Of a DNA stretch of 64,000 nucleotides, positions 1 to 64,000 are shown piece after piece. The stretch is from Brachybacterium sp. FME24 (GTDB taxonomy: Bacteria; Actinomycetota; Actinomycetes; Actinomycetales; Dermabacteraceae): positions 186,001 to 250,000 of the forward strand of contig NZ_JABUXV010000005.1 of the NCBI RefSeq assembly GCF_014897705.1, in the 5' to 3' direction. Position 1 is the first letter of the stretch. Every line of letters starts with the position of its first letter. The position numbers were made by a program, and so were the translations under genes. A model generated the notes under the pieces. That model was given only the letters and a program-made list of their open reading frames with translations. It made no database searches and was not told the DNA's origin.

Positions 1-1298
1 GCGACCACTCCCCCGGGCGCGGCGGCGTCCAGCGCCGAGCGCAGCAGATCCCGCTGCAGGCTGGAGAGCTGACCGATGTCGCCGGGGGTGCGGCGCCAGC
101 GGGCCTCGGGCCGGCGGCGCAGAGCGCCCAGGCCCGAGCAGGGCACATCGGCCAGGACGCGGGAGAACCGACCGGGCAGCTCGTCACCGATCGCGGTGCC
201 GTCGGCGGTGCGGGTGGTGATCTCGCAGCCGGCGTCCAGCAGGGTGGCGATCGCGCGTTCGACCAGCTCGGTGCGGTGGGGCTGCAGCTCGATGGCGAGC
301 AGATCCGCGTCGTGGCCGACGCTCAGGCCGCCCAGCAGGGCGGTCTTGCCACCGGGGCCGGCGCACAGATCGAGCCAGTGCGCGTCCTCGCCCCGGACCA
401 GGTCGTCGGCACCGAGGGCGAGGGCGAGGGCCGCGAGCTGGCTGCCTTCGTCCTGCACCGCGACGCGTCCCTCCTTGACGGGGTCCATGGCGCCGGGATC
501 GCCGGAGGGCCAGGAGGCGGCGAACATGCTGAGGTGCCCCTCGCTCGCCCCGTGATCGATGAGCTCGTCGAGATCGGTGAGGCCGGGCCGCATGACCAGC
601 GAGACCGCCGGGGCGGCATTCTGGGCGGCCAGCAGCTCCTCGATCTCCTCGCGGTCGCGGCCGTGGCCACCGAGGGCGTCGATCAGGGCGCGCACCACCC
701 ACCGCGGGTGCGAATGCACGACGGCGAGGTGCCCGGTGAAGTCCTTCTCGCGGTCGGGAGCGACCTCGGCGATCCATTCGTCCAGAGGCTTGCCACCGAC
801 CCGTCGCAGGACGGCGTTGGCGAAGCTCGCGGCGCCCGCGCCCACCTCGGAGCGGGCCAGGGCCACGGTCTCGGAGGTCGCGGCGTGCGGGGCGACGGTC
901 ATGTCCAGCAGCTGATAGGCGCCCAGGCGCAGCACGTCCACGAGGGCGGGGTCGACCTCCTCGAGCGGTCGGTCCACGCACGCGGCGAGGATCGCGTCCA
1001 GACGGCCCAGAGCACGCAGCGAGCCGTAGAACAGCTCGGTGGTGAAGGCGGCGTCCCGACCGGAGACCCGGTACGAACGCAGCAGCCGCGGCAGCACCAG
1101 GTTCGCGTAGGAATCATCCTCCCGCACCAGGCGCAGACCCTCGTAGGCCACCTGACGGGACGGGGTGGAGCTGCGACCGCGCTCGGACGGGCGCGAGGAG
1201 GAATAGCCGCGGCGGGGGCCGCCCTCGCCGCGGGCGCCGGAGCGCTCGCGACCCTTGGCATCGCGCCCTGCACTGCTGCCGCGTCGGTTCTCGGTCAT
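1..1298 (-). CDS. rsmB: 16S rRNA (cytosine-967-C5)-methyltransferase RsmB, 3' end cut by window edge
   Basis: This is a SAM-dependent m5C methylase of the Fmu/NOL1/NOP2/Sun family acting on 16S rRNA. About 432 residues are visible. A basic, disordered N-terminus (about residues 1-45) is followed by the NusB-like RNA-binding domain and then the Rossmann methylase domain. Motif I reads LDLCAGPGGKT, and motif IV reads DVPCSGLGALRRRPEARW with its conserved Cys. The motif VI Cys (TCS), which is the nucleophile in this family, lies beyond position 1. The ATG overlaps the fmt stop codon (ATGA), so the two are translationally coupled. The fmt-rsmB order is common in bacteria. The family call is very secure; only the C-terminus is missing. 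Confidence 0.95.
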   Translation of the reverse strand, partial: MTENRRGSSAGRDAKGRERSGARGEGGPRRGYSSSRPSERGRSSTPSRQVAYEGLRLVREDDSYANLVLPRLLRSYRVSGRDAAFTTELFYGSLRALGRLDAILAACVDRPLEEVDPALVDVLRLGAYQLLDMTVAPHAATSETVALARSEVGAGAASFANAVLRRVGGKPLDEWIAEVAPDREKDFTGHLAVVHSHPRWVVRALIDALGGHGRDREEIEELLAAQNAAPAVSLVMRPGLTDLDELIDHGASEGHLSMFAASWPSGDPGAMDPVKEGRVAVQDEGSQLAALALALGADDLVRGEDAHWLDLCAGPGGKTALLGGLSVGHDADLLAIELQPHRTELVERAIATLLDAGCEITTRTADGTAIGDELPGRFSRVLADVPCSGLGALRRRPEARWRRTPGDIGQLSSLQRDLLRSALDAAAPGGVV

Positions 1299-2266
1299 GC
1301 CCGCACTCCGTCCTTCTCGTTCATCTGATCCTGATCGTCCTGCGTGAAGGCGGCGTCGGCGGCCAGGGCCGCACCGCGGGCCCAGTCCGCCGCCCGCATC
1401 GGCCGCTTCCCGGCCGGGGCGAGGGTCGACAGGGCTATGACGTCGGTGCCGGTGCCCACGAGCACCTGACGCTTGGTGGCCTCGATCCGCCCGGGCGGCA
1501 GCCGTGGGTGCTCGGGCGCCTCGTCGAGACCGAGGATCTTGGCGCGGGCACCGTCGAAGAACGTCCACGCGCCCGGCTGCGGGCTCATGCCGCGGATATG
1601 GGCACTGACCTCCTCGGCGGGAAGAGTCCACTCGATGCGGGCCTCGGCGGTGCTGAGCTTGGCGGCATGGGTGGCGAGGGAGCCGTCCTGCGGGGTGAGG
1701 GTCGCTGTTCCGTCCTCGAGGGCGTCCAGCGCCTGCAGGAGCACCGACGCGCCGCTGACGGCCATCCGGTCCAGGAGCTCGCCGGAGGTCTCCAGCTCAC
1801 CGATCGTGGTCCGGGCCGTGGTGATGACGTCGCCGGTATCCAGGCCCTTCTCGAGGCGGAACACGCTCATGCCGGTCTCACGCTGCCCGGCGAGCACGGC
1901 ACGCTGGGCCGGGGCCGCACCGCGCCAGGCAGGCAGCAGCGAGAAGTGCAGGTTCACCCAGCCATGGGTGGGGATGTCCAACGCCGCCTGCGGAACCAGG
2001 TTGCCGTAAGCGACGACGGGGGCGGCGTCGGGCGCGAGCTCCCGGATCTGCTGCTGGACGGCGGCGTCACGCAGGGTCGCAGGAGTCAGCACCGGCACCC
2101 CGGCCTCGAGGGCGAGGGCCTTGACCGGGCTGGGGCGGAGCTTGCGGCCGCGACCGGAGGGCGCATCGGCCCGAGTCAGCACCCCGACGACCTCGTGACG
2201 CGAGTCGAGCAGGGTGCGCAGGGACGGGAGGGCGGCCTCGGGGGTACCGGCGAAGAGCAGACGCAT
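1295..2266 (-). CDS. fmt: Methionyl-tRNA formyltransferase
   Basis: Transfers a formyl group from 10-formyl-THF to initiator Met-tRNA. The product is 323 aa, the usual length. The N-terminal formyltransferase domain (about residues 1-190) holds the signature SLLPAWRGAAP, the catalytic Asn-His pair in VNLHFS and the Asp in GLDTGDV. The C-terminal OB-like tRNA-binding domain follows. The start was placed at MRLLFAGTPE, the conserved family N-terminus; the open frame extends further upstream but runs into the divergent MFS promoter. A TAGACT hexamer ends 8 nt before the ATG, which suggests a leaderless or nearly leaderless mRNA. The gene is coupled to rsmB by ATGA. Confidence 0.96.
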   Translation of the reverse strand: MRLLFAGTPEAALPSLRTLLDSRHEVVGVLTRADAPSGRGRKLRPSPVKALALEAGVPVLTPATLRDAAVQQQIRELAPDAAPVVAYGNLVPQAALDIPTHGWVNLHFSLLPAWRGAAPAQRAVLAGQRETGMSVFRLEKGLDTGDVITTARTTIGELETSGELLDRMAVSGASVLLQALDALEDGTATLTPQDGSLATHAAKLSTAEARIEWTLPAEEVSAHIRGMSPQPGAWTFFDGARAKILGLDEAPEHPRLPPGRIEATKRQVLVGTGTDVIALSTLAPAGKRPMRAADWARGAALAADAAFTQDDQDQMNEKDGVRA

Positions 2267-2274
2267 GATGCCCG

Positions 2275-2280
2275 AGTCTA
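2275..2280 (-). promoter_or_regulatory. -10 element of fmt-rsmB
   Basis: TAGACT on the minus strand ends 8 nt before the fmt ATG, and no Shine-Dalgarno sequence is seen. It is back to back with the MFS promoter about 20 bp away. Prediction from sequence only. Confidence 0.5.
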
Positions 2281-2298
2281 CGGGGTGACCAGGTTGCC

Positions 2299-2304
2299 TA
2301 CAGT
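2299..2304 (+). promoter_or_regulatory. -10 element for the leaderless upstream ORF and MFS gene
   Basis: TACAGT is followed by six bases and then the ATG at 2311. The expected transcription start is therefore the A of the upstream ORF's start codon, not the MFS start. Confidence 0.55.
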
Positions 2305-2310
2305 GGACCC

Positions 2311-2337
2311 ATGCCGTCGTCCCACCCTGCCGCCTGA
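2311..2337 (+). CDS. 8-codon leaderless upstream ORF coupled to the MFS gene
   Basis: Reads MPSSHPAA and then TGA. The TGA overlaps the ATG of the MFS gene as TGATG. It starts exactly six bases after a TACAGT -10 hexamer. A leaderless mRNA would load ribosomes here, and they would re-initiate at the MFS start, which has no clear Shine-Dalgarno of its own. The peptide sequence is unremarkable, so the role is probably loading or coupling. Expression is an inference. Confidence 0.5.
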   Translation: MPSSHPAA

Positions 2338-3560
2338 TGGCGGGCGAGCAGTCTCCCGGCCATGTGACCGGGAGCCCGGCGTATCGACGGATGCTGGCCG
2401 CACTGGTGTGCGCGGGCGTGGCGACCTTCGCCCAGCTGTACTCGCCGCAGGGGATGCTGCAACTGATCGCCGCGGATCTCCGGATCGGCGCGGAACAGGC
2501 CGCGCTGGCCGTCTCTGCCGCCACGGCCGGTCTCGCGCTCGCCGTGGTCCCCTGGTCCTTCGTCGGTGACCGCATCGGCCGGCTGCGGGCCATGGTCATC
2601 GCGGTGGCCGCCGCGACTGCGCTGGCCCTGGTGGCCGCCTGGGCGCCGACATTCGAGCTCATGCTGGGCCTGCGCTTCCTCGAGGGAGCGGCCCTCGGCG
2701 GCATCCCCGCACTGGCGATGGCCTATCTGTCCGAGGAGGTCCACGAGCAGGCCCGGGCGATCGCGGCCGGCTGGTTCGTGGCCGGCACCACGGTGGGTGG
2801 GCTGCTTGGTCGTCTCGTCGCCACCCCGATCGCGGACGTTCTCTCCTGGCGGGTGGGGATGACCGCGGTGACGATCCTCTCAGCGATAGCCGCCGTCGCC
2901 TTCGTGCTGCTGGCGCCCCCGGAGCGACGGTTCGTCCTCCCGGACCTGCGCGGCGGCGGACACGGCACCCGCACCGCACGACTGCTGGTGACCCTGAGGG
3001 ATCCGGGCCAACTGGTGCTGTTCGCCTGCGCCTTCCTGCTCATGGGTGGATTCGTCGCCATCTACAACTACCTCTCGTTCCACCTCAGCACGATGCCGTA
3101 CCTGCTCCCCGCCGGTCTGATCGGACTGGTGTTCCTCGCCTACCTCGGCGGCACTGTCTCCTCCCCGCTCGCCGGTCGCTTCGCCGCGCGGCACGGTCGG
3201 CTGCCCGTCCTGCTCACCTCGATGGGGGTGATGCTGCTGGGGCTGCTCCTCACCCTCGCCGGGCCGCTCGCGCTGGTGCTGCTGGGCCTGCTGGTGATGA
3301 CGGCAGGCTTCTTCGGTGCGCACTCGATCGCGAGCGGCTGGGCAGGAGCCCGGGCCGACGGCGCCCGCTCGCAGGCGACCGGGCTGTACAACTTCGCGTA
3401 CTACGCGGGCTCGAGCGCGCTGGGATGGGCGACGGGTCATGTCTACGAGGCCCGCGGATGGCCCGCGACGGTCGCCGTCGTCGGGGCCGGTGTCGTGCTT
3501 GCGGCGCTGCTGTGCCTCAGCGTGCTGCGAGGGCGCCAGGACGACCGCGCCGGTCAGTAG
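2337..3560 (+). CDS. MFS transporter (YnfM-like exporter family)
   Basis: A 407-aa major facilitator protein with about 12 predicted membrane helices and an N-terminal loop 2-3 motif of the type GDRIGRLR, as in drug/metabolite exporters. MFS motif C-like glycine-rich helices are visible around residues 140-165. The protein resembles YnfM/arabinose-exporter-like MFS members, but the substrate cannot be read from the sequence. Its start overlaps the stop of an 8-codon upstream ORF (TGATG). The 3' end overlaps the convergent DASS transporter gene by 7 bp. Confidence 0.85.
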   Translation: MAGEQSPGHVTGSPAYRRMLAALVCAGVATFAQLYSPQGMLQLIAADLRIGAEQAALAVSAATAGLALAVVPWSFVGDRIGRLRAMVIAVAAATALALVAAWAPTFELMLGLRFLEGAALGGIPALAMAYLSEEVHEQARAIAAGWFVAGTTVGGLLGRLVATPIADVLSWRVGMTAVTILSAIAAVAFVLLAPPERRFVLPDLRGGGHGTRTARLLVTLRDPGQLVLFACAFLLMGGFVAIYNYLSFHLSTMPYLLPAGLIGLVFLAYLGGTVSSPLAGRFAARHGRLPVLLTSMGVMLLGLLLTLAGPLALVLLGLLVMTAGFFGAHSIASGWAGARADGARSQATGLYNFAYYAGSSALGWATGHVYEARGWPATVAVVGAGVVLAALLCLSVLRGRQDDRAGQ

Positions 3561-5170
3561 ACGAGGTCGAAGACCCACACCGCGAGTGTCATGGTGGTCA
3601 CGGTGATCAGCACGATCCCGATGAGGTTCAGCCACACCCCCGCCTTCGCCATCTGCGGGATCTGCACGTACCCGGAGCCGTAGGCGATCGCGTTCGGCGG
3701 GGTTGCCACGGGAAGCATGAAGGCACAGGTCGCGGCGATGGCGACGGGGACGGCCAACAGCATGGGCGCGATCCCGATCCCGGTCGCGACCGCAGTCGCG
3801 ACCGGGAGGAATGTCGCCGCGGTCGCGGTGTTCGAGGTGAGCTCGGTGAGGAAGAGGACACCAGCCGCGGTGATCAGCACGATCAGAACGACGGGCAGAC
3901 CGCCGACCTGCTCGGTGACCTGCCCGATCCACTCAGTCAGCCCCGAGGAGCTGAACTGGGCGCTCAGGGCGAGGCCGCCCCCGAACAGCAGCAGCACGCC
4001 CCACGGGAGCTTGACCGCGGCGTCCCAGTCCAGCAGCCGCACGCCGCGGGCGGCGCCGGCCGGCAGCAGGAACAGCAGCAGCGCGATGACCATCGCGATG
4101 CCGGCGTCGCTGATCGGGGGTTCCTCCCCGAGCACCAGGTCCCACACCAGCGGGACGAACACCCAACTGAGCGCGGCGAGGACGAAGATCGTGAGCACCC
4201 GGACCTCTCCGGAGGAGATCCTGCCCAGGGCCCTGCGCTCGGAGCGGATCAGTTCGGCGCCGCCGGGGATCTCCGTGATCTCGGGCTTGAAGCACACCTT
4301 GGTCAGCAGCAGCCACGCGATGAGCATGAAGACGATCGCGAGCGGAGCACCGACGATCATCCAGCGCCCGAACCCGATGGTGATTCCGAAGTCCTGGCTC
4401 ATGTGCGCGGCCAGCAGCGCGTTGGGCGGGGTGCCGATGATGGTGGCGAGCGAGCCGATCGAGGCTGAGTAGGCGATGCCGAGCATCAGGGCGATGCCGA
4501 AGTTGGACCGCACGGCCTTGGAGACGGCGGAGCCGGAGGTCGGGTCCGGGTCGACGCCTGTGCCGGGCTCCTCCCCCTTCGCGGCGGCGTCCTCGAGGCG
4601 CAGCTTGTTGACCAGCAGGAGCACGGACACGCCGATGGGGAGCATCATCACGGCTGTCGCGGTGTTGGAGACCCACATCGAGACGAAGCCCGTGGCGATC
4701 ATGAAGCCGAGGATGAGCATCGACGGGCTGGTGCCGATCGCCCCGACGATGGCCAGGGCGATGCGCTTGTGCAGGTTCCATCGCTGCATCGCCAGGGCCA
4801 GCATGAACCCGCCCATGAACAGGAAGACGATGTTGTTGCCGTAGGAACCGCCGACGTCGTCGAAACCCACATCGGTGCCCAGCACCGGGAACACGATCAC
4901 GGGCACCAGGGCTGTCGCCGGGATGGGCAGCGCCTCGGTCATCCACCACACGGCCATGAGCACTGCGGTGGCGGCGGTCAGCTTCGCCGCGTGGGGGACA
5001 TCGCCGGGCATGATCGCGTAGACCACCAGGGCCGCCACGAGCCCGAGGGCCAGGCCCAGGCGGCGCACGAGCAGCGTCCTGCCGGTCTCGGCGGGCGCCC
5101 GTTCCCCGTCGGAGAGATCCTGGCGTTCCTCGGTCGGAGTGCTCGACGTCGTCGAGGCGTCGGGTGTCAT
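3554..5170 (-). CDS. DASS (SLC13) family sodium/dicarboxylate or anion symporter
   Basis: A 538-aa inner-membrane transporter with about 11-12 hydrophobic helices. Both halves carry the substrate/Na+-binding SNT motif of the family: VSNTATAVMMLP at about residue 170 and LTSNTATAATFLP at about residue 445. Family members (VcINDY, SdcS) take up C4-dicarboxylates or citrate with Na+. The exact substrate is open. The N-terminal 35 residues are hydrophilic. An AAGGGG Shine-Dalgarno lies 5-6 nt before the ATG, and a possible -10 TAGTGT lies at 5218-5223. It stands alone on its strand. Confidence 0.88.
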   Translation of the reverse strand: MTPDASTTSSTPTEERQDLSDGERAPAETGRTLLVRRLGLALGLVAALVVYAIMPGDVPHAAKLTAATAVLMAVWWMTEALPIPATALVPVIVFPVLGTDVGFDDVGGSYGNNIVFLFMGGFMLALAMQRWNLHKRIALAIVGAIGTSPSMLILGFMIATGFVSMWVSNTATAVMMLPIGVSVLLLVNKLRLEDAAAKGEEPGTGVDPDPTSGSAVSKAVRSNFGIALMLGIAYSASIGSLATIIGTPPNALLAAHMSQDFGITIGFGRWMIVGAPLAIVFMLIAWLLLTKVCFKPEITEIPGGAELIRSERRALGRISSGEVRVLTIFVLAALSWVFVPLVWDLVLGEEPPISDAGIAMVIALLLFLLPAGAARGVRLLDWDAAVKLPWGVLLLFGGGLALSAQFSSSGLTEWIGQVTEQVGGLPVVLIVLITAAGVLFLTELTSNTATAATFLPVATAVATGIGIAPMLLAVPVAIAATCAFMLPVATPPNAIAYGSGYVQIPQMAKAGVWLNLIGIVLITVTTMTLAVWVFDLVY

Positions 5171-5257
5171 CTCGTCCCCTTCATCGCATCATCGCGGTGG
5201 TGGTCGTGTGCGCGATCACACTACGGGATGGGCCGGGTTCCGCGGACCGTCCGATCC

Positions 5258-7441
5258 TCAGAACACGTCGGGCGGATCCAGGCGCACCCGCAGCGACCCG
5301 CGAGCTTTGCGGGCCGAGCGGGTGGCGACGCCGGCGCGGAGCGCGTCGGCCAGCTCCCGGGAGCGGCGCGGATCGAGACGGACCACCGCCCGGGCACGGC
5401 CGCCCGCCTCGGGGCCCTCGAGGTCGACGGGTCCGAACACGTCGGTGCCGACGGGCAGGTCGGTGCTCTCCAGGAAGGCCGCGCAGGCCTCCTTGTCCCC
5501 CACGATCTCCGCGACCCGACTGAAGGGAGGCAGATCCAGCTCGCGGCGGTCCGCCAGGACACGGTCGAGGAAGGCGTGCGAGCGGTGGGCGACCAGATCG
5601 CGGATGGCGGGCAGGGTCGCGGTGCCGACCACGAGCACCTCCCCGCCGTCGTCGGCGGTGCGCACCAGGGCGATGGCGTTGCGCCAGCGACGGATGGCCT
5701 CCACATCGGCGTCGAAGGCGGCGCGGCCGAGCATCGCATCGGCGTCCAGCAGCAGGCCGGCTGCGAAGCGGTCCGGGGGCCAGGGCTCGGCCCCGGGTGT
5801 GGCGACGACGATCGCATCGGCCGGGACGTCGCCGTCCTCCAGGACGCCGTGCGCTCCCCCGGCGACCCGCAACGGACTGCCGGGGAAGGCTCGGTGGAGC
5901 TCCTCGGCCGTGCGGGTGGATCCGATGACCACGGCGCGCACCTGGGTGCGGTCGCACTCCGGGCAGCGGTAGCCGTCCTCACGTCGACCGCAGACCCGGC
6001 AGTGCAGATGACCGCTGCGGCCGGTGATCGACAGGGGAGCCGCGCAGTGCGGGCAGTGGGCGCGGGTCCCGCAGAAGGTGCAGGAGATCGCGGGCACATA
6101 ACCGGAGCGCGGCACCTGCACCAGCACGGGGCCTCGCTCGAGGCCGCGACGGATCACCCGCATGGCCTCCTGCGGGAGTCGGGATCGGCCGGAGGGCCCC
6201 TCACGATCGCGGAGGTACTGGTCCATGGCGACGATGCGCGGTCGTGCCGCCGTCACGGGGGTGGGGCTCGGCTCCAGGCGGGCGAGGTAACCGGCGTCGG
6301 CGAGTGCCCGCAGGGGGACGGACTCGCTGGCGGACAGGAACAGCAGTGCGCAGCGCTCCTCGCGGGACCGGCATTGGAGCACCGTGCGCACGTGCGGGTA
6401 CGGCGCGCGGGGCTCTCCGAGGAGATCGTCGGCCTCGTCCCAGCAGATCACGAGCGCCAGGTCCTGCACCGGGGCGAACGCAGCGGAGCGATTGCCCAGG
6501 ACGACCCGGGTGGCGCCGCGCAGGATGCGCCGGAAGGTGCGGTAGCGCTTCTCGGGGCCTTCGGTGCCGGCAAGGATCTCGTGGTCGATGCCCTGCTGCG
6601 TCAGGACCTGGCTGAGGCGGGCGACGTCGCGCTGATCGGGGGCGATGACCAGCGCGCCCTGCTCGTCGTCGAGATCGGCGATCGCGTCGGCCACGACTGC
6701 CGTCCAGGGGTCGACGGCGTCGAGGGTGAGGGCGGCGCGGGGGACGGGCCCGGTGGGGCTGCCGGCACGGGAGAGCAGCGCTGCCAGCCCTGGATAACGG
6801 TCCCCGGGTCGGGGAACGGCCCGGAGCTCGCCGGGGTCTTCGGGGGCGTCGGATCCCTCGGGCTCCGTCTCCATCGTCGTCTCTGTCTTCTGCGCGGCGG
6901 CGCGGTCCGCTTTCTCGGCGCGGGCGTGTCGCGGAGGGAGAGCGAGGCGCAGCACATCCCCCACGGTGCCGGCGCAGCGCTCGGCGACGTCGTCGCACAC
7001 GCGCATCATGGCGGGTGGGACGACCACGTCCTCGGAGACGAGGCGATGCAGAGGGGCCAGGGCGCGGTCGGTGGTGGGCGCCTCATGGCGCTCCAGGACG
7101 ATGCCTTCGGTGTCACGGCCCGAGAACCGCACCCGTACGCGCATGCCGGGCCCGGCAGCGGAGGTGGCCGGGGTGACGGCGTACTCGAAGGGCCGGTCCA
7201 GGTGCGGGAGCACACCGACCAGGCGCACGCTCGCCACGGGGAGCTCATCGACCACCTCGAAGCCGGCGGTGGTGCGCAGCCCCCGGACCCGGGCCGCCGG
7301 TTCGCGGCCCGGGTCCGTCGGTGCGGGGTCGGGAACAGGAACGGCGGGGGCCTCGAAGAGGCTCTCCTGGCCCTCTCCCTGCTCCCCCGCCGCACCGATG
7401 GCGGATGTGCTCAGCGCTTGTGCACCGCCACCAGGTCGCAC
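5258..7441 (-). CDS. priA: Primosomal protein PriA, helicase-inactive actinobacterial form
   Basis: Replication-restart protein PriA, 727 aa from the GTG used here. The N-terminal DNA-binding domain (VRLVGVLPHLDRPFEYAV) and the zinc-binding block with eight Cys (CTFC, CPHC, CRVC, CPEC; about residues 430-475) are intact. The ATPase motifs are not: there is no GxGKT Walker A, and the DEAH box reads WDEADDLL. Loss of ATPase motifs is typical of actinobacterial PriA, so it probably works as a scaffold. The start is uncertain: the GTG lies 31 nt inside the upstream FKBP gene, and no later ATG occurs before the conserved domain. Confidence 0.88.
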   Translation of the reverse strand: MRPGGGAQALSTSAIGAAGEQGEGQESLFEAPAVPVPDPAPTDPGREPAARVRGLRTTAGFEVVDELPVASVRLVGVLPHLDRPFEYAVTPATSAAGPGMRVRVRFSGRDTEGIVLERHEAPTTDRALAPLHRLVSEDVVVPPAMMRVCDDVAERCAGTVGDVLRLALPPRHARAEKADRAAAQKTETTMETEPEGSDAPEDPGELRAVPRPGDRYPGLAALLSRAGSPTGPVPRAALTLDAVDPWTAVVADAIADLDDEQGALVIAPDQRDVARLSQVLTQQGIDHEILAGTEGPEKRYRTFRRILRGATRVVLGNRSAAFAPVQDLALVICWDEADDLLGEPRAPYPHVRTVLQCRSREERCALLFLSASESVPLRALADAGYLARLEPSPTPVTAARPRIVAMDQYLRDREGPSGRSRLPQEAMRVIRRGLERGPVLVQVPRSGYVPAISCTFCGTRAHCPHCAAPLSITGRSGHLHCRVCGRREDGYRCPECDRTQVRAVVIGSTRTAEELHRAFPGSPLRVAGGAHGVLEDGDVPADAIVVATPGAEPWPPDRFAAGLLLDADAMLGRAAFDADVEAIRRWRNAIALVRTADDGGEVLVVGTATLPAIRDLVAHRSHAFLDRVLADRRELDLPPFSRVAEIVGDKEACAAFLESTDLPVGTDVFGPVDLEGPEAGGRARAVVRLDPRRSRELADALRAGVATRSARKARGSLRVRLDPPDVF

Positions 7442-7791
7442 ACGAACACGAGCGACTCGCCCGGGGCGATGACCGGCGGGGCGCCCATGTCGCCGTAGGC
7501 GAGCGAGGCGGGGATGTCGAGGCGACGGCGGCCGCCCACCTTCATGCCCTGCACGCCCTGGTCCCAGCCGGAGATGACCTGGCCGACGCCGAGCTGGAAG
7601 CGCAGCGGTTCGCCGCGGTCCCAGGAGGCGTCGAACTGCTCCCCGGTGGAGTGGGAGACGCCGACGTAGTGCACGTCGACGACGTCCCCGCGCCCGGCCT
7701 CGTCGCCCTCACCGACGATCTCGTCGTTGCTGACGAGCTCGGTGGGGGCAGGCGCTTCAGGGTGCTCGATCTCGGGCTTGCTGCGGTCCAT
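7411..7791 (-). CDS. FKBP-type peptidyl-prolyl isomerase, cytoplasmic
   Basis: A single-domain FKBP of 126 aa with no signal peptide. The domain (about residues 25-125) shows VDVHYVGV, FDASWDRGEPLRFQLGVGQVI, GWDQGVQGMKVGG and AYGDMGAPPVI, with the hydrophobic pocket residues conserved. It likely speeds proline isomerisation during folding. An AGGAGG Shine-Dalgarno sits 5 nt before the ATG. It lies between an FKBP lipoprotein gene and priA, all on the minus strand. Two FKBP genes next to pafA recur in related actinobacteria. Confidence 0.92.
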   Translation of the reverse strand: MDRSKPEIEHPEAPAPTELVSNDEIVGEGDEAGRGDVVDVHYVGVSHSTGEQFDASWDRGEPLRFQLGVGQVISGWDQGVQGMKVGGRRRLDIPASLAYGDMGAPPVIAPGESLVFVCDLVAVHKR

Positions 7792-7830
7792 GGGTCCTCC
7801 TGAGGTGGATGAATCTGGCGGGTACAGGGG

Positions 7831-8793
7831 TCAGTCTGCCAAGTGCGCGGCGTCGAGGATGTCCACGACGAAGATCAGGGTCTCGCCGCCGAGCTCGTGC
7901 GCCTCGGGGTCCTCGCCGTAGGCCTCCGCCGGTGGGACCACCAGCATGACCTGGCTGCCGACGGGAAGCTCCAGCAGGTTCTCGTCCCAGCCGGGGATCA
8001 CCGCGCCGGCGCCCTGGGCGAAAGAGAACGGCGCGCTGCGATCCCACGAGGAGTCGAACTGCGAGCCGTCGGACCACTTCCACCCGGTGTAGTGCATCGT
8101 CAGGTAGTCACCCTCGCGGGTGGCGTCGCCGGCGCCGACGATGAGCTCCTCGCGGGTCGTCGCCGTGGGCGCCTCACCCTCGGGCGCGCCGTCCAGGGCA
8201 GGTGCACCGTTATCGCCGAGGCTCACAGCGGGGAAGGTGCCGGACGGGGACCCGGGCTCCCCCTCAGCGCGCAGCGGGGAGACGATGCGGTCCACGTCGG
8301 CCACCTGGATCAGGGAGCGCGCCTGCCCGGACTGGTCCTGCTGCCAACCGGCCATCACGAAGCGGGAGCCGATGGTCATGGTCGTGAACACGTCGAAGGC
8401 TGCCTGGCCGACCGTCTCGACGGTGACCTGCACGCCGCCGGCCGGGGCACCCTGCCACCAGGACTGCAGGGTCTCCCCCGTGCTCGCATCGACGTAGAGG
8501 TGGCGCCAGATCATGGTGTCGCCCTCGGCGACGGCAGCGCCGTCCCCGGGCACGACCACGGTCGCATCGGCCTCGGCGATCTCGAGCGGCGCGGTGAATT
8601 CGACGGTGGGTTCCGCGCCGAGATCCTCGCTGACGGTGACGGCGGACAGCGCGGAGCCGCCACCGCCGCCGTCGGAGGAGCCTCCGCCGTCGGACGCTCC
8701 GCCGGTCCCCTCGCCGTCATCGGAGCAGGCGGCCAGGCCGATGGCGGCGGTCGCGGCGAGAGCAGTGGTCAGCAGGGTACGACGGCGGATCAC
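7831..8793 (-). CDS. FKBP-type peptidyl-prolyl isomerase lipoprotein
   Basis: A 320-aa lipoprotein with a signal peptide (MIRRRTLLTTALAATAAIGL) followed by lipobox AAC with Cys22. A Gly/Ser/Asp-rich linker leads into two FKBP-like units. The first (about 50-170) is degenerate. The second (about 210-315) is canonical, with MHYTGWKWSDGSQFDSSWDR, GWDENLLELPVGSQ and PPAEAYG. It is probably an extracytoplasmic folding factor anchored in the membrane. The gene lies 39 nt upstream of the cytoplasmic FKBP and 96 nt downstream of pafA. Confidence 0.9.
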   Translation of the reverse strand: MIRRRTLLTTALAATAAIGLAACSDDGEGTGGASDGGGSSDGGGGGSALSAVTVSEDLGAEPTVEFTAPLEIAEADATVVVPGDGAAVAEGDTMIWRHLYVDASTGETLQSWWQGAPAGGVQVTVETVGQAAFDVFTTMTIGSRFVMAGWQQDQSGQARSLIQVADVDRIVSPLRAEGEPGSPSGTFPAVSLGDNGAPALDGAPEGEAPTATTREELIVGAGDATREGDYLTMHYTGWKWSDGSQFDSSWDRSAPFSFAQGAGAVIPGWDENLLELPVGSQVMLVVPPAEAYGEDPEAHELGGETLIFVVDILDAAHLAD

Positions 8794-8889
8794 AGAGGAC
8801 CTTTCAGATCAGGAGCCCCCGAGCGGGGCACGGGCACCAGGGTACGGGGCGCGGGAGCGCGGATTCTCAGGCTGTGCATGCCCTCGGGT

Positions 8890-10278
8890 TCAGGCGGGCG
8901 GCACCGGGGGCGGGGAGGACTCGCCGAGACTGCGGATCTCCTCCAGCAGGGCGTCCACCGCCGGCAGGGAGGTCGCGAAGGGGTCCAGCACCTGCACCGG
9001 CATGGCACCGGGACGGGTCAGGCGCAGGGTGGTCCAGTCCACGACATGGTCGACCCCGTGCTGCTGAGCGGCGGTGACGACCTGTCCGCGCAGGTGCGCG
9101 CGCGTGGTGGTCGGGGCGGTCTCCCGGGCGGCCTCGATGCGCTCCTCGGCCACTGTCGACGGGGCGAGATCGCGACGCTGGAGGTTTCGAAAGATGCTCT
9201 GACCGGGATCGATGTCGTGATACGCGAGATCGAGGCGTTCGATCGCCGGATCGGAGAGATCCACGCCCCGGCGCTCGGTGACCTGGGTGAACAGTCGCTC
9301 CTTGATCGCCCAGTCCAGATGCGTGGCGGCCCAGGAGCGGTCTCCGGTGCGCACCGCATCGATGGCCCGCTGCCAGGTCTCCAGCACTCCCTGTTCCGTC
9401 TCGTCGGCTGTGCCCGCGGCGAGATCGAGCCAGCGCTGCTGCACCTCGACAGCGGTGGTGGTGGCGCCGCCGGCGGTGGGGATCGGGGCCCGCCCGGTGA
9501 GGTCGCGGGAGACCGACCGGATCGCGGCGATGTCGTCGTGGAGGGTGAGCTCGGGCAGCGCGCGACCGGACTCGATCGCGCGCAGCACCAGATCGGTGGT
9601 CGCGAAGCGGAGGTAGGTCGAGACCTCGCTCATGGTCGAGTCGCCGACGATGACGTGCAGGCGCCGGAAGCGGGTGGGGTCCCCGTGGGGCTCATCGCGG
9701 GTGTTGATGATAGGTCGGGTCCGGGTGGTGGCCGAGGAGACCGCCTCCCACATGTGATCGCTGCGCCGCGAGAACACGAACTGGGCGCTGTCGTCAGAGC
9801 GGACCACTCCCCCGGCGCCGGTGATGATCTGGCGGGTGACCAGGAAGGGCAGGAGGTAGCGCGGGAGGCGGGTGAATTCGCCGCGGCGATCGACCAGGTA
9901 GTTCTCGTGGGAGCCGAAGGCGTTGCCCTGGGAGTCCACGTTGTTCTTGAGCAGGTGGATGCGGGCGTCCTGCCCGTCGGCCGCGAGGCGCTGGTTGGCC
10001 TGCGCGGTGAGATCCGCGAAGATGCGCTCGCCGGCGCGGTCCTGGGCGACCAGGTCCCACCAGTCGTCGCACTCGGCGGTCGCGTATTCGGGGTGGGATC
10101 CCACGTCGAGGTAGAGCCGCGCGGCGTTGCGCAGGAACACGTTCGAGGAGCGCCCCATGGCGACCACCGGCCGGAACAGCTCGCGGGCGGCGGCCTCGGG
10201 CTCCATCGCACGGGTGCCGTCCGCCCGCACGCACACCAGGCCGAACTCCGTCTCCAGCCCTCCCACACGACGCTTCAT
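8890..10278 (-). CDS. pafA: Pup-protein ligase PafA
   Basis: ATP-dependent ligase that joins the C-terminal Glu of Pup to substrate lysines. 462 aa, normal length, with a carboxylate-amine-ligase-like fold. Visible motifs are GGLETEFG (Mg-ATP binding, residues 6-13), YLDVGSHPEYATAE with the conserved Asp58 (equivalent to the general base Asp64 of corynebacterial PafA), KNNVDSQGNAFGSHENYL and NTRDEPHGDPTRFRRLHV. Start chosen at MKRRVGGLETEFG. The ATG is only 4 nt downstream of the pup stop, with no proteasome genes between them. Confidence 0.96.
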   Translation of the reverse strand: MKRRVGGLETEFGLVCVRADGTRAMEPEAAARELFRPVVAMGRSSNVFLRNAARLYLDVGSHPEYATAECDDWWDLVAQDRAGERIFADLTAQANQRLAADGQDARIHLLKNNVDSQGNAFGSHENYLVDRRGEFTRLPRYLLPFLVTRQIITGAGGVVRSDDSAQFVFSRRSDHMWEAVSSATTRTRPIINTRDEPHGDPTRFRRLHVIVGDSTMSEVSTYLRFATTDLVLRAIESGRALPELTLHDDIAAIRSVSRDLTGRAPIPTAGGATTTAVEVQQRWLDLAAGTADETEQGVLETWQRAIDAVRTGDRSWAATHLDWAIKERLFTQVTERRGVDLSDPAIERLDLAYHDIDPGQSIFRNLQRRDLAPSTVAEERIEAARETAPTTTRAHLRGQVVTAAQQHGVDHVVDWTTLRLTRPGAMPVQVLDPFATSLPAVDALLEEIRSLGESSPPPVPPA

Positions 10279-10282
10279 GAGG

Positions 10283-10474
10283 TCACTGACCGCCCTTCTG
10301 CACGAAGGACCGCACGAAGGTCTCCGCATTGGATTCCAGGACGGCGTCGATCTCGTCGAGCAGATCGTCCGCACCCTGGGCCGAGGCGAAGGTCTGCCCG
10401 CCGGTGGTGGCTGCGGACTCCTCGGCGCCCTCGTCGGGGCCGCCGCCGGGGGCGTTCAGGGACTGCTGGGACAT
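10283..10474 (-). CDS. pup: Prokaryotic ubiquitin-like protein Pup
   Basis: A 63-aa modifier protein. It is disordered and acidic, with the conserved C-terminal helix region [20 protein letters not shown] that binds the ARC/Mpa coiled coil, and it ends in VQKGGQ. The C-terminal Gln means Dop must deamidate it to Glu before ligation. Only one Lys is present (residue 60). It is sandwiched between dop (9 nt) and pafA (4 nt). An AGGAGG Shine-Dalgarno precedes the ATG. Confidence 0.97.
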
Positions 10475-10483
10475 GGGTCCTCC

Positions 10484-12184
10484 TCAGGACTGGGAGACGG
10501 CGCGGCGCAGGGCGTCGAGGATCGTCTCGGGATCGGTGGTCAGGTCGATGCCGTGCAGTTCGCACCAGGCGGCGGAGCCCAGCCGCGGGTCGGCCAGGCG
10601 CAGTCGATGCCCGCTGTCCGGGCCGGCGAGGGTGATCGCATCCCACCCGGCCGACGGGACGTGCGCGCGATGAGCGGCGATCAGACCGCCTCGGAGATGA
10701 GCGCGGGTCGAGGTGGGCGCGGTGGTGACGGCCGCGTCGACCTCGTCCTGGCCGACGAGGGTGCGCACGGCGCCGGCGGCCCGGAGCTTGTCGAACAAGC
10801 CCCGTCCCGGGCGCAGATCGGAGTACTGCAGATCGATCATGAACAGGCGGGGGTCGCCCCACTCGAGTCCGTGCCGATCCCGGTAGCGGTTCAGCAGCTG
10901 GAGCTTCGCGACCCATTCGACGCGGTCCGCGGCGGCGGCCGGGTCCTGCTCGAGGAGGTCGAGCAGCTCGCCCCAGGAGGCCAGCACGAGGGCCGTCTCC
11001 TCGTCACTGGTGTCCGCCACCGCGGCGATCGCCTCGAGGTGGGCCCGTTGGATCTGCACCGCGGTGAGCTCTCGGCCGTCGGCCAGGGGCACCGTGGCCC
11101 GGAGCGTGGGGTCGTGACTGATGGTGCGGACCGCGTCGACCGGATCGGCGAGGCGCAGGTCCGGCAGGATCGCCTGCCCGGTGCGATGCTCCGCCTCCAG
11201 CGCGGCGAGCACCAGGGAGGCGGTGCCGAGCTTGAGGAAGGTGGACTCCTCCAGCAGGTTCGCGTCACCGATGATCACGTGCAGGCGGCGGAAGCGGGAG
11301 GGATCCGAGTGCGGTTCATCGCGGGTGTTCACGATCGGCCGGTTCAAGGTGGTCTCCAGGCCCACCTCGGCCTCCATGAAGTCGGCGCGGGAGGAGAGCT
11401 GGAACCCGGGGCGCTCTCCGCGGGTCCCGAGGCCCACGCGACCGGCACCCACCAGCACCTGGCGGGTGGACAGGAACGGCAGCATCGCGGCGGCGACCCG
11501 CTCGAAGGGCACGGCCCGGTCCACGAGGTAGTTCTCGTGGGTGCCGTAGGAGGCGCCCTTGCCGTCGGTGTTGTTCTTGTACAGGGCGACGTCCGGGATG
11601 CCGTCGGCGGCCTCGATGATGCCCATGGCGCGGCGCGCGATCTCCTCGCCGGCGCGGTCCAGGACCACGGCCTCGCGGGCGCGCATCACTTCGGGAGCCG
11701 AGTACTCGGGATGGGCGTGGTCGACGTACCAGCGGGCACCGTTGGTGAGCACGGCGTTGCCGAGGGAGCGCTGGGCGGCCCAGGTGAGCACCTCGGCGTC
11801 GTCCCCGTCGGGGGCGATCTCGGAGCCGGTCAGCGGCGCATCCAGCTCGACGCTGGGCACGTGGGCGTCGCGGACCTCGTCGGTCAGCTGGGTGGGGTGT
11901 GCTGCCGCACGCTGCAGCTCGAAGCCGCGGGCGTCGCGCAGCGGAGTCTCGTCACCGTAGTCCCACCGCACCCGACGACCGCGTTCCCCCTCGTGCGGGT
12001 CCAGCAGCGCGTAGGCGCCCACGACCAGGTGGGACAGCAGGATCGAGCTGCCGGCCCCGGCGCGGGTGCGGGCCTCGAGATCGGCGTGCAGCACGCCGAA
12101 CTCCGTCTCGATGCCCATGACCCGCTCGGTGGTCAGCGCGGCTGCAGCATCCGGCCTCGCCGGCTCGATCGGCTGGATAGTCAT
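10484..12184 (-). CDS. dop: Pup deamidase/depupylase Dop
   Basis: PafA paralogue that converts Pup-GGQ to Pup-GGE and removes Pup from substrates. 566 aa, somewhat longer than the usual ~500, because of insertions around residues 60-150 (the Dop-loop region and the stretch before [20 protein letters not shown]). Motifs: [59 protein letters not shown]. The start overlaps the arc stop as ATGA, so it is translationally coupled. Confidence 0.95.
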
Positions 12185-13752
12185 GGGGTCGACTCCTCGA
12201 GGTCCGGGCCCGAGACGGCGCGGGAGCGTCCCTGCAGCGGGACCACCGCATCGACCCGTCGTCCGGTCCCGGAGATGCGCGCCCAGTCCTCGGGGTGCGC
12301 GGCCGAGGGCATGTCCTCGTTCTCCACGAACTCGGCGGTGATCGCGTCCCGCAGGTGCTGCGTGGTCAGGCCCACGTCGCCGGTGGCGAGCTGGTCCTTG
12401 ACCGCGTGCTTCTTCGCGCGGTCGGTGATGTTGCGCAGAGTCGCCCCGGAGACGAAGTCCCGGAAGTGCAGGGTCCCCTCGGTGCCGTCGGAGTACTCCA
12501 GGCGCACGAAGGCCGAGTCCGGGCCATCGGAGTAGATCTCGCGCACGGCGAGGTCGAGCAGGGTGCCGCGGTCCTCGCGGAACGGGACGCTCTCGTCGAG
12601 GTAGAGCCCGAGGATCTCGCGGCCGGCCCGCGCGTTGGGGCGGCGAACCCGGATCTTCACGTCCAGGCGGCCGGGGCGCAGGATCGCGGGGTCGATCATG
12701 TCCTCGCGGTTGGAGGCGCCGATGACGATCACGTTGTCCAGGCCCTCGACGCCGTCGATCTCGGCGAGCAGCTGGGGCACGATCGTGGTCTCGACGTCGC
12801 TGGACAGGCCGGTCCCGCGGGTGCGGAACAGGGCTTCCATCTCGTCGAAGAAGATCACCACGGGATGGTCGGCGGCGGCCTTCTCCCGAGCCCGCTCGAA
12901 CACCAGACGGATCGAGCGCTCGGTCTCGCCGACGTACTTGTTCAGCAGCTCCGGGCCCTTGACGTTGAGGAATGCCGAGTTCTCCAGCGCCTCGGCGACG
13001 CTGACCCCGCGCACCTCGGCGCTGCGCAGCACGAGTTCGTGCGCGACAGCTTTCGCGATCATCGTCTTGCCGCAGCCGGGCGGGCCGTACAGCAGCACGC
13101 CCTGCGGCGGGCGCAGACCGTAGGTGCGGTAGAGGTCCTGCTGGAGGAACGGCAGCTCGACGGCGTCGCGGATAGCCTCGATCTGCCCGCCGAGCCCTCC
13201 GATCTGGTCGAAGGAGACGTCAGGGACCTGCTCGAGCACCAGGTCGGTGATCTCGGCGCGGTCGATGCGCTCCATGACCAGTTGGGCCTTGAGATCCACC
13301 AGGACATGGTCCCCGGGATGCAGCGTCTCCTGCGTCAGGGTGCCGGCTGGGCGCAGCACGCGGGTGTCGTCGGGGGCCACGGCCACCAGGATGCGCGAGT
13401 CCGCGAGGGACTCGACGACCGGGACGACGTTGCCGGCATCCCCGGCCGGCACGGCCTCGACAGCGGCGAGGGCCTCGTTCAGGCGCAGCTCCGTGCCAGG
13501 TTCCAGAGCGTCCAGGTCGAGGCTCGCGGCGGTCGCGACCCGCAGCCGACGACCGTTGTGGAGCACGTCCAAGGTGGTGCCCTCGGCACGGCGCAGGAAG
13601 GTCGCGTAGGAGTTGGGCGGATCACCCACCCGCTCCAGGTCGCTCTTGAGGTCGACGATCTGGGCGCGGGCGGCGCGCAGACCGTTCGTGAGCCGCTCGT
13701 TGTGGGCGGCGAGCTGATCCAGCTCCGCGGTCATCTCCGCGTAGGTCTTCAT
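12181..13752 (-). CDS. arc: Proteasome-type AAA+ ATPase ARC (Mpa homologue)
   Basis: Hexameric AAA+ unfoldase that recognises Pup through an N-terminal coiled coil. Order: coiled coil (about 1-50), tandem OB domains (about 55-200), AAA module with Walker A GPPGCGKT, Walker [12 protein letters not shown] and sensor/arginine region [14 protein letters not shown], then a C-terminal tail. The tail ends ...[10 protein letters not shown] and lacks the GQYL-type motif that docks Mpa onto the 20S proteasome. The ATG at 13752 matches the family N-terminus, but GTG at 13758 sits at a better distance (5 nt) from AAGGAG. ATGA overlap with dop. Confidence 0.95.
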
Positions 13753-13789
13753 CGTCACGGCATCTCCTTCCGATCCCTGCCGGGCCGTC

Positions 13790-14860
13790 TCAGCGGTCCC
13801 GGCCCTGCCGGATATCGCGCAGTGCGCGCTTGAGCTTGCGCGGGGCGACTCCCCGCTCCCCGACGTCGCTGGGACCCCACTCGGAGTCCGATCCACCGAA
13901 CCCGTCGTTGTCGGGGTGATTCACCTCGTCCTCGATCCGGGAGCCGGGGGCGGGTCGGGTCACGCGGGTCAGCGCGCGGGTGCCATGCGCCGAGCGCCGA
14001 GCGGTCAGCAGGAATCCGGTGTGGGCGTTCATGCGGTGCTCCGGGCGCACCGCAAGGCCCTCGAGGTGCCAGGGGCGCACGAAGGACTCCCAGGCGTAGG
14101 GCTCGGTGAACTCGCCGTGATCGCGCAGCGCCTCTGCGGTGCGGGAGAGCTGGGTGACGGTCGCGACGTAGGCCAGGTACACGCCGCCGGAGACCAGCAC
14201 GTCGGCGGCGGCGTCCACGCATTCCCACGGGGCGAGCATGTCGAGCACCACGCGGTCCACGGCGGGCTGCCCGGGCGAGAGCGTCGGGGCGATGTCCTGG
14301 AAGTCCCCGACCGAGAGGTCCCAGGACGGGTTGGGGCCGCCGAAGAACGTCTCGACGTTCTCCCGGGCCACCTCGGCGAAGTCCTCACGGCGCTCGATGG
14401 AGTGCACGGAGCCCTCGGGGCCGACGGCGCGCAGCAGCGCGGTGGTCAGCCCGCCGGAGCCGACCCCGGCCTCCAGCACGCGGGCGCCGGGGAAGATATC
14501 GCCCCACATGAGGATCTGCGCGGAGTCCTTGGGGTAGATGATGGCGGCGCCGCGGGGCATCGACAGCATGTAGTCGGCGTACAGCGGGCGCAGGGCCTGA
14601 TAGCGCGTGCCGCGGTTGTCCTCGACGACGACGCCGTCCTCGGCGCCGATCATCTGGTCATGGCGGAGCACGCCGCGGTGGGTATGGAACTCTCCGCCGG
14701 GCTTCAGGGTGATCGTGTGCAGGCGGTTCTTGGAATCGGCGAGCTGGACCTTGTCGCCGAGATCGAAGGGCCCGGTGCGGTCCAGGCCGCGACGGGGCGC
14801 TCGGGGCGCGGGAGCCGACGCCCCGTCGTGGGCGGCGGGCTGCTGCGGCTGATCAGTCAT
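13790..14860 (-). CDS. trmI: tRNA (adenine-58-N1)-methyltransferase TrmI
   Basis: SAM-dependent m1A58 methylase of the TrmI/GCD14 family, probably a homotetramer. 356 aa from the start used here. It has an N-terminal beta domain (about 35-100) followed by a Rossmann fold with motif [17 protein letters not shown]. Downstream motifs include [11 protein letters not shown], which fits the NPPY-replacing catalytic region of TrmI. The last 60 residues are charged and variable. Start chosen at MTDQPQQ because a TATGCT hexamer ends 7 nt upstream; two further in-frame Met/Val codons lie 12-21 nt upstream. Its 3' neighbour is arc (37-nt gap), a common actinobacterial linkage. Confidence 0.93.
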
Positions 14861-14867
14861 GCGTCCC

Positions 14868-14873
14868 AGCATA
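14868..14873 (-). promoter_or_regulatory. -10 element of trmI (leaderless), heading the pupylation cluster
   Basis: TATGCT on the minus strand ends 7 nt before the ATG at 14860, with no Shine-Dalgarno. It may drive trmI-arc-dop-pup-pafA as one transcript, because no terminator-like hairpin is obvious between these genes. Confidence 0.5.
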
Positions 14874-14913
14874 TGACGCACGGTGAGACGTCAGCGCCCC
14901 AGAGTAGTGATGT

Positions 14914-16032
14914 TCACCGACCGCGCAGGAGGGCATTGACATCCGCGCTCATGATCACGCCCCGTGGCGCCCCGCCCTGCTCGAGCACCAGGTAGAGGGG
15001 CGTCGGCTTCGCGAGCATGGCCGAGATCAGTGCCTCACCGTGCAGGGAGGCCTCGAGCACGCCGATCTCCCCGACGGAACCGGCGACCGCGCTGACGGGG
15101 GTGGCGGCACGCTGCTGGACCGGGACGGCCTGTGCTGCGGCGGGCTGGATCCGATACGCGCGGCCGAGGACTCCGGGGCGCGGCGCGGTGCGTTCGAGGA
15201 CGAGCACGGCGTCGAGATCGGCGTCGCTGCCGAGATCCGCGAGACTCTGGTGCGCGGGGACGATGTGCATCGGCCGCGCGAGGGTCGCCGCGTCGAGGGT
15301 TCCGATGCGGTGCTGCAGCTTCGCGGCCTCCAGCGCCCGGGTCGCGCCCTGCCAGAGCATGCCGGCGATCAGCAGGGCCCACAGGATGGTCAGCAGCAGG
15401 AAGGTGTCGGCGCCCTGGTTGCGCATGATCCACCACAGCGGGACCAGCACCACGACCACCGCGATGCCGCGGCCGAACCATGCGGTCACGCGGGTCCCGA
15501 GCAGGGGCCTGCGCAGCACGCCCCCGAGCAGGGCCTCCAACGCCCGGCCGCCGTCCATCGGCAGTCCCGGAAGCAGGTTGAAGATCGCCAGCGCGACGTT
15601 GAGGCGGGAGCAGAAGTACCAGAACACGGCGCCGGCCGACCCGGGCTCGGCGAGGGAGGCGATCGCGGAGGTCCCCGCTGCCAGGAGCAGGTTGGCGATC
15701 GGCCCCGACAACGAGATGACGACCGAGGCGGGCGCCGACATCGACTCGCTGCGGTACTGGGTGTGTCCGCCCCACAGGGTCAGGGCGATGTGGTCGACCG
15801 TCGCGCCGAACCCGTGGGCGCTCAGAGCGTGCGCCGCCTCGTGGATGAGCACCGACACGATCATGAACACGGCGATCCCGAGTGCCAGCAGCACCCCGGT
15901 CGAGGAGACCGATCCGCCGTCGCCCGCGAAGGAGGGATACAGGATCAGGGCGAGCACCAGCACGGTGACCAGAGTGCCGGGACTGACACGGATCGCGGGC
16001 AGCGGGCCCAGGCGCAGCGTGGGGCTCGTCAT
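14914..16032 (-). CDS. Site-2 protease family intramembrane metalloprotease with CBS-like C-terminus (Rip3-like)
   Basis: A 372-aa polytopic zinc metalloprotease of family M50. The active-site HEAAH lies at about residue 64, and the second metal ligand is in NLLPGLPMDGGR (about residue 152). It has six or so membrane helices and no PDZ domain. The C-terminal third (about 250-372) resembles a degenerate CBS pair (MHIVPAHQSLADL, LEASLHGEALISAM), as in Mycobacterium Rip3. It probably cleaves a membrane-anchored regulator; the substrate is unknown. A GGAGGAG Shine-Dalgarno precedes the ATG. Confidence 0.9.
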   Translation of the reverse strand: MTSPTLRLGPLPAIRVSPGTLVTVLVLALILYPSFAGDGGSVSSTGVLLALGIAVFMIVSVLIHEAAHALSAHGFGATVDHIALTLWGGHTQYRSESMSAPASVVISLSGPIANLLLAAGTSAIASLAEPGSAGAVFWYFCSRLNVALAIFNLLPGLPMDGGRALEALLGGVLRRPLLGTRVTAWFGRGIAVVVVLVPLWWIMRNQGADTFLLLTILWALLIAGMLWQGATRALEAAKLQHRIGTLDAATLARPMHIVPAHQSLADLGSDADLDAVLVLERTAPRPGVLGRAYRIQPAAAQAVPVQQRAATPVSAVAGSVGEIGVLEASLHGEALISAMLAKPTPLYLVLEQGGAPRGVIMSADVNALLRGR

Positions 16033-16126
16033 GTTCTGTCTCCTCCGGCTCCGGGGCGGAGGCTCCCCAGGCAGGGCGAGGATATCCGCTGCTCCTGCAC
16101 CCCGTCTCCGAGATGGCGTTCGAGCC

Positions 16127-16132
16127 TATGAT
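16127..16132 (+). promoter_or_regulatory. -10 element of the PAC2 gene (leaderless)
   Basis: TATGAT followed by GGAGTG and then the ATG at 16139, so the transcript is predicted to start at the start codon. Confidence 0.6.
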
Positions 16133-16138
16133 GGAGTG

Positions 16139-16948
16139 ATGAGTCGAATCGCCATCACGGCTTTCAGCGGATGGAACGACGCGGGAGAGGCCGCCAGCGG
16201 GGTGATCGAGCATCTGCTCGAGGTGTGGCCGTCACGGCCTGCCGGAGCGGTCGACGCCGAGGAGTTCATCGACTTCCAGGTCAACCGGCCCGAGATCCGG
16301 ACTACCGAAGAGGGTCTGCGCGTCATCGACTGGCCCGAGACGCAGCTGCGGATCGTCGAACCGCCCAGCGGCCCCGAGATCGTGACGGTCATGGGGCCCG
16401 AGCCATCGCTGCACTGGAAGCGATTCTGCGACGAGGTGCTCGAGCAGATGCAGCTCCTGGGCGTGAGCTCGGTCGTCTCCCTGGGAGCATTGCTGGCAGA
16501 TTCGCCGCACACGCGGCCGCTGCCGGTCTCCTCCGCCCCCGAACCGGGAGCCGCCGACCGGATTGACGACTCCGAGCAGTACTCCGGTCCGATCGGGGTG
16601 CCGACGATCCTGGCCCGCCGCACCGCGAGCGCGGGACTGCCCACCACCAGTGCGTGGGTGCAGGTCCCCCATTACGTCTCGCAGAATGCCTCCCCGAAGG
16701 CGGTGCTGGGCCTGCTGCGAGAGGTCCAAGGACTCGTGAGCGCCCCGATACCCATCGCGGAACTGGTCGAGGACGCGGAGGCCTGGGAGCGCGGTGTCGA
16801 CGAGCTGGCCCGCACCGACGAGGATGTCGCCGAGTACGTACGGCGTCTCGAGCGCGCTCAGGACGCGGCGGATCTGCCGGAGGCCAGCGGCGACGCGATC
16901 GCCAAGGAGTTCGAGCAGTTCCTGCGCAGGCGGCGCGAATCCGAGTGA
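16139..16948 (+). CDS. PAC2 family protein
   Basis: A 269-aa soluble protein of the PAC2 family, named after a eukaryotic proteasome assembly chaperone. The N-terminus ITAFSGWNDAGEAASGVIEHL, the core PEPSLHWKRFCDEVL and SVVSLGALLADSPHTRP are typical of actinobacterial members. The molecular function is unknown in bacteria. It is notable that it is kept in a genome region with pupylation genes but no proteasome core. The C-terminal 60 residues are acidic and helical. Start fixed by a leaderless -10/ATG arrangement. Confidence 0.88.
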   Translation: MSRIAITAFSGWNDAGEAASGVIEHLLEVWPSRPAGAVDAEEFIDFQVNRPEIRTTEEGLRVIDWPETQLRIVEPPSGPEIVTVMGPEPSLHWKRFCDEVLEQMQLLGVSSVVSLGALLADSPHTRPLPVSSAPEPGAADRIDDSEQYSGPIGVPTILARRTASAGLPTTSAWVQVPHYVSQNASPKAVLGLLREVQGLVSAPIPIAELVEDAEAWERGVDELARTDEDVAEYVRRLERAQDAADLPEASGDAIAKEFEQFLRRRRESE

Positions 16949-16961
16949 GGGCACCGACCTC

Positions 16962-16977
16962 GGCGCCCTGAGGCGCC
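16962..16977. terminator. Short hairpin between convergent PAC2 and mshC genes
   Basis: GGCGCC, CTGA, GGCGCC: a 6-bp stem with a 4-nt loop in the 35-bp gap between two convergent genes. No U-tract. A weak bidirectional terminator at best. Confidence 0.4.
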
Positions 16978-16983
16978 CGGCTC

Positions 16984-18273
16984 TCAGCTGCGCAGGTCGA
17001 GACCGAACAGGGCGTCGGTCGCGGCGGCGACATCGCCGGGGCGATCGGCCGGATCCGTCGTCCCAGCGGGCTCAGCGGTTCCTGCCGGCTCCTGGTCGAC
17101 CGCATCGGCGCGTGCCGCTGCGGCCCAGGTATCCAGCGCGGTCAGTGCGGAGGGAGTGTCGAGATCGTCGCGCAGAGCGCTGCGCAGGGCGGCGACGGTC
17201 CTCGGGTGCTGCCCGTGGAGCGCTGCCGCTGTGCGGTAAGTCTCCAGACGAGCAGCGGCGAGGTCGACCTCGTCCTCGGACCATGCCCAGTCCGCGCGGT
17301 AGTGGTGGGCCATGAGCACCAGGCGGATCACCCTTGGATCCACACCGTCGCGCACCAGGCGGTGCACGAACACCAGATTGCCCAGGGACTTGCTCATCTT
17401 CTCGCCCTCATGGGCGACCATTCCGCTGTGGGTGTACATGCCGGCGAAGCCTCGTCCCAGCGCGACGGCGTGTGCGGCGCTGAGATCGTGATGGGGGAAG
17501 ATCAGGTCGCTGCCGCCGGCTTGGATATCGAACGGAAGGCCCAATCCGTCCTGGGCGATGCAGACGCATTCCACGTGCCACCCGGGGCGGCCGCGGCCCA
17601 GCACGCCGGCTTCCCAGGCGGGTTCCCCGGCGCGCTCGGCACGCCACAGCAGCGGATCGAAGCGACCACGCTTGCCCTCGCGCTCGGGGTCCCCGCCACG
17701 CTCGGCGAACACCGTGAGCATCTGCTGCTCGCTCCAGCCCGAGACGTCACCCAGTGCACCGTCGACGCCGAGGTCGAGGTACCAGTCCGGCCCCGCTGCA
17801 TCCGGTGCCTCCACCTGATAGGCGCGTCCGCGGGCGTGGAGTGTCTGCACGGTGGTGATGATGTCGTCCATCGACTCGCTCACCGAACGATAGGTCTCCG
17901 GGGCGATGATGCGCAGAGCTTCCATGTCCTCGGCGAACAGCGCGACCTGGGAGGCGGCGAGCTCGCGCCAGCCGATCCCGTCGCGGTCGGCCCGTTCGAG
18001 CAGGGGATCGTCGACATCGGTGACGTTCTGCGCGACGACGACCTCGAGACCGGTGTCCAGCAGCGCGCGACGCATCAGATCCGCGGCGTGGTACGTGGCC
18101 GCGTGACCCAGATGGGTCGCGTCGTACGGGGTGATCCCGCAGACGTACAGGCGAGCACGGCCGGGCGTGATCGGCACCACGGGCGCCACGCGTCCGGTCC
18201 GGGTGTCGTGCAGCCTCAGCGGCACACCGGAGGCGGGAAGGGGCGAGATCGACGGGGAGTTCCAGGAATGCAC
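16984..18273 (-). CDS. mshC: Cysteine:glucosaminyl-inositol ligase MshC (mycothiol synthesis)
   Basis: ATP-dependent ligase joining Cys to GlcN-Ins, the penultimate step of mycothiol synthesis. It is a CysRS-like class I fold of 429 aa. Zn-binding Cys45 lies in VCGITPYDATHLGH, which includes the HIGH-like HLGH at 54-57. Zn ligands WHVECVCIA and FPHHDLSAAHA are present, and the KMSKS loop is perfect (KMSKSLGN, about residue 290). It differs from true CysRS by the GITPYDATHLGH signature and the short C-terminus. GTG start, predicted leaderless (TATGAT six bases upstream). Confidence 0.96.
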   Translation of the reverse strand: MHSWNSPSISPLPASGVPLRLHDTRTGRVAPVVPITPGRARLYVCGITPYDATHLGHAATYHAADLMRRALLDTGLEVVVAQNVTDVDDPLLERADRDGIGWRELAASQVALFAEDMEALRIIAPETYRSVSESMDDIITTVQTLHARGRAYQVEAPDAAGPDWYLDLGVDGALGDVSGWSEQQMLTVFAERGGDPEREGKRGRFDPLLWRAERAGEPAWEAGVLGRGRPGWHVECVCIAQDGLGLPFDIQAGGSDLIFPHHDLSAAHAVALGRGFAGMYTHSGMVAHEGEKMSKSLGNLVFVHRLVRDGVDPRVIRLVLMAHHYRADWAWSEDEVDLAAARLETYRTAAALHGQHPRTVAALRSALRDDLDTPSALTALDTWAAAARADAVDQEPAGTAEPAGTTDPADRPGDVAAATDALFGLDLRS

Positions 18274-18279
18274 CGTTCG

Positions 18280-18285
18280 ATCATA
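18280..18285 (-). promoter_or_regulatory. -10 element of mshC (leaderless, GTG start)
   Basis: TATGAT on the minus strand, then six bases (CGAACG), then the GTG at 18273. Confidence 0.6.
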
Positions 18286-18325
18286 CGGGCCATGACCAGG
18301 ATCGGGCGCCGCTGTGAGTCCTCCC

Positions 18326-19198
18326 TCAGGCGCCGCCGAGGGGGTCCACCGCGCCGAACCAGAGCAGGCCCAGCAGCACGAGACCCGCGACCACTCGATA
18401 CACGACGAACATCAGGTACGAGCGGTTCTCGATGATCTTCATGAACCAGACGATCACCGCGTAGCCCACACCGAAGGCCACCAGGGTCGCGATGACGAGC
18501 GCGAGCAGCGAAGGCTCCCCAGCCGCCGCGGCAACGGCGCGCCCATCGGCCGTGAGCAGGACGGGAACCTCTTTCGCAGCCTTGTACAGGCCCGAGGCGA
18601 ACACGGCAGGGACCGCGAGCAGGAAGGCGTACCGCGCGGCAGACTGCCGCGTGTACCCCATCAGCAGGCCGGCGGTGATGGTGCCGCCGGAGCGGGAGAC
18701 GCCCGGGATCAGGGCGAGCGCCTGGGCAAGACCGAAGAGGATGCCATCGCGCACGGTGAGCTGCTTGAGGTCCTTGCGCTGCGGGGCGATGCGGTCGGCG
18801 ACACCGAGCAGGATGCCGAAGAGGATCAGCATCGTGGCCGTGATGTAGAGGTTGCGCAGACCGTAGTCGATCTGCTCCTCGAACAGCAGGCCGAGCACCC
18901 CGATCGGGATCGAGCCCAGGATCACGAGCCAGCCCATCCGCACGTCCGGGTCCGAGTGCGGAACCTTGCCGGCCAGCGCCTTGAACCACTTGCCGATGAT
19001 CCGGGTGATGTCTTTCCAGAAGTAGATCAGCACGGCAGTCTCGGTGCCGAGCTGGATGATCGCCGTGAAGGCTGCTCCGGGATCCTGCCCGGGGTCCATC
19101 AGCTCACCGACAACGCGCACGTGAGCGCTCGAGGAGATCGGGAGGAACTCGGTCATTCCCTGGACGATGCCCAGGATGATCGCCTCGATGAAAGACAT
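18326..19198 (-). CDS. uppP: Undecaprenyl-diphosphatase UppP (BacA)
   Basis: Membrane enzyme recycling undecaprenyl diphosphate to the lipid carrier for peptidoglycan. 290 aa with eight or so membrane helices. Both family motifs are clear: [10 protein letters not shown] near residue 18 (with the preceding EGxTEF-like QGMTEF) and GVSRSGGT at about residue 165. ATG at 19198 was chosen over a GTG six bases upstream because AGGAG lies 5 nt before the ATG but abuts the GTG. It follows mshC on the same strand but has its own upstream hairpin-bounded region. Confidence 0.96.
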
Positions 19199-19263
19199 GG
19201 ACACTCCTGGGGGACGACGATCGGATCACACGGCCGACAGGAACTTCGGCCCTGGACAGAGTA

Positions 19264-19294
19264 CGCGGCGCCGGGCATCGAGCCCGGCGCCGCG
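19264..19294 (-). terminator. GC-rich hairpin downstream of the Asp-rich protein gene
   Basis: A perfect 13-bp stem (19264-19276 with 19282-19294) and a 5-nt loop ATCGA, lying 45 nt after the minus-strand stop at 19339 and upstream of uppP. No U-run, as is usual in actinobacteria. Confidence 0.65.
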
Positions 19295-19338
19295 TGGGGA
19301 CCAGTGGTGAAGATGACGTGCAGTGTCAGAGGACGACC

Positions 19339-19668
19339 TCAGCGCCGGTCGTCGGCCACCTCATCGTTCGAGTCATCGTCATCGTCATCGTCATCGTCGT
19401 CGGCGTCGAACTCATCGAGATCGTCGAAGTCGTCGTCGTCGTCATCATCGTCGTCTTCGTCGTCGTCCGTGTCGAAGACGATGAGCGGAGTGGCGATCTC
19501 GTACTCGTCGAAGAGCGCGTCGTCGTAGGTGTCGAAGGCCGTGGTGAGCTGCTCGGTGGCGGCGTCCAGGGCTGGATCGTCATCATCGCGGGAGGCGGCT
19601 GCCGCCTCGTAGTGACGTTCAAGGGCAGCGATCAGCGCAGCAAGAGCGGAGCGAGGATCCGTGTTCAT
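19339..19668 (-). CDS. Small Asp-rich protein with helical N-terminus
   Basis: A 109-aa protein of unknown function. Residues 1-65 form a predicted helical domain (DPRSALAALIAALERHYEAA, then TEQLTTAFDTYDDALFDEYE). Residues 68-109 are almost pure Asp with a few Glu, Phe and Leu. Similar short acidic proteins in Micrococcales are often labelled primosomal protein or primase without real support. The Asp tract is built from GAC/GAT triplets (19375-19470), so it is prone to length changes. Predicted leaderless start (TACCGT then six bases). Confidence 0.75.
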   Translation of the reverse strand: MNTDPRSALAALIAALERHYEAAAASRDDDDPALDAATEQLTTAFDTYDDALFDEYEIATPLIVFDTDDDEDDDDDDDDDFDDLDEFDADDDDDDDDDDSNDEVADDRR

Positions 19669-19674
19669 GAGTGG

Positions 19675-19680
19675 ACGGTA
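19675..19680 (-). promoter_or_regulatory. -10 element of the Asp-rich protein gene (leaderless)
   Basis: TACCGT on the minus strand, then six bases, then the ATG at 19668. Confidence 0.5.
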
Positions 19681-19793
19681 CCCCGTCGGCGGGCAGAATG
19701 GACAGTGACATCGTCACGGGCGAGGTCACGAATCGGCGGCGCGACGTCCGCAGACTCCGCGGCCCGTCCTGGCAGGTCATCGATCACAGGAGG

Positions 19794-20096
19794 ATGTCGT
19801 TGTTCAGAACTACCCAGCCCCTGGCCGCTCGGGTCGTGCACGTCCGGCATCCGAGAGGGCTCCAGGATCTTCCGCTCGAGCGCGGGCGGCGTGCAGAGGA
19901 CTACGAGTTCCAGATCATCACGGTGCCGCGCAACAGCTCGGTGGCGCAAGTGCGTGCCGCCCTGACCGAACAGGCCGAGTACGGTCGCTGGGAGCACGCC
20001 CGCACTCGTCTGTACATGGATGGCGGCAAGAAGGTCTGGCTGCGCCGCCGGATCATTCGCGTCGAGTCCACGCTGGGACAGCCGCCCACGCTCTGA
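19794..20096 (+). CDS. DUF5703 family protein
   Basis: A 100-aa protein whose last 60 residues match the actinobacterial DUF5703 pattern: YEFQIITVPRNSSVAQVRAA, ALTEQAEYGRWEHARTRLY and VWLRRRIIRV. Function unknown; it is basic and soluble. The start is doubtful. An AGGAGG abuts the ATG at 19794 with no spacing, while the TTG at 19800 (two codons on) lies at the ideal 6-nt distance. It is followed 78 bp later by a prepilin-peptidase-like gene on the same strand. Confidence 0.75.
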   Translation: MSLFRTTQPLAARVVHVRHPRGLQDLPLERGRRAEDYEFQIITVPRNSSVAQVRAALTEQAEYGRWEHARTRLYMDGGKKVWLRRRIIRVESTLGQPPTL

Positions 20097-20174
20097 GACC
20101 GCCGCCGGGCACGCTCGTCCACACTTCATGGCCCGGCCTCGTGCCGGCCCGGTGATCTCTGGTCCAATGGCGGG

Positions 20175-20687
20175 GTGGACCCTGCCCCTGAGACGCCCTT
20201 GATCATCCTTGCGGTGCTTGTGCTCGTGTATCTGCCGCCCGCGCTGGTGCTCGCCTGGGTCGATGGCAGGGAGCACCGTCTGCCCAACCGCTGGGTGGGT
20301 GGCCTGAGCGTCGGGGTCGGATCCGCCCTTCTGCTCGTGGCCATGATGAGGCCCGAGCTCCGCGACGGTCTGACCACCGCGCTCGTCCTCGCCCTGGCTC
20401 TGGGAGCCGGCGCGATCCTGCTCGCGCTGATCGCTCCCCCGCTGCTGGGCATGGGGGATGCGAAGACGCTCCCGGTGGTGGTGGGCATGAGCGCCGCCCT
20501 CGGTGGCGACGTGCTGATCGCCGCTGGTCTGGCTGTCGCCGTGGTCAGCGGGGCCGCCGGGGCGGCGGTCATGGCTGTGACCCGTCGGACCGGGGTGCGC
20601 TTCGCCGTCGGGCCGATCCTGTTGGCAGGTCCGTTCCTGGGGTTGCTCGGGGCGCCGCTGGTACGCGGCGCGCTCGGCACCGGCTGA
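20175..20687 (+). CDS. A24 prepilin-peptidase-like membrane protease, single domain
   Basis: 170 aa, GTG start. An integral membrane protein with about six helices carrying the two aspartates of family A24: the first in AWVDGREHRLPNRWV (Asp30) and the second in the GxGD motif GMGDAK (about residue 94). It lacks the N-terminal methylase domain of PilD, so it resembles TadV/CpaA-type or orphan enzymes. No pilin or Tad genes are seen in the window, so its substrate is unknown. Confidence 0.8.
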   Translation: MDPAPETPLIILAVLVLVYLPPALVLAWVDGREHRLPNRWVGGLSVGVGSALLLVAMMRPELRDGLTTALVLALALGAGAILLALIAPPLLGMGDAKTLPVVVGMSAALGGDVLIAAGLAVAVVSGAAGAAVMAVTRRTGVRFAVGPILLAGPFLGLLGAPLVRGALGTG

Positions 20688-20699
20688 GCCGGCGACTTC

Positions 20700-21554
20700 T
20701 CAGCCGCCCGACCGGCCACGCTGTCGGCGCGCCTCATAGAGGGCGATCGAGCCGGCGACGGAGGCGTTCAGGGAGGAGGCGCTTCCTCCCATGGGGATCT
20801 CGGCGACCAGGTCGCAGGCCTCGCGCCACATCGCACTCATTCCGATCGTCTCGTTGCCGACGACGAGCAATGTCGGTCCGGTGAGGTCTGCATCAGCCAG
20901 CTCGAATCCGCCGGCCTCGTCGAGTCCGAGCACGGTCCACGGCTGTCCCTGCGCCCGTTGCTCCTGAACCCAGCTGAGCACCTCACGGTGCGAGGGCTGG
21001 CGCACCACGGGCACGGCGAAGATCGACCCGGTGCTCGCGCGGATCGCCGCGGGGTCCCAGGGATCCGCGCTGTGTCCGGTGATCACCAGTCCTTCGCCCC
21101 CGAGCGCATCGATGGTGCGGGCCAGGGAACCGATGTTCCCCGGCCCTGTCGGACGATCGAAGACGACCAGCATCCCGGTGGGCGATGGGGCCAGACGGGT
21201 CAGAGAGTCACCCGGCAGGGTGGCCAGAGCCAGCAGCTCCGGGGAGCCGTTCTCCCGCTCCCCCAGGTCGGCCATCAGCTCGGGGGCGAGCACGACGACC
21301 GGTCCCGGCGGATCGTCGAGCAGCTCCCGTGCCCATCGGGACGGGGTTTCGCGCCCATCGGACAGCAGCGCCCGGATCTCGACCCCGTGCGCGATGGCCT
21401 GGGTGATCGGGCGCACGCCCTGGATGATCATCTCGCCGCTGCGGGTGCGTTTGGTCCGGTTAGTCAGCAGTGCTTGCCATTGCTGGAACAGGGCGTTGCG
21501 GCGCTCCAGGCGCGCGGGAAATGCCGAGCGGGTCGCCGCGTCGCCGCGACTCAT
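20700..21554 (-). CDS. TrmH-family (SPOUT) RNA 2'-O-methyltransferase
   Basis: 284 aa. An N-terminal substrate-binding region (about 1-105, with RSGEMIIQGVRPI) precedes the SpoU catalytic domain. All three SPOUT motifs are present: FDRPTGPGNIGSLART, LLVVGNETIGMS and IPMGGSASSLNASVAGSIAL. It could act on rRNA or tRNA; the target cannot be told. Its ATG overlaps the trmL stop as ATGA, so two SPOUT methylases are co-translated. Confidence 0.88.
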   Translation of the reverse strand: MSRGDAATRSAFPARLERRNALFQQWQALLTNRTKRTRSGEMIIQGVRPITQAIAHGVEIRALLSDGRETPSRWARELLDDPPGPVVVLAPELMADLGERENGSPELLALATLPGDSLTRLAPSPTGMLVVFDRPTGPGNIGSLARTIDALGGEGLVITGHSADPWDPAAIRASTGSIFAVPVVRQPSHREVLSWVQEQRAQGQPWTVLGLDEAGGFELADADLTGPTLLVVGNETIGMSAMWREACDLVAEIPMGGSASSLNASVAGSIALYEARRQRGRSGG

Positions 21555-22018
21555 GCGCCCACCTCGTCATAGTCCAGCTGCCGCCAGGCCTCGTACACCG
21601 CGATCGAGACCGAATTGGCCAGGTTCAGCGAGCGGCGGGCGGGGAGCATCGGGATCCGCACCCGGGAGGTGACGCGCGCATGATCCATGACCTCCTCGGG
21701 GAGCCCGGTGGGCTCGGTGCCGAACAGCAGCACGTCCTGGCGGGTGTACTGGATCTGCTCGAAGGTCACGTCGCTGCGTGCGGTGAAGGCGAACACCCGG
21801 GCCGCGGGAACAGCGGCCAGTCCGTGCTCGAGATCGGGATGGATGCTCACGTCGGCGAGGTCGTGGTAATCGAGCCCGGCGCGCCGCAGCTTCGCGTCCT
21901 CCAGGTCGAAACCGAGGGGCTCGATCAGATGGAGGCGGGCGCCGGTGACGGCCGCGAGACGGATCGCGTTGCCGGTGTTGCCGGCGATCGCGGGCTCGTG
22001 GAGGAAGACGTGGACCAT
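21551..22018 (-). CDS. trmL: tRNA (cytidine/uridine-34-2'-O)-methyltransferase TrmL-like
   Basis: 155 aa, the minimal SPOUT length of TrmL. Motifs: HEPAIAGNTGNAIRLAAVTG, LLFGTEPTGLP and IPMLPARRSLNLANSVSIAV, which form the knot and bind SAM. In characterised homologues it methylates the wobble base of tRNA-Leu. A tRNA-Leu gene lies about 170 bp upstream on the same strand, probably by chance because that anticodon (GAG) is not the known TrmL target. Start at MVHVFLHEP. Confidence 0.87.
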   Translation of the reverse strand: MVHVFLHEPAIAGNTGNAIRLAAVTGARLHLIEPLGFDLEDAKLRRAGLDYHDLADVSIHPDLEHGLAAVPAARVFAFTARSDVTFEQIQYTRQDVLLFGTEPTGLPEEVMDHARVTSRVRIPMLPARRSLNLANSVSIAVYEAWRQLDYDEVGA

Positions 22019-22125
22019 GGCGCTGATTCTTCCACGCGGGAGTTCGTGGACGGGAAGTGGTCGCGACGGCACAAACACACAGTTGCACACGTGGAGCAGG
22101 GCGCTCGGGGGCGGAGGCCTGGACC

Positions 22126-22177
22126 GCGAGAAAAGCAGAACCCCTCCTGCCGGTTGTCCACCGATCAGAAGGGGTTC
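22126..22177 (-). terminator. Intrinsic terminator of tRNA-Leu
   Basis: AACCCCT and AGGGGTT arms (22139-22145 and 22170-22176) form a 7-bp stem on the minus strand just after the tRNA, followed by the T-rich CTGCTTTTCTC. This is one of the few hairpins here with a recognisable U-tract. Confidence 0.6.
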
Positions 22178-22182
22178 GTTCG

Positions 22183-22268
22183 TGTCCGAGAGGGGACTTG
22201 AACCCCTACGCCCTAATACGGGCACTAGCACCTCAAGCTAGCGCGTCTACCAATTCCGCCACCCGGAC
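22183..22268 (-). tRNA. tRNA-Leu(GAG)
   Basis: 86-nt class II tRNA. The 7-bp acceptor stem GTCCGGG pairs with CTCGGAC (one G-T). Anticodon stem CTAGC/GCTAG encloses the loop TTGAGGT with anticodon GAG, reading CUC and CUU. The long variable arm (TGCCCGTATTAGGGCG) and T-loop GGTTCAAGTCC are both visible. CCA is not encoded. Confidence 0.97.
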
Positions 22269-22293
22269 AGGTGGCCGCCGCAGCGACTCCAGA

Positions 22294-22299
22294 AATATA
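22294..22299 (-). promoter_or_regulatory. -10 element of tRNA-Leu
   Basis: TATATT on the minus strand, about 25 nt before the mature 5' end. This AT-rich hexamer stands out in GC-rich surroundings; the -35 is unclear. Confidence 0.5.
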
Positions 22300-22360
22300 G
22301 CACGCAGGCGGACCGGACTCGGCGACGAAAAGCCCGCTGCCAGCATGGACGTGAAGACAA

Positions 22361-22807
22361 TCACGCCATCGCGTCGATGCGCGTGCGCTGCATCAGCGTA
22401 TGCAGCAGGCGAAGAGCCGACTCGACCTGGACCCCGAGCGTGCTGCGCGAGGACGAGGGCAGCCGTTCGGCGAGGTCCTGCAGGGAAGCCGCAGCCAGGA
22501 CCACCATCGTCTGATCGGGATCGATCACCCTCGCGCCCTCCCAGGAGCCGAGGGTGCCCAGGACCTGTTCGAGCTCGTCGGAGGCGGCGTGCCGACCCGC
22601 CGTGAGGAGATCGACGCGGGCCCGCGTGGCAAGTGCCGTGCACAGACGCAGCAGCGGCGTGGAGATGCCGGGGCCGATCACCGCATCGTGCGGGGGATCG
22701 ACGGGGTCACCGTCCGGTGCGATCCTCGGGGCCATGATCGTGGAGTCGCTCGCTCGCTGCGGAGATGTGCCGCCGACGTCGTCCCTGCGTCCTCGATCCA
22801 GGTCCAT
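22361..22807 (-). CDS. Hypothetical protein
   Basis: 148 aa, not recognised. The N-terminal 45 residues are charged and Pro-rich; residues 50-148 look like an alpha-helical domain (LRLCTALATRARVDLLTAG, TMVVLAAASLQDLAERLP, VESALRLLHTLMQRTRI). No signal peptide or membrane segment. GAGGAAG lies 7 nt before the ATG, supporting the start. Coding bias on this strand is modest, so the call is tentative. It sits alone between tRNA-Leu and aroE. Confidence 0.5.
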   Translation of the reverse strand: MDLDRGRRDDVGGTSPQRASDSTIMAPRIAPDGDPVDPPHDAVIGPGISTPLLRLCTALATRARVDLLTAGRHAASDELEQVLGTLGSWEGARVIDPDQTMVVLAAASLQDLAERLPSSSRSTLGVQVESALRLLHTLMQRTRIDAMA

Positions 22808-22934
22808 GAGTCACTTCCTCGTGCTCGTTCTCCCGATGCCGACGGAACTCGCCGGACGCCGAGCACTTTACTACCCCTTTACCGAACCGGACAAGGGGCC
22901 CGCCGTCCGGTCGGGTACGGGAGCGCGGCGTCGA

Positions 22935-23828
22935 TCAGTCGACGTCCTCACCGGCGGCGGCACGCCGGGAGAGCTCGGCACGTGCGGCCGAGAGCATCTG
23001 AGGCACCGGGGCCGCCGGCACCCCGAGCATCGAACGGATCTGCTTGTCGGCCTGGTGGGCGAGCATCTCCAAGCCGTCGACCACGCTCCCCCCGCGCCGG
23101 GAGACGACAGCAGCCACGGGAGCCGGCCACGGATCGTAGAGCACATCGAGGAACTGCTCCGGGACAGGGAGATCCGGCTGCTGTTCCCAGGCACGCGCGA
23201 CTGCTCGTGCCCCGTCCACCGCCAGAGCGCTGATCACCACATCCGTGGTGAGCAGCTCGTGGTTCAGCGTCCAGGGAACGACGCGCACCCGCACCCCGGC
23301 GTGCGACGCGAGAGACTCCAGCGGCGCCAGCTTGTGCGGACTGCGGGCAGAGAGCAGGATCTCCTGGGCCCCGACGTCGAGCAGAGCCGCCACGGCGCTG
23401 GCGGCGGTGGCCCCGGAACCGAGCACCGCACCGGTGGCAGGTGCCACCGTGCCGTGGTCCTGCAGGGCGGCGACGATCCCGTACACATCGTGGTTCTCGG
23501 CCCGCCACCTGCCGTCGGCGCGACGGATGAGCGTGTTGGAGATCCCGAGCATGCGTGAGGTCTCGTCGGCCTCCGCAGCGAGGGCAAAGGCCTCCGGTTT
23601 GCCCGGCATCGTCACGCTCAGACCGCCGAGTTCGTGTCCCGCTCCGTGAGCCAGGAACTCTGCGAGAGCGCCGGCGGCGACGTCGTACCGCTGGTAGGAC
23701 CCACCCTCGATGCCGAGCACCCGATACGCGGTGCGGTGCAGCACAGGCGAGAGAGAATGGTCGACCGGGGACCCGACCACCGCAAAGCGCGGGAGGCCGG
23801 AACGGCTGCGCGCGGCTCCCGGGCTCAC
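22935..23828 (-). CDS. aroE: Shikimate dehydrogenase AroE-like
   Basis: NADP-dependent reduction of 3-dehydroshikimate in the chorismate pathway. 297 aa from the GTG used here. The substrate-binding motif FAVVGSPVDHSLSPVLHR is near residue 15, the catalytic Lys is in SVTMPGKPEA, and the dinucleotide fold reads GAVLGSGATAASAV. Other motifs: NHDVYGI and YDPWPAP. The GTG overlaps the TGA of a 16-codon ORF (GTGA). SVTMPGKPE in place of the usual NVTxPxK is a modest departure, so a quinate/shikimate-type role is possible. Confidence 0.87.
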   Translation of the reverse strand: MSPGAARSRSGLPRFAVVGSPVDHSLSPVLHRTAYRVLGIEGGSYQRYDVAAGALAEFLAHGAGHELGGLSVTMPGKPEAFALAAEADETSRMLGISNTLIRRADGRWRAENHDVYGIVAALQDHGTVAPATGAVLGSGATAASAVAALLDVGAQEILLSARSPHKLAPLESLASHAGVRVRVVPWTLNHELLTTDVVISALAVDGARAVARAWEQQPDLPVPEQFLDVLYDPWPAPVAAVVSRRGGSVVDGLEMLAHQADKQIRSMLGVPAAPVPQMLSAARAELSRRAAAGEDVD

Positions 23829-23875
23829 CTGCGGAACCTCAGGGATGGTGCGGCATTCTGGTCGATCTCGCTCAT
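23825..23875 (-). CDS. 16-codon ORF between mltG and aroE
   Basis: Reads MSEIDQNAAPSLRFRR and then stops. Its ATG is 3 nt after the mltG stop, and its TGA overlaps the GTG start of aroE. It may be a coupling ORF, or the true aroE N-terminus separated by a frameshift. Tentative. Confidence 0.3.
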   Translation of the reverse strand: MSEIDQNAAPSLRFRR

Positions 23876-23877
23876 CG

Positions 23878-25044
23878 TCAGCCCTTCGCCGCCGCCCAGT
23901 CCTGCCATTCCTTGACGTTCGCCTCGTGCTCCGCCCAGGTAGCGGCGAACTTCGTCTCACCGGTGTCGGTGTTGACGGAGACGAAGTAGAGCCAGTCCCC
24001 TTCCGGCGGAGCAATCACGGCGTCGAGGGTCGCGCCGCCGGGAGCAGCGATAGGACCTGGCGGGAGACCGGTGTTGACGTACGTGTTGTACGGGTCCTTC
24101 GTCTGTCGTTCGGCGTCGGTCGTTCCCACGCTCGCCGATTTCCCGGTGACGTAGTGGACCGTCGAGTCGAACTGCAGCGGCATCGGGGTTCCGTCCGCCT
24201 CCCCGGTGCCCTCGAGGCGGTTGCGGATCGTGCGCACCACCTTGCCGTAGTCCTCGGCGTTGCGCACTTCCAGCTCTGCGAGGGAGGCGATGGTCAGAGT
24301 CTCGTGCCACTGTTCGGGCGGGATCTCCCGCGCGGTGAGCTCCTCCTCCATGCGGCCCCACATCATCGCGATGACCTCCTCGGCGGTGGCTTCCTCGGGG
24401 ATGTCGTAGCGGCCCGGCCACAGGTAGCCCTCCAGCGTGCCAGCGGAATTCTCGGGGATGCCGAAGGCGGTGTAGTCCTCCGCAGCCTCCTCGAAATCCT
24501 CGACGGGGATCCCGGAGGCGTCCGCCAGCAGCGGCCAGATCTGAGTCATGCGCAGGCCCTCCGGGACGATCACCCGGTGCCCGGCGAGGTTCGCGGGGTC
24601 CAGGAGCGCGTTGAGCGCGTCGATCGACGTCATCTCCTGCTTCAGCCGGTAGACACCGGGCTCGATGCCCGCGGCATCCGGGGACGTGGAGAAGGCGCCC
24701 ACGAAGGGCCCCGTCGTCTTGATGACACCCTCCTCGACCAGGGTGGCCGCGATGTCCGCACCGGTGTCGCCCTCCGCGACCTCCACCACGACCTCGCCGC
24801 TGCCGGGGCCCGGGTAGTCCGCGGCCTCCTGCTCGACGCTGACGTTGGAGGTGAGCCAGCGATATCCCTGGAACCCGCCGTAGCCGAGGCCGGCCACGAC
24901 GGCGATCACGAGCAGCACGGGCAGGAGCGAAAGGAAGAAGCCTCCCCGCTTCCTCCCCGCCCGTCGGCGCCCTTTGCGGTTCGCCGTCTCGGAGGTCTGG
25001 TTCTGCGCGAGCTCGTCGAAGGACAGGTCATCGTCCTCACTCAT
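23878..25044 (-). CDS. mltG: Endolytic murein transglycosylase MltG
   Basis: Membrane-anchored lytic transglycosylase that ends glycan strands during peptidoglycan synthesis. 388 aa: acidic then basic cytoplasmic tail (1-33), one membrane helix (about 35-57), LysM-like region (about 75-150), then the YceG catalytic domain. The catalytic Glu lies in IASLAELEVR (ASxxE motif), followed by LQFDSTVHYVTG, NTYVNTGLPPGPI and LYFVS. ATGA overlap with ruvX upstream. The mltG-ruvX-alaS order is widespread in actinobacteria. Confidence 0.95.
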   Translation of the reverse strand: MSEDDDLSFDELAQNQTSETANRKGRRRAGRKRGGFFLSLLPVLLVIAVVAGLGYGGFQGYRWLTSNVSVEQEAADYPGPGSGEVVVEVAEGDTGADIAATLVEEGVIKTTGPFVGAFSTSPDAAGIEPGVYRLKQEMTSIDALNALLDPANLAGHRVIVPEGLRMTQIWPLLADASGIPVEDFEEAAEDYTAFGIPENSAGTLEGYLWPGRYDIPEEATAEEVIAMMWGRMEEELTAREIPPEQWHETLTIASLAELEVRNAEDYGKVVRTIRNRLEGTGEADGTPMPLQFDSTVHYVTGKSASVGTTDAERQTKDPYNTYVNTGLPPGPIAAPGGATLDAVIAPPEGDWLYFVSVNTDTGETKFAATWAEHEANVKEWQDWAAAKG

Positions 25045-25589
25045 CCGCCGTCCTCCTGTTCGGTTCCGTCGGTGACCCGTGCCGCGGGCTGCGAGGGGTC
25101 GACCAGCTCGCCGGCACGAGCTCTGGTCGACCGCTCGATGTCCAGCGCCTGCTGCAGGATCATCACGGCGGCGACCTGGTCGACGACCTGCCGGTGTTTG
25201 CGCCCCTTGCGACCGGACGTGTGCAGCGCCTGGTGCGCCGTCACGGTCGTCAGCCGCTCGTCGAGCAGCCGGATCTCGACGTCCTGCTCCTCCTGGGACA
25301 GCATGGCGGCGAGGTCACTGGTGAACTCGCGTGCCTTGGCGGCCGCTGGCCCTTCGGTTCCGTTCAGGGATCGCGGAAGCCCCACCATGATCACACGTGC
25401 CTCGGCCTCGAGCGCCTCATCGGCGACCCGGCGCGTCGCGACCTGTCGCTCGATGGTCTCGACCGGAGTCGCGATCATGCCGTCGAGGTCGCTGCGCGCG
25501 AGACCCACGCGGACGTCGCCGACATCGACTCCGAGTCGGACGCCGCGAGGCAGGGCCTCCGAATCGTCCTGGGCGTCGGCCGTGCTCAT
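25041..25589 (-). CDS. ruvX: Holliday-junction-resolvase-like/pre-16S rRNA nuclease RuvX (YqgF)
   Basis: 182-aa RNase H-fold nuclease. Catalytic acidic residues lie in RLGVDVGDVRVGLA, in LDERLTT and near the C-terminal VDQVAAVMILQQAL. In E. coli the family trims the 5' end of pre-16S rRNA. The last 25 residues are a disordered extension. It is coupled by ATGA to both alaS upstream and mltG downstream. Confidence 0.93.
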   Translation of the reverse strand: MSTADAQDDSEALPRGVRLGVDVGDVRVGLARSDLDGMIATPVETIERQVATRRVADEALEAEARVIMVGLPRSLNGTEGPAAAKAREFTSDLAAMLSQEEQDVEIRLLDERLTTVTAHQALHTSGRKGRKHRQVVDQVAAVMILQQALDIERSTRARAGELVDPSQPAARVTDGTEQEDGG

Positions 25590-28294
25590 GCGGTGACGGC
25601 CGCCTCGAGGGAGCTGCGCACCGCGGTGAGGGCGTCGGGGATGCGTGCGGGCTCGCCACCGCCGCCCTGGGCCATATCGGGCTTGCCTCCGCCGCGTCCG
25701 CCCATCGTCTCCGCGGCGGTACGCAGCAGAGATCCGGCCGCGAGGCCCTGGTCACGGGCGCCGGCACTGGTGGCGATGACGAGAGCGGCGCGGCCATCCT
25801 CGTGGCCCGCGACCGCGACCACGACCGGGGAGTCCTCGCCCAGGCGCGCGCGCACGTCGAGCGCGAGGGTGCGCAGGTCCCCCGCGGCGATCCCTTCGCC
25901 CGCGTCATGGGCGAGCAGGCGCACGCCGGCGACCTCGATCGCCATGTCGGCGAGTTTGCCGGCCTCGGCCTGCAGCTGCTGCCCGCGCAGGGCGCTCAGC
26001 TGCTTCTCCATGTCCTTCATGCGCTGGGTCAGCGCGCGCACCCGCTCGGGGAGATCGTCGCTGGAGCCGACCTTGAGGATCTCCGAGAGCTGCGAGACCA
26101 ACGCATGCTCCTTGGCCTGGTAGCGGTAAGCCGACAGCCCGACCAGCGCATCGACGCGGCGCACACCGCTGCCGATGGAGGACTCCCCCATCAGCTGGAC
26201 GGTGCCGATGGCACCGGTGCTGGAGACGTGCGTGCCGCCGCACAGCTCACGGGACCAGTCACCGCCGATGGAGACCACGCGCACGATATCGCCGTACTTC
26301 TCGCCGAACAGGGCCTGGGCGCCGAGGGCCCGGGCCTCGTCGATCGGCATCTGCTGGTCGGTGACCGCGAGCTCGTCCTGGAGCAGGGTGTTCACGCGAC
26401 CCTCGATCTGTTCGAGCGCGCCGTGCGGGACTCCCTGGCCATAGCGGAAGTCGAAGCGCATGCGACCCGGGGAGTTCTCGGAACCGGCCTGCGTGGCCCC
26501 GTCGCCGAGCTCCTCCCGCAGGGACTGGTGGACCATGTGGGTCGCGGTGTGCGCGCGGGCGATCGCGCCCCGGCGTGCGGCATCGATCGTCGCGACCGCC
26601 TCGGTGCCCTGGGCGAGCGAACCCTCGACCAGGCGGCCGCGGTGCACGATCAGGCCGCGCACCGGTCGCTGCACGTCATCGACCTCGACGAGGGCACCGC
26701 CGGCGACTGCGATACGTCCCTGGTCGGCGAGCTGACCTCCGGATTCGGCGTAGAAGGGGGTCGCGGCGAGCACCACCTCGACATCGGCCGGGGCGTCGAC
26801 GGAGTTCACGAGCGATCCGTCCACCAGCACCGATTCCACGGTGGTGGCGACGGTGGACTCGGTGTAGCCGAGGAACGGCACGTCCTCGCCGCGCTGGCCC
26901 AGCAGTCGGTTGTAGATGGCGGTGTCCGTGTGGCCGGTCTTCTTCGCGGCGGCATCGGCGCGGGCGCGTTCACGCTGCTCCTGCATCGCGCTGCGGAAGG
27001 CCTCCTCGTCGACCGCGAGACCGGCCTCGCCCGCCATCTCGACGGTCAGGTCGATCGGGAAGCCGTAGGTGTCGTGGAGGCGGAAGGCGGCGTCCCCGGA
27101 GACGGCGCGACCCCCGTCCTCCTTCACCTCGCCGACGAGCTGGTCGAACATCGCGGTGCCGGTGACGAGGGTGCGACGGAAGGCCTCCTCCTCGGCGTGG
27201 ACGATGTCGCTGATGCGCGGGAAGTCCGCGGCCAGCTCGGGGTAGGACTCGGACATCGTGTCCTTCGAGACCGGCAGCAGCGCCGGCATGGAGGGATCCG
27301 CATAGCCGAGCAGACGCATGGAGCGCACCGCGCGACGGATCAGGCGGCGCAGCACGTAGCCCCGACCCTCGTTGCCGGGTCGCACCCCATCGCTCACCAG
27401 CATCAGCGCACTGCGCACGTGGTCGCCGACGATGCGGAGACGGACGTCGTCCTCCGCATCCGTGCCGTAGACCCGCCCGGAGAGCTCCTGGGCCTTCTCG
27501 ATCACCGGGAAGATCTGATCGATCTCGTACATGTTCGCCTTGCCCTGCAGAAGGTAGGCGACGCGCTCGACGCCGAGACCGGTATCGATCGACTTCTGGT
27601 CGAGCTCTCCCAGCAGCGGGTAGTCCTTCCCGGCGCCCTCTCCGCGCAGGAACTGGTCGAACACCAGGTTCCAGATCTCGATGTAGCGGTCCTCGGCCTT
27701 CGGGCTGCCGGGCCACTCGGGCACGCGGCCGCTCGGGGCGTCGGGTCCGTACTCGGGACCGCGGTCGACATGCCATTCCCCGGTCGAGCCCGCCGGGCCC
27801 GGCTGACCGGTGTCCCAGCAGCTCTCCTCCCACGGCAGCTGCACGACCCGGGAGGGGTCCAGACCGATGACCTCGGTGACGTGCTGGTAGGACTCCTCGT
27901 CCTGCTCCCACAGCGTGAACCACAGACTCTCGGGGTCGAAGCCGAAGCCACCGTCGTCCTGCGACGTGGTCAGCAGCTCCCAGGAGAAGTCGATGGCCCC
28001 CTTCTTGAAGTAGTCACCGAAGGAGAAGTTCCCGGCCATCTGGAAGAACGTGCCGTGGCGCGTGGTGCGACCGACGTTCTCGATGTCATTGGTGCGGATG
28101 CACTTCTGCACGCTCACGGCGCGTGCGTAGGGAGCCTTCTGCGTGCCCACGATGTACGGGATGAACGGGACCATGCCGGCGATCGTGAACAGGATCGAGG
28201 GATCGGCGGAGACCAGCGAGGAGCTGGGGACGACCTCATGCTGCTTCGTGGCGAAGAAATCGAGCCAGCGACGATGGATCTCGGATGTGCGCAT
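25586..28294 (-). CDS. alaS: Alanyl-tRNA synthetase
   Basis: 902 aa, complete. Class II catalytic domain (about 1-260) with motif 2 region TRHGTFFQMAGNFSFGDYF, then the tRNA-recognition domain, the editing domain with zinc ligands HTATH and CGGTH, and the C-terminal DHHA1 domain with a coiled-coil linker and GGKPDMAQGGG. Start chosen at MRTSEIHRRWLDFF, which matches actinobacterial AlaS; the upstream extension lacks support. It heads the alaS-ruvX-mltG-aroE run, linked by ATGA overlaps. Confidence 0.97.
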   Translation of the reverse strand: MRTSEIHRRWLDFFATKQHEVVPSSSLVSADPSILFTIAGMVPFIPYIVGTQKAPYARAVSVQKCIRTNDIENVGRTTRHGTFFQMAGNFSFGDYFKKGAIDFSWELLTTSQDDGGFGFDPESLWFTLWEQDEESYQHVTEVIGLDPSRVVQLPWEESCWDTGQPGPAGSTGEWHVDRGPEYGPDAPSGRVPEWPGSPKAEDRYIEIWNLVFDQFLRGEGAGKDYPLLGELDQKSIDTGLGVERVAYLLQGKANMYEIDQIFPVIEKAQELSGRVYGTDAEDDVRLRIVGDHVRSALMLVSDGVRPGNEGRGYVLRRLIRRAVRSMRLLGYADPSMPALLPVSKDTMSESYPELAADFPRISDIVHAEEEAFRRTLVTGTAMFDQLVGEVKEDGGRAVSGDAAFRLHDTYGFPIDLTVEMAGEAGLAVDEEAFRSAMQEQRERARADAAAKKTGHTDTAIYNRLLGQRGEDVPFLGYTESTVATTVESVLVDGSLVNSVDAPADVEVVLAATPFYAESGGQLADQGRIAVAGGALVEVDDVQRPVRGLIVHRGRLVEGSLAQGTEAVATIDAARRGAIARAHTATHMVHQSLREELGDGATQAGSENSPGRMRFDFRYGQGVPHGALEQIEGRVNTLLQDELAVTDQQMPIDEARALGAQALFGEKYGDIVRVVSIGGDWSRELCGGTHVSSTGAIGTVQLMGESSIGSGVRRVDALVGLSAYRYQAKEHALVSQLSEILKVGSSDDLPERVRALTQRMKDMEKQLSALRGQQLQAEAGKLADMAIEVAGVRLLAHDAGEGIAAGDLRTLALDVRARLGEDSPVVVAVAGHEDGRAALVIATSAGARDQGLAAGSLLRTAAETMGGRGGGKPDMAQGGGGEPARIPDALTAVRSSLEAAVTA

Positions 28295-28364
28295 GGTCTG
28301 GAATGGTCCTTCCTGGGACACCGGGGGCCGGCGGATGGGGGCGCCGGACGAACAGTACGGACAC

Positions 28365-28408
28365 GAAGGCCCCGGTCAGGGTACCGGAGTACACCCGCCG
28401 GGGCCTTC
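28365..28408 (-). terminator. Terminator hairpin after rpsD
   Basis: A perfect 11-bp stem GAAGGCCCCGG/CCGGGGCCTTC (28365-28375 with 28398-28408), 20 nt downstream of the rpsD stop on the minus strand. No long U-run. Confidence 0.7.
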
Positions 28409-28427
28409 GCGCCGCGGTCAGAAGAGG

Positions 28428-29054
28428 TCAGCGCGCGTAGTACTCGACGACCATCTGGACCTCACAGGTCACGGGAACCTCGGCGCGCTTCGGGCGCGCC
28501 ACGAGCTGGGCCTTCAGCTCGGCGAGTTCGACCGAGAGGTACGAGGGGGTCGTGGCCAGGACGTCCGAGTTGCCACCTTCGGCGGCGATCTGGAACGTGT
28601 CCATGGCCTGCGACTTGGGCTTGATCTGGATGGTCTGACCCGGCTTCACGCGGAAGGAGGGACGGTCCACCAGCTTGCCGTCGACCAGGACGTGGCGGTG
28701 CACGACGGACTGACGGGCCTGCAGGGTCGTGCGGGCGAAGCCGGAGCGCAGCACGAGGGCATCGAGACGCATCTCGAGCAGCTCGACCATGCTCTCACCG
28801 GTCAGACCGGGCTCCTTCTTGGCGTCCAGGTAGGCACGGTGCATCTGCTTCTCGCGGATCCCGTACTGGGCGCGCAGGCGCTGCTTCTCCTTCAGGCGCA
28901 CCGCGTAGTCGGACTCGGTCCGACGGCGGGCGCGGCCGTGCTCGCCCGGGGGGTAGGGGCGCTTCTCGAAGTACTTGACGGACTTCGGGGTGAGCGGGAG
29001 CCCAAGGGCTCGGGACAGGCGCGCCTGACGGCGCGCACGGGTGACGTTGGTCAC
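28428..29054 (-). CDS. rpsD: 30S ribosomal protein S4
   Basis: 208 aa, GTG start. A primary 16S rRNA-binding protein that nucleates the 30S body. The N-terminal domain is the zinc-free form: the CxxC residues of the C+ type are absent (SRALGLPLTPKSVKYFEKRP). The S4 RNA-binding domain follows (MRLDALVLRSGFARTTLQAR, VVHRHVLVDGKLVDRPS). It lies outside the usual rpoA operon with its own promoter and terminator, a common actinobacterial arrangement. A palindrome, GAGGTATACCTC, lies directly before the GTG and covers the Shine-Dalgarno. Confidence 0.98.
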   Translation of the reverse strand: MTNVTRARRQARLSRALGLPLTPKSVKYFEKRPYPPGEHGRARRRTESDYAVRLKEKQRLRAQYGIREKQMHRAYLDAKKEPGLTGESMVELLEMRLDALVLRSGFARTTLQARQSVVHRHVLVDGKLVDRPSFRVKPGQTIQIKPKSQAMDTFQIAAEGGNSDVLATTPSYLSVELAELKAQLVARPKRAEVPVTCEVQMVVEYYAR

Positions 29055-29066
29055 GAGGTATACCTC
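29055..29066 (-). promoter_or_regulatory. Palindrome covering the rpsD ribosome-binding site
   Basis: GAGGTATACCTC abuts the GTG start. The GAGG half is the Shine-Dalgarno and the CCTC half can pair with it (4-bp stem, TATA loop). It could sequester the site for S4 feedback, or be chance. Inference. Confidence 0.35.
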
Positions 29067-29115
29067 TTGTTCGCGTGGTGTGAATCCAGTCGTGCAGCCG
29101 CGGATTCAACGACCA

Positions 29116-29144
29116 AGATTACCGCAGGTATGCCGTCCGCTCAA
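29116..29144 (-). promoter_or_regulatory. Sigma-70-type promoter of rpsD
   Basis: -35 TTGAGC (29139-29144) and -10 TAATCT (29116-29121) on the minus strand with an ideal 17-bp spacer. The predicted start is near 29109, giving a leader of about 55 nt. Confidence 0.65.
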
Positions 29145-29210
29145 CGGCCATCGCCCCCGGTGGTGCGTCAGTTCCTGTGGAGTCGCACACAACCACGCCT
29201 GGGCGCGGGC

Positions 29211-30584
29211 TCAGGAGCCGTCCTCGGAGCGCAGGATCCGTCGCAGCGCCTCGACCCGGCGCCCGGTCTGGGCCTCGTTGCCGTGGGCCTTGGGATGGTA
29301 GTAGTCCACGCCCACGAGATCGTCCGGGGCGTACTGCTGGCCCACCACGCCGTGCGGAGCGTCGTGCGCATAGCGGTATTCGACGCCGTGCCCGAGCTTC
29401 TTCGCCCCCGAGTAGTGGGAGTCGCGCAGGTGCGCGGGGACCCCGCTGCCCTTGCCGGCGCGGACATCCGCGATCGCGGCGTCCAGCGCCTGGTAGGACG
29501 CATTGGACTTCGGGGCGGTGGCGATGTGGACGACGGCCTGCGCCAGCGGGATGCGTCCTTCCGGCATCCCGAGCATCTGCACCGCCTGCATCGCCGCCAC
29601 GGCGACCTGCAGCGCCGTGGGATCGGCCATGCCGACCTCCTCGCTGGCGGCGATCATGACGCGCCGGCAGATGAACCGGGGGTCCTCCCCCGACTCGATC
29701 ATCTGCGCGAGGTAGTGCAGGGAGGCGTCGACGTCGCTGCCGCGCATCGACTTGATGAAGGCACTGGTGACGTCGTAATGCTGATCGCCGGCGCGGTCGT
29801 AGCGCAGAGCGGCGCGATTGACCGCCTGGGCGAGGGTCGCCGCGTCGATCTCGCGGGACTCCTTCATCAGGGCGGCGGCAGCCGCTGCTTCGAGCGAAGT
29901 GAGGATCTTGCGAGCGTCCCCTCCGCCCAACCGCAGCAGCGCCTCGCGGGCGTCGTCGGTGAGGGTGACGGCGCCGTCCAGCCCGCGCTCATCCATCAGC
30001 GCCCGGTCCACCACGGTGTCGAGATCGGAGCGCTCGAGGGATTCCAGGGTGAGCACGATCGAGCGGGACAGCAGCGGGGAGATCACCGAGAAGTACGGGT
30101 TCTCGGTGGTGGCGGCGATCAGGGTGACCCACCGGTTCTCGACGCTCGGCAGCAGGGCGTCCTGTTGGGACTTCGAGAAGCGATGCACCTCGTCGATGAA
30201 CAGGACGGTCTCCCGACCGACGGTGCGCAGTCGGGAACGCGCCTGGTCGACCACCTCGCGGATGTCCTTGACCCCGGCGAGCACGGCGGAGACCTCGACG
30301 AACTCCCGGTCCCCGGACTGCGCGACGACGTAGGCGAGGGTGGTCTTACCGGTACCGGGCGGGCCCCACAGGATCACGGAGCTGGGTGCGGTCCGGGAGT
30401 CGTCGGCGGCGACCAGTCGGCGCAGCGGACTGCCGGATTCGAGCGCAGCCTCCTGACCGACGATCTCCTCCAGGCTGCGCGGGCGCATCCGGACGGCCAG
30501 CGGCGCACGATGATCGACGTTGCGATCGGACAGCGTGCGCGGGGCCGGTGCGTCACCGGCCAGCGAGAACAGATCCTCCTCCAT
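29211..30584 (-). CDS. rarA: Replication-associated recombination protein RarA (MgsA)
   Basis: 457-aa AAA+ ATPase of the clamp-loader group acting at stalled replication forks. Walker A GPPGTGKTT (about 74), Walker B LFIDEVHRFSKSQQDALLP, sensor 1 TTENPYFS, sensor 2 and then the tetramerisation domain with GSDVDASLHYLAQMIESGED and GHGVEYRYAHD. The N-terminus (EEDLFSLAG) is a SSB- or clamp-binding-type peptide. Start predicted leaderless (TAGGCT then six bases). Confidence 0.95.
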   Translation of the reverse strand: MEEDLFSLAGDAPAPRTLSDRNVDHRAPLAVRMRPRSLEEIVGQEAALESGSPLRRLVAADDSRTAPSSVILWGPPGTGKTTLAYVVAQSGDREFVEVSAVLAGVKDIREVVDQARSRLRTVGRETVLFIDEVHRFSKSQQDALLPSVENRWVTLIAATTENPYFSVISPLLSRSIVLTLESLERSDLDTVVDRALMDERGLDGAVTLTDDAREALLRLGGGDARKILTSLEAAAAAALMKESREIDAATLAQAVNRAALRYDRAGDQHYDVTSAFIKSMRGSDVDASLHYLAQMIESGEDPRFICRRVMIAASEEVGMADPTALQVAVAAMQAVQMLGMPEGRIPLAQAVVHIATAPKSNASYQALDAAIADVRAGKGSGVPAHLRDSHYSGAKKLGHGVEYRYAHDAPHGVVGQQYAPDDLVGVDYYHPKAHGNEAQTGRRVEALRRILRSEDGS

Positions 30585-30590
30585 GCCCTC

Positions 30591-30596
30591 AGCCTA
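30591..30596 (-). promoter_or_regulatory. -10 element of rarA (leaderless)
   Basis: TAGGCT on the minus strand, then GAGGGC, then the ATG at 30584. Confidence 0.5.
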
Positions 30597-30628
30597 GGCC
30601 GGTGCGGGGACGTGGCGCAGTCAGGGCC

Positions 30629-31735
30629 TCAGCGGAGGGGTTCGAGCTCACGTGCCACCCGCCCCGGCCAGGACGGCCCCTCGAAGATCATCGCCGTGTA
30701 GCCCTGGACCAGATCGGCCCCGGCATCGAGCCGGGCACGGACATCCGCAGCAGTGGTCACTCCCCCGCAGCTGATCACCACGGCGTCGGCGGGGAGCTCT
30801 GATCTCAGCAGATGGAGCACCTGCTCCGAGCGCTGGGCGAGCACCGGACCCGAGAGCCCTCCGGCGCCGATGGTCTCGATGCGGGAGCGATCGGTGCGCA
30901 GGGACTCGGGACGGGCGATGGTGGTGTTGGTCGCGATCACGCCGGCCAGTCCCACATCGCTCACCAGGCGGGCGACGGCCAGGACATCGTCGTCGTGCAG
31001 GTCGGGTGCGATCTTGACCAGCACCGGAAGGGTTCGACGCAGACGACGCTGCGCCTGCTGGGCCTCGTCCAGGACGGCTTCGAGGATCGGCCGCAGCATG
31101 TCGACGGTCTGCAGGTCGCGCAGCCCCGGGGTGTTGGGGCTGGAGACGTTGATCGCGAGGTAGCTGGCATACGGGGCGAGGAGACGCGCCGAGAAGCGGT
31201 AGTCCTCCGCGGCGTCCTCGAGCGCCGTGACCTTCGACTTGCCGATGTTCACGCCGATCACGGCCCGCTGACCGCGCTCGGTCCGTCGTGCCACGGCCAG
31301 GCTCTTCGCGAGAGCCTGGGCGCCGTGGTTGTTGAAGCCCATGCGGTTGATCAGGGAGCGGTCCGGGATCAGCCGGAACGAGCGCGGCCGAGGATTCCCG
31401 GGCTGGGCCTTGGCCGTCACGGTGCCGACCTCGACATGACCGAAGCCCATGTCGAGCAGGGCCAGCGGGATCTCGCCGTCCTTGTCGAAACCGGCCGCAA
31501 GCCCCAGTGGACTGTGGTGCTCCGCGCCGAGCACCGACCGTGCGGGCCGGGGATCGCGCATCGGGTCGGGCGTCCCGAAACCGGCGCGCAGCAGGCGAGG
31601 GCCGCCGGGCAGCGAGTGCACGAGGTGCAGGCTGCGCACGGTCAGCCGATGAGCCTGCTCCGCATCGAGGCGGCTGAGGACGTGTCCGAACAGTGCCGCG
31701 TAGGGCCCGCGTCGAGAGGTGTCGTGGGTGGTCAC
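30629..31735 (-). CDS. pyrD: Dihydroorotate dehydrogenase, quinone type (class 2)
   Basis: 368 aa. FMN enzyme of pyrimidine synthesis, membrane-associated and reducing quinone. The class 2 signature is clear: an N-terminal helical extension (about 1-55, FGHVLSRLDAEQAHRLTVRS) for the quinone tunnel, GLAAGFDKDGE, NRMGFNNHGA, NVSSPNTPGLRDLQ with the catalytic Ser, and ATNTTIARP. GTG start fixed by a TACGGT -10 hexamer six bases upstream. Confidence 0.95.
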   Translation of the reverse strand: MTTHDTSRRGPYAALFGHVLSRLDAEQAHRLTVRSLHLVHSLPGGPRLLRAGFGTPDPMRDPRPARSVLGAEHHSPLGLAAGFDKDGEIPLALLDMGFGHVEVGTVTAKAQPGNPRPRSFRLIPDRSLINRMGFNNHGAQALAKSLAVARRTERGQRAVIGVNIGKSKVTALEDAAEDYRFSARLLAPYASYLAINVSSPNTPGLRDLQTVDMLRPILEAVLDEAQQAQRRLRRTLPVLVKIAPDLHDDDVLAVARLVSDVGLAGVIATNTTIARPESLRTDRSRIETIGAGGLSGPVLAQRSEQVLHLLRSELPADAVVISCGGVTTAADVRARLDAGADLVQGYTAMIFEGPSWPGRVARELEPLR

Positions 31736-31741
31736 GAGAAC

Positions 31742-31747
31742 ACCGTA
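31742..31747 (-). promoter_or_regulatory. -10 element of pyrD (leaderless, GTG start)
   Basis: TACGGT on the minus strand, then GTTCTC, then the GTG at 31735. It lies within the short gap after an upstream membrane-protein gene. Confidence 0.55.
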
Positions 31748-31752
31748 CGCGG

Positions 31753-32196
31753 TCAGCGGGCCGCGGCCGGCTCGGCCGGCTCGGCACGTCGCGCCCGGCG
31801 GCCCAGCACGATGTAGACCAGCGCCACGATTGGGAGCAGCAGCGGCACGTATCCGTACCCCTGCCCGTACCCCGACCACACGGTGTCATCGGCCAGCAGC
31901 GCGGGCTCCAGCACGCTGAGGGTCCCCACCGCCAGGACACCGACCAGCTCGATCAGGCACAGGACCACGGCGAGCGGAGAGCGGCGACCACGGCGCACCA
32001 GGGCCACGGCGACAGCGATATAGGTGAGTGCGGCGAGCAGGGAGAGCACATAGGCGACCGGCGCGAACGAGAAGTCGCGCCCCATCTGCACCAGGCTGCG
32101 GGCCGTGGCCGAGAGCGCGAACAGCGCATAGACGATGATCAGCACGGCTTCGAACCCGCGGGAACGTGGCCCGGACGGAGAACGGGGATCGGTCAT
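31753..32196 (-). CDS. Four-helix membrane protein of unknown function
   Basis: 147 aa. Four predicted membrane helices (FEAVLIIVYALFALSATARS; APVAYVLSLLAALTYIAVAVA; LAVVLCLIELVGVLAVGTLS; VPLLLPIVALVYIVLG) and a short charged C-terminus. Related small integral membrane proteins are common in Micrococcales. The gene overlaps the upstream membrane-protein gene as ATGA, so the two are probably partners. Confidence 0.75.
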   Translation of the reverse strand: MTDPRSPSGPRSRGFEAVLIIVYALFALSATARSLVQMGRDFSFAPVAYVLSLLAALTYIAVAVALVRRGRRSPLAVVLCLIELVGVLAVGTLSVLEPALLADDTVWSGYGQGYGYVPLLLPIVALVYIVLGRRARRAEPAEPAAAR

Positions 32197-32555
32197 GCGA
32201 AGCCTCCCGGCCAGATCTGGTGAAGTCTCATCAGCAGCACCACGGCGACCAGGGCGACCACGGCGATCACCAGGCTGCCCCAGCGGCTGCGCTCCCACAG
32301 TCCGACCCATCCGCCGCCGACCGTCATGGCCAATCCGGTCAGGAGGTAGCCGTACAGGGTGATGCGATCGCCGGGGTGCCCGCCGCCGAGGTCCCGGATC
32401 CCGAGCGCGATTCCCAGGGTTGTCCACACCACGGCGACCAGGGCGCAGGCCCCGAGCAGTACGAGATCCGCGTTCAGATCCCGCACCGCGTAGTAGACGC
32501 CCAGCAGCGTCGTCGCCAGACACACCACCGCTACCAGGATGCTCAACGCCAGCAT
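32193..32555 (-). CDS. Small membrane protein of unknown function
   Basis: 120 aa with four predicted membrane helices (LALSILVAVVCLATTLLGVY; LVLLGACALVAVVWTTLG; YGYLLTGLAMTVGGGWVG; GSLVIAVVALVAVVLLM). No known domain recognised. It is co-translated with the next membrane-protein gene through ATGA and diverges from pepA 108 bp away. Confidence 0.72.
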   Translation of the reverse strand: MLALSILVAVVCLATTLLGVYYAVRDLNADLVLLGACALVAVVWTTLGIALGIRDLGGGHPGDRITLYGYLLTGLAMTVGGGWVGLWERSRWGSLVIAVVALVAVVLLMRLHQIWPGGFA

Positions 32556-32651
32556 CGACCTGCCTGTTCTGCTCGTGCGAGGGGACCGGCCCCTGGATCC
32601 GTCGTGCGCGGGAGCGCCGGTGGAGCGCGGACATCGGGTCCGAACCGCCTC

Positions 32652-32657
32652 TACGAT
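32652..32657 (+). promoter_or_regulatory. -10 element of pepA (leaderless)
   Basis: TACGAT, then AGAACC, then the ATG at 32664. Confidence 0.6.
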
Positions 32658-32663
32658 AGAACC

Positions 32664-34136
32664 ATGCCCTCCATTTCAGTTTCTGACGCATCCCTGCGCG
32701 ACGTCGCTGCCGACGTCCTCGTCCTGCCGCTGCTGCCCGGTGCCGACGGCGCACCGTCCACCGTGCCCGACTCCCCCGAGATCTCCGAGGCCATCGCCGG
32801 TCTCGACGCCTCCGCCGCTCGCGGCGACGTCCACCGGATACCCTCCTACGGACTCGCGGCGGCGAGCTCGCTGCTGCTGGTCGGGCTCGGTGAGGAGGAT
32901 CTCTCCGCAGCCGGCACCGAGGATCTCCGTCTCGCGTTCGGCGCCGCGACCCGCGCCCTGAGCGGAGTCGCCTCGGCGGCAATCGCTCTGCCCGGAGGAA
33001 CTGCCGAGCAGCAGGCCGCGGCCCTCGAGGGCGCTGCGCTCGGGGCATACGCCTTCGCCGCGCACAAGACCGGGACCGGCGCGTCCGCCCCCAAGAACGC
33101 GCTCGGCGCCGTGACCCTCCTCAGTCGGGACGGCTCGGCGACGGCCGCCGCCGAGCGCGCCGCCGTGCTCTCGGAGATCGTCGACATCACGCGGGACCTG
33201 GTCAACACCCCGCCGAACCTCCTGTACCCCGCCGAGTTCGCCCGCCGAGCCGAGGAACTCGTCGCCGATCTCCCACTGACCGTCACCGTGCTCGATGAGA
33301 CCCAGCTGGCCGAGGGCGGCTACGGCGGCATCGTCGGCGTCGGGCAGGGCTCGACCCGCCAGCCGCGCCTGGTGCGTGTGGAGTACGCCCCCAGCGGCGC
33401 CCGCAGCTCCGTGGCCCTCGTGGGCAAGGGCATCACCTTCGACACCGGAGGCATCTCGCTGAAGCCCGCCGCCGGGATGGACGACATGACCTCCGACATG
33501 ACCGGCGCGGCCACCGTGCTGGCAGCGACCGTCGGCGCCGCCAAGCTCGGCCTCGACGTGAAGGTCACCACGTTCCTCGCCCTGGCCGAGAACATGCCCG
33601 GAGCCGGTGCGCAGCGTCCCGGGGACGTCGTCACCATGCGCAACGGGAAGACGGTCGAGGTGCTCAACACCGACGCCGAGGGCCGGATGGTCATGGCCGA
33701 CGCCCTGGTCGACGCTGTGGCCGACGAGCCCGATCTGGTGATGGACGTGGCGACCCTGACCGGCGCCGCCGTGGTCGCGCTCGGCAAGCGCACGGCCGCT
33801 GTGATGGGTACCGAGTCCGCCCGCGACCTCGTCATGGAGGCCTCGAAGCTCTCCGGCGAACCGTTCTGGCCGCTGCCCTTCCCCTCCGAGCTGCGCGCCG
33901 ATCTGACCGGTCGCGTGGCCGATCTGCGCAACATCGGCGACCGGCCGGGCGGCGCCCTCTCCGCGGGCATCTTCCTGGCCGAGTTCGTGGGGACGACCCA
34001 GTGGGCGCACCTGGACATCGCAGGGCCCGGCTTCGCCTCGGCGCCGCTGGGCTACATGGGCAAGGGTGCCACCGGCATGAGCGTGCGCACCGTGCTGCAG
34101 GTCCTCGAGGAGCGTGCGGCGGACGCCGGGAAGTGA
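32664..34136 (+). CDS. pepA: Leucyl aminopeptidase (M17)
   Basis: 490-aa hexameric cytosolic zinc/manganese aminopeptidase. The N-terminal domain (about 1-170) is variable. The catalytic domain carries LVGKGITFDTGGISLKP (Lys and Asp metal ligands), MDDMTSDMTGAA and the signature NTDAEGR with the catalytic Arg. It can also split Cys-Gly in thiol recycling. Start chosen at MPSISVSDA, which lies six bases after a -10 hexamer. Upstream in-frame codons belong to the divergent region. Confidence 0.96.
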   Translation: MPSISVSDASLRDVAADVLVLPLLPGADGAPSTVPDSPEISEAIAGLDASAARGDVHRIPSYGLAAASSLLLVGLGEEDLSAAGTEDLRLAFGAATRALSGVASAAIALPGGTAEQQAAALEGAALGAYAFAAHKTGTGASAPKNALGAVTLLSRDGSATAAAERAAVLSEIVDITRDLVNTPPNLLYPAEFARRAEELVADLPLTVTVLDETQLAEGGYGGIVGVGQGSTRQPRLVRVEYAPSGARSSVALVGKGITFDTGGISLKPAAGMDDMTSDMTGAATVLAATVGAAKLGLDVKVTTFLALAENMPGAGAQRPGDVVTMRNGKTVEVLNTDAEGRMVMADALVDAVADEPDLVMDVATLTGAAVVALGKRTAAVMGTESARDLVMEASKLSGEPFWPLPFPSELRADLTGRVADLRNIGDRPGGALSAGIFLAEFVGTTQWAHLDIAGPGFASAPLGYMGKGATGMSVRTVLQVLEERAADAGK

Positions 34137-34180
34137 TCCACGCCGCGACTCGGCGCTGAACATCCCGTAGAGCGGGCCTG

Positions 34181-34226
34181 ACGGCGCCGCCTGGTGCCCT
34201 AACATGGGACACGCAGGCGGCGCCGT
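34181..34226 (+). terminator. pepA terminator hairpin with an lpdA -10 element in its loop
   Basis: A perfect 13-bp stem ACGGCGCCGCCTG/CAGGCGGCGCCGT (34181-34193 with 34214-34226) enclosing a 20-nt loop. The loop contains TAACAT (34200-34205), a good -10 hexamer for lpdA transcription starting near 34212. Confidence 0.6.
34200..34205 (+). promoter_or_regulatory. Possible -10 element of lpdA-sucB
   Basis: TAACAT in the loop of the pepA terminator hairpin. It would give an lpdA leader of about 70 nt. Confidence 0.4.
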
Positions 34227-34282
34227 CGGCCATTCGGGTCAGCGCGTGCCGCGGAGAAACGTACACACCGAGGAGCACACAG

Positions 34283-35686
34283 GTGGCTGACACATCCACT
34301 GACCAGTTCGACGTCGTGATCCTGGGCGGTGGCAGCGGCGGCTATGCGGCCGCGCTGCGCGGAGCCCAGCTCGGCCAGAAGATCGCCCTCGTGGAGAAGG
34401 ACAAGCTCGGCGGCACCTGTCTGCATCGCGGCTGCGTCCCGACGAAGGCGATGCTGCACGTCGGCGAGGTTGCCGACGCCCCGTCCGAAGGGTCCGCACT
34501 CGGCCTGGACATCACGCTCAACGCCGTCGACGGCGCCAAGGTCCGCGACTACAAGGACAAGATGGTCGCGCGCCTCCAGAAGGGCGTCCAGGGCCTGGTG
34601 AAGTCGCTCAAGATCGAGTACGTCGAGGGCTTCGGCCGTCTCACCGGCCGCCAGAGCGTCAGCGTGGAGACCGACTCCGGGACCCGCGAACTGACCGCCA
34701 AGAACATCATCCTGGCCACCGGTTCGTTCTCCAAGACCCTGCCGGGGATCGAGCTCGGGGGCCGCTTCCTGGACTCCGAGGCCGCCCTCCAGCTGTCCGA
34801 GGTGCCGAAGAATCCGATCATCCTGGGCGGCGGCGTCATCGGCGTCGAGTTCGCCTCGGTGTGGAAGTCGCTGGGCGCCGAATCGGTCACGATCGTCGAG
34901 GGCCTCCCCCACCTGGTCGCCAACGAGGACGAGTCGCTGTCCAAGGCGCTCGAGCGGGCCTACAAGAAGCGCGGGATCACGTTCTCCCTGGGCATCTTCA
35001 CCGAGAAGGCCGAGCAGACCGAGACCGGCGTGAAGGTCACCCTCACCGACGGCACCGTCTTCGAGGGGGACTACCTGCTGGTCGCGGTCGGTCGCGGCCC
35101 GGTCACCGCCGATCTCGGATACGAGGAGCAGGGCATCGAGATGGATCGCGGTTTCGTGCTCGCGAACAAGGAGACCCTGGAGACCAACGTCCCCGGCATC
35201 CATGCCGTCGGCGACATCGTCCCCGGCCTGCAGCTGGCCCACCGCGGCTTCCAGCAGGGCATCTTCGTGGCCGAACGCATCGCCGGTCAGAACCCCGCAC
35301 CGATCATCGAGTCCGGGATCCCGCGCATCACCTACTGCGAGCCGCAGGTCGGCTCCGTCGGCCTGTCCGAGAAGCAGGCCAAGGAGCAGCTGGGCGAGGA
35401 CGCGGTCGAGTCCTACGAGTACAACCTCGGTGGCAACGGTAAGTCCCAGATCCTCGGCACCACCGGCTTCATCAAGCTGGTCCGCGAGAAGGGCGGCGCG
35501 ATCGTCGGCGTCCACATGATCGGCTCGCGCATGTCCGAACTCATGGGCGAAGCGCAGCTCATCGTCAACTGGGAGGCCCACCCCGAGGATGTCGCCTCCC
35601 TCATCCACGGCCACCCGTCGCAGCACGAGGCCCTGGGCGAGGCGGCACTCGCCCTCGCCGGCAAGCCGCTGCACGCCCACGCCTGA
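34283..35686 (+). CDS. lpdA: Dihydrolipoyl dehydrogenase (E3)
   Basis: 467-aa FAD flavoprotein that reoxidises dihydrolipoyl groups of 2-oxoacid dehydrogenase complexes. FAD-binding [17 protein letters not shown], redox-active disulfide [19 protein letters not shown]-binding [24 protein letters not shown] and the C-terminal catalytic His-Glu in [16 protein letters not shown] start with GAGGAG 8 nt upstream. It lies 23 bp before sucB, clearly one operon. Confidence 0.97.
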
Positions 35687-35709
35687 GCCCACCAGGAGGA
35701 GAAACCCCC

Positions 35710-37539
35710 ATGTCTGAAACCGTGAAGATGCCGGCTCTCGGTGAGTCCGTCACCGAAGGCACCGTGACCCGTTGGCTCAAGGCCGTCGGTGAGAGCGTCG
35801 AGGTCGACGAGCCGCTGCTCGAGGTCTCGACCGACAAGGTCGACACCGAGATCCCCTCCCCCGTCGCGGGCACGATCGAGAAGATCCTGGTCGAGGAGGA
35901 CGAGGACGCCGAGGTCGGCGCCGATCTCGTCCTCATCGGCGATGGATCCGGCTCGTCCGCGTCCGATGCGGACGATTCGGGTGCCTCGGCTCCCGAGGAA
36001 TCCGCCGCCGAGGAACCTGCTGACCAGGGTGAGGATCTCGCCTCCGACGAGACCACCGCCCCCTCCACCGAGGAGGAAGCACCCGCCGGCGAGGCCGAGA
36101 AGCCGGGCGATGCCGCCGACGACGCCGATTCCGGTGCCAGCGGCGGAGCAGCCTCCGGCCAGGAGGTCACCATGCCCGCCCTGGGCGAGTCCGTCACCGA
36201 GGGCACTGTGACCCGTTGGCTCAAGGCCGTCGGTGAGAGCGTCGAGGTCGACGAGCCGCTGCTCGAGGTCTCGACCGACAAGGTCGACACCGAGATCCCC
36301 TCGCCCGTCGCCGGCACCCTCCTCGAGGTCCGCGTCCAGGAGGACGAGGACGCCGAGGTCGGCTCCGTGCTGGCCATCGTCGGGGATTCCTCCGGCGCCT
36401 CCGCCCCGGCCGAGGAGCCCGCTGCCCCGGCGCCCGCGGCGAAGGAGGCTCCCGCCCCGGAGAAGCCCGCCGAGCAGCCGAAGGCCGAGGCGCCGAAGGC
36501 TGAGGCCCCGAAGGCCCCGGAGCAGAAGTCCCAGGAGCAGAAGTCCCAGGAGCCTTCCGCACCCGCCGCTGCACCTGCCCCGAAGGCCGCAGACTCCGTC
36601 ACCGGCGCCGAATCATCCGGTTACGTGACTCCGCTGGTGCGGAAGATGGCCGCCGATGCCGGAGTCGACCTCTCGAGCGTCTCGGGCACCGGCCTGGGCG
36701 GTCGTATCCGCAAGCAGGACGTCCAGCAGGCGATCGACGCGCAGAAGGCCGCTGCTGCGGCTCCTGCCGCCGCGCCGGCTGCCGCGGCTCCGACCGCGGC
36801 TCCCACGGTAGAGGTCTCCCCGCTGCGCGGGACCGAGGAGAAGATGTCCCGGATCCGCAAGATCACGGCGAAGCGGATGGTCGAGTCCCTGCACGAGCAG
36901 GCTCAGCTCACCACTGCGGTCGAGGTCGACATGACCCGGGTGGCCAAGCTGCGCGCCCGTGCCAAGGACGCCTTCGGCCAGCGCGAAGGGGCCAAGCTCA
37001 CCTTCCTGCCGTTCCTCATGATGGCAGCGGTCGAGGGTCTGAAGACCTACCCGAAGCTCAACGCCACCATCGACGGCGAGGTCATCAAGTACGGCGCCGC
37101 CGAGAACATCGGCATGGCGGCGGATACCGAGCGCGGTCTGGTGGTCCCGGTCATCAAGAACGCCGGCGACCTGAACCTGGCCGGGTTCGCCCGTCAGATC
37201 GGTGACCTGGGCGCGCGGGCCAAGGGCAACAAGCTCGGCCCGGATGATCTCTCCGGGGCGACCTTCACGCTGACCAACACCGGCTCGGGGGGCGCCCTCT
37301 GGGACACCCCGATCGTGCCGAGCCCGCAGGTCGCCATCCTCGGCACCGGCACCATCACCAAGCGTCCGGCGGTCGTGCCGAACGCCGAGGGTGACGATTC
37401 CATCGCCATCCGCTCGATGATGTACCTGTTCCTGTCGTACGACCACCGCCTGGTCGACGGCGGCGACGCCGCCCGCTTCCTCACCTTCATGAAGAAGCGG
37501 CTCGAGGAGGGCGCGTTCGAGGCGGAACTCGGGCTGTGA
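35710..37539 (+). CDS. sucB: 2-oxoglutarate dehydrogenase E2 (dihydrolipoyl succinyltransferase) with two lipoyl domains
   Basis: 609 aa. Two lipoyl domains (about 2-77 and 150-225) with lipoylated lysines 43 and 191 in STDKVDTEI, acidic and Ala/Pro/Lys-rich linkers, an E3-binding domain (about 303-340, [16 protein letters not shown]) and the catalytic domain (about 375-609) with the active-site [15 protein letters not shown]. The two lipoyl domains share 95 consecutive identical bases. The succinyl type is favoured by [17 protein letters not shown] and the pairing with lpdA, but an acetyltransferase role is not excluded. No E1 gene is in the window. The lipoate genes lie 2 kb downstream. Confidence 0.92.
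35764..35858 (+). repeat. 95-bp direct repeat in sucB, copy 1
   Basis: Identical base for base to 36208-36302 (offset 444 bp), covering the core of lipoyl domain 1 up to the lysine hairpin. Flanking codons differ at wobble positions. Confidence 0.95.
36208..36302 (+). repeat. 95-bp direct repeat in sucB, copy 2
   Basis: Second copy of the 95-bp perfect direct repeat, in lipoyl domain 2. In-frame recombination between copies would remove 148 codons and leave one lipoyl domain. Confidence 0.95.
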
Positions 37540-37591
37540 GGCCCTGACGCCCTGACACGCCTCTTCGTCAGTCGGCGAGGCCGGTTCTCGT

Positions 37592-37630
37592 GAAGGGCCC
37601 GGTACCGATCTTCTCGGTACCGGGCCCTTC
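37592..37630. terminator. Strong bidirectional terminator between sucB and the pseudokinase-like gene
   Basis: A perfect 17-bp stem (37592-37608 with 37614-37630) with loop TCTTC, between convergent genes. Confidence 0.85.
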
Positions 37631-37648
37631 CGGTTCTGCGGGCCGACC

Positions 37649-39139
37649 TCAGCTCGCCGAGGCGTCGGTCATGGTGCGGGTGGTCTGCACGAGCCAGTGA
37701 TCGCCGTCCCAGGCCAGTGCCAGCTCGACGACCGTCGGCTCCGTGGCGTGGACGACGCGGGTGGCCCCGTCGGCCTCGAACACCTCGTAGCTTTCGGTGG
37801 AGGTGGTCACCTGCAGCAGCGCCGTGCCGTCCGAGCTCGAGCCCTCGACCACGCTCGCCTCGTGGATCACCGGCCCTCCGCCCTCGATGGTGAGATCCGT
37901 ATATGCGGCGCGCACCACCTCGTCCGCCGCGAAAGCAGGGCTGCCGGGCGCTGCGACCGGCTGCGTGGAGAGCCCTGTGACGTACGCGTGCCGGGATCCG
38001 GCGAGCTCGGCGGCCAGTGCCCAGGGGTCGGTGATCGTCGGCGCAGGAGCATCAGAGGCAGGTGACGTGGCCGCTGCCGTTGCTCCTGGCTCCTGCGGTG
38101 GTGACGAGGGCGTGACCAGCCAGGCACCGGCGCCGATCACCGCCCCGACCAGCAGCACGGTCCCCGCTGTCATGATCGCCGTCCGGCGGTTGCCCGGCGA
38201 GGACAGCACCTCGCGGATCACGTCGAGAGGAGCGGCGGGAACGGCACCGCTGTGCGGGACGAGTTCGCCGGCCCGAGCGCTCCGAGCACGCCGAAGACGG
38301 AATATCGACGGCGGCGGCACCGGTGGCGCGGCGACCGCCACGTGGGTGACGTCGTGATCCTCCTCGTCCGCGAGCTGGATCCCCTGGCCGTCCGGGTCCG
38401 TGGTCGCCATCGTGCCGATGCCGGAGAAGTCGGCCCGGACGTCGGACCGCTCGGGCGTCGCAGGCAGAGCACTCCCGGAACCGTCGCTCGGAGCAGGCCC
38501 ATGGGGGTGGTGGAGGCGGCGGCGCAGCGTGCGCTCCTGGTCCTGCAGCACAGAATCCACCCAGCGGCGATCCGCCTGCCGGACCGTCAGCTCCTCCCCG
38601 GGGCGCAGGCCACTGAGGTCCAGCAGCACGACGCTGCCGTCGGAACGCCGCCCGATGCCCTCGCCCGGCGTCGCCCCGAGCAGCCAGCCCCGCTCGTGGA
38701 GCGCATCGACCAGGGCGTCGAGGTGATCGCGAGCGCGTCCGAGCGCCACCCGCTCCGCAGTCGCCGGGGAGCCCGACTCGGCCGCCCGGCGCCCGCTCCG
38801 GCGGTCCAGGGGTGGCGCGCCTTCGCGCACGTACCCCCTCTCCTCGATCGTGAGGACGCAGGGCGCGGCCGTGACCCCGGCCACCTCGAGGCTGGCCAGC
38901 AGGTGCATCTCCGCCCGCACGGCGTCATGACCGGCCGGCGTGAGCGCGTGAACCCGGATGGTCCCGTCGCGACCCTGCTGCTCGAGCAGCTCCTCGCGGC
39001 AGTCCACTCCCTGACGCAGGACCATCCGGTGAGTGCCCGCGGCACGCCGCGGGCCGGGGCCGGGCCGCGAGTGACGCGAAGGCTCTTCGCCCAAGGGCCC
39101 GGGCCCTTGGATGTAGCGCGCGTCGTCGTAGTCGTCCAT
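37649..39139 (-). CDS. Membrane-anchored protein with degenerate kinase-like N-terminus
   Basis: 496 aa. Residues about 35-215 read like a eroded protein-kinase fold: an N-lobe-like stretch (IRVHALTPAGHDAVRAEMHL), a catalytic-loop position reading ERGWLLGATPGEGIG where active kinases have HxDxxxxN, and VVLLDLSGLRPGEE where DFG is expected. A single membrane helix (about 319-343) follows a juxtamembrane linker and leads to an extracytoplasmic Thr/Pro-rich linker plus a C-terminal domain (about 375-496) that resembles NTF2-like or SnoaL-like folds. Start at MDDYDDARYIQ; two earlier in-frame starts exist. Family not recognised; divergent from lipB. Confidence 0.65.
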   Translation of the reverse strand: MDDYDDARYIQGPGPLGEEPSRHSRPGPGPRRAAGTHRMVLRQGVDCREELLEQQGRDGTIRVHALTPAGHDAVRAEMHLLASLEVAGVTAAPCVLTIEERGYVREGAPPLDRRSGRRAAESGSPATAERVALGRARDHLDALVDALHERGWLLGATPGEGIGRRSDGSVVLLDLSGLRPGEELTVRQADRRWVDSVLQDQERTLRRRLHHPHGPAPSDGSGSALPATPERSDVRADFSGIGTMATTDPDGQGIQLADEEDHDVTHVAVAAPPVPPPSIFRLRRARSARAGELVPHSGAVPAAPLDVIREVLSSPGNRRTAIMTAGTVLLVGAVIGAGAWLVTPSSPPQEPGATAAATSPASDAPAPTITDPWALAAELAGSRHAYVTGLSTQPVAAPGSPAFAADEVVRAAYTDLTIEGGGPVIHEASVVEGSSSDGTALLQVTTSTESYEVFEADGATRVVHATEPTVVELALAWDGDHWLVQTTRTMTDASAS

Positions 39140-39208
39140 AAGGCGAGTGAACCTCATCGTGCGCACGCACTCCGTCGGTCATCCACAACGCACAGGTCAA
39201 AGCGGGAG

Positions 39209-39214
39209 TAACCT
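39209..39214 (+). promoter_or_regulatory. -10 element of lipB (leaderless, GTG start)
   Basis: TAACCT, then GGGGTG, then the GTG at 39221. Confidence 0.55.
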
Positions 39215-39220
39215 GGGGTG

Positions 39221-39919
39221 GTGCTCGACGTGATCCGACTCGGTTTCAGTGAACCCCTCCCCGGCGGGGACCGCCATGAGGAGTTCGGCCTGCCCCCGGG
39301 ACCGATTCAGTACCGCGCGGCGTGGGCCCTGCAGCGGGAGATCCATGCCGAGGTCGTGGCCGGGACCCGGCCCGACACGCTGCTGCTGCTCGAGCACCAG
39401 GCGGTGTACACCGCCGGCAAACTCACCGCCGATCATGAGCGTCCGCGCGACGGCGCCGAGGTCGTCGACATCGACCGCGGCGGGAAGATCACCTGGCACG
39501 GGCCCCAGCAGCTCGTCGGCTACCCGATCGTGAAGCTCCCGATCCCGATCGACGTCGTCGGGTTCGTGCGGGAGCTCGAGCGCACGCTCATCGACGCCTG
39601 TGCGCAGCTGGGTGTGCACACCGTCCCCATCGAGGGGCGCAGCGGCGTGTGGGTCGACCCGCAGGGCACCGAAGCGCGCAAGGTGTGCGCGATCGGTCTG
39701 CGGGTGTCGAAACGGGCCACAATGCACGGCTTCGCTCTGAACTGCGCGAACGACCTCTCCTGGGCGAAGAACGTGATCCCCTGCGGCCTCGACGATGCGG
39801 GCGTGACGAGCCTCAGTGAAGAAGCCGGACGCCGCATCGCGGTGGCCGACGTGATCGATGTCGTCGCGGACTCGATGACCGCACTCGTGGCGCACCGCAC
39901 CTCCGCCCGCATGGGATGA
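39221..39919 (+). CDS. lipB: Octanoyltransferase LipB
   Basis: 232 aa. Transfers octanoyl from ACP to lipoyl domains, here presumably those of SucB. Motifs: QYRAAWALQREIHAEV, LLLEHQAVYTAGK, GGKITWHGPQQLVGYPIV, GVWVDPQGTEARKVCAIGLR with the family Lys, and MHGFALNCANDL with the catalytic Cys. Two consecutive GTG codons (39218 and 39221) are possible starts; the second fits the leaderless spacing. lipA follows 62 bp later. Confidence 0.95.
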   Translation: MLDVIRLGFSEPLPGGDRHEEFGLPPGPIQYRAAWALQREIHAEVVAGTRPDTLLLLEHQAVYTAGKLTADHERPRDGAEVVDIDRGGKITWHGPQQLVGYPIVKLPIPIDVVGFVRELERTLIDACAQLGVHTVPIEGRSGVWVDPQGTEARKVCAIGLRVSKRATMHGFALNCANDLSWAKNVIPCGLDDAGVTSLSEEAGRRIAVADVIDVVADSMTALVAHRTSARMG

Positions 39920-39944
39920 GGCGCCCCGCACCCTGACCGCTCGA

Positions 39945-39950
39945 TAGACT
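39945..39950 (+). promoter_or_regulatory. -10 element of lipA
   Basis: TAGACT in the lipB-lipA gap. It predicts a leader of about 25 nt with a Shine-Dalgarno at 39969-39974. Confidence 0.4.
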
Positions 39951-39981
39951 TCCCCAAACGTCGAATGTAGGAGGCATGAGG

Positions 39982-41004
39982 GTGACGACAGCTCCCGAAG
40001 GCCGGCGCATGCTGCGCATCGAAGCACGCAACGCCGAAGTGCCCATCGAACGCAAGCCCGAATGGATCAAGACCCGCGCCGTGATGGGTCCCGAGTACAG
40101 CGCGATGAAGAAGCGCGTGCACGGGCAGGGCCTCCACACCGTGTGCGAGGAAGCCGGTTGCCCGAACATCTTCGAGTGCTGGGAGGACCGTGAGGCCACC
40201 TTCCTCATCGGTGGCGACACCTGCACCCGTCGGTGCGACTTCTGCGACATCGCCACCGGCAAGCCGATGGCCGTGGACCCGATGGAACCCTTCAAGGTCG
40301 CCCAGTCCGTCAAGGAGATGGGGCTGCGCTACTCCACCATCACCGGTGTGGCGCGCGACGACCTCCCCGACGGAGCCGCCGGACTGTTCGCGCAGACCTG
40401 CCGCCAGATCCACGCCACGAGCCCCGGAACCGGGGTCGAGCTGCTGATCGACGACATCAAGGGAAACGGCGACGCACTCCACCAGGTCTTCGAGGCCGGG
40501 CCCCAGGTGTTCGGCCACAACCTGGAGACCGTCCCGCGGATCTTCAAGCAGATCCGCCCCGCCTTCCGCTACGAGCGTTCCCTCGACGTGATCACCCTGG
40601 CCAAGGACAACGGCATGATCACCAAGTCCAATCTGATCCTGGGCATGGGCGAGACCACGCAGGAGATCCTCGAGTCCCTGCAGCGCCTGCGCGACGCCGG
40701 CTGCGACATCATCACGATCACGCAGTACCTGCGCCCCTCGAAGCTGCATCACCCGATCGATCGCTGGGTCAAGCCCGAGGAGTTCGTCGAGCTCTCCGAG
40801 GCCGCCTACGAGATGGGCTTCCTCGCCGTGATGGCCGGACCGATGGTCCGCTCCTCGTACCGCGCCGGAAAGCTCTGGGCGCAGGCGATGAAGAAGCTCG
40901 GCCGTGAGATCCCCGAGAATCTCCGCCACCTGGATCAGAACCAGCCCGCCCGACAGGAAGCTGCGAGCGTCGTCGCCCGCAGCAATCAGGCCGCCGCGAG
41001 CTGA
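39982..41004 (+). CDS. lipA: Lipoyl synthase LipA
   Basis: Radical SAM enzyme inserting two sulfurs into octanoyl-lysine. 340 aa. The auxiliary cluster motif [12 protein letters not shown] and the radical-SAM cluster motif CTRRCDFC are intact, and the C-terminal RSSYRAG supplies the Ser ligand. GTG at 39982 was chosen because AGGAGG lies 7 nt upstream and because [12 protein letters not shown] aligns with mycobacterial LipA; the ATG at 39976 is only one base from the Shine-Dalgarno. Its sulfur-donor pathway genes sufS and sufU lie at 63 kb. Confidence 0.96.
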
Positions 41005-41036
41005 CGCCCGCGCGCCCCCGAGAGGACCCACCACAC

Positions 41037-41777
41037 ATGGCCCGCAAGAGCGAGACCAAGCCCGCCAAGGGCAAGAAGAACGCCGACGGCAGCAAGAAGC
41101 CGGGGCGCTTCAAGCAGATGATCGAGGTGTTCAAGTACACCCAGGAGGTCGACCGCACCACGCTGCCCTGGATGATCGGTGCGCTGCTCGCCGCGATCGT
41201 CGCCGGCGTGCTCGTGAGCTGGCTTGTGGTCAACAGCCCCTGGTACGGCATCTTCCTGGGCCTCGCCGTGGGCGTGCTGCTCGCGATGCTGATCCTCGCC
41301 CGCAAGGCCGAGCGGGCCGCGTTCGGTCGGATCAAGGGCCAGTCCGGGGCCCCCTTGGCGGCGATGCAGTCGATCCGTCGTGGCTGGAACGTGAGCGACG
41401 AGCCCGTCCAGGTCGATCCCCGCAGCCAGAAGATGCTCTTCCGCGCCTCCGGCCGCGCCGGCATCGCAGTCGTCGCCGAGGACTCCTCCTCGATCTCCAT
41501 GAAGCTGCTCGAGAAGGAGCGGCGCAACATTCGCCGTGTCCTCCAGCACGAGAATGTGCCGATCCACCAGATCGTCGTCGGGGACGGGGAGGGCGAGGTG
41601 CCGCTGCACAAGCTCCCCAGCCATATGACCCGCATGAAGAAGACTCTGACCAAGGACGAATCCGCTCAGGTGAGCAAGCGCCTGGCGGCGCTGCATCGTT
41701 CGATCCGGCAGTCCGTGCCCAAGGGTGTCGACCCCTCGCGCGCCCGCCCCAACCGCAAGGCGATGCGCGGCCGCTGA
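41037..41777 (+). CDS. DUF4191 membrane protein
   Basis: 246 aa. A Lys-rich N-terminus (1-30), two membrane helices (about 42-62 and 66-84), then a basic cytoplasmic domain of about 160 residues (IRRGWNVSDEPVQVDPRSQK, LLEKERRNIRRVLQ, HKLPSHMTRMKKTL). DUF4191 genes follow lipA in very many actinobacteria, but no function is established. The gap to lipA is 32 bp, so it is probably in the same operon. Confidence 0.9.
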   Translation: MARKSETKPAKGKKNADGSKKPGRFKQMIEVFKYTQEVDRTTLPWMIGALLAAIVAGVLVSWLVVNSPWYGIFLGLAVGVLLAMLILARKAERAAFGRIKGQSGAPLAAMQSIRRGWNVSDEPVQVDPRSQKMLFRASGRAGIAVVAEDSSSISMKLLEKERRNIRRVLQHENVPIHQIVVGDGEGEVPLHKLPSHMTRMKKTLTKDESAQVSKRLAALHRSIRQSVPKGVDPSRARPNRKAMRGR

Positions 41778-42028
41778 CCCGCCGCTCACACCCGCATACG
41801 CAGCCCCTGCTCGGCCATACGGACCGGCAGGGGCTTCGTGCTGTGGGGAGATGCCCGCAGTCTGCCCCGCCCGCTCGAGATGCGGCCGTGACCTTCCTGT
41901 GTCCTGCGTGACCTTATCGTGACATAAGTCGTCGTCGCAGGTCAGAGCAAGATGCTGGGAAGGCTCGATGGAGAACGCGCAGGCTCGTCACGTCGTCGTG
42001 CACAGGGGCCGAGGCGCGTGAGGAGTGC
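41778..42028. other. 251-bp convergent intergenic region
   Basis: Holds the DUF4191 terminator and then about 190 bp with no convincing ORF. A small inverted repeat CTTAT-CGTGAC-ATAAG near 41911-41926 looks like an operator or promoter but points at no annotated gene. Confidence 0.4.
41802..41836 (+). terminator. Terminator after the DUF4191 gene
   Basis: AGCCCCTGC (41802-41810) and GCAGGGGCT (41827-41835), a 9-bp perfect stem followed by TCG, 25 nt after the stop. Confidence 0.7.
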
Positions 42029-42463
42029 TCAGATGGTGACCACGGCAGTGCCGGCGGCCGTGTCGTGCAAGGGCTGCCTGTCCTTGGTCCAGACGCATGC
42101 CGGCAGCAGCAGGAGCATCGCCCCGGTGCGCACCAGAGCACGCAGCACCATCGGGGTACGGCCCCTGACGGGAAGCACCCGCACCCGCAGGAGGAACTGG
42201 CCGGGAGTGGCCCCGAAGAAGCTCAGGAACAGCACGTTCACCAGCACGAAGAGGAGCAGGTTCGCCAGCGGATCGGAGTGGAACGCCAGGGCGGAGACGA
42301 GCATGCACAGTCCCCAGTCCAGGACCAAGGTGACGGGTCGGCGCCAGAACGGCGCGACGGAGCCGGGGCCCGCGGCAGGCAGGCCGAGGGACGAGCCCTT
42401 GACGTAGTCCGGTTCGCTCGGGACGCCTTCCATCCACGAGCCCAGATCCTTGCGTTCGATCAC
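42029..42463 (-). CDS. RDD family membrane protein
   Basis: 144 aa, GTG start. RDD proteins are small polytopic proteins of unclear transport function. The domain spans about residues 38-140: FWRRPVTLVLDWGLCMLVSA, a central helix and GATPGQFLLRVRVLPVRG, the typical second conserved block. About three membrane helices. It diverges from glnA, as in many actinobacteria. Predicted leaderless: TAAGGT lies 7 bases before the GTG. Confidence 0.88.
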   Translation of the reverse strand: MIERKDLGSWMEGVPSEPDYVKGSSLGLPAAGPGSVAPFWRRPVTLVLDWGLCMLVSALAFHSDPLANLLLFVLVNVLFLSFFGATPGQFLLRVRVLPVRGRTPMVLRALVRTGAMLLLLPACVWTKDRQPLHDTAAGTAVVTI

Positions 42464-42470
42464 GTCCCCG

Positions 42471-42476
42471 ACCTTA
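42471..42476 (-). promoter_or_regulatory. -10 element of the RDD gene (leaderless, GTG start)
   Basis: TAAGGT on the minus strand, seven bases before the GTG at 42463. Confidence 0.5.
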
Positions 42477-42529
42477 ATGCGTGCATCTGGGAGCCGGGTC
42501 GCTCATCGGGTGCCGCGTGGGAGAGCGCA

Positions 42530-42535
42530 TAAGCT
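42530..42535 (+). promoter_or_regulatory. Possible -10 element of glnA
   Basis: TAAGCT, giving a leader of about 100 nt before the GTG at 42645. No obvious GlnR-type operator was recognised. Confidence 0.35.
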
Positions 42536-42644
42536 TGACCTCACCCGAGTCCGGGCCTGAGCACGTTCACCGGTGCCCGAGACGGTGATCGCCCCACGGG
42601 GTCAGTCAGCACAACACGCACCTCAGGGTGTGGATGGAGGAGAT

Positions 42645-44075
42645 GTGTTCAACAATCCCAGCGAGGTCGTGAAGTACATCGAAGAGGAAGGTGTCGAGTT
42701 CATCGACATCCGCTTCTGCGATCTTCCCGGCATCATGCAGCACTTCAACGTGCCGGCGAGCACGTTCGATGAGGAAGCGATCGCGACCGGGCAGCTGTTC
42801 GACGGCTCCTCCATCCGCGGTTTCCAGGCGATCCACGAGTCCGACATGAAGCTCGTGCCGGATCTGGAGACTGCGTATCTGGACCCGTTCCGTGAGCGCA
42901 AGACCCTCATCATCAACTTCTCGATCGTGGACCCGTTCACGGATGAGCCGTACTCCCGGGACCCGCGCACCGTCGCCTCCAAGGCGGAGGAGTACCTGAA
43001 GTCGACCGGCATCGCCGACACCGCCCTGTTCGCCGCCGAGGCCGAGTTCTACATCTTCGATGACGTGCGCTTCAAGACCACGGTGAACTCCGGGTTCTAC
43101 AGCATCGATTCCGACGAGGCGGTGTGGAACACCGACCGCGACGAGTCCGAGTACGGCGGCAACAAGGGCTACAAGACCCGCCTCAAGGGCGGTTACTTCC
43201 CGGTCCCGCCGAACGATCAGATGGCCGATCTCCGTGACGAGATCTGCGCCGTCCTCGAAGAGACGGGCCTGCAGGTCGAACGCGCCCATCACGAGGTCGG
43301 CACCGCCGGGCAGCAGGAGATCAACTACCGCTTCAACACGCTGCTGCAGGCGGCGGACGATGTCATGAAGTTCAAGTACGTCGTCAAGAGCACCGTATGG
43401 GACGCCGGCAAGACCGCGACCTTCATGCCCAAGCCCTTGTTCGGTGACAACGGCTCCGGCATGCACACCCACCAGTCGCTGTGGAAGGACGGCCAGCCGC
43501 TGTTCTTCGACGAGCGCGGCTACGGCGGGCTCTCGGACATCGCGCGCTGGTACATCGGTGGCATCATCGAGCACTCCCCCTCGCTGACGGCCTTCACCAA
43601 CCCCACCGTGAACTCGTTCAAGCGTCTCGTGCCCGGCTTCGAGGCCCCGGTCAACATGGTCTACTCGGCCCGCAACCGCTCAGCCGCGATCCGTATCCCG
43701 GTCACGGGCGCCTCGGCGAAGGCGAAGCGCGTCGAATTCCGTGCCCCCGATCCCTCGGCGAACCCGTACCTCGCATTCGCCGCGCAGCTGATGGCCGGCA
43801 TCGATGGCGTCCGCAACCGCATCGAGCCGCCGGAACCGATCGACAAGGACCTCTACGAGCTCCCCCCGGAGGAGCACAAGCAGATCAAGCAGCTGCCGGA
43901 GTCCCTCGGCGCGGCGCTGGACGCCCTCGAGGCCGATCACGACTTCCTCACCGAGGGTGACGTGTTCCCCGAAGACCTCATCTCGACCTGGATCGAGCTC
44001 AAGCGCACCACGGAGATCGATCCGTTCCGCTACCGCCCGCACCCGCACGAGTTCGAGCTCTACTACGACATCTGA
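42645..44075 (+). CDS. glnA: Glutamine synthetase type I (GSI-beta), adenylylatable
   Basis: 476-aa dodecameric enzyme making glutamine from glutamate and ammonia. Beta-grasp N-terminus [14 protein letters not shown], metal/ATP motifs in [35 protein letters not shown] and NRSAAIRIP. The adenylylation Tyr (about residue 404) lies in [11 protein letters not shown], so it should be controlled by GlnE, whose gene is at 51.6-54.7 kb. GTG start with GGAGG just upstream. Right after the stop is a 9-bp tandem repeat that repeats the TGA four times in frame. Confidence 0.97.
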
Positions 44076-44104
44076 GCCATCTGAGTCATCTGAGTCATCT
44101 GAGA
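44069..44104 (+). repeat. 9-bp tandem repeat spanning the glnA stop codon
   Basis: Four copies of CATCTGAG(C/T/A). The first copy contains the last codon and the TGA stop, so TGA recurs in frame at 44073, 44082, 44091 and 44100. Confidence 0.9.
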
Positions 44105-44151
44105 TGGCAGATGAGATGACAGAGCCACCAGAGTCGAGCTGAGTTCGACGA

Positions 44152-44196
44152 CGGCCGGCCCGGTTCTCGCCTCTCGAGGCGAGTCCGGGCCGGCCG
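44152..44196 (+). terminator. Terminator of glnA
   Basis: 12-bp outer stem CGGCCGGCCCGG/CCGGGCCGGCCG (44152-44163 with 44185-44196) plus an inner 6-bp stem CGCCTC/GAGGCG. Confidence 0.75.
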
Positions 44197-44219
44197 TTCG
44201 CGGTGTCGTACCCGGCGCG

Positions 44220-44225
44220 TAGCCT
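44220..44225 (+). promoter_or_regulatory. -10 element of the phosphotransferase gene (leaderless)
   Basis: TAGCCT, seven bases, then the ATG at 44233. Confidence 0.5.
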
Positions 44226-44232
44226 CAGCGGT

Positions 44233-45135
44233 ATGGAGACGCCACCCCTCGCGGACGTGCTGGGCTCCTTCGGTCTGATCGCACGAAGCACCCTTGGAGA
44301 TAGAGCGATCGGGCGGTCCGGGGCCGACGTGATCCCCTGTGCGACCACGGACGGCCAGGAAGTCGTCCTGAAGCTCACGAGTCGGCAACCTGCCCACCTG
44401 GGCGAGCAGGCGTTGCGCGAGCTGACCGTCTACGTCGACCTGGCGTCGCGACTGGCGCTCCCCGCTCCGCGGCTGCTGGCCCACCGGGTCGAACCGACCT
44501 GGGTCGCGATCGTCCTGGAGGCCCTGGCCCCGCTCCCGCCGGTCGAGGATTGGGGCTCCTCGCGATGGGTCGATCTCGCCACGACGCTGGCGATGCTCCA
44601 TCGCCCGGGCGACCCCGTTCCGTCCGTGATCGGCCGCCTTGTGGGCGGGGACGATATCTCGTCGGCTGAAGTCGTGCACACCGCTGGGAGGCTCTGGGGC
44701 ACCGCAGATGCTGCCGCCCGGGTGCAGAGGCTGCTCGAGGACATCACCGACGTGGAATCCGCAGCAGACGAGGGGCCGCGCTCGTTCATCCATGGCGACT
44801 GCCACGCGGAGAACGTGATGGCCTCGGTCGACGGCAGCCTGTCGCTCATCGACTGGCAGTCAGCTCGCATCGGAGCGTCGGCTGCGGATATTGCCTTCGC
44901 CCTCACCCGGGCGATCCCGACCGGGGCCGTGGTCCCTCGCCACGAGGCAGTCTCCTGCTATTGCGCCGTCGCCCAGGTGGAACTGGACACCACGGATCGA
45001 CAGATCTGCGCCCTCCAGCTGCTCACCCTGGTCCGGCAGTATCCGGCGTACGTGGACTTCCTGCCTCCGGAGGGGATCGGACGGCTCCGGGCAGGCCTGG
45101 CCGAACTCGAGGACCGATGGCGACGACTGCGGTGA
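44233..45135 (+). CDS. Aminoglycoside phosphotransferase (APH)-family kinase
   Basis: 300-aa small-molecule kinase of the APH/choline kinase superfamily. An N-lobe Lys in EVVLKLTS (about 50), the catalytic loop HGDCHAENVM (about 187-196) and the Mg-binding Asp in LIDWQSARIG (about 206) are all intact, so it should be active. The substrate could be a drug, sugar or metabolite. Nothing else suggests resistance, and such genes are common in soil actinobacteria. It converges with the ABC permease gene (4-bp gap). Confidence 0.82.
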   Translation: METPPLADVLGSFGLIARSTLGDRAIGRSGADVIPCATTDGQEVVLKLTSRQPAHLGEQALRELTVYVDLASRLALPAPRLLAHRVEPTWVAIVLEALAPLPPVEDWGSSRWVDLATTLAMLHRPGDPVPSVIGRLVGGDDISSAEVVHTAGRLWGTADAAARVQRLLEDITDVESAADEGPRSFIHGDCHAENVMASVDGSLSLIDWQSARIGASAADIAFALTRAIPTGAVVPRHEAVSCYCAVAQVELDTTDRQICALQLLTLVRQYPAYVDFLPPEGIGRLRAGLAELEDRWRRLR

Positions 45136-45139
45136 CGCG

Positions 45140-46801
45140 TCACCCCGTGGTCAGGTCCCTCCGTCGCAGGGCCAGCAGGCCGATGACGGTCAGCAGAGCG
45201 GCAAGGGCGCTCATCACCAGCAGCGGGGCCACGTCGAGGTCGGCATCGGGTACGAGGGGCACATGGTGCAGCGGCGAGAGTCCTCGCAGCGCGTCGGGCA
45301 GGCCCAGCAGGTCACCCAGATAGGTGTCGACCGCAATCCAGATCACCAGGATCCACGCTGCCCCGGCCAGGCGCAGTCGGATCCCGTACAGAGCCATCGT
45401 GAGGCCTCCGGCCAGCGCAACGGCCGGAAGGTAGGCGAGGGCGGCGAGCGTCATGTCGGCGAGCCACACGGCCTCCCCTGTCGCCAGCCCGGCTCCGAGG
45501 CCCACACCGAGGCCGAGCAGCACCTGCACAGCGCTCACCTCGAGCGCGACGACCAGCAGCCACCACAGCGCCGTGCCGGTGCGCGAGCGCCCGGTGAGCA
45601 GGATGCCGGAGAGCCGACCCTGCTGCTCCTCGGAACGGAGTCGGAGAATGCCCGCGACGAGCAGCCCGATCGGCCCGAGGGCGAGCATCTTCAGCACATA
45701 GGCGGCGAAGGACGAGGTGAGGTCCTCCAGGTCGAGGGGGACGAGATCGCCGAAGGTGGGAATCTCGGAGATCATGTCCTTCAGCGAATCGGCCAACGTC
45801 CCGAAGGCGACGGCGAACAGGAACAGCCCGATGGCCCAGGCAATCATCATCGGCGTGACCAGACGCCGAGCCAGGCCCCCGGGCGTGAGCAGGACGCGGG
45901 ACGCGTCGCCGGGTCCGGGCGTGGCCGGCCGCAGCCCGGCCCCGACGTCGCGCCGTTGCGCGAGCACCCCCGCAAGGACGAGCAGGGCCACGATGACCGC
46001 CACCGAGATCGCCAGTGGCCACCAGCGCAGATCCACATAGACGCGGGTCTGCTGGGCCCAGGCGAGGGGGGAGAACCAGGAGAGCCAGGAGCCCTGCGCG
46101 TTCAGGACATCCCCGATGCCGCGCACCATGAAGGCGAGGGCGAGAGTTCCGAGCGCGAGGCCCGAGGCTCCCCCGGCGTGCTCGGTGAGCTGGGCTGTGA
46201 CGGCTGCGATCGCGGCGAAGACGAGTCCGGTCAGGGTGGTCGCGAGCCCCATGGCGCAGCTGCTCGCGAGCGGACCGCCGGTGGCCAGCAGCGCCACCAC
46301 CACGGCTGCCCCTACCAGGAGGTTCGCGACGGCGACGACGATCAGGCCGGCTGCGGGCGCGGAGGATCGCCCCACCGCCAACGAGCGGACCAGCTCGAGC
46401 CGCCCGGCCTCCTCCTCGGCTCGGGTGTGACGCACCGTGAGCAGCACGCTCATGATCGCGGCCGCGATGAGCACGTACAGCATCAGTTCATTGGCGACCA
46501 TCGCCCAGAACGTGTAGTCGTCCAGGGCGAAGGCCGGTCCGGTCATCATCACGGCGGAGGGGTTCGCCAGCAGCCCGGCGCGGGCATCGAGGGACTGCTG
46601 ATCCGGGTAGACGCCTTTCATCGCCCCGACGGAGCCGGCGACCGAGAGGCCCATGGCGAGGGTCCAGATGATGATCTGGCGCCGTGAGATCCGCGCGTAC
46701 AACCGCAGCAGGCCCCCGAGGCCGGTGAACGGGGAGGCCGGCGCGACCTCGCGCAGATGCGTGTGCGCGGTGGCGCGGCCAGGGGTGGCCGACGTGGTCA
46801 T
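45140..46801 (-). CDS. ABC exporter permease, fused two-unit type
   Basis: 553 aa with 12 predicted membrane helices in two six-helix halves, as in the large permeases of antibiotic-exporter-like ABC systems. No ATPase motifs. The N-terminal 35 residues are cytoplasmic. ATGA overlap with the ATPase gene, so the complex is co-translated in fixed ratio. Substrate unknown. Confidence 0.85.
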   Translation of the reverse strand: MTTSATPGRATAHTHLREVAPASPFTGLGGLLRLYARISRRQIIIWTLAMGLSVAGSVGAMKGVYPDQQSLDARAGLLANPSAVMMTGPAFALDDYTFWAMVANELMLYVLIAAAIMSVLLTVRHTRAEEEAGRLELVRSLAVGRSSAPAAGLIVVAVANLLVGAAVVVALLATGGPLASSCAMGLATTLTGLVFAAIAAVTAQLTEHAGGASGLALGTLALAFMVRGIGDVLNAQGSWLSWFSPLAWAQQTRVYVDLRWWPLAISVAVIVALLVLAGVLAQRRDVGAGLRPATPGPGDASRVLLTPGGLARRLVTPMMIAWAIGLFLFAVAFGTLADSLKDMISEIPTFGDLVPLDLEDLTSSFAAYVLKMLALGPIGLLVAGILRLRSEEQQGRLSGILLTGRSRTGTALWWLLVVALEVSAVQVLLGLGVGLGAGLATGEAVWLADMTLAALAYLPAVALAGGLTMALYGIRLRLAGAAWILVIWIAVDTYLGDLLGLPDALRGLSPLHHVPLVPDADLDVAPLLVMSALAALLTVIGLLALRRRDLTTG

Positions 46802-47763
46802 CGCGCGTCTCCGGTCTCCGGAGCTGATCCCTCGCGCAGATCATCGCCGTAGTGACGCAGGAAGAGGTCCTCGAGGGAGGGGGGTGTGATCGTGAGGTGA
46901 CGGGCGTCCAGGGTGGCGAGCCTGGCCAGCACGTCGTGCACAGCGGCGTCGTCCACGTCGAAGCGCAGGCGGCCCTCGTCGATGGCGAGATCGTGGACAC
47001 CGCTCAGCGCTGCCAGCGTCGAGGGGTCGCCGTCGATGGCGGCGGAGACGGTGGATCGGGTGAGATGGCGCAGCTGCGCCAGGGTCCCGCTCTCCACGTC
47101 ACGCCCGGCCCGGATGATGGTGACGCTGTCGCAGAGGCTCTCGACCTCGGCGAGGATGTGGCTGGACAGCAGCACGGTGCGACCCTTCGCGCGCAACTGG
47201 CGCACCTCATCGGTGAAGATCGCCTCCATGAGCGGATCGAGTCCGGAGGTCGGCTCATCCATCACGTAGAGATCGACGTCCTTCGACAGGGCCGCGACCA
47301 GGGACACCTTTTGTCGGTTGCCCTTGGAGTAGGTGCGGCAGCGCTTGGTCGGGTCCAGTTCGAAGCGCTCCATGAGCTCGTCGCGACGGCGGCGATGCGC
47401 CGGGCCCCTCTCGCCGCGTGTGAGCACGTCGATCGCCTCTCCCCCGGTGAGGGTCGGCCACAGGTCGGTGTCCCCGGGGACGTAGGCGAGCCGACGATGG
47501 ATCTGCACGGAGTGCGACCACGGGTCCATCCCGAGCACCTCGACGCGGCCCGAGCTCGCCTTCAGCAATCCCAGCAGGATGCGGATGGCTGTCGACTTGC
47601 CGGCGCCGTTGGGACCCAGGAATCCGGTCACCTGGCCCGGGGGCACGCTCAAGGAGAAGCCGTCCAGGGCGCGGGTGGCGCCGAACGTCTTGGTGAGGTC
47701 GCGCACGTGGATGCTCCGGGCCTCGCTCGAGGTCGAGCTGTCGGTCGCGGCGGGGGTGGTCAT
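46798..47763 (-). CDS. ABC exporter ATP-binding protein
   Basis: 321 aa. Walker A GPNGAGKST (about 52), Q-loop VPGDTDLW region, signature reading TYSKGNRQKVSLVAAL (LSGGQ degenerate to YSKGN, common in this exporter class), Walker B LYVMDEPTSGLDP and H-loop SSHIL. The C-terminal 100 residues are an accessory domain. It energises the adjacent permease. Start at MTTPAATDS overlaps the TetR stop (ATGA). Confidence 0.93.
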   Translation of the reverse strand: MTTPAATDSSTSSEARSIHVRDLTKTFGATRALDGFSLSVPPGQVTGFLGPNGAGKSTAIRILLGLLKASSGRVEVLGMDPWSHSVQIHRRLAYVPGDTDLWPTLTGGEAIDVLTRGERGPAHRRRRDELMERFELDPTKRCRTYSKGNRQKVSLVAALSKDVDLYVMDEPTSGLDPLMEAIFTDEVRQLRAKGRTVLLSSHILAEVESLCDSVTIIRAGRDVESGTLAQLRHLTRSTVSAAIDGDPSTLAALSGVHDLAIDEGRLRFDVDDAAVHDVLARLATLDARHLTITPPSLEDLFLRHYGDDLREGSAPETGDAR

Positions 47764-48458
47764 GAGGGGGCCTCCGGGGTGGAAGGGACGGATTCCGGGC
47801 GGGGAGTCGTGCGGCGGGCTGATCTCCGGTCCTGCGCGCCGCTGCCGGCGCTCAGGTATGCCGTCAGCAGGGTGCGGTCGGTCAGCAGAGGCACGCTGTA
47901 GAGCTCGAGCAGCGGGCCGATGATCCGATCCGAGCGGGCCCGCAGCCAACCCGGGAGTTCTGCCAGGTCGAGATGGTCGCGCTGGGCCGGGAGCTGGAGC
48001 AGAAGGGCGCCCAATGCCATCTCGGTGAGCACCTGGGCGCGGCCCTGCGGATCCCGGCTGGGGCTGATGGTCCCGGCCCGTTCCCCCTCCGCCAGGTACT
48101 CGACGGCATCGGCGGCGAAGTCGTCCACGAACTGCCCCGCCTGGGGTCCGCCGGCCTGGAGTCGGCGCAGCACATAGCCGACGACGGAGGCGTACTTCTC
48201 GGTCTGTGCGAGCTGTGCGAGCAGCTCCCCGGATCCTCCGGCGAGCATCGCGGCCTTCTCGCGCCGTGTGACCTCGAGCGTCCGGAGGTCGCATGCTCGC
48301 AGGAGCTTCTCGCGGGAACCGTAGTGATGGATGATCAGGCCCGCGCTCACGTCCGCGTCCGCGGCGATCCGGCGCAGCGGGGCCGCAAGGCCATCGGCTG
48401 CGAAACGTCGCAGGGCGGCCTGCAGGATCCTCTCGTCGGTGGAGACCATCTCGTGCAT
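47760..48458 (-). CDS. TetR-family transcriptional regulator of the ABC exporter
   Basis: 232 aa. HTH at about residues 8-55 (ILQAALRRFAADGLAAPLRR, DADVSAGLIIHHYGSREKLL), followed by a helical ligand domain. Coupled by ATGA to the ATPase and permease genes, so it most likely represses its own operon until the exported compound binds. A TGAAC/GTTCA inverted repeat lies 37 bp upstream. AGGGAG precedes the ATG by 4 nt. Confidence 0.9.
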   Translation of the reverse strand: MHEMVSTDERILQAALRRFAADGLAAPLRRIAADADVSAGLIIHHYGSREKLLRACDLRTLEVTRREKAAMLAGGSGELLAQLAQTEKYASVVGYVLRRLQAGGPQAGQFVDDFAADAVEYLAEGERAGTISPSRDPQGRAQVLTEMALGALLLQLPAQRDHLDLAELPGWLRARSDRIIGPLLELYSVPLLTDRTLLTAYLSAGSGAQDRRSARRTTPRPESVPSTPEAPS

Positions 48459-48494
48459 GGGGCTCCCTGGGGACAGCGACACCCGTGTCGCGAC

Positions 48495-48529
48495 TGAACA
48501 GCCGTTCAACAGGCTATACGCGTGTTCAA
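48495..48529. promoter_or_regulatory. Candidate TetR operator between the exporter operon and the two-component genes
   Basis: Perfect inverted repeat TGAAC-AGCC-GTTCA (48495-48508) plus a third half-site GTTCAA at 48524-48529, overlapping an AT-rich GCTATACG stretch that may hold the promoter of the tetR operon. Inference from position and symmetry. Confidence 0.45.
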
Positions 48530-48558
48530 TCGGCGGCAAGAGGCCGGGGCGAACCGGA

Positions 48559-48564
48559 TAGGGT
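48559..48564 (+). promoter_or_regulatory. -10 element of the histidine kinase gene (leaderless)
   Basis: TAGGGT, seven bases, then the ATG at 48572. Confidence 0.5.
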
Positions 48565-48571
48565 CGCGGGT

Positions 48572-49894
48572 ATGAGCGATCAGGCGACGACGGCTCGGCC
48601 CGAGGAAGGACTCGACGCCGATCTCACCCCCACGCCGTTCGCGGCCTCGCTGCGCTGGGCTGTGCATGCCCTGGTCTATCTCCTGGTCGCGCTGGTCGCC
48701 GGCATCGCTCTGGCCCCGCCGTCCTCCGGGCGCGGCTGGATCACGGTCGCGCTGCTCGTTCTCTTCGCCGCGGTCTACTCGATCGGTGCCCGTCGGGCGC
48801 TGAGGCACCGCGCCGGCCCCGACGGCTCCTGGAGCGCTCTGGCCTATCTCGGACCGAGCACAGCGATCTGGGCATGCACCTTCGCGCTGGGCCCGGAGAC
48901 GGTGTGGGTGGCCTTCGGCCTGGACTTCGCGGTGCTCTACGCCCTGCCCCTCGTGGGCGGGCTGATCGCGCTCGCCGTGGTCACTGCCATCGGTGTCCTC
49001 GGATTCACGGCCTGGTCCCAGGACGTGGCTCCCGGGGAAGTGGCAGGGCCGGTGATCGGGGCGCTGGTGGCCCTCGCCGTGGTGATCACGGTGCGCGCCC
49101 TGCAGCGTGAAGTGGACCGTCGCACTCGGCTGGCCCGTCAGCTCGCCACGGCCCGCGACACCATCGCCGAGCAGACCCGGGCCGTGACCACCGCGGCCGA
49201 GCGGGACCGCATCGCGCGGGAGCTGCATGACACGGTGGCGCAATCGAACCTGTCGATCCATCTGCTGTTGGACGCGGCTGATTCTGCGCTGGATCGCCAC
49301 GACCTCGACGAAGCCCGCACCCTGGTCCAGGAGGCCCGAGCCGCGGCTGCTCGCACCGGCATGCAGACCCGCCGCTTCGTGGACGCCGCGGACCCCGACG
49401 TGCCCTCGGGCGCGGCTCTCCGGACAGAGCTGCATCGCCTCGTCGCCGACGCCGCGAAAGTCGGCCGCGCCCAGGTCGAGCTGCGCGACGAGATCGAGGA
49501 CGACGAACTGGAGGCCCTGCCGCGCAGCACCGCCCGTGCCGTGCTGCGCCTGGTGGAGTCGCTGTTGGCCAACGCGACTCAGCACGCCGACGCCACCCGC
49601 ACCATGGTGACGCTCGGGGTCCACGGGAGGCAGGTGCTGCTGGACGTCGTCGACGACGGGCGGGGATTCGTCCCCGAGCAGGTGGCCGGTTTCGGCCTGC
49701 GATCAGCGCGCGCACGGGCAGCGTCCGTCGGCGGCAGCCTGCTGATCGAATCCGCACCCGGCCACGGCACCGCCATCCAAGTGGTGATGCCGTGGCCGAT
49801 GGAGAGCGCCCGCGTCGATGAGGACGGCGGGCCCGCGGCGCCCGTCCTGTCGACACCGTCGCCGAGCGACACGACCTTCGAGGAGGCCCCATGA
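48572..49894 (+). CDS. NarL-family sensor histidine kinase
   Basis: 440 aa. Five or six membrane helices (about 28-175) with no sizeable extracellular domain, so it may sense membrane or intramembrane signals. HisKA_3 phosphoacceptor ERDRIARELHDTVAQ (His about 219). HATPase: N-box LLANATQHADATR, G1 DVVDDGRGF and G2 GFGLRSARARAASVGG. It overlaps its response regulator as ATGA. Divergent from the TetR operon. Confidence 0.9.
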   Translation: MSDQATTARPEEGLDADLTPTPFAASLRWAVHALVYLLVALVAGIALAPPSSGRGWITVALLVLFAAVYSIGARRALRHRAGPDGSWSALAYLGPSTAIWACTFALGPETVWVAFGLDFAVLYALPLVGGLIALAVVTAIGVLGFTAWSQDVAPGEVAGPVIGALVALAVVITVRALQREVDRRTRLARQLATARDTIAEQTRAVTTAAERDRIARELHDTVAQSNLSIHLLLDAADSALDRHDLDEARTLVQEARAAAARTGMQTRRFVDAADPDVPSGAALRTELHRLVADAAKVGRAQVELRDEIEDDELEALPRSTARAVLRLVESLLANATQHADATRTMVTLGVHGRQVLLDVVDDGRGFVPEQVAGFGLRSARARAASVGGSLLIESAPGHGTAIQVVMPWPMESARVDEDGGPAAPVLSTPSPSDTTFEEAP

Positions 49895-50514
49895 TCCGAG
49901 TGCTGCTGGCCGATGACCACGCGATCGTGCGCCGGGGACTGATCGCCGTCCTCAGCGGTGAGGCGGAGCTCGAGGTGGTCGGGGATGCCGCGACCCCACA
50001 GGAAGCGGTGCTGCTGGCCCGCTCGACCGCTCCGGACGTCGTGCTCCTGGATCTCCAGTTCGGCGTGGGCCAGGAGCGCGGCACGGACGTCATCCCCGCC
50101 CTGCGCGCGGTGCCCTCGCCTCCCGTGGTGCTGGTGCTGACCACCTATGACAACGATCAGGACGTCACCGCCGCCATGGATGCCGGGGCGGGCGGGTACC
50201 TGCTCAAGGACTCCCCGGCCGAGGAGCTGGTCTCCGCGGTGCGGCGGGCGCACGACGGCGCCGGAACGGTTGATCCGCGGATCTCGCAGCGGCTGCGTGA
50301 GCGCAACACCGATACCGCTCTGTCCACCCGCGAGCTCGAGGTGCTCACCCGGGTGGCCGCCGGCCGCACCAATGCCCAGATCGCGACGGATCTGTTCCTC
50401 TCGCAGGCCACGGTGAAGACCCACCTGGTCCACGTCTTCGACAAGCTCGCTGTCACCAGCCGCACGGAGGCGGTCGCCACGGCCCGTGCCCGAGGGATCC
50501 TGCGGCCCCAGTGA
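49891..50514 (+). CDS. NarL/FixJ-family response regulator
   Basis: 207 aa. Receiver domain (1-120) with acidic pocket DDH at residues 8-10, phosphorylation Asp in VVLLDLQFGVG (about 53), Thr in LTTYDND and Lys in LLKDSPAEE. LuxR-type HTH (about 145-205) with STRELEVLTRVAAGRTNAQI and LFLSQATVKTHLVHVFDKLA. The cognate partner of the kinase upstream. Target genes unknown; the diverging ABC exporter operon is a candidate. Confidence 0.94.
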   Translation: MIRVLLADDHAIVRRGLIAVLSGEAELEVVGDAATPQEAVLLARSTAPDVVLLDLQFGVGQERGTDVIPALRAVPSPPVVLVLTTYDNDQDVTAAMDAGAGGYLLKDSPAEELVSAVRRAHDGAGTVDPRISQRLRERNTDTALSTRELEVLTRVAAGRTNAQIATDLFLSQATVKTHLVHVFDKLAVTSRTEAVATARARGILRPQ

Positions 50515-50542
50515 TCAGCCGGCGTCGGATGCCCGGACCGGT

Positions 50543-51469
50543 TCAGTCGAGCGCGTCCATCCCGCTCTTCACGCGCAGCAGGGACAGCAGCAGATCCTTG
50601 GGACCGGAAGCCGCACCCAGCGCGCATTCGTCGGGCTCGAACGACCAGGAGCTGCGCAGGGAGCGGAACACCTCGAACTCGGCATCGCCGGTGCGCAGCG
50701 GTACCGCCTGATACCCCCCGGCCTCGGGAAGATGAATGATGAACGCCCCGGTCAGCTCCGGCATCTCACGCTCGGTGCCGTCGTCGTCCAGGAGCTGTTC
50801 TGCGCGGCAGACCGCCACCCCCTGCAGCGCATAGTCCCCCCGCACCTTCTTCGAGGTCTTGATGTCGGCGCTGAGCATGGTGTTGCCGATCCGCACGATC
50901 GCATCCGTGGTCCCCGCGTAACCCACGGTGTGGTTGACGACGGTCTGCTCGATCTCGACGAACTCGGGCTGGTAGTCCTCGAGGAAACGGCCGTACCCAT
51001 CCAGCCGGACATCAGCCCGGGCGATCAGCGCCTGCGGGTCGTTCTGGTCCTTCTGGGTCGCGAACGCACCCTGGGCGGCGCGCATGCTCTCGGCGATCTC
51101 GACGATCTCGGCGCCGCTGGGGCGGGCACCGCTGGTCCCCCACAGCTCGCAGGCGGCGTGGACGAGGGTGCCGAAGTCTGCGGCAGAGCGGGTGTACTCG
51201 GGCGCCGCCGCGGCGATGCGCTTCTGGGTTCCCCAGGTGTCGCGCGAGACCCGGGAGATCTCCGCTGCGGCCCGATCGGGATTGCGGTTCAGCCAGGCGT
51301 ACATCTCCAGGGCACGCTTGGAGGCCATGGTCGCGTACCAGCCCTGCAGGTGGTCCTTGGCCCGCATCCCCGCGACCGTGGTGATGGACGGATACAGGAG
51401 GGGGCCGTCGGGCTCGAGTCGGTACATTCGGCCGCGCGGAGTGTCGGCGCTGAGCTTCGGGGTGGTCAT
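50543..51469 (-). CDS. Lone PD-(D/E)XK (RecB/Cas4-like) nuclease family protein
   Basis: 308 aa. Shows the RecB/Cas4-type nuclease pattern: FGTLVHAACELW (His motif, about residue 100), GYAGTTDAIVRIGNT (first acidic motif), LSADIKTSKKV (D...xK core) and YALQGVAVCRAEQ (Gln/Tyr motif IV). There is no helicase domain and there are no CRISPR genes nearby. Similar proteins occur in actinophages, so it may be domesticated. It stands alone between a two-component pair and glnE. AGGAG lies unusually close (2 nt) to the chosen ATG. Confidence 0.7.
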   Translation of the reverse strand: MTTPKLSADTPRGRMYRLEPDGPLLYPSITTVAGMRAKDHLQGWYATMASKRALEMYAWLNRNPDRAAAEISRVSRDTWGTQKRIAAAAPEYTRSAADFGTLVHAACELWGTSGARPSGAEIVEIAESMRAAQGAFATQKDQNDPQALIARADVRLDGYGRFLEDYQPEFVEIEQTVVNHTVGYAGTTDAIVRIGNTMLSADIKTSKKVRGDYALQGVAVCRAEQLLDDDGTEREMPELTGAFIIHLPEAGGYQAVPLRTGDAEFEVFRSLRSSWSFEPDECALGAASGPKDLLLSLLRVKSGMDALD

Positions 51470-51628
51470 GGCTCCTCGGGCGACTGCGGCGCGGTCGGTG
51501 ACAGGGACGAGAAACACGGTACGTCCCCTCAGGGCCCTGGGCGCGCTGCGCGGTCCGGACGCGCCGGAGGTCACGTCCGGGTCCCCGAGCAGAACCTGCT
51601 CCTCACCCGCCCGATTGCGCCGTCGCAG

Positions 51629-54600
51629 TCACTCCTCGGCGCCGAAGATCAGACGCTCGGCGATCAGCCGGGCGCGACGCGTCAGGCGCAGATACCTCTC
51701 CTCGAGATCCGAGGCGGAGGAGTCGTCCCCGTCGACCAACCAGGCCAGGGCGAGCAGATCGCTGCGGTCCGAGGGGAGCACATCCGCCTCGCGGCCCTTC
51801 CACAGGAACAGGCCTCGGCGGATCTGCCAGGCCAGGGCCCAGGCCTCCGAGAGCTCCTGCGCCTCGCGCAGGGAGATGACATCCGCCTCCGCGGCCGCCT
51901 CGAGCTGGCTGAGGGTCCGGGTAGTGCGCATCCCCTCGACTTCATGGGCATGATCCATGGCCAGGATCTGGGCACTCCATTCGACGTCGGTCATGCCGCC
52001 GCGTCCGAGTTTGAGCTGACGCGAGGGGTCCGCGTTGCGCGGCAGGCGTTCGGATTCGACCCGGGCCTTCATCCGCGTGATCTCGCGTCGCGCCCCTTCG
52101 TCGAGTCCGCCGCCCGGGTAGCGGTGGTGGTCCATCTCCGCGATCAGCTGCGCGGCGACAGCTTCGGAGGCCACGACGGGTCTGGCGCGAAGCAGCGCCT
52201 GCTTCTCCCAGGTCTGGGCGTCGCGCCGGTAGTAGTCGGTCCACGCCTCGATGCTGCGGGCGAGCGGGCCCATCTTGCCCTCGGGTCGCAGATCGGCGTT
52301 GACCTTCATGTCCGCGCCCGCGGCGGGAGCATTGAGGATCCGCTGCGTCTGGGTCGCCACGGCGATCGCGATCTCCCCGGTGGCTTTCCCCGCGCCACGG
52401 TCGATCGCCAGGAACTGGACGTCGGCGTCGGAGGCGTACCCCATCTCGCGGGCGCCGAAGCTGCCCATCGCGAGGATCGCCATCTCCACGCCGAGCGCCC
52501 GAGCCGGGTCGGAGCGTCGCTCGCGCAGTCGCCTGGCGGTGTCCACGTCGATCTCGTCCACGCTGTCGAGCGTCTCGGTGTCGCCATCGGCGACGTCACG
52601 CTCGACCGCGACAACATGGAAGGCCACGAGCAGGCCCGCCTCGAGGACCGCCTCGGCGAGGTCGGTGAGCGCCCGTGCAACCTCACGTGGGGCCGATACC
52701 CCGGTCAGGTGCGCCAGGGCGATGCGCAGCAGCTCCCGACTGCGGGTGCGGCGCAGCACGTCGCGCGCCACCTCGACGGAATCGACCCGGGAGATGACGG
52801 CGAGGAATTCCCGGCCCAGCACGTCGCGGGACAGTGGCCGCAGATGCTCGTCGCGGGCGAGCCAGCGCACCGCCTCCGGGATCTGCTCGAGCTGCTCGCC
52901 GACGAACCGGCTGGCGGACAGGACGCGGGTAAGTCGCTTCGCGGCGAGGCCGGAGTCCCGCAGCAGCCCCAGGTACCAGTGGGCCGAGCCGATGGTGTCG
53001 GAGATCCGGCGGAAGGAGAGCAGTCCGAGGTCGGGGTCGATGCCGTCGGCGAACCATTCGAGCATGGCCGGCAGCAACTGACGCTGGATCTTCGCGCGCC
53101 GCGAGATGCCTTCGGTCAGTGCCGAGATGTGACTGAGCGCCCGAGCCTCATCGCGGTAGCCGATCGCCGCGAGGCGCGCCTTCGCGGATTCCGGGCTCAG
53201 GGTGATCTGGCCGTCGCTGAGTGTCGACGAGGTCACCAGCAGCGGCCGGTAGTAGATCTCTTCGTGCAGCTGGCGCACTCGGCGCCGGGTGCGGTGGTAC
53301 TGCTGGTGGAACTCATCGGGGGTGAGGCCCATGGTGCGTGCCAGGCGGCGCAGGTCCGCGCCGGAGGTGGGCAGCACCTGGGTGCGGCGCAGCCGGTGCA
53401 GCTGCAGACGGTGCTCGACGCAGCGCAGGAAGCGGTAGGCGGCATCCATCTCCACGACGTGATCGCGGGAGATGTAGCCGCCCTCCCCCAGCCGCGCCAA
53501 CGACTCCAGCGTCGAACGGCTCTGGAGGCGGTCGTCGGTGCGCCCATGGACCATCTGCAGCAGCTGCACGGTGAACTCGACATCGCGCAGCCCGCCCGGG
53601 CCCAGTTTGATGTTGCGATCGACCTCACCGCGCGGGATGTGCTCGACCACGCGGCGGCGCATCGCCCGGGAATCCTCGACGAAGCGGTCGCGGGTGGAGG
53701 CCTGCCACACCCAGGGCTCCACCATGCCCTCGAAGTCCTGCCCGAGCTCGAGATCGCCTGCGGCGGCGCGGGCCTTCAGCAGCGCCTGGAACTCCCAGGA
53801 GTGCGCCCACTGCGAGTAGTAGCGGCGATAGGAGTCCAGGGTGCGCACGAGCGGCCCGTCCTTCCCCTCGGGACGAAGGTTCGCATCGACCTGCCAGAGA
53901 GACCCTTCGGACGTGCGATCCGAGCAGGCCCGGGCCAGCTCACGGGCCAGGGCCGAGCCGATCGTCACCAGCTCCTCCTCCGAGTCGTCCTCGGTCGGGG
54001 CACCCGGAGCCGGGGCGACCACGTGCATGACGTCGACGTCGGAGATGAAGTTCAGCTCGCGGGCACCGGTCTTGCCCATCGCGAGCACCGCCCAGCGAAC
54101 CTTCTGCTGTCCGTCGACGGCGGCCCGGGCGATCGCGGCGGCCGCATCGAGAGCAGCGTCGGCGAGGTCGCTGATCGCGACCGACACCCGCGGTTGCAGC
54201 GCCATGGGTGAGGGTGCGACGACGTCCGCCGCCGCGATCTGCACCAGCCGCTGGTGATAGGCCACGCGGAGCGCATCGCGCATCTCCCGGGCGCCGTCGG
54301 CGGCGACCGGCACCTCGGCCTCGGGATCCGCCCCGACGGCTCGCAGCAGAGCCTCACGCACTGCGGCGGCCGACAGGGACAGTTGATCGTCCCCGTCCCG
54401 CAGCGCCTCCAGGCACTCCGGGTGGCGGGCGAGGAAGTCCCCGAGGGCGACCGAGGTCCCGAGCAGTCGGATCAGTCGGTCCCCATGGCCCCCGGTGGTC
54501 CCGACGGAGGCGAGGAAATCGTCCATCAGGACCGCGTGCCCACCCTCTTGGGCGGATTCGGCAAGCCGCAGCAGCCCCAGCACCGCATCGTCGCCGTCGG

Positions 54601-54739
54601 CCGTGGCGCCGAGTCTCGCAGCGGCCCCTCTCCCGAGGGCGGACAGCACCGGTTCGGACAGGAAGCGGTGCACCCGGTCGGTGCGGCTGAATCCGAGGCG
54701 GGCGAGAGCACCCGTCGTGGCGGGCGGTTCGGTCGTCAT
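51629..54739 (-). CDS. glnE: Bifunctional glutamine synthetase adenylyltransferase/deadenylylase GlnE
   Basis: 1036 aa. Two nucleotidyltransferase halves. The N-terminal adenylyl-removase half has GKTGARELNFISDVDVMHV (about residue 222), and the C-terminal transferase half has MGSFGAREMGYASDADVQFL. Each carries the metal-binding DxD. Conserved LRPEGKDGPL and LRPEGKMGPL appear in the two halves, followed by helical GlnD-like domains. It should modify the Tyr in DLYELPPEE of GlnA. It lies 13 bp after glnA2 with its own GGGGAG Shine-Dalgarno. Confidence 0.96.
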   Translation of the reverse strand: MTTEPPATTGALARLGFSRTDRVHRFLSEPVLSALGRGAAARLGATADGDDAVLGLLRLAESAQEGGHAVLMDDFLASVGTTGGHGDRLIRLLGTSVALGDFLARHPECLEALRDGDDQLSLSAAAVREALLRAVGADPEAEVPVAADGAREMRDALRVAYHQRLVQIAAADVVAPSPMALQPRVSVAISDLADAALDAAAAIARAAVDGQQKVRWAVLAMGKTGARELNFISDVDVMHVVAPAPGAPTEDDSEEELVTIGSALARELARACSDRTSEGSLWQVDANLRPEGKDGPLVRTLDSYRRYYSQWAHSWEFQALLKARAAAGDLELGQDFEGMVEPWVWQASTRDRFVEDSRAMRRRVVEHIPRGEVDRNIKLGPGGLRDVEFTVQLLQMVHGRTDDRLQSRSTLESLARLGEGGYISRDHVVEMDAAYRFLRCVEHRLQLHRLRRTQVLPTSGADLRRLARTMGLTPDEFHQQYHRTRRRVRQLHEEIYYRPLLVTSSTLSDGQITLSPESAKARLAAIGYRDEARALSHISALTEGISRRAKIQRQLLPAMLEWFADGIDPDLGLLSFRRISDTIGSAHWYLGLLRDSGLAAKRLTRVLSASRFVGEQLEQIPEAVRWLARDEHLRPLSRDVLGREFLAVISRVDSVEVARDVLRRTRSRELLRIALAHLTGVSAPREVARALTDLAEAVLEAGLLVAFHVVAVERDVADGDTETLDSVDEIDVDTARRLRERRSDPARALGVEMAILAMGSFGAREMGYASDADVQFLAIDRGAGKATGEIAIAVATQTQRILNAPAAGADMKVNADLRPEGKMGPLARSIEAWTDYYRRDAQTWEKQALLRARPVVASEAVAAQLIAEMDHHRYPGGGLDEGARREITRMKARVESERLPRNADPSRQLKLGRGGMTDVEWSAQILAMDHAHEVEGMRTTRTLSQLEAAAEADVISLREAQELSEAWALAWQIRRGLFLWKGREADVLPSDRSDLLALAWLVDGDDSSASDLEERYLRLTRRARLIAERLIFGAEE

Positions 54740-54752
54740 GGCGCTGCTCCCC

Positions 54753-56090
54753 TCAGACCCTGCTGAAGGTGGAGGCGAGCTCGTGGTCGGTCACCTGCTC
54801 GCGGTAACGCTGCCATTCCTGCTGTTTGTCGCGCAGGAAGAACTCGAAGACCTGCTCGCCGAGGGTGCTGGCCATCAGCTCAGAGCTCTCGAAGTTCTCG
54901 AGCGCGCGGAAGAGGTCCGTGGGCAGGGGCTCGATACCCATCGCACGGCGCTCGCGTTCGGAGAGGTCCCAGACCGCATCCTCTGCGCCTTCGGGCAGCT
55001 CGTACTCCCCTTCGATGCCGGCCATCCCCGCCGCCAGCAGGACCGCGAGCGCGAGATACGGGTTCGCCGACGAGTCCAGCCCACGGAACTCAACCCGAGA
55101 GCTGGTGCCCTTGGTGGGCTTGTGGAAGGGGACCCGAACCAGCGCCGAGCGGTTGTTGTGGCCCCAGCAGATGTAGCTCGGGGCCTCCTGCGCGCCCCAG
55201 AGACGCTTGTAGGAATTGACCCACTGATTGGTCACCGCGCTGTACTCCGGGGCGTGGCGCAGCAGGCCCGCGATGAACTGCCGGCCCGTGCGGGAGAGTC
55301 CGTATTCGGCGCCCGGCTCATGGAACGCGTTCTTGCCGCCCTGGAACATCGACAGGTGCGTGTGCATGCCGGAGCCGGGGTGCTCGATCATCGGCTTGGG
55401 CATGAAGGTCGCGACCTGCCCCATGGACAGGGCGACCTCCTTGACCACCGTGCGCAGCGTGACGATGTTGTCCGCCGTGGTCAGAGCGTCGGCGTAGCGC
55501 AGGTCGATCTCGTTCTGGCCGGGCCCGTTCTCGTGGTGGGAGAACTCGACCTGGATGTTCATCGCCTCGAGGTGCTCGATGGCGGCCCGGCGGAAGTCCT
55601 GGCCCTGCCCGCGGTGGACATGGTCGAAATAGCCGGCGCTATCGATCGGGCGCAGTCCCTCCCCGCGCCGGTACGGCTCATCGAAGAGATAGAACTCGAT
55701 CTCGGGATGGGCGAAGAATTCCAGCCCCTTCTCCTCGGCCCGGCCCAGGGCCTCGCGCAGCACGCGGCGCGGATCGGAGGCGGCAGGCTCCCCGTCGGGG
55801 GTCAGCACATCGCACATCATGCGACCGGTCGCATTGGTCTCGCCGCGCCAGGACAACAGCTCGAAGGTCGAGGGATCCGGGCGCAGGAGCATGTCCGACT
55901 CGTAGCTGCGGGTGAGGCCCTCGATGGTGGAGCCGTCGATGCCGATGCCCTCGGTGAACGCGGTCTCGAGATCGGACGGCGAGATCGCGATGGACTTCAG
56001 CGTCCCGGCGATGTCGCAGAACCACAGGCGGATGAACCGCACGTCGCGATCGGAGACCGTTCGGATGACGTCGTCGTGGAGATGTTCCAT
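54753..56090 (-). CDS. glnA2: Glutamine synthetase-like protein GlnA2, no adenylylation Tyr
   Basis: 445 aa. All GS catalytic blocks are present: LWFCDIAGTLKS, HPEIEFYLFD, FSHHENGPGQNEIDLRYA, HPGSGMHTHLSMF and NNRSALVRVP. The region that carries the adenylylated Tyr in GlnA reads AVWDLSERER here, so GlnE should not act on it despite the shared operon. Streptomyces GlnA2 is a gamma-glutamylpolyamine synthetase, so polyamine use is possible. The ATG is preceded by CAGACT seven bases upstream, a weak leaderless candidate. Confidence 0.93.
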   Translation of the reverse strand: MEHLHDDVIRTVSDRDVRFIRLWFCDIAGTLKSIAISPSDLETAFTEGIGIDGSTIEGLTRSYESDMLLRPDPSTFELLSWRGETNATGRMMCDVLTPDGEPAASDPRRVLREALGRAEEKGLEFFAHPEIEFYLFDEPYRRGEGLRPIDSAGYFDHVHRGQGQDFRRAAIEHLEAMNIQVEFSHHENGPGQNEIDLRYADALTTADNIVTLRTVVKEVALSMGQVATFMPKPMIEHPGSGMHTHLSMFQGGKNAFHEPGAEYGLSRTGRQFIAGLLRHAPEYSAVTNQWVNSYKRLWGAQEAPSYICWGHNNRSALVRVPFHKPTKGTSSRVEFRGLDSSANPYLALAVLLAAGMAGIEGEYELPEGAEDAVWDLSERERRAMGIEPLPTDLFRALENFESSELMASTLGEQVFEFFLRDKQQEWQRYREQVTDHELASTFSRV

Positions 56091-56188
56091 GGCGCCCAGT
56101 CTGCCTCAGCATGTCCCGTCCCACGACAGCACGACGCCCCGACATCCGGGGTGGACGTCAGGGCGCGGAGCGGTCGACCGGAGCCTGA

Positions 56189-56821
56189 TCACATGTTGGC
56201 TTGGACGTACCATTCGCCGTCGTCGGCCTTGACCATGCCCATGTTGACCGACTGGCCGGCCATCGTGACCGCAGCGGAACCATCGCCGTTGTCCGTCAGC
56301 TCGATCATGGAGGCATCGATCGTGTCGAACATGCCCGGCTGGAGCTCGATCCCTTGGCCCTCGAAGCCAGCTTCCAGACCCGGTGCGCAGGTCTCAACGA
56401 AGGACTTGCTGGGCGCGCCTCCGGTCGTTGGATCGAAGATCATCTCGCAGGCTCCCGCGGCGTCATCGTCGAGCACCTGCATGAACTCGACGAAGCGCTC
56501 GGATCCCGCCGTCAGATCGTCCTCGGAGAGCTCACCGCCGGCAGCGCCTTCCTCACCTTCGGAGGCAGCGGCGTCGTCACCCTCCTCCTCAGCGGCAGGA
56601 GCGTCACCCTCCTCCTCAGCGTCCGGGGCGTCACCTTCCTCCTCAGCGTCCGGGGCGTCACCTTCCTCCTCAGCAGGCTGGTCCTCTTCGGTGACCGTGC
56701 CGTCGCCGCCCTCGTCCTCTCCCCCGAGAAGGCCTCCGCAGGCCGAGGCGCCCGCGACGATCGCGAGGGCTCCCAGCCCCGTAGCCGCTCCCCGTACTGT
56801 CCTGCGCATGATCGACGTCAT
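56189..56821 (-). CDS. Acidic-repeat lipoprotein of unknown function
   Basis: 210 aa. Signal peptide with lipobox GASAC (Cys28), then a disordered acidic region (about 35-95) with repeats of EEEGDAPDA encoded by a 27-bp DNA repeat. A folded C-terminal domain (about 98-210) follows, with two Cys and a closing WYVQANM, typical of actinobacterial DUF4878/NTF2-like lipoproteins. GGAGG lies 8 nt before the ATG. Function unknown. Confidence 0.75.
   Translation of the reverse strand: MTSIMRRTVRGAATGLGALAIVAGASACGGLLGGEDEGGDGTVTEEDQPAEEEGDAPDAEEEGDAPDAEEEGDAPAAEEEGDDAAASEGEEGAAGGELSEDDLTAGSERFVEFMQVLDDDAAGACEMIFDPTTGGAPSKSFVETCAPGLEAGFEGQGIELQPGMFDTIDASMIELTDNGDGSAAVTMAGQSVNMGMVKADDGEWYVQANM
56586..56672 (-). 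repeat. 27-bp tandem repeat in the lipoprotein gene
   Basis: About three copies of a 27-bp unit encoding AEEEGDAPD/A, nearly identical in sequence. A likely site of length variation. Confidence 0.8.
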
Positions 56822-57090
56822 GATCGTGTCCTCCCTCGTGATGACGGCATTGATACCGACGAATCATAAGAGTTCCATAATCCGTCCGTGGCCGACATGG
56901 GGAGGACTCCCCATTCGTCCCACGCGCTCCTGCGCCGGCCCGACGGGGGCGCGAGACCCGGGGTACCGGTTCGATCGGCCCCGCCGATAGGCTGTGGGGA
57001 CGCAGGACGCCCCGTCTCGACCAGCTGCGCCCGTGGGGCGCGACGGCGGACGGCACACCACCCTTCCTCCATCCCGTCCAGGAGCACATC
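56822..57090. other. 269-bp divergent intergenic region (lipoprotein / panB)
   Basis: Includes the lipoprotein leader and, toward panB, a TAGGCT -10 candidate at 56988-56993 that would leave a leader of about 90 nt. No riboswitch or ORF recognised. Confidence 0.4.
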
Positions 57091-57918
57091 GTGAGCACCC
57101 CTTCCGGCACCGCATCCGTCGGCCCGGCCAAGATCCGAATTCGCCACCTGCAGGACGCCAAGGAGCGCGGGCGACCGTTCTCGATGCTCACCGCATACGA
57201 CCAGTACTCGGCCAAGGCTTTCGAGGCTGCTGGGATCGAGGTGCTCCTGATCGGGGACTCCGTCGGCACCACGGTGCTCGGACACGCCACGACGACCGGG
57301 ACCACGCATCAGGACATGCTCACTTTCACCGGCGCCGTCGCCCGCAGCGTGCACCGCCCCCTGATCGTCGCCGATCTCGCGTTCGGCACGTATGAGACCG
57401 GGCCGCTGGACGCGGTGAACCACGCCGTCGAGCTGGTCCGTGCGGGCGCCGAACTGGTCAAGCTCGAGGGCGGGCACGCGCTCGTCCCGCAGATCCGTGC
57501 GCTGGTCAATGCCGGGATCCCTGTGATGGGGCACCTCGGATTCACCCCGCAGTCCGTGAACTCGCTCTCCGGGCACCGAGTCCAGGGTCGCGATGCCGCG
57601 GCCGCGGACGAGCTGGCCGAGAACGCCCTGGCGATCCAGGACGCGGGCGCCTCGGCGATCGTGCTCGAGCTGGTCCCGGCCCAGGTCGCCGCTCGCATCA
57701 CCGAGGTCCTCCACGTGCCGACGATCGGAGTCGGTGCCGGCCCGTCCTGCGACGGTCAGGTGCTGGTGTGGCAGGACATGGCGGGGCTCTCCGGCTTCCA
57801 CGGGAAGTTCGTCAAGAATTTCGCGGATATGCGTGGCGATCTCACGCGTGCAGCCGAGCAGTACCGCGCCGAGGTGACTGAGCGCACGTACCCGGGTCCG
57901 GAGCACTCCTTCGAGTGA
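57091..57918 (+). CDS. panB: 3-methyl-2-oxobutanoate hydroxymethyltransferase PanB
   Basis: 275 aa. First committed enzyme of pantothenate synthesis, making ketopantoate with methylene-THF. TIM barrel with metal-binding motifs GDSVGTTVLGHATT and ADLAFGTYE, catalytic Glu region VKLEGG, MGHLGFTPQSV and PTIGVGAGPSCDGQVLVWQD. GTG start, AGGAG 7 nt upstream. Monocistronic, followed by a strong terminator. Confidence 0.96.
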   Translation: MSTPSGTASVGPAKIRIRHLQDAKERGRPFSMLTAYDQYSAKAFEAAGIEVLLIGDSVGTTVLGHATTTGTTHQDMLTFTGAVARSVHRPLIVADLAFGTYETGPLDAVNHAVELVRAGAELVKLEGGHALVPQIRALVNAGIPVMGHLGFTPQSVNSLSGHRVQGRDAAAADELAENALAIQDAGASAIVLELVPAQVAARITEVLHVPTIGVGAGPSCDGQVLVWQDMAGLSGFHGKFVKNFADMRGDLTRAAEQYRAEVTERTYPGPEHSFE

Positions 57919-57938
57919 GGGCACCCTCCCCTCGCACG

Positions 57939-57973
57939 GCCGCTCCGGTGACCGAGTCGGTCACCGGAGCGGC
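57939..57973. terminator. Strong bidirectional terminator after panB
   Basis: A perfect 15-bp stem GCCGCTCCGGTGACC/GGTCACCGGAGCGGC (57939-57953 with 57959-57973), loop GAGTC. It sits between convergent panB and the SPOR-like gene. Confidence 0.85.
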
Positions 57974-57997
57974 TGCGTACAGGGAGGATCAGCGGAA

Positions 57998-58207
57998 TCA
58001 GTCAGCCGGAGCTGACGCGTCGCCGTCGCCCTCCCAGGCGTCGTCCTCCTGCTCCCACTTCTCATTGCGGTCGGCCGCAATCGTGAGCGCCTGCTGCGCC
58101 TGCTCCGGCGTCGAGTACGGCCCCATCAGGTCGTTGACGGGCGACTGGCGACCCTCCTCCACTCTGCCGGTGCTGAGGTTGTAATAGAACTCCGTGCCCT
58201 CGGTCAC
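57998..58207 (-). CDS. Small SPOR-domain-like protein
   Basis: 69 aa, GTG start with AAGGAG 6 nt upstream. The sequence [20 protein letters not shown] then [19 protein letters not shown] resembles the short actinobacterial proteins annotated as SPOR-domain that neighbour map. The C-terminal 20 residues are acidic. No signal peptide, so a peptidoglycan-binding role is doubtful. It diverges from map. Confidence 0.78.
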
Positions 58208-58244
58208 GTCGATCTCCTTCCACGTCGATGAGAGACTGGTAGGT

Positions 58245-59132
58245 ATGACTGTAGAGCAGGTGTGGACCCGTCCAGAAGGCCGTGAAGTGCTGGTTCCCGG
58301 CACGATCGGCCCACCTCGCGCGGTGCCCGCGCGAATCGAACGCCCCGAGTACGTCGGCAAGGACGAGGCCGTCTCCGACTCCGGGCCCCGGGTGCAGACC
58401 GCCGACGTCATCGAGCGGGTGCGCGAGGCGAGCCGCGTCGCAGCACTCGCCCTGCAGGCCGCCGGGGAAGCCGCCGAACCCGGCGTGACCACCGATCACA
58501 TCGACGCGGTGGTCCATGAGGTGCTGATCCAGCACGGCGCCTATCCGTCCACGCTCGGCTACCTCGGCTTCGAGAAGTCCTGCTGCACGAGCCTGAACGA
58601 AGTCATCTGCCACGGCATCCCGGATTCCACCGTCATGCAGTCCGGTGACATCCTCAACGTCGATGTCACCGCATTCCTGCACGGCGTCCATGGCGACACC
58701 AATGCCACCTTCGCGGTCGGCGAGGTCGACCTGCACGCACAGCAGCTGATCGACCGCTCCCACGAGGCGATGATGCGCGGCATCCGCGCCGCCAAACCGG
58801 GCCGCGAGGTCAACGTCATCGGCCGTGTGATCGAGAAGTTCGTGGCCCGTCATGGCTACGAATCGGTGCGCGACTACACGGGGCACGGGGTCGCAGAGGG
58901 ATTCCACAACGGCCTGATCATCCCTCACTACGACTCGGCGCCCATGTTCGACGATGTGATCACCGAGGGCATGACCTTCACGATCGAACCGATGGTCACG
59001 ATCGGCTCGCAGGCGTCGGAGCAGTGGGACGACGGCTGGACCGTGGTCACCAAGGATCGTTCCTTCACCGCCCAGTTCGAGCACACGATGCTGATCACTG
59101 CGGAGGGCCCCGAACTGCTCACCATCGTCTGA
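58245..59132 (+). CDS. map: Methionine aminopeptidase, type I
   Basis: 295 aa. Removes N-terminal Met. Has the N-terminal extension of actinobacterial MetAP-Ic ([20 protein letters not shown]). Metal ligands are in [19 protein letters not shown] (two Asp), the catalytic/metal His in [11 protein letters not shown], the Glu in FTIEPMV and the last Glu in [10 protein letters not shown]. Start at MTVEQVW; no clear Shine-Dalgarno or -10 was seen. The stop lies inside the first unit of a 7-bp tandem repeat. Confidence 0.95.
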
Positions 59133-59193
59133 GTGCTGAGTGCTGAGTGCTGAGTGCTGAGTGCTGAGTGCTGAGAGTGCTGAGAGTGCTGAG
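59130..59193 (+). repeat. 7-bp tandem repeat starting at the map stop codon
   Basis: Six copies of TGAGTGC followed by two TGAGAGTGC copies. The first TGA is the map stop. With a 7-bp period the TGAs fall in all three frames. Confidence 0.95.
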
Positions 59194-59222
59194 AACGAGA
59201 AGAGGCCCGGTCCCGGGCCGGG

Positions 59223-59228
59223 TATCGT
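59223..59228 (+). promoter_or_regulatory. Possible -10 element of ppgK
   Basis: TATCGT just after the TGAGTGC repeat. The predicted leader is about 70 nt with AGGAG before the ATG. Confidence 0.4.
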
Positions 59229-59308
59229 GATTGCACCGTGCGCTCTGCCAGGGCGCGGCGACCTCCGGGCGGCATTTCCTGCCCGACCCTTCGGAACCAG
59301 GAGACGCG

Positions 59309-60460
59309 ATGAGCAAGGCGAAGACCCCGATCGCTTTCGGGATCGACATCGGCGGCAGCGGCATCAAGGGCGCCCCTGTCGACCTCACCACCGGTCAGCT
59401 CACTGCGGAACGAGTGCGCATCCGCACCCCCCAGCCGTCGACCCCCGATGCGGTGGCAGACGCCGTGCGTGACCTGGTCGCCTCGTTCGACATCCCGCGC
59501 GGGACTCCCGTGGGCGTCACCTTCCCGGCGGTCATCCAGCACGGGGTCGCGAAGACCGCGGCCAACGTCGACAGCTCCTGGATCGGCACCGATGTGGACG
59601 CACTGCTCACCGAGCGCACCGGGCACGACGTGTTCGTCGTCAACGATGCCGATGCAGCCGGTATCGCCGAGATGGATTTCGGCGCCGGGCAGGGGCGCAA
59701 GGGCGTGGTGCTCGTGATCACGCTCGGCACCGGTGTCGGCAGCGGGATGTTCGTCGACGGGAAGCTCGTGCCGAACGCCGAGCTGGGACACCTCCCCCTC
59801 AAGGGAGATTCCGCCGAGAAGTACATGGCCTCGTCCGTGCGCGAGCGTGAAGAGCTGTCGTGGAAGAAGTGGTCCAAGCGTCTGCAGAAGTACTTCTCCC
59901 TGGTGGAGTTCCTGTTCAGCCCCGACCTCATCATCGTCGGCGGCGGGATCTCCAAGGAGCATGAGAAGTTCCTGCCCCGTCTGGATCTGCACACGCCGAT
60001 CGTGCCTGCGGGACTGCGGAACGAAGCCGGTATCGTCGGCGCCGCGGCACTGGCCCAGCGCGCGACGGCTCCTTCCGGCGACGCCTCGTCGACGCCTGCC
60101 CCAAAGCCGGATGCGAAGAAGGCACCTGCGACGAAGAAGCCTGCCTCCAAGACGTCATCCGGTGGGGCGACGGCCTCCGCCTCCACGGCGCGGACAAAGA
60201 CCACCTCGGCCGCAGCCGGCACGAGCGCCAAGAAGTCCGCACCCGCGAAGAAGGCTGCGCCGTCCACGAGGGCGGCGTCGACCACAACATCTGCGTCGGC
60301 GTCCACCACAACGTCCCCCTCGGCGACGAAGTCGGCGCCCACCACGAAATCCGCTTCCGCGAAGAAGCCGGCGTCCACGAGCAAGCCCGGTTCCGCGAAG
60401 AAGCCGGCGGCGGCGGCCAAGAAGACGGCATCGACGACGTCGAAGGCGTCCAAGAACTGA
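59309..60460 (+). CDS. ppgK: Polyphosphate glucokinase PpgK with a long Lys/Ala/Ser/Thr-rich tail
   Basis: 383 aa, against about 250-270 for typical PpgK. The ROK-type kinase part (1-253) is complete: phosphate-binding [26 protein letters not shown] with the catalytic Asp, [24 protein letters not shown] and the PpgK segment [20 protein letters not shown]. Residues 254-383 are low-complexity, histone H1-like, with about 22 Lys and only two Asp ([26 protein letters not shown]). The tail is in frame with normal codon use, so it is not a frameshift artefact. Phosphorylates glucose with polyP or ATP. Confidence 0.93.
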
Positions 60461-60482
60461 TTCGCCCCTCTCTGACCGAACA

Positions 60483-60514
60483 CCCCGCAGCGCGTGACGT
60501 CACGCGCTGCGGGG
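60483..60514. terminator. 32-bp perfect palindrome between ppgK and RNase P RNA
   Basis: CCCCGCAGCGCGTGAC and its exact complement with no spacer. It ends transcripts from both sides: ppgK stops 22 bp to the left and the RNase P RNA 3' end is a few bases to the right. Confidence 0.8.
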
Positions 60515-60516
60515 TA

Positions 60517-60886
60517 AGGGACCAGCCGGCCTGTAAGCCGGGTTCTGTGATCGGCAGCCATCCATCTCGTATCGCCGTTGCCGACGATCTCCAGCGGTCT
60601 ACCCGGGAACTCGGGCCGGCGCCCTCTAACGTTCCCTGTCTGACCTTGCTCCCGGTGGGGTTTACCGTGCCGACCTCGTCACCGAGGCCGCGGTGGTCTC
60701 TTACACCACCCTTTCACCCTTACCGACCGTGCCCCGAGGGGTACGGGCGGCGGTCTGCTTTCTGTGGCACTGTCCCGCGGATCACTCCGGGTGGGCGTTA
60801 CCCACCACCGTGCCGGATGGAGCCCGGACTTTCCTCGGCCCCGGAGCGTGAGCCCCGAGGACGCGGCTGCCCGGCCGACTGGTCCG
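60517..60886 (-). ncRNA. rnpB: RNase P RNA (type A)
   Basis: About 370 nt. Universal blocks on the minus strand: GAGGAAAGTCCGGGCTCC (P4 5' side), CCACAGAAAGCAGACCGCC, GGTAAGGGTGAAAGGGTGG, TAAGAGACCACCGCG and ACAGAACCCGGCTTACAGGC (P4 3' side). The ends pair as P1 (GGACCAGTCGGCC with GGCCGGCTGGTCC). Ends are good to a few bases. Confidence 0.95.
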
Positions 60887-60892
60887 CCACGG

Positions 60893-60898
60893 ATTCTA
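60893..60898 (-). promoter_or_regulatory. -10 element of rnpB
   Basis: TAGAAT on the minus strand, seven bases before the expected RNA 5' end. Confidence 0.65.
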
Positions 60899-61000
60899 CG
60901 CCGACACCTGCCCGTACCCACCACTGCTGAGGGTCCGCGCGGCTGTCTGACGTGCGGAAGGTCTCGCGGGACGCTCCCGGTGCGCGGAAGGCTCGCATCC

Positions 61001-61006
61001 GATAAT
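61001..61006 (+). promoter_or_regulatory. -10 element of yaaA (leaderless, GTG start)
   Basis: GATAAT, six bases, then the GTG at 61013. Confidence 0.5.
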
Positions 61007-61012
61007 GGGCAG

Positions 61013-61792
61013 GTGCTGATGCTGCTGCCGCCCTCGGAGACCAAGACCCGACCCTCCCAGTTCGGCGCGCGCGCCCTGGACGTCGAGTCCCTTGGGCTTC
61101 CACAGCTGGCCGGGGCACGACGCACGATCCTGCGCGCGGCCCAGCGCACCGCGACTGTGAAGGACGCCGCGGCGAAGCTCGGCGTCCCGGCCTCCGCTCC
61201 CGAGCTCGTGGCGCGTATGGCACAGCTGGACGACGAGCCGACAGCACCTCCGCTGGCCGTGTACTCCGGGGTGCTGTACGACCAGCTCGAGGCGTCCCAC
61301 TCGCCGGCCCCGGATCGCAGAGTGCTGGTCCAGAGCGCCCTGTTCGGCCTCGTCGATGCCGGGAGCGACCGGATCCCCGCCTACCGGCTCTCGGCCGGTT
61401 CCACCCTCTCCCGCCTCGGGAGGGCCGGCTCCTGGTGGACACCGCGCCTCCGTCCGATCTCCGCGCAGCTGCGCACCGAGCAGGCCGACGGCGACTCCCC
61501 CGTCGTGATCGACTGTCGCTCCGGCTCCTACCGTTCGATGATGGCGATGGCCAGCTCGGAGAGTGTGCGCGTCCTCGAGGTCTCTCCGGTCCAGGAGCGC
61601 GGCGGGGTGCGGAAGGTGATCTCGCACGATGCGAAACGGTATCGCGGGCTGGTGGCGCGGGCGCTTCTGGACGCCGAGCGGACGCCGACGTCGGCCGATG
61701 AGGTCGTCGATGTCGTCCGGGCCGCCTTCGGGGAGGGCCTGCTGGTCGAGCTGGACGCGGACCGTCTGGTGATCGTCGACCGGGTCGCCTGA
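61013..61792 (+). CDS. yaaA: YaaA family protein (peroxide stress, DUF328)
   Basis: 259 aa. Family motifs at the N-terminus (LLPPSETKTRP) and C-terminus (KVISHDAKRYRGLVARALL). E. coli YaaA lowers free iron and protects DNA from peroxide; its fold binds DNA. Start at the GTG two codons before MLLPPSE, supported by a GATAAT hexamer six bases upstream. It converges with the NIF3 gene (6-bp gap). Confidence 0.9.
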   Translation: MLMLLPPSETKTRPSQFGARALDVESLGLPQLAGARRTILRAAQRTATVKDAAAKLGVPASAPELVARMAQLDDEPTAPPLAVYSGVLYDQLEASHSPAPDRRVLVQSALFGLVDAGSDRIPAYRLSAGSTLSRLGRAGSWWTPRLRPISAQLRTEQADGDSPVVIDCRSGSYRSMMAMASSESVRVLEVSPVQERGGVRKVISHDAKRYRGLVARALLDAERTPTSADEVVDVVRAAFGEGLLVELDADRLVIVDRVA

Positions 61793-61798
61793 GCCGGC

Positions 61799-62652
61799 TC
61801 AGTCCGCGCGGCCGCTCCAGGGGTCGGTGGTGTGCTCGCTGAGCAGCACCTCGAGGCCGGGCACGGTCTCGGTGAGCAGATCTCGGGCCGCCGGGAGCCA
61901 GAGTGCTTCGCTCGCCGCATGCGGGACGTCGATCAGCGCGGGCGCCCCGGCAGGGTCCGCAGCGGCCTCCACGTGCTCGAGCGCGGGATGGTGGCGCAGA
62001 TCCGAGGTGATGTAGGCGTCCACACTGGCGGCAGCCGCCTCCTGGAGGAAGGAGTCACCCGCGCCCGGGCACACCGCGAGGGTTCGCACCGGGCGATCCG
62101 CAGGTCCGGTGTGGAGGATCCCGCGGGCGGTGTGCGGGACGGTGCCGGCGATCGCCGCGGTGAGGGCGCCGACGGTCGTCGGCCGCGCAAGGGTCCCGAC
62201 CGCGCCGAGGCCGAACAGACGCGAGCCGTGGGCGCCGCTGTCCGTCTCGCGCCCGGGCACGAGCGGCCGGGCGTCCTGCAGGTCGAGAGCGGAGATCCAC
62301 GCACCGACGGTCCCCCGGGTGGAACGGTCCACATTCGTGTGACCGCACCACAGCGCGACGCCGGCGCGCAGCAGAGTGGTGACCACCGCGCCCTTGCCCT
62401 GGTCGGCGGGCAGGAAGTTGGCCCCTCGCAGCAGCAGCGGGTGATGGGTGACCAGCAGTTCGGCGCCGCGATCCACGGCTTCGCGCGCTACCTCGAGCGT
62501 CGGATCGACCGCCAGGAGCACACGGCGCACGGCAGCCGAACGCTCCCCCAGCACCATTCCCACACGGTCCCAGTCCTCGGCCCAGTCCAGAGGGTAGGCC
62601 TCTTCGAGGGTCCCGATGACGGACCCGACGCTCAGGGCCGCGTGCTCGCTCA

Positions 62653-62653
<1 letters not shown>
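61799..62653 (-). CDS. NIF3/YbgI-like dinuclear metal protein
   Basis: 284 aa. Metal-ligand motifs THHPLL (about residue 70), GHTNVD (about 105) and the C-terminal EALWLPAARDLL/LSEHTTDPW. These are toroidal hexamers with GTP cyclohydrolase I-like annotation but unclear function. Start at MSEHAALSV, which overlaps the sufU stop as TGATG, placing it in the suf operon. Confidence 0.88.

Positions 62654-64000
<1,347 letters not shown>

Follow-up and report, generated by a model that had tools for sequence, protein, structure and literature searches.

A window of 64,000 nucleotides from Brachybacterium sp. FME24 (the whole stretch of DNA analysed here) carries the pupylation genes arc, dop, pup and pafA side by side on the minus strand, and the genome to which it belongs gave no match to a proteasome subunit. 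Quite probably, this is pupylation without a proteasome of the type described in Corynebacterium glutamicum, in a family that lost the link between ARC and the proteasome, together with Bpa, first and the core afterwards, several times. Proteasome-less pupylation as such is already textbook knowledge, as treated in the available parts of two reviews (PMC3511204, PMC6466877), and the locus in Brachybacterium adds another instance. New from the comparison are two sister genera, labelled g2 and g3, that have prcBA in the gap between pup and pafA and yet an ARC without docking features, and no Bpa match. As to novelty (INTERMEDIATES), no report of core-bearing lineages with a tail-less ARC was found in the available portions of the literature on pupylation and the proteasomal ATPase.

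The pupylation locus of Brachybacterium and its genome

The genes on the minus strand follow one another in the order m50, trmI, arc, dop, pup, pafA, fkbp (lipoprotein), fkbp and priA (Table 1). The initial annotation had described arc-dop-pup-pafA as complete and coupled, and this gene content, read directly from the window, was borne out: all four products pass the cut-offs of their curated models, dop and arc overlap by ATGA, and the gap between pup and pafA is 4 nt. The spacing between dop and pup is 9 nt, and arc starts with GTG at 13758, with an alternative ATG at 13752. The description of a Pup ending in GGQ next to an intact Dop holds as well, given the QKGGQ end that was read, the TIGR03688 match over cut-off and the presence of the Dop-loop region. 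Conserved stretches of the PafA, Dop and ARC of the window line up with those of PafA, Dop and Mpa of known structure, and we take these stretches to be the active sites; in the case of Mycobacterium Mpa, the alignment covers residues 7-512 of the 524 searched, tail not included. A promoter and terminator scan gave zero promoter-like sites and two terminator-like ones, both on the plus strand, versus 1.0 expected by chance. When named genomes were scanned, the 20 closest loci all belonged to Brachybacterium, and that of B. alimentarium is nearest to the window locus in a 56-row tree, which left out L084, L085, L090, L100, L102, L105, L107, L110, L113, L114, L115, L132, L137, L152 and loci without one of the three genes.

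Table 1. Features in and around the pupylation locus, with positions counted from the first letter of the window
Feature	Position	Strand	Basis and remarks
short FKBP	7411..7791	-	conserved neighbour; without the signal of the other FKBP
FKBP, predicted exported	7831..8793	-	conserved neighbour; lipoprotein-type N-terminal signal (IGLAACSDD), read from sequence
pafA (Pup ligase)	8890..10278	-	curated model TIGR03686, 594.5 bits (cut-off 551.3); conserved segment LDVGSHPEYATAECDD
pup/pafA gap, 4 nt (CCTC), from pup stop to pafA ATG	10279..10282	-	prcB and prcA slot in core-bearing sister genera
pup, 63 aa	10283..10474	-	curated model TIGR03687, 70.2 bits (cut-off 41.45); C-terminus ...VQKGGQ (PupQ)
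dop (depupylase/deamidase)	10484..12184	-	curated model TIGR03688, 578.2 bits (cut-off 492.3); Dop-loop region present
arc (Mpa/ARC AAA+ ATPase)	12181..13758	-	curated model TIGR03689, 669.5 bits (cut-off 504.75); N-terminal region, OB domains, AAA module
TrmI-like tRNA methyltransferase	13790..14881	-	conserved upstream neighbour
PAC2-family protein	16139..16948	+	beyond the M50 protease gene, opposite strand
open reading frame, 109 codons	19339..19668	-	C-terminal half very Asp-rich, low-complexity frame

PF00227, searched against the 67 contigs of the own genome (4.81 Mb in total and 99.99% complete), returned no proteasome subunit; the one finding that the initial annotation had named as fatal to its reading, prcA or prcB elsewhere in the chromosome, did not turn up. 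The same model had a match in 0 of 38 Brachybacterium genomes and in 137 of the 248 genomes of the order. In an assembly of 67 contigs, a small gap hiding a core is possible. Bpa (PF10759) gave no match in the own genome, and a Cdc48-like Cpa cap gave none over the cut-off in 10 genomes, with a model that was not made for Cpa. Weak matches in L098, L099 and L102 (22-27 bits) were considered as prcB remnants and discarded, as they appear to be arginine-rich out-of-frame readings of the pup region. The own genome also has two matches to the ferritin-family model PF00210, ferritin being a candidate substrate.

The genes arc, dop, pup and pafA are intact and under purifying selection in Brachybacterium. 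Five comparisons of the window with other Brachybacterium gave dN/dS values of 0.13-0.23 for arc, 0.10-0.28 for dop, 0.19-0.36 for pup and 0.15-0.20 for pafA, similar to those of the neighbours priA (0.16-0.29) and trmI (0.12-0.26). That none of the four genes comes near 1 in any of the five comparisons, that the frames are intact and that 45 of 47 family genomes have an ARC passing the curated cut-off (the remaining two assemblies are 88% and 74% complete) all speak against a decaying relic whose function is gone. Such decay is very improbable, even if the proteasome and Bpa are gone and the available part of a 2012 review describes more sequence variation in the pupylation enzymes of proteasome-lacking organisms (PMC3511204). 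The proposal of proteasome-less pupylation stands, with its genes intact, purifying selection acting on them and no core, and the lack of a docking tail in ARC means that a non-degradative role, which the initial annotation had taken from corynebacterial analogy, fits.

Among the 18 full Brachybacterium loci, dop was detected in all 18, and Pup ends in GGE in three (L094, L097, L101) and in GGQ in the others. What keeps dop may be depupylation rather than deamidation.

Less can be kept of the suggestion that the FKBP pair after pafA hints at remodelling or refolding. An FKBP gene is present in all 17 fetched prcBA-bearing loci (13 with both kinds) and in 53 of 62 fetched core-less loci, six of the nine FKBP-free ones being Corynebacterium. 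Because FKBP is found irrespective of the proteasome, it was rejected as evidence of refolding, and a partnership peculiar to degradation-free pupylation is not supported. FKBP neighbours of pupylation loci, Streptomyces included, were noted as early as 2008 (PMC2588565, available part). The first FKBP, whose listed GTG start lies 96 nt from the pafA stop, has an N-terminus, MIRRRTLLTTALAATAAIGLAACSDD, that reads as a lipoprotein-type signal, and its site of action should therefore be outside the cytoplasm. Further along the window, a PAC2-family gene persists near the locus although the genome is without a proteasome; a link of PAC2 relatives with proteasome assembly is mentioned in the available part of the same source (PMC2588565).

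ARC docking features in the family and across the order

The ARC of the window ends in ...GPDLEESTP, without GQYL, and its hairpin is SDGTE versus the pattern A[NSG]GD[KT] (hairpin statements here and below refer to the rows in which the pattern rule gave a hairpin). The roles of the C-terminal GxYx motif and of the charged hairpin in docking are described in the accessible part of a cryo-EM study (PMC8755798). Loss of these features can be read directly from the family: among the 27 genomes whose ARC C-terminus was read, the own included, only G272 (genus g87) has the GQYL ending. It also has the hairpin AGGDK, a core and the only Bpa found in the 47 family genomes.

A core is present in five of these 47 genomes, namely G272, G058 (g2) and three of the four g3 genomes, and in all five prcBA lies between pup and pafA (L081, L082, L126-L128). 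The loci of G058 and g3 have the same flanks as the window, synteny being identical except for prcBA, while in the G272 locus trmI and FKBP matches were found and m50 and priA were not detected. In G058 and the three core-bearing g3 genomes, the ARC tails are ...SLRREQV, ...SEEVAAP, ...GIGETL and ...TGGGAQ, without GQYL, the hairpins are TGGER or ADGTT, and Bpa gave no match. When the PrcB of G170 is aligned with its Mycobacterium counterpart, TTI (opening the mature chain), DRR, K and DSAT are all retained; these are presumably catalytic.

The ARC tail varies between Brachybacterium species as well, and no shared docking feature is visible in it, which argues against degradation persisting through another compartment protease to which ARC would hand over, or expose, unfolded Pup-proteins. 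In favour of it, ARC retains its motor and N-terminal region, and the genome has an FtsH-like match, a name read from match position and length. In core-less C. glutamicum the published role is disassembly, going by the available parts of PMC8223512 and PMC12288473, and continued degradation by such a route is unlikely.

Among 248 genomes of the order, PafA is present in 224 (201 over the curated cut-off), the core in 137 and Bpa in 108. In the cross-tabulation, for which four PafA-negative genomes were assigned from the ARC table, none of the 137 core-positive genomes is without PafA and none of the 108 with Bpa is without the core, and 87 of the 224 with PafA have no core; 29 of the 137 core-bearing genomes are without a Bpa match. 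ARC tails were counted in 129 of these 137 genomes (all except G030, G052, G066, G074, G088, G103, G130 and G131), with 98 ending in GQYL, two in GPYL and 29 in neither; the 29 without a GxYx tail belong to the families f7 (19), f19 (8) and f1 (2). As a separate observation, 15 of the 29 core-bearing, Bpa-negative genomes belong to families other than f1, f7 and f19 and have ARC tails ending in GQYL or GPYL.

In f7 (e.g. L141), all 19 core-bearing genomes have an ARC without GQYL, 12 of them with the ending [ND]SDL[VL] (ARC C-termini L261-L278). Bpa is present in 17 of the 19, and all 17 Bpa tails end in GNYL (L287-L303), so that the core there is probably served by Bpa; this family has either a new docking code or an ARC uncoupled from a Bpa-served core. 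The core is also present in 10 of 11 sampled f19 genomes, with no Bpa match; all eight ARC tails read in this family lack GQYL, five of them ending in GGR[QH]VE[LA] (L279-L286), and f19 may be a second lineage with an orphan core. G230 (f9, L158) lacks the core and has an ARC that still ends in GTYL, with the hairpin ASGDK, which looks like core loss with the docking features nearly in place, and three f16 genomes (G062, G184, G244) keep the hairpin AGGDK without the tail and without the core. Compared with Dermabacteraceae, the patterns of G230 and f16 suggest that the order of losses differs between lineages.

Core losses and selection on the uncoupled core

A 24-row tree of arc, dop and pafA, which additionally left out L083, L088, L092, L093 and more distant families, sets a crown made of g2, g88, g86, g3 and Brachybacterium (100/100) apart from G272 and the other rows, without settling which of g2 and g88 branched off first. 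Within the crown, the core is present in g2 and in three g3 genomes, and absent in g88, g86, Brachybacterium and the fourth g3 genome, G202. If losses are irreversible, this amounts to four core losses in the crown (g88, g86, G202 and Brachybacterium), and to three changes otherwise; a direction-free count over all 24 rows gives four changes, including one for G230. On these data, a single clade made of all 13 family rows without a core is rejected (AU p 1.7e-40).

A single loss of the core in the crown, followed by its regain through transfer in two sister genera, would suit the patchy core state (G058 and three of four g3 genomes) and takes three changes in the crown versus four losses without regain. 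Even so, it is rather improbable, given that prcBA sits at the ancestral position between unchanged neighbours and that G058 and g3 are adjacent in the prcBA tree (which left out L137), outside the other sampled groups and both on long branches. We infer the order of losses by parsimony, and repeated tail loss or core regain could also fit. To the fuller reading of repeated loss we give about an even chance, namely that the docking tail, the hairpin and Bpa were gone while the 20S core was present, and that pupylation was freed before core loss, up to four times; g2 and g3 would then be living intermediates with an orphan core under purifying selection, and ARC would likewise have come uncoupled from a core that was kept in f7, where Bpa has its GNYL tail, and in f19.

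Among three g3 genomes, dN/dS was 0.031-0.035 for arc, 0.041-0.044 for pafA, 0.055-0.097 for dop, 0.061-0.094 for prcA and 0.115-0.159 for prcB, on trimmed open frames and with dS near saturation. In a control on dN ratios of same-genus pairs, also on trimmed open frames, g3 (3 pairs) had medians of 2.10 for prcA/pafA and 2.62 for prcB/pafA. The corresponding medians were 2.52 and 2.33 for g8 of f6, a genus with GQYL (21 pairs), and 3.22 and 2.68 for g15 of f13 (45 pairs). The core outpaces pafA to a similar degree in g3 and g8, so the g3 core appears to be constrained as usual today. Weakened selection on the present g3 core was rejected on the same grounds, its pafA-relative rates being no faster than those of the GQYL genus. 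This control also lowered our confidence in the uncoupling-first reading, which had stood a little above even, and, by a smaller step, that in the explanation as a whole. On the uncoupling-first reading, the core of g2 and g3, being under purifying selection, would have to serve some purpose in the absence of both known docking activators, perhaps partnered with an unknown one.

At greater depth, g2 and g3 share 39-47% identity in prcB and 48-56% in prcA, versus 62% in arc, and the core identity of GQYL lineage pairs is within 12 points of that of arc. When the sister-genus core is compared with GQYL outgroups, it lies 0-13 points below arc, overlapping the range of the GQYL pairs. The deep divergence of the sister-genus core is explained equally well by decay and by a change of partner or function.

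Proposed mechanism and comparison with known systems

In the proposed mechanism, an ancestral arc-dop-pup-prcB-prcA-pafA-fkbp-fkbp-priA cluster, kept in the sister genera, would have given rise to the Brachybacterium form from which prcB-prcA are absent; in the family, the GQYL tail, the hairpin and Bpa would have been lost first and prcBA repeatedly thereafter. Dop would convert Pup-GGQ into Pup-GGE, PafA would join Pup to substrate lysines, ARC would grip the conjugate by its Pup moiety and pull, with no protease behind it, and Dop would take Pup off again for recycling. The outcome, be it unfolding, disassembly or regulation of the substrate, would replace delivery to the 20S core. By analogy with C. 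glutamicum, from which this biochemical outcome is taken, ARC in Brachybacterium probably unfolds Pup-tagged proteins and Dop probably recycles Pup.

Where a genome combines a core and Pup with an ARC that has no tail, nature has supplied an uncoupling mutant, and such genomes make testable both the question of degradation versus regulatory tag and that of what separated first. Should the pupylated proteins of the sister genera be stable, degradation-free pupylation would have arisen before, and independently of, proteasome loss. If the uncoupling is true, the conserved sister-genus cores would either depend on an unknown activator or function with none, and non-degradative pupylation would be common even among proteasome-owning bacteria.

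About half of the sequenced actinobacteria have lost the core and yet keep pupylation, according to the available part of a 2019 review (PMC6466877), and core-less genomes are described, in the accessible sections of the 2012 review, as having pup directly before pafA and an ATPase that is kept with its interaction motif missing (PMC3511204). Brachybacterium is like C. glutamicum, as far as it is presented there, in that pup lies directly before pafA, dop and arc are kept, prcBA is absent and ARC is without the C-terminal interaction motif. It also resembles corynebacteria in being without Bpa, which is absent where the core is absent (PMC8223512, available part); ARC of C. glutamicum disassembles ferritin, as stated in the portions available of PMC8223512 and PMC12288473. 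Unlike C. glutamicum, Brachybacterium belongs to Dermabacteraceae, a different family, its sister genera still hold the core in the same slot, and its window has PupQ instead of the Glu-ended Pup mentioned in the available part of PMC3511204; unlike Corynebacterium, with FKBP detected in 0 of 6 fetched loci, it has FKBP neighbours.

With the Mycobacterium-type Pup-proteasome system, which much of the order also has, Brachybacterium shares the same four pupylation genes in the same order, with FKBP neighbours also found in the core-bearing loci fetched, and it differs in being without prcB, prcA and Bpa and in having lost the ARC tail and hairpin. In the case of the sister genera, the likeness is to Propionibacterium acnes, in which a core without ARC or Bpa is described (PMC4254994, accessible part): g2 and g3 likewise have a 20S core without a known activator but, unlike P. 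acnes, they retain pupylation in full, with an ARC that has no tail.
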